A DNA stretch of 36,146 bases. Origin: Acetobacteraceae bacterium (GTDB lineage: Bacteria > Pseudomonadota > Alphaproteobacteria > Acetobacterales > Acetobacteraceae). The DNA is taken from assembly GCA_025055335.1 (NCBI GenBank), contig JANWXJ010000205.1, forward strand, positions 1-36,146. The letters run 5' to 3'. The notes under the pieces were generated by a model. That model ran no database searches and was not told where the DNA came from. It saw only the letters and a list, made by a program, of their open reading frames with translations. This document shows positions 1 to 36,146 of this stretch, piece after piece (position 1 is the stretch's first letter; the number at the start of each line of letters is the position of its first letter). Made by a program: the position numbers and the translations under genes.

Positions 1-66
1 GATCGGCGCAAGGCGCGGCCGCCGCCGTCGCCCTGCCCCAAGGCCGATCGCCGGGGCGCGCCCGGT

Positions 67-1260
67 TCAGCCGCGCAGCAGACCGGCCTCGGGCCGGACG
101 GTGTCGCTTCCGGGGAAGGCGGCGGCGACGGCGTTGTTCGACAGGCGCAGGTGGTCGCGCAGCAGCCCCTTGGCGATCGCGCGCAGGTCCCGGGTCGGCT
201 GGAGGTCCCGCCGCTGCAGCAGGTTGCCCTCGGCAAGGCCGGGCCAGTCCGCGATGACCCGCCCGCCGCGGATGGCCCCGCCGGCGAGGAAGGCGACGCC
301 GCCGGTGCCGTGGTCGGTCCCGACGGTGCCGTTGACATGGGCGGTGCGGCCGAACTCGGTGATCGCGAGGACGGCCGTGCGCGCCCAGGCCGCCCCGAGC
401 CCCTCCTTCAGCGCGATCAGCCCGGCATCGAGCTGGCCGAGCGCGGGCGGCAGCCGGGCGAGCTGGTTGGCGTGGGTGTCCCACCCCCCGAGTTCGAGCG
501 CCGCGACGCGGGGCCCGTCGGGGGCTGCGAGAAGCCGGGCGGCGAGGCCGCACAGCACGGCGAAGCCGCGTTCGCGCGGCGGCGCCCCGACCTGGCCCGA
601 CGCGTAGAGACGGCCGCGGAGCCCTTCCGCGAAGGGTCCGGCGAGACGGTCGTCCGCGGCGTAGAGCGCGGCCAGGCGGTCCAGCAGCTCGGGCGCCGGG
701 GCCGATTCCGGCGTCTGCGCGTAGGCGCCGACGGGCACGGCGCCGCGCAGCAGCAGCGGCACGTCCAGCCCGATGGACAGCCCCCCGCGCGGCGTGCCGT
801 TCCGCCGCGGCGGCAGCCCGGCGAGCGCCCGGTTGAGCCAGCCGGACGCCAGCCGCTGTTCCGCGCCGGCCTCTAGCAGATCCTGCGCCTCGAAATGGCT
901 TCGCGTGCGGTAGGGGCCGGCCACGGCATGGACGATCGCCGCCTCTCCCGCGCGGTAGAGCGCGTGCAGGCCGGGCATCGCCGGGTGCAGGCCGAAGAAG
1001 CCGCCGAGATCGAGGAGCCCCCCTTCCTGCCCCGGCTCTGGCGGGGCGAAGCCGGAGCGGAGAGCGGCCAGCCCCGGATCGCCGTAGGGCACGACGGCGT
1101 GCAGCCCGTCGAGCGCGCCGCGCAGCAGGATCACGACCAGCCTGGGATCGCCCGGGGCCTGGGCGAGGGCGAGACGGGCCGGCCCCAGCGCGGCCACCGC
1201 CGCGAGGCCGAGCAGGAGGCCGCGCCGGCCGATCGCCGGCAGATGGGGTGAGGAACTCAT
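67..1260 (-). CDS. DUF1501 domain-containing protein (Tat-type signal)
   Basis: Internal start MSSSPHLPAIGRRGLLLGLAAVAALG... (ATG at 1260) with a twin-arginine-like signal; motifs RLVVILLRGALDGLHAVVPYGD, ALELGGWDTHANQ, ITEFGRTAHVNGTVGTDHGTGG typical of DUF1501. The ORF-track extension upstream to 1509 overlaps the upstream gene and looks spurious. Confidence 0.88.
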   Translation of the reverse strand: MSSSPHLPAIGRRGLLLGLAAVAALGPARLALAQAPGDPRLVVILLRGALDGLHAVVPYGDPGLAALRSGFAPPEPGQEGGLLDLGGFFGLHPAMPGLHALYRAGEAAIVHAVAGPYRTRSHFEAQDLLEAGAEQRLASGWLNRALAGLPPRRNGTPRGGLSIGLDVPLLLRGAVPVGAYAQTPESAPAPELLDRLAALYAADDRLAGPFAEGLRGRLYASGQVGAPPRERGFAVLCGLAARLLAAPDGPRVAALELGGWDTHANQLARLPPALGQLDAGLIALKEGLGAAWARTAVLAITEFGRTAHVNGTVGTDHGTGGVAFLAGGAIRGGRVIADWPGLAEGNLLQRRDLQPTRDLRAIAKGLLRDHLRLSNNAVAAAFPGSDTVRPEAGLLRG

Positions 1261-2573
1261 CGCCGCTGGAACTCCGGGCTGGCGAGAAGAAGGGTCATGG
1301 CGTCCTGGGCCGATCCGGCGCGGCCGATTTCCCGCCGCAGCGAATCCCGGGCAAGGCGCCCGAGCGCCGCCTCGGCTGCCGCCTGGGCGTCCACGCGGGC
1401 GAAGCGGCCGGCGGTGGCGAAGGCCCAGTCGGCGCGGGCGAGCAGCGCTTCCGGGCCGGCCCAGTCCTCGATCCGGTCGGGCCAGCCTTTCGGCGAGGGC
1501 GGACTCCACAGGGGCTGGGCAAGCTGGTTCATGCCGGCGACGGCAAGCAGGGCGCGATCCGGCGGCGCCCCGACCGCGCGCAGCGCGGCCAGGACGAGAT
1601 CGTGCGGCGGGCGGAGCTTGGCCAGCGGGGCCGAGAGCGCCTCGGGCCGCGAGATGAGGGTCCGCGCGGCGGCGCCGAGATCGCCGCCGCCATCGCGCAG
1701 CGCCCCCTCCACCGCCCGGACGATGGCGGGATCGGGGTCGTCGGCGAAGAAATGGGCGGCGAGCTTGCGGGCGAGGGCGCGATGCGTCGCCGGATGGCGG
1801 GCGAGCCAGCGGAGCAGGGCGATCCCCCCCTCCTCGCCCTCCTCGACCCGCCTGCCCATCACCGTCTTGGCGCCGGGCTCATGCGCGGCGGGGCGGAAGG
1901 CGAAGGCGCCGGTCTCGGCGTCGAAGGACCAGCCGGTTAGCACCTTGGCGAACTCGGTCACGTCCTCCTGGGTGTAGCCGGCGGCCGGGGTGACGCTGTG
2001 CAGTTCGAGGATCTCGCGGGCGAGGTTCTCGTTGAGGCCGCGGTTGCGCCGCCGCCCCACCTCGCTGTTCGGGCCGATCGAGCCGGCATTGTCGAGGAAG
2101 CGGAGCATCGCCGGGTGGCGCACGGCGGCGAGCAGCATGTCCTCGAAGCGGCCGAGCACATGCGGCCGGATCGCCTGCCGGACGTAATGGCCGGCGCCGA
2201 AGGCGGCGACCTGGCCGGCGCGGCGCGAGATGCAGAGGTGGTTGGCCCAGAAGGCGACGAGCCGCTCGATGAACGGCGCCTCCGCGGCGAGGCAGCCGGC
2301 GCACCAGGCGGCGAGCTCGTCGGCGACGAGCCGGTTCAGGGCCCGCTGCGTCTCGGCCGTCGGCATCCGCGCCCGTTCTGCCGTGAGGCGGAAGCCTTCG
2401 CCGAGATCGGGGAGCGGCGAGGGCGCCGGGGCCGGGCGGTGCCGCGAGATCTGCGCGGCGAGCCACCCTGCCGGATCGTCGGGAAGCGGCTCTCCGAGGC
2501 GCGGTCCGTAGCCGAACCGGATCAGGGCGATGTGGGCGGCGGTCATGGGGGATCGGCCATCTTCGGCTGACAT
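1257..2573 (-). CDS. DUF1800 domain-containing protein
   Basis: C-terminal part of ORF 1257..4832 (MSAEDGRSPMTAAHIALIRFGYGPRLGE...); motifs RLVAFWANHLCIS, NENLAREILELHSV, YTQEDVTEFAKVLTGWSF. Stop overlaps the DUF1501 start (ATGA). Alternative start at 2546. Confidence 0.87.
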   Translation of the reverse strand: MSAEDGRSPMTAAHIALIRFGYGPRLGEPLPDDPAGWLAAQISRHRPAPAPSPLPDLGEGFRLTAERARMPTAETQRALNRLVADELAAWCAGCLAAEAPFIERLVAFWANHLCISRRAGQVAAFGAGHYVRQAIRPHVLGRFEDMLLAAVRHPAMLRFLDNAGSIGPNSEVGRRRNRGLNENLAREILELHSVTPAAGYTQEDVTEFAKVLTGWSFDAETGAFAFRPAAHEPGAKTVMGRRVEEGEEGGIALLRWLARHPATHRALARKLAAHFFADDPDPAIVRAVEGALRDGGGDLGAAARTLISRPEALSAPLAKLRPPHDLVLAALRAVGAPPDRALLAVAGMNQLAQPLWSPPSPKGWPDRIEDWAGPEALLARADWAFATAGRFARVDAQAAAEAALGRLARDSLRREIGRAGSAQDAMTLLLASPEFQRR

Positions 2574-2804
2574 GCTAGCAGCCTTGCGGGCGCCCCGGCG
2601 CAACGAACCGTGACAGGCGCGGCGATGTCGAATCGACGCTTGCCAAAAGGCTCCGATCCGGTCAGAAGCGGGGGCGGATAGGCGGCCGGGCAACCGGCCG
2701 CCCCTTCGTCTTGGCCGAACGCGATGCGGTGCCCCGCGGCGCCGCCCGGCCGAGGCAACACCCTTGACGACCCGCGGCGGGTTCGCCGCGCATGGAGGCC
2801 AATC

Positions 2805-4886
2805 GTGGCGCGCACCCCGCTTGAGCGTATCCGCAACATCGGCATCACCGCGCACATCGACGCGGGCAAGACGACGACGACCGAGCGGATCCTGTATTAC
2901 ACCGGCAAGTCCCACAAGATCGGCGAGGTGCACGAGGGCAACACCACGACCGACTACATGGAGCAGGAGCGGGAGCGGGGTATCACCATCACCTCCGCCG
3001 CCGTGACCTGCGAATGGAAGGGCCACCGGATCAACATCATCGACACGCCGGGGCACATCGACTTCAACATCGAGGTGAACCGGTCCTTGCGCGTGCTGGA
3101 CGGCGCGGTGTTCATCATCGAGGGCGTGGCCGGCGTGCAGCCGCAGAGCGAGACGAACTGGCGGCTGGCCGACCGCTACAACGTCCCGCGCATCATCTAC
3201 ATCAACAAGCTCGACCGCACGGGCGCCGACTTCTACCGGGCCGCGGCGACGCTGACGGAGAAGCTCGGCATCGCCTGGGTGGCGCTGCAGCTGCCTATCG
3301 GCATCGAGGACACCTTCAAGGGTGTCGTGGACCTCGTGACGATGAAGGCGCTGATCTGGGAGGGCGACGAGCTCGGCGCCAAGTTCCGCGAGGCCGAGAT
3401 CCCCGACGACCTCAAGGAGAAGGCGGCGGAGTACCGGCAGAAGCTGCTCGACACCGCGGTCGCGGTGGACGAGGCGGCGATGGAGGAATATTTCGCCAAC
3501 GGCGACGTCTCGGTCGAGACGCTGAAGAAGTGCATCAAGAAGGGCACCATAAGCGGCGAGTTCCGCCCGGTGCTGTGCGGGTCCTCGTTCAAGAACAAGG
3601 GCGTGCAGCCGCTGCTCGATGCCGTGATCGACTACCTGCCCTCTCCGGTGGACGTCGAGGGCATCAAGGTCGCCCCGGCCGAGGGCCAGGACGAGGACAG
3701 CGAGCGCCGCATCATCCCGGTGCGCGAGGACGGGCCCTTCGCCGGCCTCGCCTTCAAGATCATCAACGACAAGTACGGCAACCTCACCTTCGTGCGCGTC
3801 TACTCGGGCGTGCTGCGCTCGGGCGACATGGTGCTGAACACCACCAAGGGCCACAAGGAGCGCATCGGCCGCATGTTCCAGATGCACGCCGACAAGCGCG
3901 AGGAGATCAAGGAGGTGTTCGCCGGCGACATCGCCGCCTTCGTCGGCCTCAAGGACACCCAGACGGGCGACACGCTGGCGAGCCCCGAGGATCCCGTCGT
4001 GCTCGAGCGCATGGCCTTCCCGGTGCCGGTGATCGACATCTCGGTCGAGCCCAAGACGAAGGACGCGATCGAGAAGATGACGCTCGGCCTGCAGAAGCTG
4101 GCGGCCGAGGATCCGTCGCTTCGCCTCAAGACCGACCAGGAGACGGGCCAGACCATCCTCTCCGGCATGGGCGAGTTGCACCTCGAGATCATCATCGACC
4201 GGCTGAAGCGCGAATACGGCGTGGAGGCGAACGTGGGCGCGCCGCAGGTGGCCTACCGCGAGACGATCACCCGCGCCCACACCGAGACCTACACCCACAA
4301 GAAGCAGACCGGCGGGTCGGGCCAGTTCGCGGAAGTGAAGATCGTCTTCGAGCCGCTCGAGCGGAACGCGGGCATCGTGTTCGAGAACGCCGTCGTCGGC
4401 GGCGCCGTGCCGAAGGAATACATCCCGGCGGTGGAGAAGGGCATCCGGACCCAGGCCGAGACCGGTGTGCTGGCCGGCTTCCCCACGGTGGACTTCAAGT
4501 TCACCCTGGTGGACGGCAAGTACCACGATGTCGACTCCTCGGCGCTGGCCTTCGAGATCGCGGCCAAGGCCTGCTTCCGGGAGGGCATGAAGAAGGCCGG
4601 GCCGGTCATCCTCGAGCCGATCATGGACGTCGAGGTGACGACGCCGCAGGACCATGTCGGCGACGTGGTGGGCGACCTGAACCGCCGCCGCGGCATGATC
4701 CAGAGCCAGGACATGGCGGGCACCTCCGTCATCGTCCGCGCGCATGTGCCGCTCAAGGAGATGTTCGGCTACATCTCCAACCTGCGCGGCATGACGAAGG
4801 GCCGGGCGTCCTTCTCCATGCAGTTCCACCACTACGAGCCCGTGCCGCGCAACGTGGCCGACGAGATCCTGAAGGCCTCGGCGTAG
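2805..4886 (+). CDS. fusA: Translation elongation factor G, probable paralog (EF-G2-like)
   Basis: GTG start with ggagg upstream; [47 protein letters not shown], full-length 693 aa through [29 protein letters not shown]. Confidence 0.93.
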
Positions 4887-4971
4887 GCACTCCCTTCAGC
4901 CGGGGCCGGCGCGCGGCGCGGGGGGGAGGCTTCCGCGCCGCGTTGCTTGTACGGGATGCGGCGGGCGTGCT

Positions 4972-5001
4972 CGCGGACGTTGCCGGGAAGGAACGTCCGC
5001 G
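4972..5001. terminator. Perfect 10-bp stem / 10-nt loop hairpin downstream of the EF-G gene (terminator-like, no T-tract)
   Basis: cgcggacgtt - gccgggaagg - aacgtccgcg. Confidence 0.4.
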
Positions 5002-5056
5002 CGCGCCGCCCGCTGCCCGGCGCCTCCGCCGCACCCGCTCTGGCCGACTACGTCGT

Positions 5057-5071
5057 CTAGCAGCCTGTCCG
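5057..5071 (+). repeat. Left terminal inverted repeat of IS (ctagcagcctgtccg)
   Basis: Perfect reverse complement of 6499-6513. Confidence 0.9.
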
Positions 5072-5116
5072 AGAAACCCCTAGCCGCGGCGACATGGTTC
5101 TGATTCGCTGTGGGTC

Positions 5117-6454
5117 ATGAGCAAGACCTTCCGGGCATGGGACGTGGATCAGGCGTGGGTGCTGCCGCCGTCGCTACAAGATTTCGTGCCGGCGGGGCAC
5201 CTGGCGCATTTCGTGCGGGATACGGTGCGCGAGGGGTTGGATCTGTCTGCGATCCTGGGGCGCTACACGGAGGATCGCAGCCAGCCGCCCTACCATCCGG
5301 CGATGCTGGTGGCGCTGCTGCTGTATGGCTACAGCCGCGGCCTCTACTCCTCGCGGCAGCTGGCGCGGGCCTGCGAGGAGCGTCTCGACGTGATGGCGGT
5401 CACCGGCCTGCAGCGGCCGGATTTCCGCACGATCAGCGACCTCCGCAAGCGCCACCTGGCTGCCCTCGGCGATCTCTTCGTGCAGGTGCTGCGGCTCTGC
5501 CGGGCGGCGGGGCTGGTCCGGCTCGGCCATGTGGCGATCGACGGCACCAAGCTGCGCGCGAACGCCAACCGCAACCGCGCTATGAGCTATCGCCGCCTGC
5601 GCGAGGCGGAGGCGAAGCTCGCTGCCGAAGTCGCCGCCTGGTTGGCCCGCGCCGAGGCCGTCGACACCGAGGAGGACGCGGCGCATGGCCGCGACCGACG
5701 CGGCGACGAGATGCCTGCCTGGGTGGCCGACAAGCAGCGGCGCCTGGAGCGTATCGGCGCCGCCCGCGCCGCGCTCGAGGCCGAGGCCGCCGCCGGGCCA
5801 GACGACCAGGACCCGAACGGGCCGGGGCCGTCCTCGGGCATGCGCGGGCGCAACGGCACATGGCCCGGCTCGGGCGAGCCGCCGCCCGACACGGCGCAGC
5901 GCAACTTCACCGATCCCGACAGCCGCATCCAGCCCAGTCCCGGCGGCGGCGTTATCGCGGGCTACAACGCCGAGGCCGCGGTCGATGCCGAACAGGGCGT
6001 CATCGTCGCCCACGCCGTGCAGACCAACCCCGCCGACTTCGCCGCGCTGATCCCGCTGGTCGATGCCGTGCATGGCAATCTCGGCGCCAAGCCCCGCGAG
6101 GTCTCCGCCGATGCCGGCTTCGCCTCCGAGGCCAACTTCGAGGCCATGGCGGCCCGCCGCATCCGCGCCTACCTCGCCCCCGGCCGCGCCAGGCACGGCG
6201 ACGGACACGAGGCCGGCGCCAGGCGCTTCAAGCGATGTCCCAGGATGGCCGCGATGGCCGAAACCATCCGCCGCGCCGGCCACCGCAGCCGATACCGCCT
6301 CCGCAAGCAGGTCGTCGAGCCGGTCTTCGGTCAGATCAAGCAGGCCAGAGGGTTCCGCCAGTTCCTGCTCCGCGGCCTCCACAACGTCCGCGGCGAATGG
6401 GCCATGCTCTGCACCGCCCACAACCTCCTCAAGCTCGCCAAGGCCAGCGCGTGA
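5117..6454 (+). CDS. IS1182 family transposase
   Basis: 445 aa: MSKTFRAWDVDQAWVLPPSLQDFVPAGHLAHFVRDTV..., HPAMLVALLLYGYSRGLYSSRQLARACEE, HVAIDGTKLRANANRNRAMSYRRL, VVEPVFGQIKQARGFRQFLLRGL. Confidence 0.93.
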   Translation: MSKTFRAWDVDQAWVLPPSLQDFVPAGHLAHFVRDTVREGLDLSAILGRYTEDRSQPPYHPAMLVALLLYGYSRGLYSSRQLARACEERLDVMAVTGLQRPDFRTISDLRKRHLAALGDLFVQVLRLCRAAGLVRLGHVAIDGTKLRANANRNRAMSYRRLREAEAKLAAEVAAWLARAEAVDTEEDAAHGRDRRGDEMPAWVADKQRRLERIGAARAALEAEAAAGPDDQDPNGPGPSSGMRGRNGTWPGSGEPPPDTAQRNFTDPDSRIQPSPGGGVIAGYNAEAAVDAEQGVIVAHAVQTNPADFAALIPLVDAVHGNLGAKPREVSADAGFASEANFEAMAARRIRAYLAPGRARHGDGHEAGARRFKRCPRMAAMAETIRRAGHRSRYRLRKQVVEPVFGQIKQARGFRQFLLRGLHNVRGEWAMLCTAHNLLKLAKASA

Positions 6455-6498
6455 CACAAGGCCTCACCCCATCCCAGACAAGGCACGGCTACATTTTC

Positions 6499-6513
6499 CG
6501 GACAGGCTGCTAG
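6499..6513 (-). repeat. Right terminal inverted repeat of IS (cggacaggctgctag)
   Basis: Perfect reverse complement of 5057-5071. Confidence 0.9.
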
Positions 6514-6674
6514 TGCGCAAGAGGTGGACGGCCGGAACCCGGAGCGAGATGCGCATCGCCCGCGGCTCCGGCGTCTGCCGGATGGGCCCGCGCGTCGGCT
6601 TCCTGTCGGACGCCCAGGCCTTCGCGCAGCGCAACTTCGGCGGCGCCGGGCGGCCCTGCTCCTGCCGTTCGGGC

Positions 6675-7124
6675 TCAGCGCCTCAGGAAGTGGGTGATGA
6701 GCGCATCCAGCACCAGAACGCCATCCGCCTGGCGTTCGGCGATATAGCGGAACTTCGCGATCCCGAGGTCGGCGCGGCTGCGGGAAGGCCGAAGCTCGAC
6801 CACCTCGGCCGACAGTTCGAGCACCTCGTCCGGCCGAACGGGCGCGGGCCAGCGCACCTCCATCTGGTTGCCGCCGAGGTTGATGTCGGCCAGCAGCCCG
6901 CTGTCCACCGAGCGGCCGAAGACGGCGGAGAGGGTGTGCAGGCCGCTCGCCACCATCTCGCCGAACATGCTCCTGCGGCCGGCCTCCTCGTCCATGTGGA
7001 ACGCTTGCGGATCGAAGCGGCGGGCGAACTCCACCACCTCCGCCCGCGGCAGCACGAGCGTGCCGAGACGGAAGCGCTGGCCGACCGCAAGCTGGTCGAA
7101 GGAGGAGAGGCGGGGGATGTCCAT
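6675..7124 (-). CDS. MaoC-like (hotdog fold) dehydratase
   Basis: 149 aa; FARRFDPQAFHMDEEAGRRSMFGEMVASGLHTLSAVFGR is a MaoC hydratase signature (D..x4-5..H, GLH). Confidence 0.88.
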   Translation of the reverse strand: MDIPRLSSFDQLAVGQRFRLGTLVLPRAEVVEFARRFDPQAFHMDEEAGRRSMFGEMVASGLHTLSAVFGRSVDSGLLADINLGGNQMEVRWPAPVRPDEVLELSAEVVELRPSRSRADLGIAKFRYIAERQADGVLVLDALITHFLRR

Positions 7125-7224
7125 GTCCGGATCCTCTGGCGCGTTGCGCGCCTGTCGCTTGGCGCAGATGCCACGCTGCGTCTAGCATCGCATCGCAGCG
7201 CATCGGAACCGGGGGGAGGATGCC

Positions 7225-7497
7225 ATGCGAAGGATCGCCCTTGCCGCCGCCCTCGCCGCAGCAGCAGCCTGGGGCGGCCCGGCCTCCGCTCAGGCGCCGG
7301 ACGGGGCAGCGGCCTACAACGAGGCTTGCGCCAACTGCCACCGCACGCCCGCGCGCTTCATGCGCCGCTTCATGGAGATGACGCCCGAGCAGCGCCGGGC
7401 CGAGCTCGACCGTTTCCTCACCGGCCACTACGCGCCGGACGCGGCGCGGCGCGAGGCGATCATCGCCTGGCTGGAGGCGAACCACACGCGGCGCTGA
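7225..7497 (+). CDS. Small periplasmic c-type cytochrome-like protein
   Basis: 90 aa; Sec signal MRRIALAAALAAAAAWGGPASAQA, single CXXCH motif (CANCH). Confidence 0.78.
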   Translation: MRRIALAAALAAAAAWGGPASAQAPDGAAAYNEACANCHRTPARFMRRFMEMTPEQRRAELDRFLTGHYAPDAARREAIIAWLEANHTRR

Positions 7498-7504
7498 CGC
7501 CGCC

Positions 7505-7618
7505 TCAGGCGAACAGCGCGCGCAGCGCGAAGGCGACCGTGCCGGCCGCGACCGCCAGCAGCAGCAGGCGGATCTTCAGGCGCAGAGCGGCCTCGCCGCG
7601 GGGCAGGGGCTCAGGCAT
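7505..7618 (-). CDS. Putative 37-aa single-TM small protein
   Basis: MPEPLPRGEAALRLKIRLLLLAVAAGTVAFALRALFA*; start overlaps the 3' end of the upstream flavocytochrome by 8 nt (ATGCCTGA). Too short for the ORF track. Confidence 0.55.
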   Translation of the reverse strand: MPEPLPRGEAALRLKIRLLLLAVAAGTVAFALRALFA

Positions 7619-8930
7619 AGTCGAACAGCTCATAGACGATCCGCCCGGGCGGCACGCCGAGCGATTCGAGGTGCCGCGCGACCGCCATCGTCATCGCCTC
7701 CGGCCCGCAGATCATCGCCGTCAGGTCCTCCGCAACCCAGCCCTCGATCAGCGCGGCGATGCGCGCGCGTTCCATCACGCCCTGCGTCACGCCCTCCGGC
7801 GCGTCCTCCTCGGCGAGAAACAGGGTGCGCCAGCCGCGGCGGGCGGCGATCGCGGTCGTCTCGGCGCGGCAGACGAGGCGGTCGGATGTCCGGGCGCCGT
7901 GCAGCAGCGCGACGGGGCGCGCATCGCCCGCCGCGTCCAGCGCGCGCGCGAGCGACAGGATCGGCGCGATGCCGGCCCCGCCGGCGATCAGCAGCAGCGG
8001 ACCCTGGCCCGCGTGGTCCAGCGTGAAGGCACCGTGCGGGCCGTCGAGTCGCATCGGCGTGCCTGGCGCGAGGTTGCCCGTCTGCCGCGTCCGGTCCCCG
8101 GCCTCGCGGATGACGAAGCGGAGTTCCGGCTCCTGCGGCGCGGAGGCGACGGAGAAGGGGTTGTCGTCCCACGGCGCGGCGCGTCCGAAGGCGAGCCAGA
8201 AGAACTGCCCGGCGCGGTAGGGCGGCACCGGCCCGGAGATGCGAAGCTCCCAATACCCGGGCCCGAGCCGCTCCACCGCGGCCACCCTGTGCCCGGCGGC
8301 GGCGAGCCGCCACGGCTTCCAGCCCCAGGACCAGACGAGCAGCAGCAGCGCGCCGGCCATCCCCGCAAGCCAGGGCCAGAACAGCCAGGGCGACGCGGAG
8401 TAGAAGCCGAGCGAAAGGGCATGGTGCGTCGCGCCGACCGCCGCGACGCCGGCACCGAGGCCATGCAGCAGCCGCCAGGTCTCGTAGCGCATGCGACGTC
8501 GTGCGAGGGCGAGCACGACCGTCGCGATCAGCGCGATCCAGGCGATCTTGCCGCTGGTCATGCTCTCGAATGCGAACATGCGGGAGAGGCGGGCGAGGCC
8601 GTCGGCCGGGCTGGCAATGATCGCGGGCGCGACGAAGGCGAATGGGTGCAGCACCACCGCCGCCAGCAGCAGGATCGCCGCGGCGCGGTGGAAGCGCATC
8701 GTCACGTCGATACCTGTGCGCCCCGAGACGAAGGCCCATCGACCGGCATGGGCGAACTGCAGCAGCAGCAGCGACAGCCCGACGAGCCCGAGCCCGAGGC
8801 CGAGTTCCTGGTGGAAGAAGCCGATGTCCTCCGCCGTTGCGGCGGCGATGGCGAGCGGGGCGAGGGCGAGCAGCAGGAAGGCCGCCGCGGCGGTGCGAGG
8901 GGAGAGTCCGCTTGGGTTCGGTCGTGTCAT
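7611..8930 (-). CDS. Ferric-reductase-like transmembrane / FAD-NAD(P) oxidoreductase
   Basis: MTRPNPSGLSPRTAAAAFLL...; heme-type TM helices with MRFHRAAAILLLAAVVLHPFAF and YETWRLLHGLGAGVAAVGATHHAL, FAD site YRAGQFFWLAF..NPFSVASAPQ, NAD(P) site LLIAGGAGIAPILSL, MICGPEAMT. Confidence 0.88.
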   Translation of the reverse strand: MTRPNPSGLSPRTAAAAFLLLALAPLAIAAATAEDIGFFHQELGLGLGLVGLSLLLLQFAHAGRWAFVSGRTGIDVTMRFHRAAAILLLAAVVLHPFAFVAPAIIASPADGLARLSRMFAFESMTSGKIAWIALIATVVLALARRRMRYETWRLLHGLGAGVAAVGATHHALSLGFYSASPWLFWPWLAGMAGALLLLVWSWGWKPWRLAAAGHRVAAVERLGPGYWELRISGPVPPYRAGQFFWLAFGRAAPWDDNPFSVASAPQEPELRFVIREAGDRTRQTGNLAPGTPMRLDGPHGAFTLDHAGQGPLLLIAGGAGIAPILSLARALDAAGDARPVALLHGARTSDRLVCRAETTAIAARRGWRTLFLAEEDAPEGVTQGVMERARIAALIEGWVAEDLTAMICGPEAMTMAVARHLESLGVPPGRIVYELFDYA

Positions 8931-9040
8931 TTCCGCAGAGGCTGCCGCAAACCGGGCGGCGCTTCCACCCCGGATGAGCGGCATTTGCCGGGGCGCGGAA
9001 CCGGTCTAGTCTTCGGCACAGATCAAGCCGGAGGTGGAAC

Positions 9041-10000
9041 GTGTGGGAATGGCTGACAGGCGGGACGATCGTGCTCGTCTTGCTGCTGGTCCTGGCGGCG
9101 GTGACCGCCATGAAGGGCATCCGCACCGTGCCGCAGGGCGAGGTCTGGACGGTCGAGCGGTTCGGGGCCTTCACGCGGCTCCTGCAGCCGGGGCTGAATT
9201 TCGTCATTCCCTATGTCGACACGATCGGCCGGCGGCTGAACGTGCAGGAGATCGTGCTCGACATCCCCGAGCAGGTGGTGATCACCCAGGACAACGCCTC
9301 CGTCACCGCCGACGGCATCGTCTATTACCGCATCATGGATCCGCGCCGCGCCGCCTACGAGGTGCAGGACCTGGAAGGCGCGCTGACGGCGCTGGCCATG
9401 ACGAACATCCGCGCCGTGATCGGCGAGATGGACCTCGACGCCACGCTCGCGGGGCGCGAACGCATCAACTCCTCGCTGCTCAGCATCCTCGACGGCGCGA
9501 CCGATCCGTGGGGCGTCAAGGTGAACCGCGTCGAGATCCGCAAGATCGAACCGCCGGAGAACCTCGTCCGCGCGATGAACATGCAGATGACGGCCGAGCG
9601 CGAGCGCCGCGCCCAGGTGGCCCGAGCCGAGGGCGAGCGCGAGGCCGAGGTGCGCCGGGCGGAGGGCCAGAAAGCCTCGCAGATCCTCGAGGCGGAAGGC
9701 CGGCTCGAGGCCGCCAAGCGGGACGCCGAAGCACGCGAGCGCCTGGCCGAGGCGGAGGCGAACGCCACCCGCCTCGTGGCCCAGGCGGCGGCGGGGGCGG
9801 GCCTCGAGGCCCTGCGCTACTTCATCGCAGACAAGTACGTGAAGGCGTTCGAGGCGATCGCCGCCAACCCCTCGGCGCGGCTCGTCGTGGTGCCGATGGA
9901 GGCCTCCGCGCTCGCAGGCGGCATCACCCAGGCGCTGGAACTGCTGCGCGCCGGCGGGCCGGAGGCGGCCGCGCCGCCGCCGCCGCCTCCGCCGCGATGA
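9041..10000 (+). CDS. SPFH/Band 7 (stomatin/QmcA-like) membrane protein
   Basis: GTG start, SD ggagg; KGIRTVPQGEVWTVERFGAFTRLLQPGLNFVIPYVDTIGRRLNVQE, DLDATLAGRERINSSLL..ATDPWGVKVNRVEIRKIEPP; heptapro tail PPPPPPPR. Confidence 0.92.
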   Translation: MWEWLTGGTIVLVLLLVLAAVTAMKGIRTVPQGEVWTVERFGAFTRLLQPGLNFVIPYVDTIGRRLNVQEIVLDIPEQVVITQDNASVTADGIVYYRIMDPRRAAYEVQDLEGALTALAMTNIRAVIGEMDLDATLAGRERINSSLLSILDGATDPWGVKVNRVEIRKIEPPENLVRAMNMQMTAERERRAQVARAEGEREAEVRRAEGQKASQILEAEGRLEAAKRDAEARERLAEAEANATRLVAQAAAGAGLEALRYFIADKYVKAFEAIAANPSARLVVVPMEASALAGGITQALELLRAGGPEAAAPPPPPPPR

Positions 10001-10007
10001 GGCCAAG

Positions 10008-10457
10008 ATGTCTGCGGGCCTGATCTGGGTGCTGGTGGGTCTTGCCTTCTTCGGGGCGGAGCTGCTGCTTCCGGGCGTGTTCCTGCTGTGGATCGGCATC
10101 GCCGCGATCGGCGCTGGCGTCGCCCTGATGGCATGGCCGGAGATGCCGTTCGCCTACACGGTCCTGCTGTTCATCGGCGTGCTGGCAGGCGGCATCTTCC
10201 TCGGGCTGCGGCTGCGGCGGATCACCGGTGACCGGCCGGAGGTGAACCTGCCGGGCTCGGCAGTCGTCGGGCGGATCGGCATCGTCACGGACGCGACGGG
10301 GCCGCTGCTGCGCGTCCGGCTCGGCGACAGCGACTGGTCAGCCGAGGCCGAGGAACCGCTTGCGGCCGGGGACAAGGTGGAGGTCGTCGGCGTCTGTGGC
10401 ACGCACCTCAAGGTGCGGCGGCCGGGGGCGTCGTCGACGCCTCCCGCCGGGGCTTGA
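10008..10457 (+). CDS. NfeD family protein
   Basis: 149 aa downstream of SPFH gene; MSAGLIWVLVGLAFFGAELLLPGVFLLWIGIAAIGAG, C-terminal OB-like LPGSAVVGRIGIV. Confidence 0.85.
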   Translation: MSAGLIWVLVGLAFFGAELLLPGVFLLWIGIAAIGAGVALMAWPEMPFAYTVLLFIGVLAGGIFLGLRLRRITGDRPEVNLPGSAVVGRIGIVTDATGPLLRVRLGDSDWSAEAEEPLAAGDKVEVVGVCGTHLKVRRPGASSTPPAGA

Positions 10458-10479
10458 AGCGGGGGCGGCGGGCGGCAAC

Positions 10480-10785
10480 ATGAGGTGGATGAACAAGCCC
10501 CGCTCCCGCCCCGTGATCGACATGACGCCGGAGGGCGAGTTCCGCGATCCGTCGCCGCCGCGCCGCCCCTGGCTCGACCGGGCGCTGGCGCGCGTCGGCG
10601 CCTATGCGGTGCTGGCGGCGGTGGTGGCGGGCGGCCTCGTCGTCGCGGCGCTCGCGGTGGTGTTCGCGGCGGTGCTGCTGCCGATCGCGCTGCTCGCCGG
10701 GGCGGTCGGCTTCGGCGCGCTGTGGTGGCGCGCCCGCCGCGCCCGGCGCGAGGGGCGGTCCTTCATCGTCGTCATCCGCCGCTGA
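10480..10785 (+). CDS. Small membrane protein (hypothetical)
   Basis: MRWMNKPRSRPVIDMTPEGEFRDPSPPRRPWLDRALARVGAYAVLAAVVAGGLVVAALAVVFAAVLLPIALLAGAVGFGALWWRARRARREGRSFIVVIRR; two TM helices, follows nfeD by 22 bp. Confidence 0.7.
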   Translation: MRWMNKPRSRPVIDMTPEGEFRDPSPPRRPWLDRALARVGAYAVLAAVVAGGLVVAALAVVFAAVLLPIALLAGAVGFGALWWRARRARREGRSFIVVIRR

Positions 10786-10795
10786 TCCGGCCCGG

Positions 10796-10809
10796 TTGAC
10801 CCGGATCAA
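10796..10809. promoter_or_regulatory. Candidate FNR/ANR/FixK-type box TTGACccggATCAA
   Basis: Exact TTGAY-N4-ATCAA dyad 57 bp upstream of the GTG at 10867; a weak -10-like cacagt lies at 10832-10837, consistent with class II (-41.5) geometry. Confidence 0.55.
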
Positions 10810-10866
10810 GGACGGCGGGACGAAGCCCGTGCACAGTCCGGCCGTCGCCGACGCAAGGAGATCCTG

Positions 10867-11130
10867 GTGAACCATCGTCATCGCAAGGTGCTGCACGCCG
10901 TCTTCGCGCACCCGCTGAACCACAACATCGACCCGACGCTGCTCCGCCACGTGTTCGAGGAACTCGGCGCCGATCTGCGGGAGACCGGCGCCGGCTCCAC
11001 CCAGGTGACGCTGAACGGCAAGGTGCGCGCGTTCCATCTCGGGCAGCATTCGGTGCCCGGGGAGGTGGTGATGCAGGTCCGCCACTTCCTGAAGGAGGCC
11101 GGGGTGGACCCGGCGGCCTACCCGGTGTGA
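10867..11130 (+). CDS. Small protein with HicA-like (dsRNA-binding-like fold) sequence pattern
   Basis: GTG start, SD aaggag; MNHRHRKVLHAVFAHPLNHNIDPTLLRHVFEELGADLRETGAGSTQVTLNGKVRAFHLGQHSVPGEVVMQVRHFLKEAGVDPAAYPV resembles the HicA pattern (khPl..ni....l...lGa.v.e.gGS...v.lng....hh........v..vr.fLkeaGi). Confidence 0.68.
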   Translation: MNHRHRKVLHAVFAHPLNHNIDPTLLRHVFEELGADLRETGAGSTQVTLNGKVRAFHLGQHSVPGEVVMQVRHFLKEAGVDPAAYPV

Positions 11131-11140
11131 GCGCGGCCCC

Positions 11141-11164
11141 GGGCGGGGCGCGTCAGCCCCGCCC
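11141..11164. terminator. Hairpin between convergent genes
   Basis: gggcgggg - cgcgtcag - ccccgccc (8-bp perfect stem) between the HicA-like gene and the SDR 3' end. Confidence 0.4.
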
Positions 11165-11896
11165 GACGAAGGGCATCTTGGTCGCCATGATGGTCATGAA
11201 CTGCACGTTCGAGTCGAGCGGCAGCGAGGCCATGAACACCACCGCGCGGGCCACGTCCTGGACATCCATCCGCGGTTCGGCGGCGATCCGGCCGTCGGCC
11301 TGCGGCACGCCCCTGGCCATGCGTTCCGTCATCTCGGTGGCCGCGTTGCCGATGTCGATCTGGCCGCAGGCGATGTCGTGCTTGCGGCCGTCGAGGCTGA
11401 GCGACTTCGTCAGGCCGGTGATGGCGTGCTTCGTCGCCGTGTAGGGCGCCGAGCCCGGGCGCGGCGCATGCGCGCTGATCGAGCCGTTGTTGATGATCCG
11501 GCCGCCCTTCGGGCACTGCGTCTTCATGCGGCGATAGGCGGCGCGGGCGCAGAGGAAGGCGCCGTGCAGATTGGCCGCCACCACGCCGAACCAGTCCGCA
11601 TCGGTGATCTCGTCGAAATCCACCGAGGGGCTGCCGCGGCCGGCGTTGTTGAACAGCAGGTCCACCCGGCCGAAGCGGGCGACGGTGGCGTCGAACAGAG
11701 CCTCCACCTGCGCGGGGTCCGACACGTCGGCCGGATAGGCGAACATGGCGCCTGCCGGGCCGGCGGCGACGGTCGCCTCCAGCGCCTCCGGCCTGCGGCC
11801 GGCGCAGGCCACCTTCCACCCTGCCTCCGCCAGCGCGAGCGCCGAGGCCCGCCCGATCCCGCTGCCTGCGCCGGTCACCACGGCAACGCCCGCCAT
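11153..11896 (-). CDS. SDR family NAD(P)-dependent oxidoreductase
   Basis: [60 protein letters not shown]. Confidence 0.93.
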
Positions 11897-11898
11897 GC

Positions 11899-12828
11899 TC
11901 AGAACCCCACCTTGTCGCCGCCCTTGAGGGAGAGGATCTCGCGCGCCTCCGCCGGTGTCGCCACCTCGAGGCCGAGGCCCTCGATGATCTGTCGCACCTT
12001 GCGCACCTGCTGGGCGTTGCTCTCGGCGAGCCGGCCGGGGCCAATCCACAGGCTGTCCTCGAGCCCGACGCGCACATTGCCGCCCATCGCCGCCGCCATC
12101 GCCGCCACCTGCATCTGCGCGCGCCCGGCGCCGAGCACGCTCCAGCGGTAGTCGCTCCCGAACAGCCGGTCGGCGGTGCGCTTCATGTGCATCACGTCGT
12201 CGGGGTGGCTGCCGATGCCGCCCATGATGCCGAACACCGTCTGGATGAACAGCGGCGGCTTCACCAGCCCGATGTCGAGGAAATGGCGCAGGTTGTAAAG
12301 GTGGGCGGTGTCGTAGCACTCGAACTCGAAGCGCGTCCCGGCCTCGGCGCAGGTGGTCAGGATGTGCTCGATGTCGCCGTAGGTGTTGCGGAACAGGATG
12401 TCCTTGTTGGAGAGGTAGTCGCGCTCCCACTGGTGCTTGAGGTGCGGGAAGCGCTTCAGCATCCCGAACAGCCCGAAGTTCATGCTGCCCATGTTGAGGG
12501 AGGCGATCTCGGGCTTGAAATGCGCCGCAGGGCGCACGCGCTCGGCGATCGTCATCGTCGGGGCGCCGCCGGTCGTGATGTTGATCACGCAGTCGGAGGC
12601 CTGCTTGATCACCGACAGGAACGGCGCGAAGGCCTCCGGCGTCTGCACCGGCCGGCCGTCCGCCGGGTCGCGGGCATGCAGATGCACGATGGCGGCGCCC
12701 GCTTCCGCGGCCTCGATCGCGGCCTCGGCGATCTCCGCCGGCGTGATCGGCAGGTGCGGCGACATGGTCGGGGTGTGGATCGCGCCCGTCACGGCGCAGG
12801 TGATGATGACCTTGCCCTTGGCGGCCAT
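11899..12828 (-). CDS. BKACE family (DUF849) beta-keto acid cleavage enzyme
   Basis: [109 protein letters not shown]. Confidence 0.95.
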
Positions 12829-12834
12829 GGCGGT

Positions 12835-13797
12835 TCAGTCCGGCTGCGCGCCAGAGGCGCGGACGATCGGGGCCCAGCGCGCCACCTCCTCGGCCACGAA
12901 GGCGGCGAACTGCGCGCGCGTGAGCGGGCGCGTGGCAGAGCCCAGCTCCTCGAGGCGCTGGGCGATCCCGGGCTCGGCGAGGGTGGCGAGCAGCTCGGCG
13001 CTCAGCCGGTCGGCGATGGCGTCCGGCAGCCGCGCCGGCCCCGACAGCCCGAACCAGGTGGAGGCGACGATGTCGTAGCCGAGTTCGCGGAAGGTCGGCA
13101 CCTCGGGCCAGCGCGCCATGCGCTCCGCCGAGGTGACGGCGAGCAGCCGCACGCGCGGATTGCGTCCGGCCTCCTGCAGCGTCGTGATCATGGCCTCGAT
13201 CTGGTTGCCCATCACGTCGTTCAGCGCCGGGCCGGAGCCGCGGTAGGGCACATGCGTCGTCTGGATGCCGGCGAGTTGGTTCAGCAGCACCTGCTTGATG
13301 TGCGAGGAGGAGCCGTTGCCGGGCGAGGCGACGCGGATGCCGCCCGGGTCCCGCCGCGCCGCCTCGATGAACTCGGCAAGCGTGCGGATCGGCCGGTCCA
13401 CGTTGACGATCAGCACCGACGGGATCTCGGCGATCACGCCGATATGGGTGAAGTCGGTCACCGCATTGTAGGGAAGGTTGCGGTAGAGGGACGGCCCCAC
13501 GCCCTGGCTCGCCACGTTGGAGACGAGCAGCGTGTACCCGTCGGGCGGCGACTGCGCGACGACCGCGGAGCCGACGGTGCCCCCGGCGCCCGCGCGGTTC
13601 TCGATCACCAGGGACTGGCCGAGGCGCTCGCCCATGCGCGCGGCGACGAGGCGGGCGACCACATCCGTCGTGCCGCCGGGCGGGAAGGGCACGACGATCC
13701 GCACCGGACGCGCCGGCCAGGCCTGCGCCCGGGAAAGGCCCGGCAGCAGCGCCGGCGCCACCAGCAATCCGGCAAGGGCGCGACGGGAGAGGCTCAT
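12835..13797 (-). CDS. Tripartite tricarboxylate transporter substrate-binding protein (TctC/Bug)
   Basis: [91 protein letters not shown]. Confidence 0.95.
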
Positions 13798-13802
13798 GGC
13801 TG

Positions 13803-14990
13803 TCACTCCACCTGTGCCGCGGCGCGCAGCCCGGCGATCATGGACGAACGGAGCAGATATTCGCGCGCCCTGGCCCGGTCGGCCAGCATGGCCTGCCATT
13901 CGGTCAGCATCGCGCGGCGTTCCGCGGCGTCCGTCACGCGCATGCGGGCGCGGTTGCGGTCGGCCTGGGCGATGATCTCCTTCTCCGCCACCGGACGGCG
14001 CCGCCGCGTGTAGCGGGAGAGGATGGCGGCATCCGCCTCGCCGCGCAGCACCGGCACGAGGTGGGCGGCGAGCTCGAAGGCGTCGTGGATGCCGCCGTTC
14101 ATGCCCATGCCGCCCGAGGGCGAGTTGAGATGCGCCGCATCGCCCGCAAGCAGCAGCCGGCCCTTCACGTAGTCGGCGACGATCCGCTGGTGGATGCGGT
14201 AGGGGCGGAGATCGAGCACCTCATAGGGTTCAGGCTTGCGCCAGATCGCCTGCAGCTTGCGCTCGATGGCGGCGGGCCGAAGCGCCTCCTCCACGCTCTC
14301 GCCCGGGGCGGGGTAGAGGCTCGCGCGCCACTTCCCGGGCACGCGGAGCAGCGAGAAGGTGCCGGAGAAGGCAGGGCTCTCGGTCCAGACGTAGTTCACG
14401 TTGCACAGGCCGGGCAGCACCGAGGCGAAGTCGAAGCGTGTGGTCGCGAGGATCGTCGTCTCGGGGTAGGTGTCGCCCGGGAAGTCGAGGCCCATGGCGC
14501 GGCGCACCACGCTCCGCGCCCCGTCGCAGCCGACGACCCAGCCGGCGCGCAGCGTCTCTCCGTCCGCCAGCCGCACCGTCGCGCCATCCGCATCCTGCGT
14601 CACCTCGACAACCTCCGCGCCGAAGCGCACGGTGCCGGCAGGCAGCGCCGAGAGCAGCAGGCGCGAGAGCTTGTGCTGTTCCGCCTGCAGCCGGTACGGG
14701 TGGGCGGTGTCCTCCTTCAGCACCGAGAGGTCGAAGAGCGCGTATTCGTTCACCTCGTGCCAGCGTATCTGCCAGGTCGGGGTGACGAGGCCCTGCGCGA
14801 TCAACGGTTCGGCAAGCCCGAGCGTGTCGAGCATGTCGAGCGTCGGCGGATGGAAGGTGGAGGCGCGGAGTTCCTCGGCGATGTCCTCCGCCGCTTCCAG
14901 CACGGAGGGAACGAAGCCCGCCCGGGCCAGAAGCAGGGCAAGCGTGAGGCCGACGGGGCCTGCGCCGACGATCAGGACGGGCGTGTTCAT
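13803..14990 (-). CDS. FAD-dependent aromatic-ring-hydroxylase-like monooxygenase
   Basis: [84 protein letters not shown]. Confidence 0.93.
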
Positions 14991-15047
14991 GTCCGGACTT
15001 TTCGCCCGGCGCGGGCGAGGTGGCAACCTCGTGCCGGCGGGCGCCCG

Positions 15048-16526
15048 CTACGGCGCCTCCGCAACCAGCCGGCGCGCGCCGCGCCAGCCCCTTGCCAGGG
15101 CGCGGCAGTGGCAGGCGATGTGCGGCGCGACGGACTCGCACCAGCGGCGCAGGGGCGCGTTCAGCGCAAGGAGCCGAAGGGCGGCCTCCTGCGCCTCGGA
15201 AGCGAGCTTCGCCTCGTCCAGCCCCACCACCACACCGTCCCGCAGCTTCCACGCCCCGCCCACCATCACGTCGCGCACCGCCGAGCCGTCCTCGGTGAAT
15301 ACGAGCTGGTTCGCCGCGTCGTTGAACGGCACCCAGTTGATGTGGGTTGTGTCGAGGAACACGAGGTCCGCGTGCCTGCCCGCTTCGATCACGCCCGCCT
15401 CCATCCCGAACAGCGAGGCGGAGCCGGCGGTGGCGAGCCGCACCGTCTCGGCCGCGCCGAGCCACTCCTGCTCCGCCGCGTCCTCCCAGAGCCGGGAGGC
15501 GAAGGCTGCCAGCCGCATCGCCTCGAACATGTTCTGGTTGTCCGAGGAGGAGGAGCCGTCGGTGCCGATGCCGACGCGGATGCCGCGCGCGAGCGCCTTG
15601 CGCACCGGCGCTACACCGGAGGCGAGCCGCATGTTGGCGCCCGGGTTGTGCGCGAGCCCGCCGCCGCGCGCGGCCAGCAGGTCGAGATCGGCATCCGTCA
15701 GCCACACGCCATGCGCCACCGAGAACCACGGGCCGACGCAGCCGAGGCGGTCCATCTCGGCGAGCAGGCTGCGCCCGTAGCGTTCGGCCCCGCCCGCGGC
15801 CTGGTAGCGCGCTTCCGCGACGTGGGTCTGCATCGGCAGGCCGAAGTGCTCGGCGAGCTCGCGGCAGCCGCGCAGGAACGCGTCCGTGCCGTGCAGCGGG
15901 ATGGTCGGCGCGATGCCGAGCGCCACGCCGCGATGCGGCCAGGAGGCGGCGACGCGCGCGATGGCGGCGAGCGTCTCGGCCGCGGGCGGCATCCGCAGCG
16001 CGGCGGCGCGCGCGCGGTGCTCCGCCGGCAGCGCGTCGAGCAGGCCGGGTGTCGCCTCGAAGAACGTCAGGTCCGCGACCATCGGCGCGAGCACCATGCG
16101 CAGCCCGACCGTCTCGTAGGCTTCCGCCATCGCGTCCAGGCCGTCCGGCGTGGGCCCCGGGAACTCCGCCGTCATGTCGAAGCCGCCGGTCGCGCCCTTC
16201 TTCAGGTTCTCGACCGCGGCGAGCAGGGTGGACAGGCGCTTCTCCTCGGCGCCGCGCCCGCCGTTCAGCCAGGGCGCATGGGCGAGCAGCAGCGCGAGAT
16301 CCCACGTGTCGCCAAGCCCCTTGCCGAGCCCGCCATGGCCGTGGGTGTGCGCGTTGATCAGGCCCGGGATGACGAGGCGGTTCGACGCATCGTGCCGCGG
16401 CGCGTCGGCCGGCCCCTCGCCGGGCGCGAGCACGGCCGCGATGCGTTCGTGCTCGATCAGGATGTCGGCGCGCGGCGCTTCGGCCGCGTCGGGCGAGAGC
16501 ACGCGCGCCCCGGTGATCAGCAGCAT
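15048..16526 (-). CDS. Amidohydrolase family protein (TrzA/SAH-deaminase-like subfamily)
   Basis: MLLITGARVLSPDAAEAPRADILIEHERIAAV, VIPGLINAHTHGHGGLGKGLGDTWDL, MQTHVAEARYQ, VAHGVWLTDADLDLLAARGGGLAHNPGANMRLASGVAPVRKAL, GIGTDGSSSSDNQNMFEAMRLAAF. Confidence 0.92.
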   Translation of the reverse strand: MLLITGARVLSPDAAEAPRADILIEHERIAAVLAPGEGPADAPRHDASNRLVIPGLINAHTHGHGGLGKGLGDTWDLALLLAHAPWLNGGRGAEEKRLSTLLAAVENLKKGATGGFDMTAEFPGPTPDGLDAMAEAYETVGLRMVLAPMVADLTFFEATPGLLDALPAEHRARAAALRMPPAAETLAAIARVAASWPHRGVALGIAPTIPLHGTDAFLRGCRELAEHFGLPMQTHVAEARYQAAGGAERYGRSLLAEMDRLGCVGPWFSVAHGVWLTDADLDLLAARGGGLAHNPGANMRLASGVAPVRKALARGIRVGIGTDGSSSSDNQNMFEAMRLAAFASRLWEDAAEQEWLGAAETVRLATAGSASLFGMEAGVIEAGRHADLVFLDTTHINWVPFNDAANQLVFTEDGSAVRDVMVGGAWKLRDGVVVGLDEAKLASEAQEAALRLLALNAPLRRWCESVAPHIACHCRALARGWRGARRLVAEAP

Positions 16527-16590
16527 CCTTGCCTGTCCCTCGAATGGCCGGATCGGGGGAGCGCCGACGCCCCCCGGTGGCGTCCGGCCG

Positions 16591-17628
16591 TCAGACGCGG
16601 CGTTCCGACGCCGGCGGCAGGTAGCGGTCGGTGAACATCGAGGCCGCCGTCGGCGGGTTGGCGATGTTGTAGGCCTCGGCGTTGGCGCGCACGAGCGTCT
16701 CCGCCCGCGCCATGTCGAGGTGGCCGAGGCCGTGGGCGCGGCTGTTCGGCGTCAGGATCGAGCGGTCGCGCGTCATGGCGAAGCGGCGGGCTTCCAGCGC
16801 CTCGTCGAACAGCGGCTCGCGCCGCTTCAGCGCCGCCATGCCGCCCGGCACGTCGTTCAGCAGCATCCTGAGGCCCTCGATCGAGGCGCGGACGAAGCGC
16901 GCCGCCGTCTCGCCGTTGCGCTCGAGCCAGTCGGCGCGGGCGAACACCGCCGAGCCATAGAGGTCGAGCCCGTTCTCGGCGTAGGGCCAGCCGAGGATCT
17001 GGTCCTCCGGCACGCCGAGGCCGACGAGGTTGAAGTGCACGGTGAACAGGAAGCCGGTCACCGCGTCCACCTGGCCCTGGCGGAGCATGGTGTCGCGCAG
17101 GTTGGCGGCCATGGACGTCCAGCGGATGCGCGAGGTGTCGATGCCGGCGGCGCGGGCGAAGGCCGGGAACAGCAGGCGGGAGCCCTCGCCCTCCGGCGCG
17201 CCGAGGTGGCGGCCGGCGACGTCCTGCACGCGCTCCATCCCGCGCCCGCGCATCGTCACCACGGCGGCCGCCGTGCGGTCGAACACCTGGTAGATGGAGA
17301 CGAGCCGGCTCTGCGGGTTCTCGGCGTTGAAGCGCACGGCCGAGTTGATGTCGGCGAAGCCGATGTCGTAGGCGCCGGAGCCGACCTTCACGATGGTGTC
17401 GCCGGAGCCGAAGCCGCGATCCATGCGGACGGCGAGGCCCTCTCGGCGGAAGATGCCGCGGTCCTCGGCCAGCGCCCACATGCCGTGGTTGCCCTGCAGC
17501 GCCCAGTCGAGCGCGAAGCGGATCGGCGTCTGCGCGGCGGCGGTGCGGATCCAGGGGAGCGCGAGGGTGGCGCCGGCCGCGGCGCCGAACAGCGCACGGC
17601 GCGAGGGATGGAAGCTCTGTCGGGTCAT
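16591..17628 (-). CDS. ABC transporter substrate-binding protein, NMT1/THI5/SsuA-like
   Basis: Signal MTRQSFHPSRRALFGAAAGATLALPWIRTAAAQTPIRFALDWALQGNHGMWALAEDRGIFRREGLAV..., GSGAYDIGFADINSAV. Confidence 0.9.
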   Translation of the reverse strand: MTRQSFHPSRRALFGAAAGATLALPWIRTAAAQTPIRFALDWALQGNHGMWALAEDRGIFRREGLAVRMDRGFGSGDTIVKVGSGAYDIGFADINSAVRFNAENPQSRLVSIYQVFDRTAAAVVTMRGRGMERVQDVAGRHLGAPEGEGSRLLFPAFARAAGIDTSRIRWTSMAANLRDTMLRQGQVDAVTGFLFTVHFNLVGLGVPEDQILGWPYAENGLDLYGSAVFARADWLERNGETAARFVRASIEGLRMLLNDVPGGMAALKRREPLFDEALEARRFAMTRDRSILTPNSRAHGLGHLDMARAETLVRANAEAYNIANPPTAASMFTDRYLPPASERRV

Positions 17629-17659
17629 GGTGGTGTCTCCGCGAGTGTTGCCGTGTGGC

Positions 17660-17673
17660 GCCGCCATGGCGGC
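17660..17673. repeat. 14-bp perfect palindrome gccgccatggcggc
   Basis: Self-complementary; in divergent intergenic region 17629-17820. Confidence 0.35.
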
Positions 17674-17709
17674 AGCGTTCCGCTCCCCCGACAGGTTGTG
17701 CCACCGATG

Positions 17710-17734
17710 GCGGGCGGGCGGAACCCCCGCCCGC
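17710..17734. repeat. Hairpin gcgggcggg-cggaacc-cccgcccgc
   Basis: 9-bp perfect stem, 7-nt loop in divergent intergenic region. Confidence 0.4.
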
Positions 17735-17744
17735 TTGACCGCGC

Positions 17745-17758
17745 GCCGCCGCGGCGGC
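17745..17758. repeat. 14-bp perfect palindrome gccgccgcggcggc
   Basis: Same half-sites (gccgcc/ggcggc) as 17660-17673, centres 85 bp apart. Confidence 0.35.
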
Positions 17759-17820
17759 ATCGGCGCGGCAGAGGGAGGCCCGCGCGCCGGCAAGGCGGCG
17801 GAACGGGAGGAACGTGCGGG

Positions 17821-19056
17821 ATGCGGGTGCCGATCGCAGGGGGCGGGATCGGCGGGCCTGCGGCCGCGCTGTCGCTGCACGCGGCCGGCATCGAGGCGGA
17901 GCTGTTCGAGGCGGCGGCCGAGCCGCGCCCGCTCGGCGTCGGCATCAACCTGCTGCCGCATGCGGTGCGGGAACTGGAGGAGCTCGGGCTCGGCGCGGGG
18001 CTGGCGGCGAACGCCATCGCCACGCGCGAGCTGCGCTACGTCAATGTGCATGGGCAGACGGTCTGGGCCGAGCCGCGCGGCCGCGCCGCGGGCTACGCCT
18101 GGCCGCAGTATTCCATCCATCGCGGCACGCTGTGGCGGCTGCTGTGGGAGGAGGCGGAGCGGCGGCTCGGCGCAGCGCGCATGCATCGCGGCCGGCGCGC
18201 CGTGGCGGTCGCGCAGGATGCGCTCTCGGCCACCATCGTCTTCGCCGACGGCGGCCGCGCCACGGGTGAGGTGGTGGTGGCGGCCGACGGCATCCACAGC
18301 GCCATCCGCGCCGCCCGCCACCCCGAAGAAGGCCCGCCGCGCTGGAACGGGTCCGTGCTGTGGCGCGCAACCAGCGTCGCCCCGCCCTTCCTCGACGGCG
18401 CGACGATGATCCAGTGCGGGCACCGGGCGCTGAAGTTCGTCTGCTACCCGATCGCCACGCGCCCGGGCGGCGCGCAGCTCATCAACTGGATCGCCGAGCG
18501 GCCGGTTCGGGCGGCGGCGGCGTGGCCGCGCGAGGACTGGAACCGGCGCGGCAGCCTGGACGACGTGCTGCCGCACTACGCCTCCTGGCGCTGGGAGTGG
18601 CTCGACGTTCCGGCCCTGATGGCGCGCGCCGAGGCGGTGTTCGAGTTCCCGATGGTGGACCGCGATCCGCTGCCGAGCTGGACCGAGGGGCGCGTGACGC
18701 TGCTCGGCGATGCGGCGCACCCGATGTACCCGATCGGCTCCAACGGCGCCTCGCACGCGATCCTGGACGCGCGGGTGCTGGCGATGCACCTCGCGCGGGA
18801 GCCGTCGGTCGAGGCGGCGCTTGCCGCCTACGAGGCCGCCCGCCGCCCGCCGACCGCCGCCATCGTGCAGGCGAACCGCGGCCACGGCCCGGACATCGTG
18901 CTCGACATCGCGCAGGAACGGGCGCCAGGGGGCTTTGCCGACATCCACGAGGTGATCCCGCGCGAGGAGCTCGCCGCGATCGCCGCGCGCTACAAGCGGC
19001 TCGCGGGCTTCGATCCGGCGGAGCTGAACGCGCGGCCGAGCTCCTCTGTCCGGTAG
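17821..19056 (+). CDS. FAD-dependent monooxygenase (salicylate-hydroxylase-like flavin oxidoreductase)
   Basis: MRVPIAGGGIGGPAAALSLHAAGIEAELFEAA, VVAADGIHSAIR, GRVTLLGDAAHPMYPIGSNGASHAILDARVLA. Confidence 0.92.
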   Translation: MRVPIAGGGIGGPAAALSLHAAGIEAELFEAAAEPRPLGVGINLLPHAVRELEELGLGAGLAANAIATRELRYVNVHGQTVWAEPRGRAAGYAWPQYSIHRGTLWRLLWEEAERRLGAARMHRGRRAVAVAQDALSATIVFADGGRATGEVVVAADGIHSAIRAARHPEEGPPRWNGSVLWRATSVAPPFLDGATMIQCGHRALKFVCYPIATRPGGAQLINWIAERPVRAAAAWPREDWNRRGSLDDVLPHYASWRWEWLDVPALMARAEAVFEFPMVDRDPLPSWTEGRVTLLGDAAHPMYPIGSNGASHAILDARVLAMHLAREPSVEAALAAYEAARRPPTAAIVQANRGHGPDIVLDIAQERAPGGFADIHEVIPREELAAIAARYKRLAGFDPAELNARPSSSVR

Positions 19057-19184
19057 CCGGCGGCAGAAGGTCGCTTCACGGCAGGCCTCCAGCGCTTCGG
19101 TTCCCGCGCCGCCCCGCCCGCGCCGCGCCCCATCCGATCGGGCGAAAGGTCGAGCCTTCCGCCCGCCGGCATGAGACCCCGCCC

Positions 19185-20054
19185 TCAGCCCACCTCGGCC
19201 TCGGCGGGCTCCAGGTCCACCGCCGCCGTCAGCCAATGCGCGCCGCCGCCGAGGATCACGCCGCGCAGGGGCGAGACGTCGGAGAAGTCCCGCCCCCAGC
19301 CGAGCACGACATGCTCGTCCGTCACGAAGCAGTCGTTGGTCGGGTCGCACATCACCCAGCCGAGATCGGGCCCGCACCAGGCCGCCACCCAGGCATGCGA
19401 CTGGTCGGCGCCGCGCCGGCGCGGCTGGCCGGGCGGCGGCCGCGTCCGCACATAGCCCGAGACGTAGCGCGCCGGGATGCCGAGGCCCCGCAGCCCGGTG
19501 ATCATGACGTTCGAGAAGTCCTGGCAGACGCCCTCGCGCCGTTCCAGCACGCGGGAGACGGGGGTGGCGATGTCGGTCACGCCGGGGCGGAAGGCGAAGC
19601 CCTCGCGGATGCGGCGCATCAGGTCGGCCAAGCCTTCCACCACCGGGCGGCCGGGCGGGAAGGAGGGTTCGGCAAAGGCGCGCGCGGCGTCGGACCGCGG
19701 CAGCATGGGCGAGGGGAACAGGAACTCGGCCACATCCGGCAGGCGGCGCGCCAGCGGCGCGAGCGCCTCGGCGGCGGGGCCAGGGCCGGCCGGCGGCGGG
19801 AAGCCAACCTCCACCTCGGCCTCGGCGATCACCTCGAAGCGGTCGTGCGGCGTGTCGAGGAACAGCCAGCAGGCCGGGTTGCCGTAGGCGTCGGCGCGGC
19901 GGACAAGGCGCGCGGGCCGCGGGGCGGCCAGGATGCGGTGGCGCAGCACGCGCTGGCCCGGCATGTCGCGCGGCTTGAGGTGCAACAGATGCGCGGCGAG
20001 GTCCACCGCCTCCGCGTAGCGGTAGGAGGTGAGGTGCCGCAGCCGGTATCTCAT
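19185..20054 (-). CDS. Transglutaminase-like family protein
   Basis: MRYRLRHLTSYRYAEAVDLAAHLLHLKPR; Cys/His/Asp motifs RREGVCQDFSNVMITGLRGLGIPARYVSGYV, DQSHAWVAAW, MCDPTNDCF. Confidence 0.92.
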   Translation of the reverse strand: MRYRLRHLTSYRYAEAVDLAAHLLHLKPRDMPGQRVLRHRILAAPRPARLVRRADAYGNPACWLFLDTPHDRFEVIAEAEVEVGFPPPAGPGPAAEALAPLARRLPDVAEFLFPSPMLPRSDAARAFAEPSFPPGRPVVEGLADLMRRIREGFAFRPGVTDIATPVSRVLERREGVCQDFSNVMITGLRGLGIPARYVSGYVRTRPPPGQPRRRGADQSHAWVAAWCGPDLGWVMCDPTNDCFVTDEHVVLGWGRDFSDVSPLRGVILGGGAHWLTAAVDLEPAEAEVG

Positions 20055-22534
20055 GCCGCGCCGGGGAGCGAGGCGCTGTCCTCGACCGGCCCGAGCGCCT
20101 GGGCGGCGGGCAGCAGCGCGAAGAAGCGGCGGGTGATGCGGTCGGACAGGGCGGCGCCCTCGGCGGCGAAGGCGAGGAGGCGTGGCGGCAGGGCCGCCGC
20201 CGCCGCCGCCTGCTGCGGCGCGGCAAGCACCTCGGCGGCCATCGCCGCAGCGTCCGCGCCCAGCGCCTCGGCCTGTTCGCGCAGCGCCTCGGCGCGCGGC
20301 AGCAGCGCGAGGTGGCGCGCCACCGCCCCGGTCTGGAAGGCAAGGCCGCGCGGGTTCCCGGGATCGGCCAGCACGAGGTCGAGCGCCGGGGCGGGCTGCA
20401 GCACCGAGAGGTAGCGCGCGCGGTAGGTCAGCACCGAATCGCAGAGCTCGAGCGCGAGGCGGAGCCCCGCCTCGATCCGCGCCGGCGGCTCGGCCAGCGC
20501 GGCGGCGAGCGAGGTCGCGGTCGTCTGCAGGCGCTCGATCCGCCGGCCGAGGTCGAGGAACAGGTAGCCGCCGCCGCGCACCATGCTTTCCGCCACCGCC
20601 CCGGCAAGGGCGGACAGGGCGAGGATCAGCGAATCGAGCGCCTCGGCCGAGGCGGCTAGGTCGCGCGTGTCCGCGAGCGCCTCGCGCGCCGCGCCGAGCG
20701 GCAGGGTGAAGGCGGCGTAGAGGTCGGCGGTCAGCCGGTCGCGCAGGCTGTCGGTCAGGCGGCCGAGCGCCGAGAACAGGGGCGAGAGCGCGCCGTTCGC
20801 GCGGCCGGCGCGCAGCACCGCCTCGGCCAGCGGCCCGCTCTGGCCCGGGCCGGGCGCGGCGTCCTCCGCGAGCAGCCCGGCGCGGATCAGGCAGCGGCCG
20901 AGGGCGGCGAGCTCATATGCCTCGCGCGGCAGCGCCACGCCGCGATGGAGCCGCTGCGCCGCCGCGCGCAAGAGCCGGGCGGCGGCTTCCAGCCGTTCCG
21001 CCTGGCGGCCGAGCCAGAAGAAGTTGTCGGCGACCCGGCTCGGCAGGTCCCCCGCAGCGCGGCGGATCGGCAGCGGCGCCTGCGGGCGTGCAGCGGGGCC
21101 GAGGATCTCCTCTCGTTCCTCGGCCAGAACCCAGACATCCTTCGCAAGGCCCCCGTCCGGCAGGCCGCCGGCGATGGCCCCCGCACCCTCCAGCGTGCGG
21201 GCGAGGCCGCCCGGCAGCGCCTGCCACGCGCCGCCGTCCTGCAACAGGAACATCCTGAGCAGCACGGGGCGGGGCTGCAGCCCGCCATTGACGATCGTGG
21301 GCGCGACGGAGGGCGGGATCGCCTCGCTCGCGGCATAGGCGGCGCCCTCGCGCGAGAGGCGCGAAAGCCAGGCGGCGCGGTCGGCGAGGTCGAGCGCAGA
21401 AAGGGACACGGCCGGGGCCATGCCGTCGGTCGCCGGGCGGATCAGCCAGCGCTCCGGCTCCTCGAGCACCTGCCCGACCGCGCCGGGCGTGCCGAGCCAG
21501 AGGGTCGGCACCTGCGGCAGCAGCAGGTCTTCTCCCAGGAGCCGGCGGGCGAGGGCGGGCAGGAAGGCGGCGAGCGCCGGGGCCTCCGCGGCGCCGGAGC
21601 CGGGGTCGTTGACGATGCGCACGCTGCCCTCGCGCAGCGCGTCGAACAGCCCGGGGATGCCGGCGGCGCCCGCGGTGCCGAGTTCCAGCGGATCGAGCAG
21701 CCGGCCATCCACCCGGCGGATCAGCACGCCGATCCGCTTCAGCCCGTTCAGCGTCTTGAGGAACAGCGCGCCGCCGCGCACCGTCAGGTCGCCCGGCTCC
21801 ACCAGCGCGCAGGAGAGTTCGCGCGAGAGCACCATGTGCTCGAACCAGTGCGGGTGGGCGACGCCCGGGGTCAGCAGGGCGATGCCGGCATCCTCGCCGT
21901 CCTCCGGCAGAAGGCGGGAGAGCGCGTCCTGCCACGCCTCGAAGAACGGGCCGAGGGGGCGGACGGCGGCGCCGCGGAACAGATCGGGGAAGGCGCGGGC
22001 GAGCAGCCGCCGGTTCTCCCGCGCCTGGCCGAGCCCGGCGGCGCGGGAGGTGCGGTCGGCCAGCACCCGCCAGGCGCCGTCCGGGCCGCGCAGCAGGTCG
22101 GCGGCGTAGGTCTGGAGGAAGGGGAGGGTGGCGGGGCGGGCGGAATCCCGCGTCGGGCGCAGGAAGGCCGGGTTGGCGAAGACGAGATCGGGCGGGATCA
22201 GCCCCTCGGCGAGCAGGGATTGCGCGCCGTAGAGGTCGGCCAGCACCGCCTCCAGCAGCCGCGCGCGCTGGGCGAGGCCGGCTTCCAGCGCCGCGAACTC
22301 GGCGGCCGGGATCGGCAGCGGCACGGCGTCGCACCGCCAGGAGGCGCCGCGTGCGTCGGGCCCGGCGAGCAGGCTGCGGGCGCCGTCCTCGGCCAGCGCG
22401 CGATCGAGCCTGAGCGCCCGCGCGGCGAGCCCGCCTTCCGGCAGGTCGGCCAGCGCGGCCATGGCGGCTTGCCAGTGGGGGCGGATGCGGCCCCGCCCGT
22501 TCACCATTTCGTCGAGCGGTGCCGAGTCTCTCAC
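20051..22534 (-). CDS. Circularly permuted ATP-grasp protein fused to alpha-E domain
   Basis: 827 aa: N-terminus RARLLEAVLADLYGAQSLLAEGLIPPDLVFANPAFLRPT, FLQTYAADLLRGPDGAWRVLADRTSRAAGLGQARENRRLLARAFPDLF, LRMFLL (CP-ATP-grasp); C-terminus LPSRVADNFFWLGRQAERLEAAARLLRAA, GGGYLFLDLGRRIERLQTTATSL, SVLTYRARYLSV (alpha-E). Confidence 0.9.
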   Translation of the reverse strand: MRDSAPLDEMVNGRGRIRPHWQAAMAALADLPEGGLAARALRLDRALAEDGARSLLAGPDARGASWRCDAVPLPIPAAEFAALEAGLAQRARLLEAVLADLYGAQSLLAEGLIPPDLVFANPAFLRPTRDSARPATLPFLQTYAADLLRGPDGAWRVLADRTSRAAGLGQARENRRLLARAFPDLFRGAAVRPLGPFFEAWQDALSRLLPEDGEDAGIALLTPGVAHPHWFEHMVLSRELSCALVEPGDLTVRGGALFLKTLNGLKRIGVLIRRVDGRLLDPLELGTAGAAGIPGLFDALREGSVRIVNDPGSGAAEAPALAAFLPALARRLLGEDLLLPQVPTLWLGTPGAVGQVLEEPERWLIRPATDGMAPAVSLSALDLADRAAWLSRLSREGAAYAASEAIPPSVAPTIVNGGLQPRPVLLRMFLLQDGGAWQALPGGLARTLEGAGAIAGGLPDGGLAKDVWVLAEEREEILGPAARPQAPLPIRRAAGDLPSRVADNFFWLGRQAERLEAAARLLRAAAQRLHRGVALPREAYELAALGRCLIRAGLLAEDAAPGPGQSGPLAEAVLRAGRANGALSPLFSALGRLTDSLRDRLTADLYAAFTLPLGAAREALADTRDLAASAEALDSLILALSALAGAVAESMVRGGGYLFLDLGRRIERLQTTATSLAAALAEPPARIEAGLRLALELCDSVLTYRARYLSVLQPAPALDLVLADPGNPRGLAFQTGAVARHLALLPRAEALREQAEALGADAAAMAAEVLAAPQQAAAAAALPPRLLAFAAEGAALSDRITRRFFALLPAAQALGPVEDSASLPGAA

Positions 22535-22561
22535 CGGAGGGAGGGTAGCATGTCCCCGGCC

Positions 22562-25500
22562 TCAGGCCATCCGGCGCAGGTCGAGGATGCGCGGGTGGGT
22601 CGGGTTCGGCACCTGCCGCGGCGGCGGCATCGGCCCCGGCGTGTGGCCGATCGGGAAGAAGCGGGCGCGGCGGCGGGCCTCGGCCTCGTTGGCGTTGACG
22701 GGGAAGGTCTTGTAGTTGCGCCCGCCCGGGTGGGCGACGTGGTAGGTCGCCCCGCCGAGGGAACGGCCGGTCCAGGAATCCCACAGGTCGAACACAAGCG
22801 GCGTGTGGGCGCGGATCATCGGGTGCAGCGCGGAGGGCGGATCCCACGCCTTGAAGCGCACGCCGGCGACGTAGGTGCCGGGCGTCTCGGTCCGCTGCAG
22901 CGGCACGGCTGCGCCGTTGCAGGCCAGCGTGAAGCGCTCCGGCACGAAGCCCTCCACCTTCACCTGCAGACGCTCGAGGCTCGAGTCCACATAGCGCGCG
23001 GTGCCGCCGGCGGCACTCTCCTCGGCCAGGACATGCCAGGGTTCGAGGGCGTGGCGGAACTCGATCCGCATGTCGCGCAGCGTGACCTCGCCGATCAGGG
23101 GGAAGCGGAAGGCGATGTGGGGCTCGAACCAGGCGGCGTCGAGCGGCGCGCCGAGGCTGCGGAGCTCCCCGATCGCGTCGCGGAAGTCGAGCGCGCAGAA
23201 CTCCGGCAGCAGGAAGTCGTCGTGCAGGCGGGTGCCCCAGCGGATGAGGCGGCGTTCGTAGGGCTCCTCCCAGAAGGCGGCGATGGCGGCGCGCATCAGC
23301 AGCATCTGGGCGGCCGACATCTGCGCGTGGGGCGGCATCTCGAAGGCGCGGAACTCGACAAGGCCGCGCCGGCCGCCCGGCCCGTCCGGGCTGTAGAGCT
23401 TGTCGATGCAGAACTCGGTGCGGTGGGTGTTGCCCGTCATGTCCGCGAGGATGTTGCGGAACAGCCGGTCGGTCACCCAGGGCGGGGTTTCCTTGCCGCG
23501 GGCGATCTGGGCGAAGGCGATCTCGAGTTCGCCCACACTGTCCTCCCGCGCCTCGTCGATGCGGGGATGCTGGCTGGTCGGGCCGATGAACAGGCCGGAG
23601 AACAGGAAGGACAGCGACGGGTGGTTGTGCCAGAAGCCGAGCAGGGACTTCAGCAGGTCCGGCCGCCGGAGGAACGGGCTGTCGGCGGCCGTGGCGCCGC
23701 CCATCACGACGTGGTTGCCGCCGCCGGTGCCGACATGGCGGCCATCCAGCAGGAACTTCTCCGCCGCGAGCCCTTCCCGGCGCGCGGCCTCGTAGAGCTG
23801 TTCGGTACGCGAGACCAGCGTCGGCCAGTCCGGCGCCGGGTGGATGTTCACCTCGATCACGCCGGGATCGGGCGTGACGGAGACGTGCTGCAGCCGGTCG
23901 TCGGCAGGCGGCAGATAGCCTTCGAGGATGACGGGGCGGCCGGCTTCGGCGGCCGTCGCCTCGATGGCGGCGGCGAGGTCGAGCCAGTCCTCGGCGGCGT
24001 AGAGCGGCGGGAAGAACACATGCAGGATCCCGCCGCGCGACTCGACCGTCAGCGCGGTGCGGACCACGCCCGGCTCCTCCCGCCCGACCACCGGCAGCTC
24101 CTGCGGCACCGGGCGAAAGGCTTCCGCCCCCTGCGCGCCGAGCGCGACCGCCTCGCGGATGCGCTGGGCGGAGGGCAGCGGCGGCGCGGGGGCGAAGGGG
24201 TCTCGCGGGTGGTCGGCCTCTCGCGCCAGCGTCTCCGGATCCGCCCAGGGCAGGCTCTCGAGCGGCAGGCGGAAGCCGATCGGGCTGTCGCCCGGGATCA
24301 GGCACAGCGCGCCCTCGCGGAAGAACCAGCGGCCGGACTGCCAGCGGCGCGCGCCGTCCTGGATCACGCGGCGCAGCGGCAGCACGGAACCCACCGGCGC
24401 GGCGAGGCCCTGGCCGAACAGGCGGGCGAACCGGGCGCGTTCCAGCGGGTCGCGCAGCTTCGAATCCTCTGCCAGCACGTTGGCGGGCAGCTTCTTCTCC
24501 CGCCAGAGGTAGTAGTGCACGTCCTCATGCGCCGGGATGACGAAGGCGGGGTCCAGCTGCAGGCGCTCGGCCAGCGCCGCGGCGAAGCGGGCGGCGTCGC
24601 GCGCGTCGGCGTTGTCCGTGGTGTCGTCGGAGGCGAGCAGCCCCGCGTCGTGCCACACCGGCTCGCCGTCCGTGCGCGCATGGGCATAGAGCGCCCAGCG
24701 CGGCAGCGGCTCGCCCGGGTACTGCTTGCCCATGGCGTATTGCAGGGCGGCCCCCGGCAGCCAGAGATCGGCCAGGCGCCGCAGCAGCCGCCCCGCGATG
24801 CGGCGCTTCGTCGGGCCGAGCGCCTCGGTGTTCCACTCCGCCCCGTCGCGGTCGATGGCGGAGACGAAGGTGGGCTCCCCGCCCATCGTCAGGCGCACGC
24901 CGCCGCGGGCGAGGCGCTCGTCCACCGCGCGGCCGGCGGCCAGGATGTCCTGCCATTCGGCGTCGGTATAGGGCTTGGTGACGCGCGGCGTCTCCCGCAC
25001 GCGCCGCACCGACATCGCGAAGGAGAAATCCACCTCCGCCTTCTCCACCATGCCGGAGATCGGCGCCGCAGACTGCGGGTCCGGCGTGGCGGCGAGCGGG
25101 ATGTGCCCCTCCCCGGCGAGCAGGCCCGAGGTGGCATCGAGGCCGATCCAGCCGGCGCCGGGCAGATAGACCTCCGCCCAGGCGTGCAGGTCCGTGAAGT
25201 CGGCCGCCGGGCCCTCGGGCCCCTCGAGCGGCTTCTGGTCGGCGACGAGCTGGATCAGGTAGCCCGAGCAGAAGCGGGCGGCGAAGCCGAGGTGGCGCAG
25301 CAGCTGCACCATCAGCCACGCGGAATCGCGGCAGGAGCCGCGGCCTTCGGCGAGCGTCCGCTCCGGCGACCAGACGCCGGGCTCCATCCGCACGATGTAG
25401 GCGATGCGCCGCTGGATGGCGCGGTTGAGCGTGACGAGGAAATCCACCGTCCGCTCGGCGCTGCGCGGGGTCTCGGCCAGAAGGGCGGAGAACAGCGGCC

Positions 25501-25870
25501 CCCCCGGCTCGAGCCTGCGGAACGGCGCGAGCTCGTGGTCCAGCACCGGGTCGTAGGAGAAGGGGAAGCGCTCCGCCTCGGGTTCGAGGAAGAAGTCGAA
25601 CGGGTTGATCGTCGCCATGTCGGCGACGAGATCCACCGTCACGTCGAAATGCGTCACCCGCTCCGGGAACACGACGCGGGCCAGGAAGTTGCCCTGCGGG
25701 TCCTGCTGCCAGTTGAGGAAATGCGGCTTCGGCTCGACCTTGAGCGAATAGGACAGCACGGGCGTGCGCGCATGCGGCGCGGGGCGCAGCCGGATGATCT
25801 GCGGGCCGAGGAAGACAGGCCGGTCGTAGCGGTAGGAGGTGCGGTGCGTCAGCGCGACGTGCAGGCTCAT
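22562..25870 (-). CDS. Transglutaminase family protein with DUF2126 putative amidoligase domain
   Basis: 1102 aa: MSLHVALTHRTSYRYDRPVFLGPQIIRLRPAPHARTPVLSYSLKVEPKPHFLNWQQDPQGNFLARVVFP; GRGSCRDSAWLMVQLLRHLGFAARFCSGYLIQL, LHAWAEVYLPGAGWIGLDATSGLLAGEGHIPLA; HVGTGGGNHVVMGG, FLFSGLFIGPTSQHPRIDEAR. Confidence 0.95.
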   Translation of the reverse strand: MSLHVALTHRTSYRYDRPVFLGPQIIRLRPAPHARTPVLSYSLKVEPKPHFLNWQQDPQGNFLARVVFPERVTHFDVTVDLVADMATINPFDFFLEPEAERFPFSYDPVLDHELAPFRRLEPGGPLFSALLAETPRSAERTVDFLVTLNRAIQRRIAYIVRMEPGVWSPERTLAEGRGSCRDSAWLMVQLLRHLGFAARFCSGYLIQLVADQKPLEGPEGPAADFTDLHAWAEVYLPGAGWIGLDATSGLLAGEGHIPLAATPDPQSAAPISGMVEKAEVDFSFAMSVRRVRETPRVTKPYTDAEWQDILAAGRAVDERLARGGVRLTMGGEPTFVSAIDRDGAEWNTEALGPTKRRIAGRLLRRLADLWLPGAALQYAMGKQYPGEPLPRWALYAHARTDGEPVWHDAGLLASDDTTDNADARDAARFAAALAERLQLDPAFVIPAHEDVHYYLWREKKLPANVLAEDSKLRDPLERARFARLFGQGLAAPVGSVLPLRRVIQDGARRWQSGRWFFREGALCLIPGDSPIGFRLPLESLPWADPETLAREADHPRDPFAPAPPLPSAQRIREAVALGAQGAEAFRPVPQELPVVGREEPGVVRTALTVESRGGILHVFFPPLYAAEDWLDLAAAIEATAAEAGRPVILEGYLPPADDRLQHVSVTPDPGVIEVNIHPAPDWPTLVSRTEQLYEAARREGLAAEKFLLDGRHVGTGGGNHVVMGGATAADSPFLRRPDLLKSLLGFWHNHPSLSFLFSGLFIGPTSQHPRIDEAREDSVGELEIAFAQIARGKETPPWVTDRLFRNILADMTGNTHRTEFCIDKLYSPDGPGGRRGLVEFRAFEMPPHAQMSAAQMLLMRAAIAAFWEEPYERRLIRWGTRLHDDFLLPEFCALDFRDAIGELRSLGAPLDAAWFEPHIAFRFPLIGEVTLRDMRIEFRHALEPWHVLAEESAAGGTARYVDSSLERLQVKVEGFVPERFTLACNGAAVPLQRTETPGTYVAGVRFKAWDPPSALHPMIRAHTPLVFDLWDSWTGRSLGGATYHVAHPGGRNYKTFPVNANEAEARRRARFFPIGHTPGPMPPPRQVPNPTHPRILDLRRMA

Positions 25871-25984
25871 GGCGGCTTCCCGGGCGATCGGCCGCGCGGG
25901 GGCAGGCGGCCCCTGGCATCCGGCGATCCGGCAACTTCATAGGCCGGATGGCCGCGGCGGCGAAGGGCGGAAACGATGACGGAA

Positions 25985-26003
25985 CGGCGGCCTTGCGCCG
26001 CCG
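25985..26003 (-). terminator. Possible terminator-like hairpin downstream of the ABC permease
   Basis: Minus strand cggcgg-cgcaagg-ccgccg followed by ttccgtcatcgttt, beginning about 15 bp after the permease stop. Confidence 0.4.
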
Positions 26004-26018
26004 ATGCGAGGCGCGGCC

Positions 26019-27719
26019 TCATCGCTTCCACGCCCGATCGAGCGGCACGAAGCGGTTCAGCAGCAGCAGCAGCGCGATGGTGAGCAGGATCGTCAGCGTG
26101 GAGATGGCATTCACCGTGTTCTCAAGGCTGAAGGTGGCTTCCGCGTAGATCCGCACCGGCAGGGTCTGGAGCCTCGCGGTGGTGAGGAAGGCGGTCACCG
26201 TCACCTCGCCGAAAGAGATCAGGAAGCCGAGGATGCAGGCCACCGCAATCCCCGGCGCGAGCTGCGGCAGGATGACGTGCATCAGCACCTGCCGGCGGGT
26301 CGCGCCGAGGCCTTGCGCCGCTTCCTCGAGCGTGCGGTCGAGCCCGGCGACGGAGGCGCGCAGGAACACCAGCATGAAGGGTGCGACGAGCACCACATGC
26401 ACGGCCAGTATGCCGAGGAAGGCCGGCACGGCGGTGAACCACTGCAGCAGCCGCAGCATGCCGAGGCCGACCGCGATGCCCGGCAGCGCGAGGGGCAGCA
26501 GGAAGGCCGCCCCCAGCGCCTCCTTCGCGCGGAAGGTCCCGCGCACCAGCACGAAGGCGGCCGGCAGCGAGATCAGCAGCCCGGCGAGAACGGTCGCGAC
26601 GGCCAGTTGCAGGCTGATCCAGGCGTCGCCCAGGTAGCGCGGGTTGTCGAGGATCAGCCCGTACCAGCGCCAGGTGAAGCCGTGGAAGGCGGCGACCGTC
26701 GCCTGCGGCGTGTCGTTCACCGACGCCACCACCACGAGCAGCAGCGGGAACAGAAGCAGCGCCGTGCCGAGGCCGAACAGGAGCGGCGACAGCACCGGGC
26801 GGACCGCCTCCGCGGCGGCGAACAGGGTGCGGGCGGCGGCGGCAGGCAGCAGCGGCGCGCGGCGCCTGCGTCCATGCGCCCAGGGCATCGCCAGCGCGAT
26901 GGCGCGCCCGATCAGCAGCGTGACGAGGACGGAGAGGACGAGCATCACCGTCGCCATCGCGGAGGCGAGCGGGAAGTTCAGGTTGTCGAGCCCCTCGCGG
27001 AACACGACCATGGCCGAGACCCAGACCTGCCGCCCGCCGACGAGCGTTGCCGACACATAGGCCGTGGAGGAGAGCAGGAAGACGACGACAAGCCCCGCGC
27101 GCAGCCCGGGCAGCGACAGCGGCAGCGTCACCTTCAGGAAGGTGGTGGCGGGACCGGCGCCGAGGCCCTGCGCCGCCTCCGTCAGGCGCTTCTCCTGCGC
27201 CTCCAGCACGTCGTACAGCGCCAGCACCATGTAGGGCAGGAACACCTGCACCAGCGCGAGCCCGACGGCAAACCAGCCGAACAGCAGGTTCGGCCGCGGG
27301 AAGCCGAGCGCCTGGACGATGCCGGACACGACGCCTGCTGGCGACAGCAGCAGGATGATGCCGAGCGAGCGCACCACCACATTCGTCAGCAGCGGCACGA
27401 GGATGAGCGCGAAGCCCCAGGGCCGCCAGCGCGCCGGCAGCCGCGTCAGCCACAGCGCGATCGGGTAGGCGAGGATCGCGCTCGCCGCCGTGACCCCGAG
27501 GCCGAGCAGAACGGTGTTGACGATCACGCGGCGGAGGAAGGCGTCGCCGGCGATCTCCTGGTAGTTGATCCAGTCCGGCGTCCAGGAGAGGGGCGCGAAG
27601 GGCTCCGGGCTCTCCTGCACGCTCATCAGCAGCACCGCCCCGAGAGGGGCGGCGAACGCAACCATCATCCACGCCGCGTAGGGCGCGGCGAGGGCTGCCG
27701 CCCAGCCGGGGCGGATCAT
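26019..27719 (-). CDS. ABC transporter permease, PotB/PotC-type fused double permease
   Basis: 566 aa with two BPD-type halves; two EAA loops EAAQGLGAGPATTFLKVTLPLSLPGL and EAAQGLGATRRQVLMHVILPQLAPGI. Confidence 0.9.
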   Translation of the reverse strand: MIRPGWAAALAAPYAAWMMVAFAAPLGAVLLMSVQESPEPFAPLSWTPDWINYQEIAGDAFLRRVIVNTVLLGLGVTAASAILAYPIALWLTRLPARWRPWGFALILVPLLTNVVVRSLGIILLLSPAGVVSGIVQALGFPRPNLLFGWFAVGLALVQVFLPYMVLALYDVLEAQEKRLTEAAQGLGAGPATTFLKVTLPLSLPGLRAGLVVVFLLSSTAYVSATLVGGRQVWVSAMVVFREGLDNLNFPLASAMATVMLVLSVLVTLLIGRAIALAMPWAHGRRRRAPLLPAAAARTLFAAAEAVRPVLSPLLFGLGTALLLFPLLLVVVASVNDTPQATVAAFHGFTWRWYGLILDNPRYLGDAWISLQLAVATVLAGLLISLPAAFVLVRGTFRAKEALGAAFLLPLALPGIAVGLGMLRLLQWFTAVPAFLGILAVHVVLVAPFMLVFLRASVAGLDRTLEEAAQGLGATRRQVLMHVILPQLAPGIAVACILGFLISFGEVTVTAFLTTARLQTLPVRIYAEATFSLENTVNAISTLTILLTIALLLLLNRFVPLDRAWKR

Positions 27720-27734
27720 CGGCGATCCGTCGGC

Positions 27735-28778
27735 TCAGCCGGCGATCTCGCGCGTGAAGCGGCTGGCCCAGCGGGGCTGGTTGCGGATCACCACGTCCCA
27801 GTCGAAATCCACGAGGCTGGCCACCGCCTGTTCGCCGATGATCAGCTTGGCAGCGAGTTCGGGTGGAAGTTCCAGGTTGCGGATGGTCGGGGAGTAGTAG
27901 ATGCGCTCGGCGTAGGCGCGCTGGCACTCCGGCGAGAGGTGCCGGTTCACCCATTCCTGGGCCAAGGCCTGCTTCGTGGTGCCCACCGTGATGCAGGCGA
28001 CGTTGAGCGCGATCGCCTGGCCCTCCACGGGGTTGGCGATCTCGATGTTCGGGTTGCGGCTTTCCGCGTACATGCGGGTGAAGGAGCCGAACTCGACGGA
28101 GGCCGCGCCGATCTCCTGGTCGAACATGGTGAAGAGCTGGTCCTGGCTCGACTGGATGCCGGCGAAGGGGCGCAGCCGGGCGATGTTGGCGAAGGCCGGG
28201 TCGATGTTGTTCTCGTCGCCGCCCCACACCTTGGCCGACATCAGCAGCGCGGCGGTTCCCTGGGCGCCCGGATAGGACGGCCAGATCACCTTGCCGCGCA
28301 GGTCCTCTCGCCAGAAGTCGCGCCAGGAGGTCATCGGTGCGGCGACCTTGCGCCGGTCATAGACCACGGTGATCGGATTGTAGGCGACGCCGTAGCCGCC
28401 GATGCGCGCGGAGGGGTAGAGGTTGGCGAAGTTCGGAACCTCCGGCGTGGGCGGCTGCGTCACGCCGTCGCGCACGGCCTGGCGGCTCTCGAAGATGTTC
28501 AGGTAGATCACGTCGAAGGAGGGGCGGCCGCGCTCGGCATAGGCGCGGGCGCGGCGCTCGACGGTGCCGCCGAGGACATAGTTGATGCGGACGCCGTACT
28601 GGCTCTCCATCGGGCCGGAGACGAACTCGCGCAGGATGCGTTCCTGCGCGCCGCCCCAGACGCCGACGGTAAGCTCGTCGCCGCGGCGGATCTGCGCCAC
28701 CGCATTGGTGCCCCAGATGGCGGGAGTCGCGAGCGCCGCGCCGACCAGGGCGCGGCGGGTGAAGGTGGGTGTGCTCAT
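27735..28778 (-). CDS. ABC transporter extracellular substrate-binding protein (spermidine/putrescine-like)
   Basis: Signal MSTPTFTRRALVGAALATPAIWGTNAVAQ; ELTVGVWGGAQERILREFV, GGYGVAYNPITVVYDRRKV, SWRDFWREDLRGKVIWPSYPG. Confidence 0.9.
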   Translation of the reverse strand: MSTPTFTRRALVGAALATPAIWGTNAVAQIRRGDELTVGVWGGAQERILREFVSGPMESQYGVRINYVLGGTVERRARAYAERGRPSFDVIYLNIFESRQAVRDGVTQPPTPEVPNFANLYPSARIGGYGVAYNPITVVYDRRKVAAPMTSWRDFWREDLRGKVIWPSYPGAQGTAALLMSAKVWGGDENNIDPAFANIARLRPFAGIQSSQDQLFTMFDQEIGAASVEFGSFTRMYAESRNPNIEIANPVEGQAIALNVACITVGTTKQALAQEWVNRHLSPECQRAYAERIYYSPTIRNLELPPELAAKLIIGEQAVASLVDFDWDVVIRNQPRWASRFTREIAG

Positions 28779-29836
28779 GCGGCGGCTCCTTGCGCAGGCT
28801 CGATGATCCAGGAAAGGGCGTTGCCGGGCGCCGAGACGGTGACGGCGGCGCCGATCGGCAGGAAGGGTTCGGTCGAGGGACGCAACACCGACAGGCGCAG
28901 CGGCCCGGCGGCGACCTCGTAGGAGAGGATGTCGTCGAGGAAGGCGGCGCCGGTGATCGTGCCGTCGAGCCGGAACACCGCATCCGGCACGAGGCCGAGC
29001 ATCAGGCGCGCGGCGCGCAGCACAAGGTGGGTGGCGCCCGCCGGCGCGCCCGGCAGCGGCGGCAGGCCATCCGCGCGGAAGGCGCCGCCGACGCAGCGCC
29101 CGGCGACGACGTTCCGCTCGCCGAGGAAGGAAGCGGTGAACACGTGGCGCGGCGCCTCCGAAAGCGCCTTCGGCGGCCCGATCTCCACGATGCGCCCGGA
29201 GGACATCACGGCGATGCGGTCGGCGAGCGCCATCGCCTCGTGCTGGTCATGGGTGACGAACAGCGTGGTGATGCCGAGGCGGCGGCGGAGCGAGGCGATC
29301 TCGGCGCGCATCTCGGCGCGCAGCCCGGCATCGAGGTTGGACAGCGGCTCGTCCAGCAGCAGCAGGTCCGGCTCGATCACGAGCGCCCGGGCGAGCGCGA
29401 CGCGTTGCTGCTGCCCGCCGGAGAGCTGGGAGGGGTAGCGGTCGGCAAGCGCGGAGAGCCCTACCATCTCGAGCGCCGCGCCGACGCGGCGCGCGGCCTC
29501 GGCGCGCGGCACGCCCCGCATCTCGAGGCCGAAGCCGACATTGCCGGCCACCGACAGGTGCGGGAACAGGGCATAGGCCTGGAAGACCATGCCGATGTTG
29601 CGGCGGTTGGGCGGGTCGCGGGTGATGTCCCGGCCGGCAAGCGTGATGCGGCCCGAATCGGGCGTGAGGAACCCCGCAACCATGCGCAGAGTCGTCGTCT
29701 TGCCGCAGCCCGAGGGGCCGAGCAGGGCGATGCACTCGCCTTTCGCCACGGAGAGCGACACGCCCGCGACCGCGAGCGTCTGCCCGTAGGCCTTCCGCAC
29801 GGCATGGAGCGAGAGGTGTGGGGCGTGGTCGGTCAT
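28775..29836 (-). CDS. ABC transporter ATP-binding protein (PotA-like)
   Basis: Walker A GPSGCGKTT, signature LSGGQQQRVALARAL, Walker B LLLLDEPLSNLD, C-terminal TOBE-like domain. Confidence 0.95.
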   Translation of the reverse strand: MTDHAPHLSLHAVRKAYGQTLAVAGVSLSVAKGECIALLGPSGCGKTTTLRMVAGFLTPDSGRITLAGRDITRDPPNRRNIGMVFQAYALFPHLSVAGNVGFGLEMRGVPRAEAARRVGAALEMVGLSALADRYPSQLSGGQQQRVALARALVIEPDLLLLDEPLSNLDAGLRAEMRAEIASLRRRLGITTLFVTHDQHEAMALADRIAVMSSGRIVEIGPPKALSEAPRHVFTASFLGERNVVAGRCVGGAFRADGLPPLPGAPAGATHLVLRAARLMLGLVPDAVFRLDGTITGAAFLDDILSYEVAAGPLRLSVLRPSTEPFLPIGAAVTVSAPGNALSWIIEPAQGAAA

Positions 29837-30086
29837 GTCCGAGCCACGTGGTAATCAAGGGGCGTGCCACCCGGGCGGCCTTCACGCCGCGGATGCGCGC
29901 ATGGGTCTGGCGGGGAAGCGCTGCCCGTGCTTTGAGCAGTCTGCCGACTGCGGCGTCTGCGTCGGCTGCGGCGCCGGCCCCACGCTGCGCCGCGGCGGGG
30001 GACGGGGTGGCTCGGGTTTTGCTACACTTCGCGGCACGGAGGTGCCGGGCGCATGGGGCGCGCGGCCGGAGGGGATAAGGGCGGAC

Positions 30087-31112
30087 ATGAGAAGCGTCGC
30101 CACGAAGTATCGCATCGAACGCCGCACGCTGCTCGGCGGCGCGCTGGGCTTCGCGCTTGTTCCGGTGCCGGGCGCCAAGGTCTCGGCGCAGGTGCTCGAC
30201 CGCGTGTCGTTCCAGACCAACTGGCGGGCGCAGGCGGAACACGGGGGCTACTACCAGGCGGTCGCCGCCGGAATCTACCGGCGCTACGGCATCGAGGCCG
30301 AGATCCGCATGGGCGGCCCGCAGATGAACCCGGCGCAGCTGCTGCTCGCGGGGCGGGTGGACATGATCATGTCGGGCGGCCTGTCCGCGCTGAACTACGT
30401 GCGCGAGAACATCCCCTTCCTGTGCATCGCCGCGATCTTCCAGAAGGATCCCCAGATCCTGATGACGCATGAGGGGAACGGCATCAACAGCTTCGAGGAC
30501 ATGCGCGGCCGGCCGATCATGATCGGCGCGGTGGCCCGCACCACCTTCTGGCCGTTCCTGCGCCGCCGCTTCGGCTTCACCGACGAGCAGATCCGGCCCT
30601 ACACCTTCAACATCCAGCCCTTCCTGGCCGACCGCATGGCCATCCAGCAGGGCTTCCTCTCCTCGGAGCCGTTCGCCGCGATGCAGGGCGGGGCCCGTCC
30701 GCGCACCTTCCTGATTGCCGACGCGGGCTATCCGAACTACCAGACGACCATCGACATCTCCCGCCGCATGGTGCAGGAGAAGCGCGACCTCGTGCAGCGC
30801 TTCGTCAACGCAACGATCGAGGGCTGGGCGCAGTACATGACCGGCCAGGGGATCGAGGCCGCGAACGCGCTGATCAAGCGCGACAACCCGGAGATGACCG
30901 ACGAGCGCATCGCCTACGCGATCCGCGTGATGAACGAGCAGGGCATCGTGATGTCGGGCGATGCGCTGCAGCTCGGCATCGGCGCGATGACGGATGCGCG
31001 CTGGCAGACCCTCTACAACACCATGGTGGAAGCCGGCGTGCTGCCCGCGGGCCTCGACGTGAGCCGCGCCTACACGCTGGAGTTCGTGAACAAGCGGGTG
31101 GGACTTGCCTGA
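30087..31112 (+). CDS. ABC transporter substrate-binding protein, NMT1/THI5/SsuA-like
   Basis: MRSVATKYRIERRTLLGGALGFALVPVPGAKVSAQ; VSFQTNWRAQAEHGGYYQAVAAGIYRRYGIEAEIRMGGPQMNPAQLLLAGRVDMIM. Confidence 0.92.
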   Translation: MRSVATKYRIERRTLLGGALGFALVPVPGAKVSAQVLDRVSFQTNWRAQAEHGGYYQAVAAGIYRRYGIEAEIRMGGPQMNPAQLLLAGRVDMIMSGGLSALNYVRENIPFLCIAAIFQKDPQILMTHEGNGINSFEDMRGRPIMIGAVARTTFWPFLRRRFGFTDEQIRPYTFNIQPFLADRMAIQQGFLSSEPFAAMQGGARPRTFLIADAGYPNYQTTIDISRRMVQEKRDLVQRFVNATIEGWAQYMTGQGIEAANALIKRDNPEMTDERIAYAIRVMNEQGIVMSGDALQLGIGAMTDARWQTLYNTMVEAGVLPAGLDVSRAYTLEFVNKRVGLA

Positions 31113-31893
31113 CACGACATCCCTGATCCGGCCGCTCGTCACGCTGAGGGGCGTCGAGAAGCGGTACCGCAACGGCACCCTCGCGGTGCGGGGGGTGGAC
31201 CTGGCGATCGGGCAGGGGGAGTTCGTCTCCCTGCTCGGGCCGTCCGGCTGCGGCAAGTCCACGCTGCTGCGGATCATCGCCGGCCTGATAGACGCCTCCG
31301 CCGGCACGATAGAGTGGCCGAGCGCCATGCATGACGCGCGCGGCAGGCCCGAGCGGTCGATCGGCTTCGTCTTCCAGGAGCCGACGCTGATGCCCTGGGC
31401 GGGCGCTCTCGCCAACGTGATGCTGCCGCTGCGGCTTGCCGGAGTGCCGAAATCGGAAGCCGCGGACAGGGCGGCTACGGCGCTGGCGGCCGTCGGGCTC
31501 GCCGGGTTCGAGAAGGCCTATCCCCGGGCGCTGTCCGGCGGCATGAAGATGCGCGTCTCCATCGCGCGCGCTCTGGTGACGAAGCCGCGCATCCTGCTGA
31601 TGGACGAGCCGTTCGCCGCCCTCGACGAGATCACGCGGTTCAAGCTGAACAACGACCTGCTCGAACTGTGGGAGCGCGAGCGCTTCACCACCATCTTCGT
31701 CACGCATTCGGTGTTCGAGAGCGTGTACCTGTCGCAGCGCATCGTCGTCATGGCCGCCCGCCCGGGGCGGGTCGTGCATGACATCCCGATCGAGGATCCC
31801 TACCCCCGCGGCGAGAGCTTCCGCACCTCGGCGGAATACGCGGCGCAGTGCCGTGTCGTCTCGCGCGCGCTCTCCGAAGCGATGGCCGCATGA
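31105..31893 (+). CDS. ABC transporter ATP-binding protein (SsuB/TauB-like)
   Basis: TTG start overlapping the SBP 3' end; Walker A GPSGCGKST, FQEPTLMPWAGALANVMLPLRLAG, LSGGMKMRVSIARALVTKPRILLMDEPFAALDE. Confidence 0.94.
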   Translation: MPDTTSLIRPLVTLRGVEKRYRNGTLAVRGVDLAIGQGEFVSLLGPSGCGKSTLLRIIAGLIDASAGTIEWPSAMHDARGRPERSIGFVFQEPTLMPWAGALANVMLPLRLAGVPKSEAADRAATALAAVGLAGFEKAYPRALSGGMKMRVSIARALVTKPRILLMDEPFAALDEITRFKLNNDLLELWERERFTTIFVTHSVFESVYLSQRIVVMAARPGRVVHDIPIEDPYPRGESFRTSAEYAAQCRVVSRALSEAMAA

Positions 31894-32729
31894 GCAACGA
31901 GCCGCCTATCCCGAACGCCGATCCGCGCTACTTCGGCCTGACCGCGGACGGCTGGGCGCGCGTCCTCGCCCCCCTCCTCGTCGGCCTGCTGGCGCTCGGC
32001 GCCTGGGAATGGGCGGTGCGCGCGAACGACGTGCCCTCCTACATCCTGCCCGGCCCGGTCGAGGTGTGGAACACGCTGCTCCGCGACTGGCACACGCTGT
32101 CCGTCTCGCTCGGCATCACGCTGCAGATCACCTTCGCGGCGCTGCTCGTTGCCGCGGTGCTCGGGCTGCTGCTCGCGGTGCTGTTCGCGCAGTCCCGCGT
32201 GGTGGAGCTGTCCCTGTTCCCCTACGCCGTCATCCTGCAGGTGACGCCGATCGTCGCCATCGCGCCGCTGATCATCATCTGGGTGAACGACGTCCGCATC
32301 GCCCTGCTGATCTGCGCGTGGATCGTCGCGTTCTTCCCGATCCTCTCGAACACCACGATCGGGCTGAACAGCGCGGACCACAACCTTCTCGACCTGTTCC
32401 GCCTGTACGGCGCCACGCGCTGGCAGGTGCTGACGCGGCTCAGGCTGCCCACCGCCATGCCGTTCTTCCTCGCGGGTCTCAAGATCTCGGGGGGGCTTGC
32501 GCTGATCGGCGCGATCGTCGCCGAGTTCGTCGCGGGCACGGGGGGCAGCGCCTCCGGCCTCGCCTACCGGATCCTGGAAGCCGGCTACCAGCTGCAGATC
32601 CCGCGGATGTTCGCGGCGCTGCTGCTCGTATCCGCCACCGGCATCGCGATCTTCCTCGTGATGACGCTGATCTCGCACCTCGCGCTGCGCTCCTGGCACG
32701 AAAGCGCGATGACCCGGGAGAAGGGCTGA
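31890..32729 (+). CDS. ABC transporter permease (SsuC/TauC-like)
   Basis: 279 aa; VPSYILPGPVEVWNTLLRDWHTLSVSLGITLQITFAALLVAAVLGLLLAVLFA, LDLFRLYGATRWQVLTRLRLPTAMPFFLAGLKISGGLALIGAIVAEFVAG. Overlaps the ATPase stop (ATGA). Confidence 0.94.
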   Translation: MSNEPPIPNADPRYFGLTADGWARVLAPLLVGLLALGAWEWAVRANDVPSYILPGPVEVWNTLLRDWHTLSVSLGITLQITFAALLVAAVLGLLLAVLFAQSRVVELSLFPYAVILQVTPIVAIAPLIIIWVNDVRIALLICAWIVAFFPILSNTTIGLNSADHNLLDLFRLYGATRWQVLTRLRLPTAMPFFLAGLKISGGLALIGAIVAEFVAGTGGSASGLAYRILEAGYQLQIPRMFAALLLVSATGIAIFLVMTLISHLALRSWHESAMTREKG

Positions 32730-32735
32730 CCCCGC

Positions 32736-34073
32736 ATGATGCCTGCCATTCCGGAGGGCGGGGCCTACTGGCTCCGTGACGCGCGGGTCGCCGCGTGCTT
32801 CCTCGACAGCGCGGTCGCACCGGCCGACCGCGAGGGTCTCGTCCGCTGCGATATCCGCATCGAGGCTGGCCGGATCGCCGCCGTCGCACCGCAAGGCTCG
32901 GCGCCGGACGGGGTGGACCTGCGCGGCGGGCAGGTCTGGCCCGGCTTCGTGGACGGCCACACCCACCTCGACAAGGGCCATATCTGGCCGCGCGCGGCCA
33001 ATCCCGACGGGACCTTCCTCGGCGCGCTGACGACCGTGTTCGAGGACCGCGAGAAGAACTGGTCCGCCGAGGACATCCGTGCGCGCTTCGAGTTCGGCCT
33101 CGCCTGCTCCTACGCGCACGGGACCGTCGCCATCCGGACGCACCTCGACACCTACTTCCCGCACGCCCCGACGACCTGGCGGGTCTTCGCGGAACTGCGG
33201 GACCAATGGGCGGGGAAGATCGAGCTCCAGGCCTCCTCGATCTCGGTGATGGACCGCATGGCGACGGAGGAGGGCGTGATGATCGCCGACCTCGTCGCGC
33301 GCCATGGCGGGGTGCTGGGCGGGGTGTCCCGCCTCTCGGGCGGCGTGCATGACGAGCTGCCGCCGGACTTCCAGCCGATGCTCGACCGTCTGTTCGAGCT
33401 CGCCGAGGAGCGCGGCCTCGGCCTCGACCTGCACATCGACGAGAGCGGCGAGACCGGCGCGCGCGCGCTGCGCGAGGTGGCGCTGACGGCGATCCGCCGG
33501 AAGTTCAAGCAGCCGATCCAGTGCGGGCACTGCTGCTCCCTCTCGATGCAGCCGGAGGCCTTCGCGCGGGAAACGATCCAGGCCGTCGCCGATGCCGGCA
33601 TCTCCATCATCGTCCTGCCGATGTGCAACATGTACCTGCAGGACCGCGTGCCGGGCCGCACCCCGCGCTGGCGCGGCGTGACCCTGGTGCATGAGCTGCG
33701 GAACGCTGGCGTGCGGGTCTCGGTCGCCTCTGACAACTGCCGCGACCCGTTCTACGCCTATGGCGACCACGACATGGTGGAGGTGTTCCGCGAGGCGACC
33801 CGAATCCTCCATCTCGACCACCCCTTCGGGGACTGGCCCGCGGCGGCGTCCCGCCGGCCGGCCGAGGCGCTGGGGCTGCCGCACCGCGGGCGCATCGCGC
33901 CCGGGATGCCGGCGGATCTCGTGCTGTTCTCGGCGCGCTTCATGACGGAACTGCTGTCGCGGCCGCAGTCCGACCGGATCGTGCTGCGCGCGGGCAGGCG
34001 GCTCGACGCGACGTTGCCGGACTGGCGCGAACTCGACGCAGTCGTCGGCTTGGCGCCCGCTACCAGCGGCTGA
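32736..34073 (+). CDS. Cytosine deaminase-like amidohydrolase
   Basis: 445 aa; QVWPGFVDGHTHLDKGHIWPRAANPDGTF, LDLHIDESGE, QCGHCCSLS, VSVASDNCRDPFYAYGDHDMVEVFREATRILHLD. Confidence 0.9.
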   Translation: MMPAIPEGGAYWLRDARVAACFLDSAVAPADREGLVRCDIRIEAGRIAAVAPQGSAPDGVDLRGGQVWPGFVDGHTHLDKGHIWPRAANPDGTFLGALTTVFEDREKNWSAEDIRARFEFGLACSYAHGTVAIRTHLDTYFPHAPTTWRVFAELRDQWAGKIELQASSISVMDRMATEEGVMIADLVARHGGVLGGVSRLSGGVHDELPPDFQPMLDRLFELAEERGLGLDLHIDESGETGARALREVALTAIRRKFKQPIQCGHCCSLSMQPEAFARETIQAVADAGISIIVLPMCNMYLQDRVPGRTPRWRGVTLVHELRNAGVRVSVASDNCRDPFYAYGDHDMVEVFREATRILHLDHPFGDWPAAASRRPAEALGLPHRGRIAPGMPADLVLFSARFMTELLSRPQSDRIVLRAGRRLDATLPDWRELDAVVGLAPATSG

Positions 34074-34641
34074 AATGCGCGGCGACGCGGTCGCGGAACG
34101 CCTCGCACTCGGCCCGCGTGCGGCGGTCCATCCGCGTCAGCGACAGCCACTCGAGCGTGCAGCCGGGCGCGCAGAGGCGGCGTATGCCCCGCCCTATGAG
34201 CTTGCGGTCTGGCCGTCCGACATACCACAGCAGCCAGGTGGGCGAGCCGTAGGTCGTGACGACGGCGATCCGGCGGATGTTCGTCAGCGCCGGCCTGATC
34301 GCGCCTTCGCCCAGGTGGAACGCGACGCCGGGCGCCCACACCCGGTCGAACCAGCCCTTCAGCATCGCCGGCATGCCGTACCACCAGGTGGGATACACCA
34401 GCACCAGCGCCTCGGCCCGGCGCAGGCTTTCCACATGGGATTCGATTCCCCGCAGGTTGTCGGGCACGTCGTGGTAGCGGCCGCGTTCCTCCGCGCTCAG
34501 GGCCGGAACGAAGCCCTCGGCGTAGAGGTCGCGGAGGTCCACCTCGTGCCCGCGCGCGCCGAGCGTCTCGGCCACGGCGTCCTTGAGGCCCGCCGACAGG
34601 CTGTCCGGCCGCGGATGGCAGAACACCACAAGCACGCGCAT
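34060..34641 (-). CDS. NAD(P)H-dependent (quinone) oxidoreductase, flavodoxin fold
   Basis: MRVLVVFCHPRPDSLSAGLKDAVAETLGARGHEVDLRDLYAEGFVPALSAEERGRYHD, LVYPTWWYGMPAMLKGWFDRVWAPGVAF. Confidence 0.92.
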   Translation of the reverse strand: MRVLVVFCHPRPDSLSAGLKDAVAETLGARGHEVDLRDLYAEGFVPALSAEERGRYHDVPDNLRGIESHVESLRRAEALVLVYPTWWYGMPAMLKGWFDRVWAPGVAFHLGEGAIRPALTNIRRIAVVTTYGSPTWLLWYVGRPDRKLIGRGIRRLCAPGCTLEWLSLTRMDRRTRAECEAFRDRVAAHFSRW

Positions 34642-34679
34642 CGCCCGCTTCCCCTCTGCAGCAACGAGGCCCGCCCCAC

Positions 34680-35111
34680 ATGACAGAGACGGCCTGCATC
34701 GCCAAGCGCCCCGAAGAGCTTCGCGCCTTCCGGATCTCGCCGAAGGACAGCAACTACTTCGCCTGCCTGTACGACCCGCTGGCCGACGGCGCACCCTTCA
34801 CGCTGGTGGTGGAGATCTTCGCGCCCGGCGGCGCGACCCCGCCCAACACCCACAAAGTGGCGCAGGAGATGTTCTTCGTCCTGAAGGGAGAGGGTGTTGC
34901 CGTCGCCGACGGCACGGAGATCCCGATCGGTCCTGGTTCGTCCTTCCTGCTGAAGCCGGGCGTCGAGCATGTCGTGCGGAACACTGGCCAGGGCAAGCTC
35001 TACTGCCTGACGCTGATGGCGCCGAACGAGGGCTTCGCCGAGCTGATCCGCGGCGGCGAGGAGGTGGCGCTGGACGAGGAAGACCTCGCCGTGCTGCGGA
35101 GGATGCGCTGA
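34680..35111 (+). CDS. Cupin domain-containing protein
   Basis: 143 aa; FTLVVEIFAPGGATPPNTHKVAQEMFFVLKGEGVAVADGTEIPIGPGSSFLLKPGVEHVVRNTGQGKLYCLTLMAP. Confidence 0.9.
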   Translation: MTETACIAKRPEELRAFRISPKDSNYFACLYDPLADGAPFTLVVEIFAPGGATPPNTHKVAQEMFFVLKGEGVAVADGTEIPIGPGSSFLLKPGVEHVVRNTGQGKLYCLTLMAPNEGFAELIRGGEEVALDEEDLAVLRRMR

Positions 35112-35695
35112 TGCGCGTGCTGTATCTCTACGCCCATCCGCTGCCGGAATCCTTCCACGGGGCGATCCGCGAGCAGGTGAAGGCGGGCCTCGCGGAAGCC
35201 GGGCACGAGGTGGACCTGTGCGACCTCTACGCCGAGGGCTTCAACCCCGTGCTGTCTCCGGAGGAGCGGCGGAAGTACCACGACCTGTCGGTGAACCACC
35301 TGCCCTGCGCCGACTACATCGCACGCGTCCGCCGCGCCGAGGCGCTGGTGGTGCAGTTCCCGACCTGGTCCTACGGCCTGCCGGCGATCCTCAAGGGCTT
35401 CTTCGACCGCGTGTTCATCCCGGGCGTCTCCTTCACGCTGTCGCCCGAGGGCGTGGCGAAGCCGGCGCTGACCTACATCCGCAAGATCGCGGGCATCTCC
35501 ACCTACGGCCGCCCGCGATGGAACGCCATCCTGGTGGGCGACCCCCCGCGCAAGGCGGTGACGCGGTATCTCCGCGTCCTCACGCAGTGGCGCGCGAGCG
35601 CCGAGTATCACGCGCTCTACAACATGAACCAGGCGACGCGCCCGCGCTGCGAGGCGTTCCTGAGGCACGTCCGCGCGAAGATGGCGGCCTTCTGA
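35111..35695 (+). CDS. NAD(P)H-dependent (quinone) oxidoreductase, flavodoxin fold (paralog of 34060-34641)
   Basis: MRVLYLYAHPLPESFHGAIREQVKAGLAEAGHEVDLCDLYAEGFNPVLSPEERRKYHD, VQFPTWSYGLPAILKGFFDRVFIPGVSF; TGATG overlap with cupin. Confidence 0.93.
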   Translation: MRVLYLYAHPLPESFHGAIREQVKAGLAEAGHEVDLCDLYAEGFNPVLSPEERRKYHDLSVNHLPCADYIARVRRAEALVVQFPTWSYGLPAILKGFFDRVFIPGVSFTLSPEGVAKPALTYIRKIAGISTYGRPRWNAILVGDPPRKAVTRYLRVLTQWRASAEYHALYNMNQATRPRCEAFLRHVRAKMAAF

Positions 35696-35734
35696 CCGCG
35701 CCGCGCGCGGGGCGGGGCCGCGGGCGGCGGGCGG

Positions 35735-36146
35735 CTATTCCAGCACCTCGGCGGGGGCGGCGTAGTCCGTCTCGTACAGGGTGATCTTGCGCGTCCGGCC
35801 CGGCCGCCAGTCCGGATCGTCCCAGGCGGCCATCTTCCCAGGGTTCAGCAGGCCCTTCGGATCGGTCTTGCGCTTGAAGGCAAGTTGCTCGTGATCCACC
35901 GCCTTCATCCCACCCTCCTCCAGCGTGTAGGCGTGGGGGTTGAAGATCGGCGCACCATTCTCCTCGTGCAGGCGGATGATCTCGGCAAGGCGCTCCTCGG
36001 TCGTGAAGCGAACGACCTGCAGGCCGAAGGCGCAGACCGTGCCGCCGAACCGCACGAACTCGAGATGCAGCAGCACCTCATCCCCGAACATCCGCTCCAT
36101 CTTCGCGATCAGGTCGAGGTGGTTCGGCGCGGGGAACAGCGTCTGG
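35735..36146 (-). CDS. FAD-linked oxidase family protein, C-terminal fragment (gene continues beyond window)
   Basis: Open frame to window edge (QTLFPAPNHLDLIAKMERMFGDE...); NPHAYTLEEGGMKAVDHEQLAFKRKTDPKGLLNPGKMAAW is the C-terminal pattern of FAD-linked oxidases. Confidence 0.8.
   Translation of the reverse strand, partial: QTLFPAPNHLDLIAKMERMFGDEVLLHLEFVRFGGTVCAFGLQVVRFTTEERLAEIIRLHEENGAPIFNPHAYTLEEGGMKAVDHEQLAFKRKTDPKGLLNPGKMAAWDDPDWRPGRTRKITLYETDYAAPAEVLE

What the first reader, a model, noticed from the sequence alone, without database searches (positions are those of the whole stretch)
10796..11130. Consensus FNR/ANR-type box directly upstream of a solitary HicA-like gene
TTGACccggATCAA matches the FNR/FixK/ANR dyad (TTGAY-N4-ATCAA). 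With the dyad centre at -41.5, the -10 would fall on cacagt (10832-10837), followed by SD aaggag and GTG. The gene encodes an 87-aa protein whose pattern resembles the HicA dsRNA-binding-like fold. Oxygen- or redox-controlled expression of a stand-alone HicA-like protein would be an unusual post-transcriptional regulator. Caveat: gatccgg(10784-10790)/ccggatc(10801-10807) also forms an overlapping hairpin that could be the terminator of the preceding operon.
Basis: partly seen in the sequence, partly recalled or inferred. Interest (0 to 1): 0.62.

Follow-up and report, generated by a model that had tools for sequence, protein, structure and literature searches.

The report
FNR-box-controlled solitary HicA-like gene family
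A small gene that looks like a toxin-family RNA-binding protein, but has no antitoxin partner, sits behind a low-oxygen-type genetic switch, and the same gene-plus-switch pair recurs across many related bacteria, which suggests a so far undescribed helper of the oxygen-limitation response.

Summary
TTGACCCGGATCAA (10796-10809) is an exact FNR/FixK-type dyad placed 71 nt before a GTG-started 87-codon gene (10867-11130). 68 of 94 distinct orthologs (Acetobacteraceae, Kaistiaceae, Devosiaceae, Bradyrhizobium, Pseudorhodoplanes, Caulobacteraceae) carry TTG[AC]N6[TG]CAA 55-100 nt before the start, against 0.3% of equal background windows and 0 of 38 sister HicA genes. In the orthologs an A/T-rich -10 lies exactly at box columns 36-41, the class II (-41.5) geometry. 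AlphaFold gives a confident alpha-beta-beta-beta-alpha model (pLDDT 93) whose best PDB match is a HicA. None of the 94 has a HicB within 1.5 kb; 37 of 38 sister genes do. The hairpin is not conserved (2 of 69) and has no T-run. The window's genome has the same box before ccoN, bchE, hsp20 and a CBS-domain gene. Open: which Crp/Fnr regulator acts in this genome (only a non-canonical one was recovered from an 84%-complete assembly), and what the protein does. The canonical HicA catalytic His is not conserved, but other His are. Most likely an oxygen-responsive RNA-acting protein domesticated from a HicAB toxin. New variant of a known kind.

The parts
10796..10809 (.). FNR/FixK-type dyad TTGACCCGGATCAA (centre 10802.5); followed by GGAC, which matches the conserved CAAGG[AC]C extension in orthologs
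   Evidence: Exact match; conserved position and sequence upstream of orthologs; known alphaproteobacterial FnrN/FixK consensus TTGANCNNGATCAANG (PMC4999443)
10832..10837 (+). inferred -10 element (cacagt), expected for a class II promoter with dyad centre at -41.5; inferred transcription start about 10844
   Evidence: Columns 36-41 of the box register are A/T-rich in 68 orthologs, best -10 offset 36; weak in this one sequence
10855..10860 (+). Shine-Dalgarno-like aaggag, 6 nt before GTG
   Evidence: Direct reading
10867..11130 (+). 87-codon solitary HicA-like gene (GTG start), alpha-beta-beta-beta-alpha predicted fold
   Evidence: homologous to HicA of HicAB pairs
10784..10807 (+). hairpin gatccgg/ccggatc overlapping the box; judged incidental, not a terminator
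   Evidence: No T-run; present in 2 of 69 orthologs with a box

Best explanation
The gene belongs to a chromosomal subfamily of HicA homologs that has left the toxin-antitoxin arrangement (no HicB) and come under a Crp/Fnr-family activator. The activator binds the box centred at -41.5 and recruits RNA polymerase at a class II promoter when oxygen (or a related signal such as NO) changes. The product, a small HicA/dsRBD-like protein, then acts on RNA, as an RNA-binding modulator or an atypical mRNA interferase that slows or reshapes translation during oxygen limitation. Shown by sequence comparison: box, its position, the -10 register, solitary state, separate clade; by modelling: the fold. Inferred: actual binding, direction and signal of regulation, and any action on RNA.
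For: Box in 68 of 94 distinct orthologs at -100..-55, 0 of 38 sister HicA genes; background 0.31% of 6440 equal windows; 79 of 95 with at most one mismatch. Class II -10 register. Box kept although neighbours change: CBS gene upstream and TRAP DctP gene downstream in many Acetobacteraceae, NfeD/membrane-protein genes upstream in the window, other genes in Bauldia, Devosia and Bradyrhizobium. Own genome has the same box before ccoN (TIGR00780), bchE (TIGR02026), hsp20, a Pyr_redox_2 gene and a CBS-BON gene; the bchE operon has a FnrL ChIP site and cbb3 oxidase genes are in the predicted FNR core regulon (PMC2908626). The site outnumbers the reversed control 5-22 to 0-2 in ten relatives. Canonical FnrN (CxxCx6-7C plus ETVSR-type helix) in most relatives tested that carry the gene. 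Fold: pLDDT 93.3, best PDB match 6g26_E HicA, TM 0.69 by target length. Clade separate from HicAB-type HicA with 100/92 support.
Against: No expression or binding data. No canonical FnrN found in the window's 84%-complete genome; the one clear Crp/Fnr protein there has a VEHANR helix and only CxxC. The position aligned with HicA's catalytic His is S in the window and mostly R/Q/K/H in orthologs, so RNase activity cannot be assumed. Some clades (Oceanicaulis/Woodsholea, Acidocella, Methylocystis plasmid) lack the box. The fold-search E-value is 0.13, so the PDB match is a rank, not proof.
Confidence: 0.6

Rival explanations
1. Same promoter logic, but the regulator is not oxygen-sensing FNR. 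It is an NO/heme- or otherwise-sensing Crp/Fnr paralog (FtrB-like, DNR-like, or the VEHANR type) that reads the same TTGA half-sites, so the gene belongs to a nitrosative or redox stress response.
For: Own genome and several near-complete genomes of one relative genus lack a detected canonical FnrN but keep the box and the site enrichment. In G175 and G332 an FtrB-like regulator with an ETLSR helix has two boxes in its own promoter region.
Against: Most box-bearing relatives tested do have canonical FnrN. In the window genome the box marks ccoN and bchE, which are low-oxygen genes.
Confidence: 0.25
2. The gene is an orphaned, still toxic HicA kept in check by FNR-type control instead of HicB: an oxygen-triggered growth-arrest toxin.
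For: Homology to HicA of functional-looking HicAB pairs. His57 and His61, which lie where the sister toxins have FHRPHP, are 88% and 98% conserved.
Against: No HicB nearby and none of two HicB Pfams in the incomplete genome, so leaky toxicity would be dangerous; the GSH catalytic His is not kept.
Confidence: 0.15
3. Solitary HicA-fold protein under FNR control that no longer acts on RNA: a His-rich adaptor or metal/protein-binding subunit of a microaerobic function.
For: Invariant His15 and near-invariant H3, H5, H10, H61; the canonical catalytic position is lost.
Against: The same residues would equally suit RNA contacts; the fold is the dsRBD-like one; no conserved partner gene across orders.
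Confidence: 0.2
4. The dyad is incidental: it is part of a terminator hairpin of the preceding NfeD operon, and the gene is expressed constitutively or by read-through.
For: A 7-bp stem overlaps the box.
Against: No T-run; hairpin in 2 of 69 orthologs; box conservation far above background.
Confidence: 0.03

Closest known systems
HicA toxins of HicAB systems (Pfam PF07927; PF05534 HicB partner), especially the sister clade with GSR...FHRPHP
   Same: Predicted alpha-beta-beta-beta-alpha dsRBD-like fold, size, alignable over the full length
   Different: No HicB, extra conserved N-terminal HRKxLHAxFAHP motif and DYPL-type C-terminus, canonical catalytic His not conserved, FNR-type promoter
Fourteen HicA genetic contexts surveyed by Gerdes 2024 (PMC10865869)
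   Same: HicA domain
   Different: None of the 14 classes is a solitary single-domain HicA under an oxygen-type regulator
Alphaproteobacterial FnrN/FixK/FnrL regulons (PMC4999443, PMC2908626)
   Same: Box consensus, GCAA/TTGC half-site variant (hemN site TTGCGcaggATCAA bound by FnrL), co-occurring targets ccoN, bchE, CBS-domain genes
   Different: No HicA-type member is named in the parts of these papers that I read; literature searches for HicA with FixK or FNR gave none
Class II FNR-dependent promoters (dyad centred at -41.5)
   Same: Spacing from dyad to -10 in 68 orthologs
   Different: Transcription start not mapped

Membership tests
HicA family (PF07927) | Profile match above the curated cut-off | tested here: not met
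   Window protein no hit; orthologs tested one by one reach up to 26.3 bits against cut-off 27; sister HicAs 36.6 and 42.6
HicA family (PF07927) | alpha-beta-beta-beta-alpha dsRBD-like fold | tested here: met
   Model pLDDT 93.3, elements H3-13 H23-32 E36-39 E45-49 E52-56 H65-77; best PDB match HicA 6g26_E, TM 0.69 by target length, E 0.13. Predicted, not solved.
HicA family (PF07927) | Catalytic His at the start of beta2 (GSH) | tested here: not met
   Aligned position is S44 in the window, mostly R/Q/K/H in orthologs (HicA3 alignment to the sister family; role of the His from PMC12297915)
HicAB toxin-antitoxin system | Adjacent or overlapping hicB | tested here: not met
   0 of 94 orthologs within 1.5 kb against 37 of 38 sister genes; no PF15919 or PF05534 in the 84%-complete genome
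FNR/FixK regulon | Box matching TTGAYN4RTCAA / TTGANCNNGATCAANG | tested here: met
   Exact match to the first; the second is the consensus given in PMC4999443
FNR/FixK regulon | Box conserved upstream of orthologs | tested here: met
   68 of 94 exact, 79 of 95 with at most one mismatch, background 0.3% and 5.6%
FNR/FixK regulon | Class II spacing to a -10 element | tested here: met
   A/T-rich columns 36-41 in orthologs, best offset 36; weak in the window itself
FNR/FixK regulon | A cognate regulator in the same genome | tested here: inconclusive
   Only a VEHANR-type Crp/Fnr protein clearly recovered in the 84%-complete genome; canonical FnrN in most relatives tested
FNR/FixK regulon | Oxygen-dependent expression lost without the regulator | not testable with these tools
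   Needs RNA or reporter data

The most novel reading that the evidence does not exclude
An alphaproteobacterial family of domesticated, antitoxin-free HicA homologs is a conserved member of the FNR/FixK regulon and works as an oxygen-responsive post-transcriptional regulator: a toxin fold turned into a housekeeping RNA regulator of the aerobic-to-microaerobic switch.
Probability: 0.4. Interest if true: 0.75.

Novelty: new variant of a known kind. Interest (0 to 1): 0.62.

Why it matters
FNR-type regulons are known mainly for respiratory and tetrapyrrole genes. A conserved RNA-toxin-fold protein in such a regulon would add a post-transcriptional arm to the oxygen response and would be a clear example of a toxin domain domesticated after losing its antitoxin. 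The family is present in cultured, non-model species (Neoroseomonas, Rubritepida, Bauldia), so both claims can be tested directly.

Tried and rejected
Terminator or hairpin reading: no T-run, hairpin in 2 of 69 orthologs. Direct family assignment of the window protein: no Pfam or PADLOC hit and no meaningful NCBIfam or PDB sequence hit. Literature searches for HicA with FixK, FNR or microaerobic conditions gave no report of this link. A search of the own genome with the FnrN N-terminus found nothing, but the assembly is incomplete, so this is not evidence of absence. Box belonging to the upstream CBS gene of relatives: 0 of 41 CBS genes have a box within 250 bp upstream of them, and the box lies between the CBS gene and the HicA-like gene, so it belongs to the latter. 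The plasmid tblastn query was a consensus-like sequence typed from the alignment, not a database protein. HicA-type hits outside Alphaproteobacteria in the phylum sample fall in the HicAB-type clade or in a boxless side branch, not in the box-bearing clade.

Full report
What is there. The box TTGACCCGGATCAA lies at 10796-10809, ten bases after the stop codon (10783-10785) of a small membrane-protein gene that follows an SPFH/NfeD pair. It is the only TTGAYN4ATCAA dyad in the window. The assembly (2.92 Mb, 84% complete) has seven TTGAYN4RTCAA sites against one for the reversed control. A GTG-started 87-codon gene follows at 10867-11130 with an aaggag six bases before it.

The other boxes of this genome are telling. 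They lie before ccoN (TIGR00780), bchE (TIGR02026; the frame is broken further on in the assembly), hsp20, a Pyr_redox_2 gene and a CBS-BON gene; only one, at the 3' end of a tryptophan dioxygenase gene, looks misplaced. The bchE operon has a FnrL ChIP site in Rhodobacter sphaeroides, and cbb3 oxidase genes and a UspA gene are in the conserved alphaproteobacterial FNR set of the same paper, PMC2908626. A working FNR-type regulon in this genome is therefore likely.

Ortholog test. Three seed sequences found relatives in 99 of 398 family genomes and 80 loci in the genome collection. Two groups appear. Tier 1 (MNHxHRKxLHALFAHPxxxN...DYPL) is solitary; tier 2 (GSR...FHRPHP) is followed by hicB, mostly with overlapping ends (PF05534). 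HicB lies within 1.5 kb in 0 of 94 tier-1 and 37 of 38 tier-2 loci. The box is present at -100..-55 in 68 of 94 tier-1 genes and in none of 38 tier-2 genes anywhere in the 300 bp upstream. In equal background windows 0.31% have an exact match and 5.3% have exactly one mismatch, while tier 1 reaches 79 of 95 with at most one mismatch. The tree separates the tier-1 side from the tier-2 side with 100/92 support and places the window gene, on a long branch, in a subclade with Rubritepida and Roseococcus. Column conservation drops outside TTGATCCGGCGCAAGG[AC]C, so the signal is not simply recent common ancestry, although related sequences do count more than once.

Promoter geometry. In register with the box, columns 36-41 are 61% A/T against 20% for columns 16-35, and 36 is by far the commonest best offset for a TATAAT-like hexamer. 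That is where a -10 must lie if the dyad is centred at -41.5, i.e. a class II activator promoter. In the window the hexamer is cacagt at 10832-10837, so the inferred start of transcription is near 10844. The competing hairpin has no T-run and recurs in only 2 of 69 orthologs.

Which regulator. Seven of eight relatives tested first, and many of 23 further genomes tested, have a canonical FnrN with CxxCx6-7C and an ETVSR-type recognition helix. In the own genome, and in several near-complete genomes of one relative genus, the best Crp/Fnr match instead has VEHANR and only CxxC, yet five such relatives keep the box and show 9-22 sites against 0-1 control. G175 and G332 also have an FtrB-like regulator (ETLSR) with two boxes in its own promoter region. 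Oxygen is thus the likely but not the proven signal, and the regulator in this genome is unidentified.

The protein. AlphaFold2 on 87 homologs gives mean pLDDT 93.3 and a helix followed by alpha-beta-beta-beta-alpha. The best PDB match is the Burkholderia pseudomallei HicA (6g26_E, TM 0.69 by target length), with a Thermus thermophilus protein (1whz) third; E-values are not significant by themselves. Pfam HicA_toxin matches 23 of 87 alignment members at E up to 1, including two sister HicAs above the cut-off and several orthologs just below it. The residue aligned with the catalytic His of HicA (PMC12297915; alignment) is S44 here and mostly R/Q/K/H in tier 1. His15 (100%), His61 (98%), His10 (95%) and His57 (88%) are conserved instead. 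So it is related to HicA, may work like a dsRBD-type RNA-binding protein, and is not a member of a HicAB system.

Novelty. A 2024 survey lists 14 genetic contexts of HicA domains, none of them a solitary single-domain gene of this kind (PMC10865869). Searches of the open literature found no link between HicA and FNR or FixK. I therefore rate it a new variant of a known kind: an antitoxin-free HicA-like subfamily under FNR/FixK-type control. What the protein does remains an inference.

Noticed in passing
L002, L003, L023-L050 and others; e.g. L002:387-2495: In many Acetobacteraceae the HicA-like gene lies between a CBS-domain gene and a TRAP-type DctP gene (gap about 45-140 nt); the box follows the CBS gene and the CBS gene has no box of its own. 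The downstream DctP gene could be co-transcribed.
   Followed up: partly
L007/L255 (G000 C173), L237-L242, L247-L249: A Crp/Fnr regulator with VEHANR recognition helix and CxxC...RPFALF N-terminus is the best Crp/Fnr match in the window's genome and in several near-complete genomes of one relative genus in which no canonical FnrN was detected but TTGAYN4RTCAA stays enriched. It may have taken over the FNR-box regulon.
   Followed up: partly
L251 (boxes 1067 and 1161) and L252 (1044 and 1139): An FtrB-like Crp/Fnr gene (ETLSR helix) has two FNR-type boxes about 95 bp apart in its own promoter region.
   Followed up: no
L004, L005, L144-L157 and relatives: A large clade of HicB-paired HicA proteins has GSR or GSA in place of the canonical GSH, with a conserved FHRPHP after beta3; either the catalytic His has moved or these HicAs work differently.
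   Followed up: no
L017:2601-3932: The window's genome carries bchE with an FNR-type box 71 nt before its start, and the bchE frame is broken near 3247 (assembly error or real).
   Followed up: partly
L136: A tier-1 ortholog with a one-mismatch box is followed closely by a gene that reads like a truncated haemoglobin.
   Followed up: no
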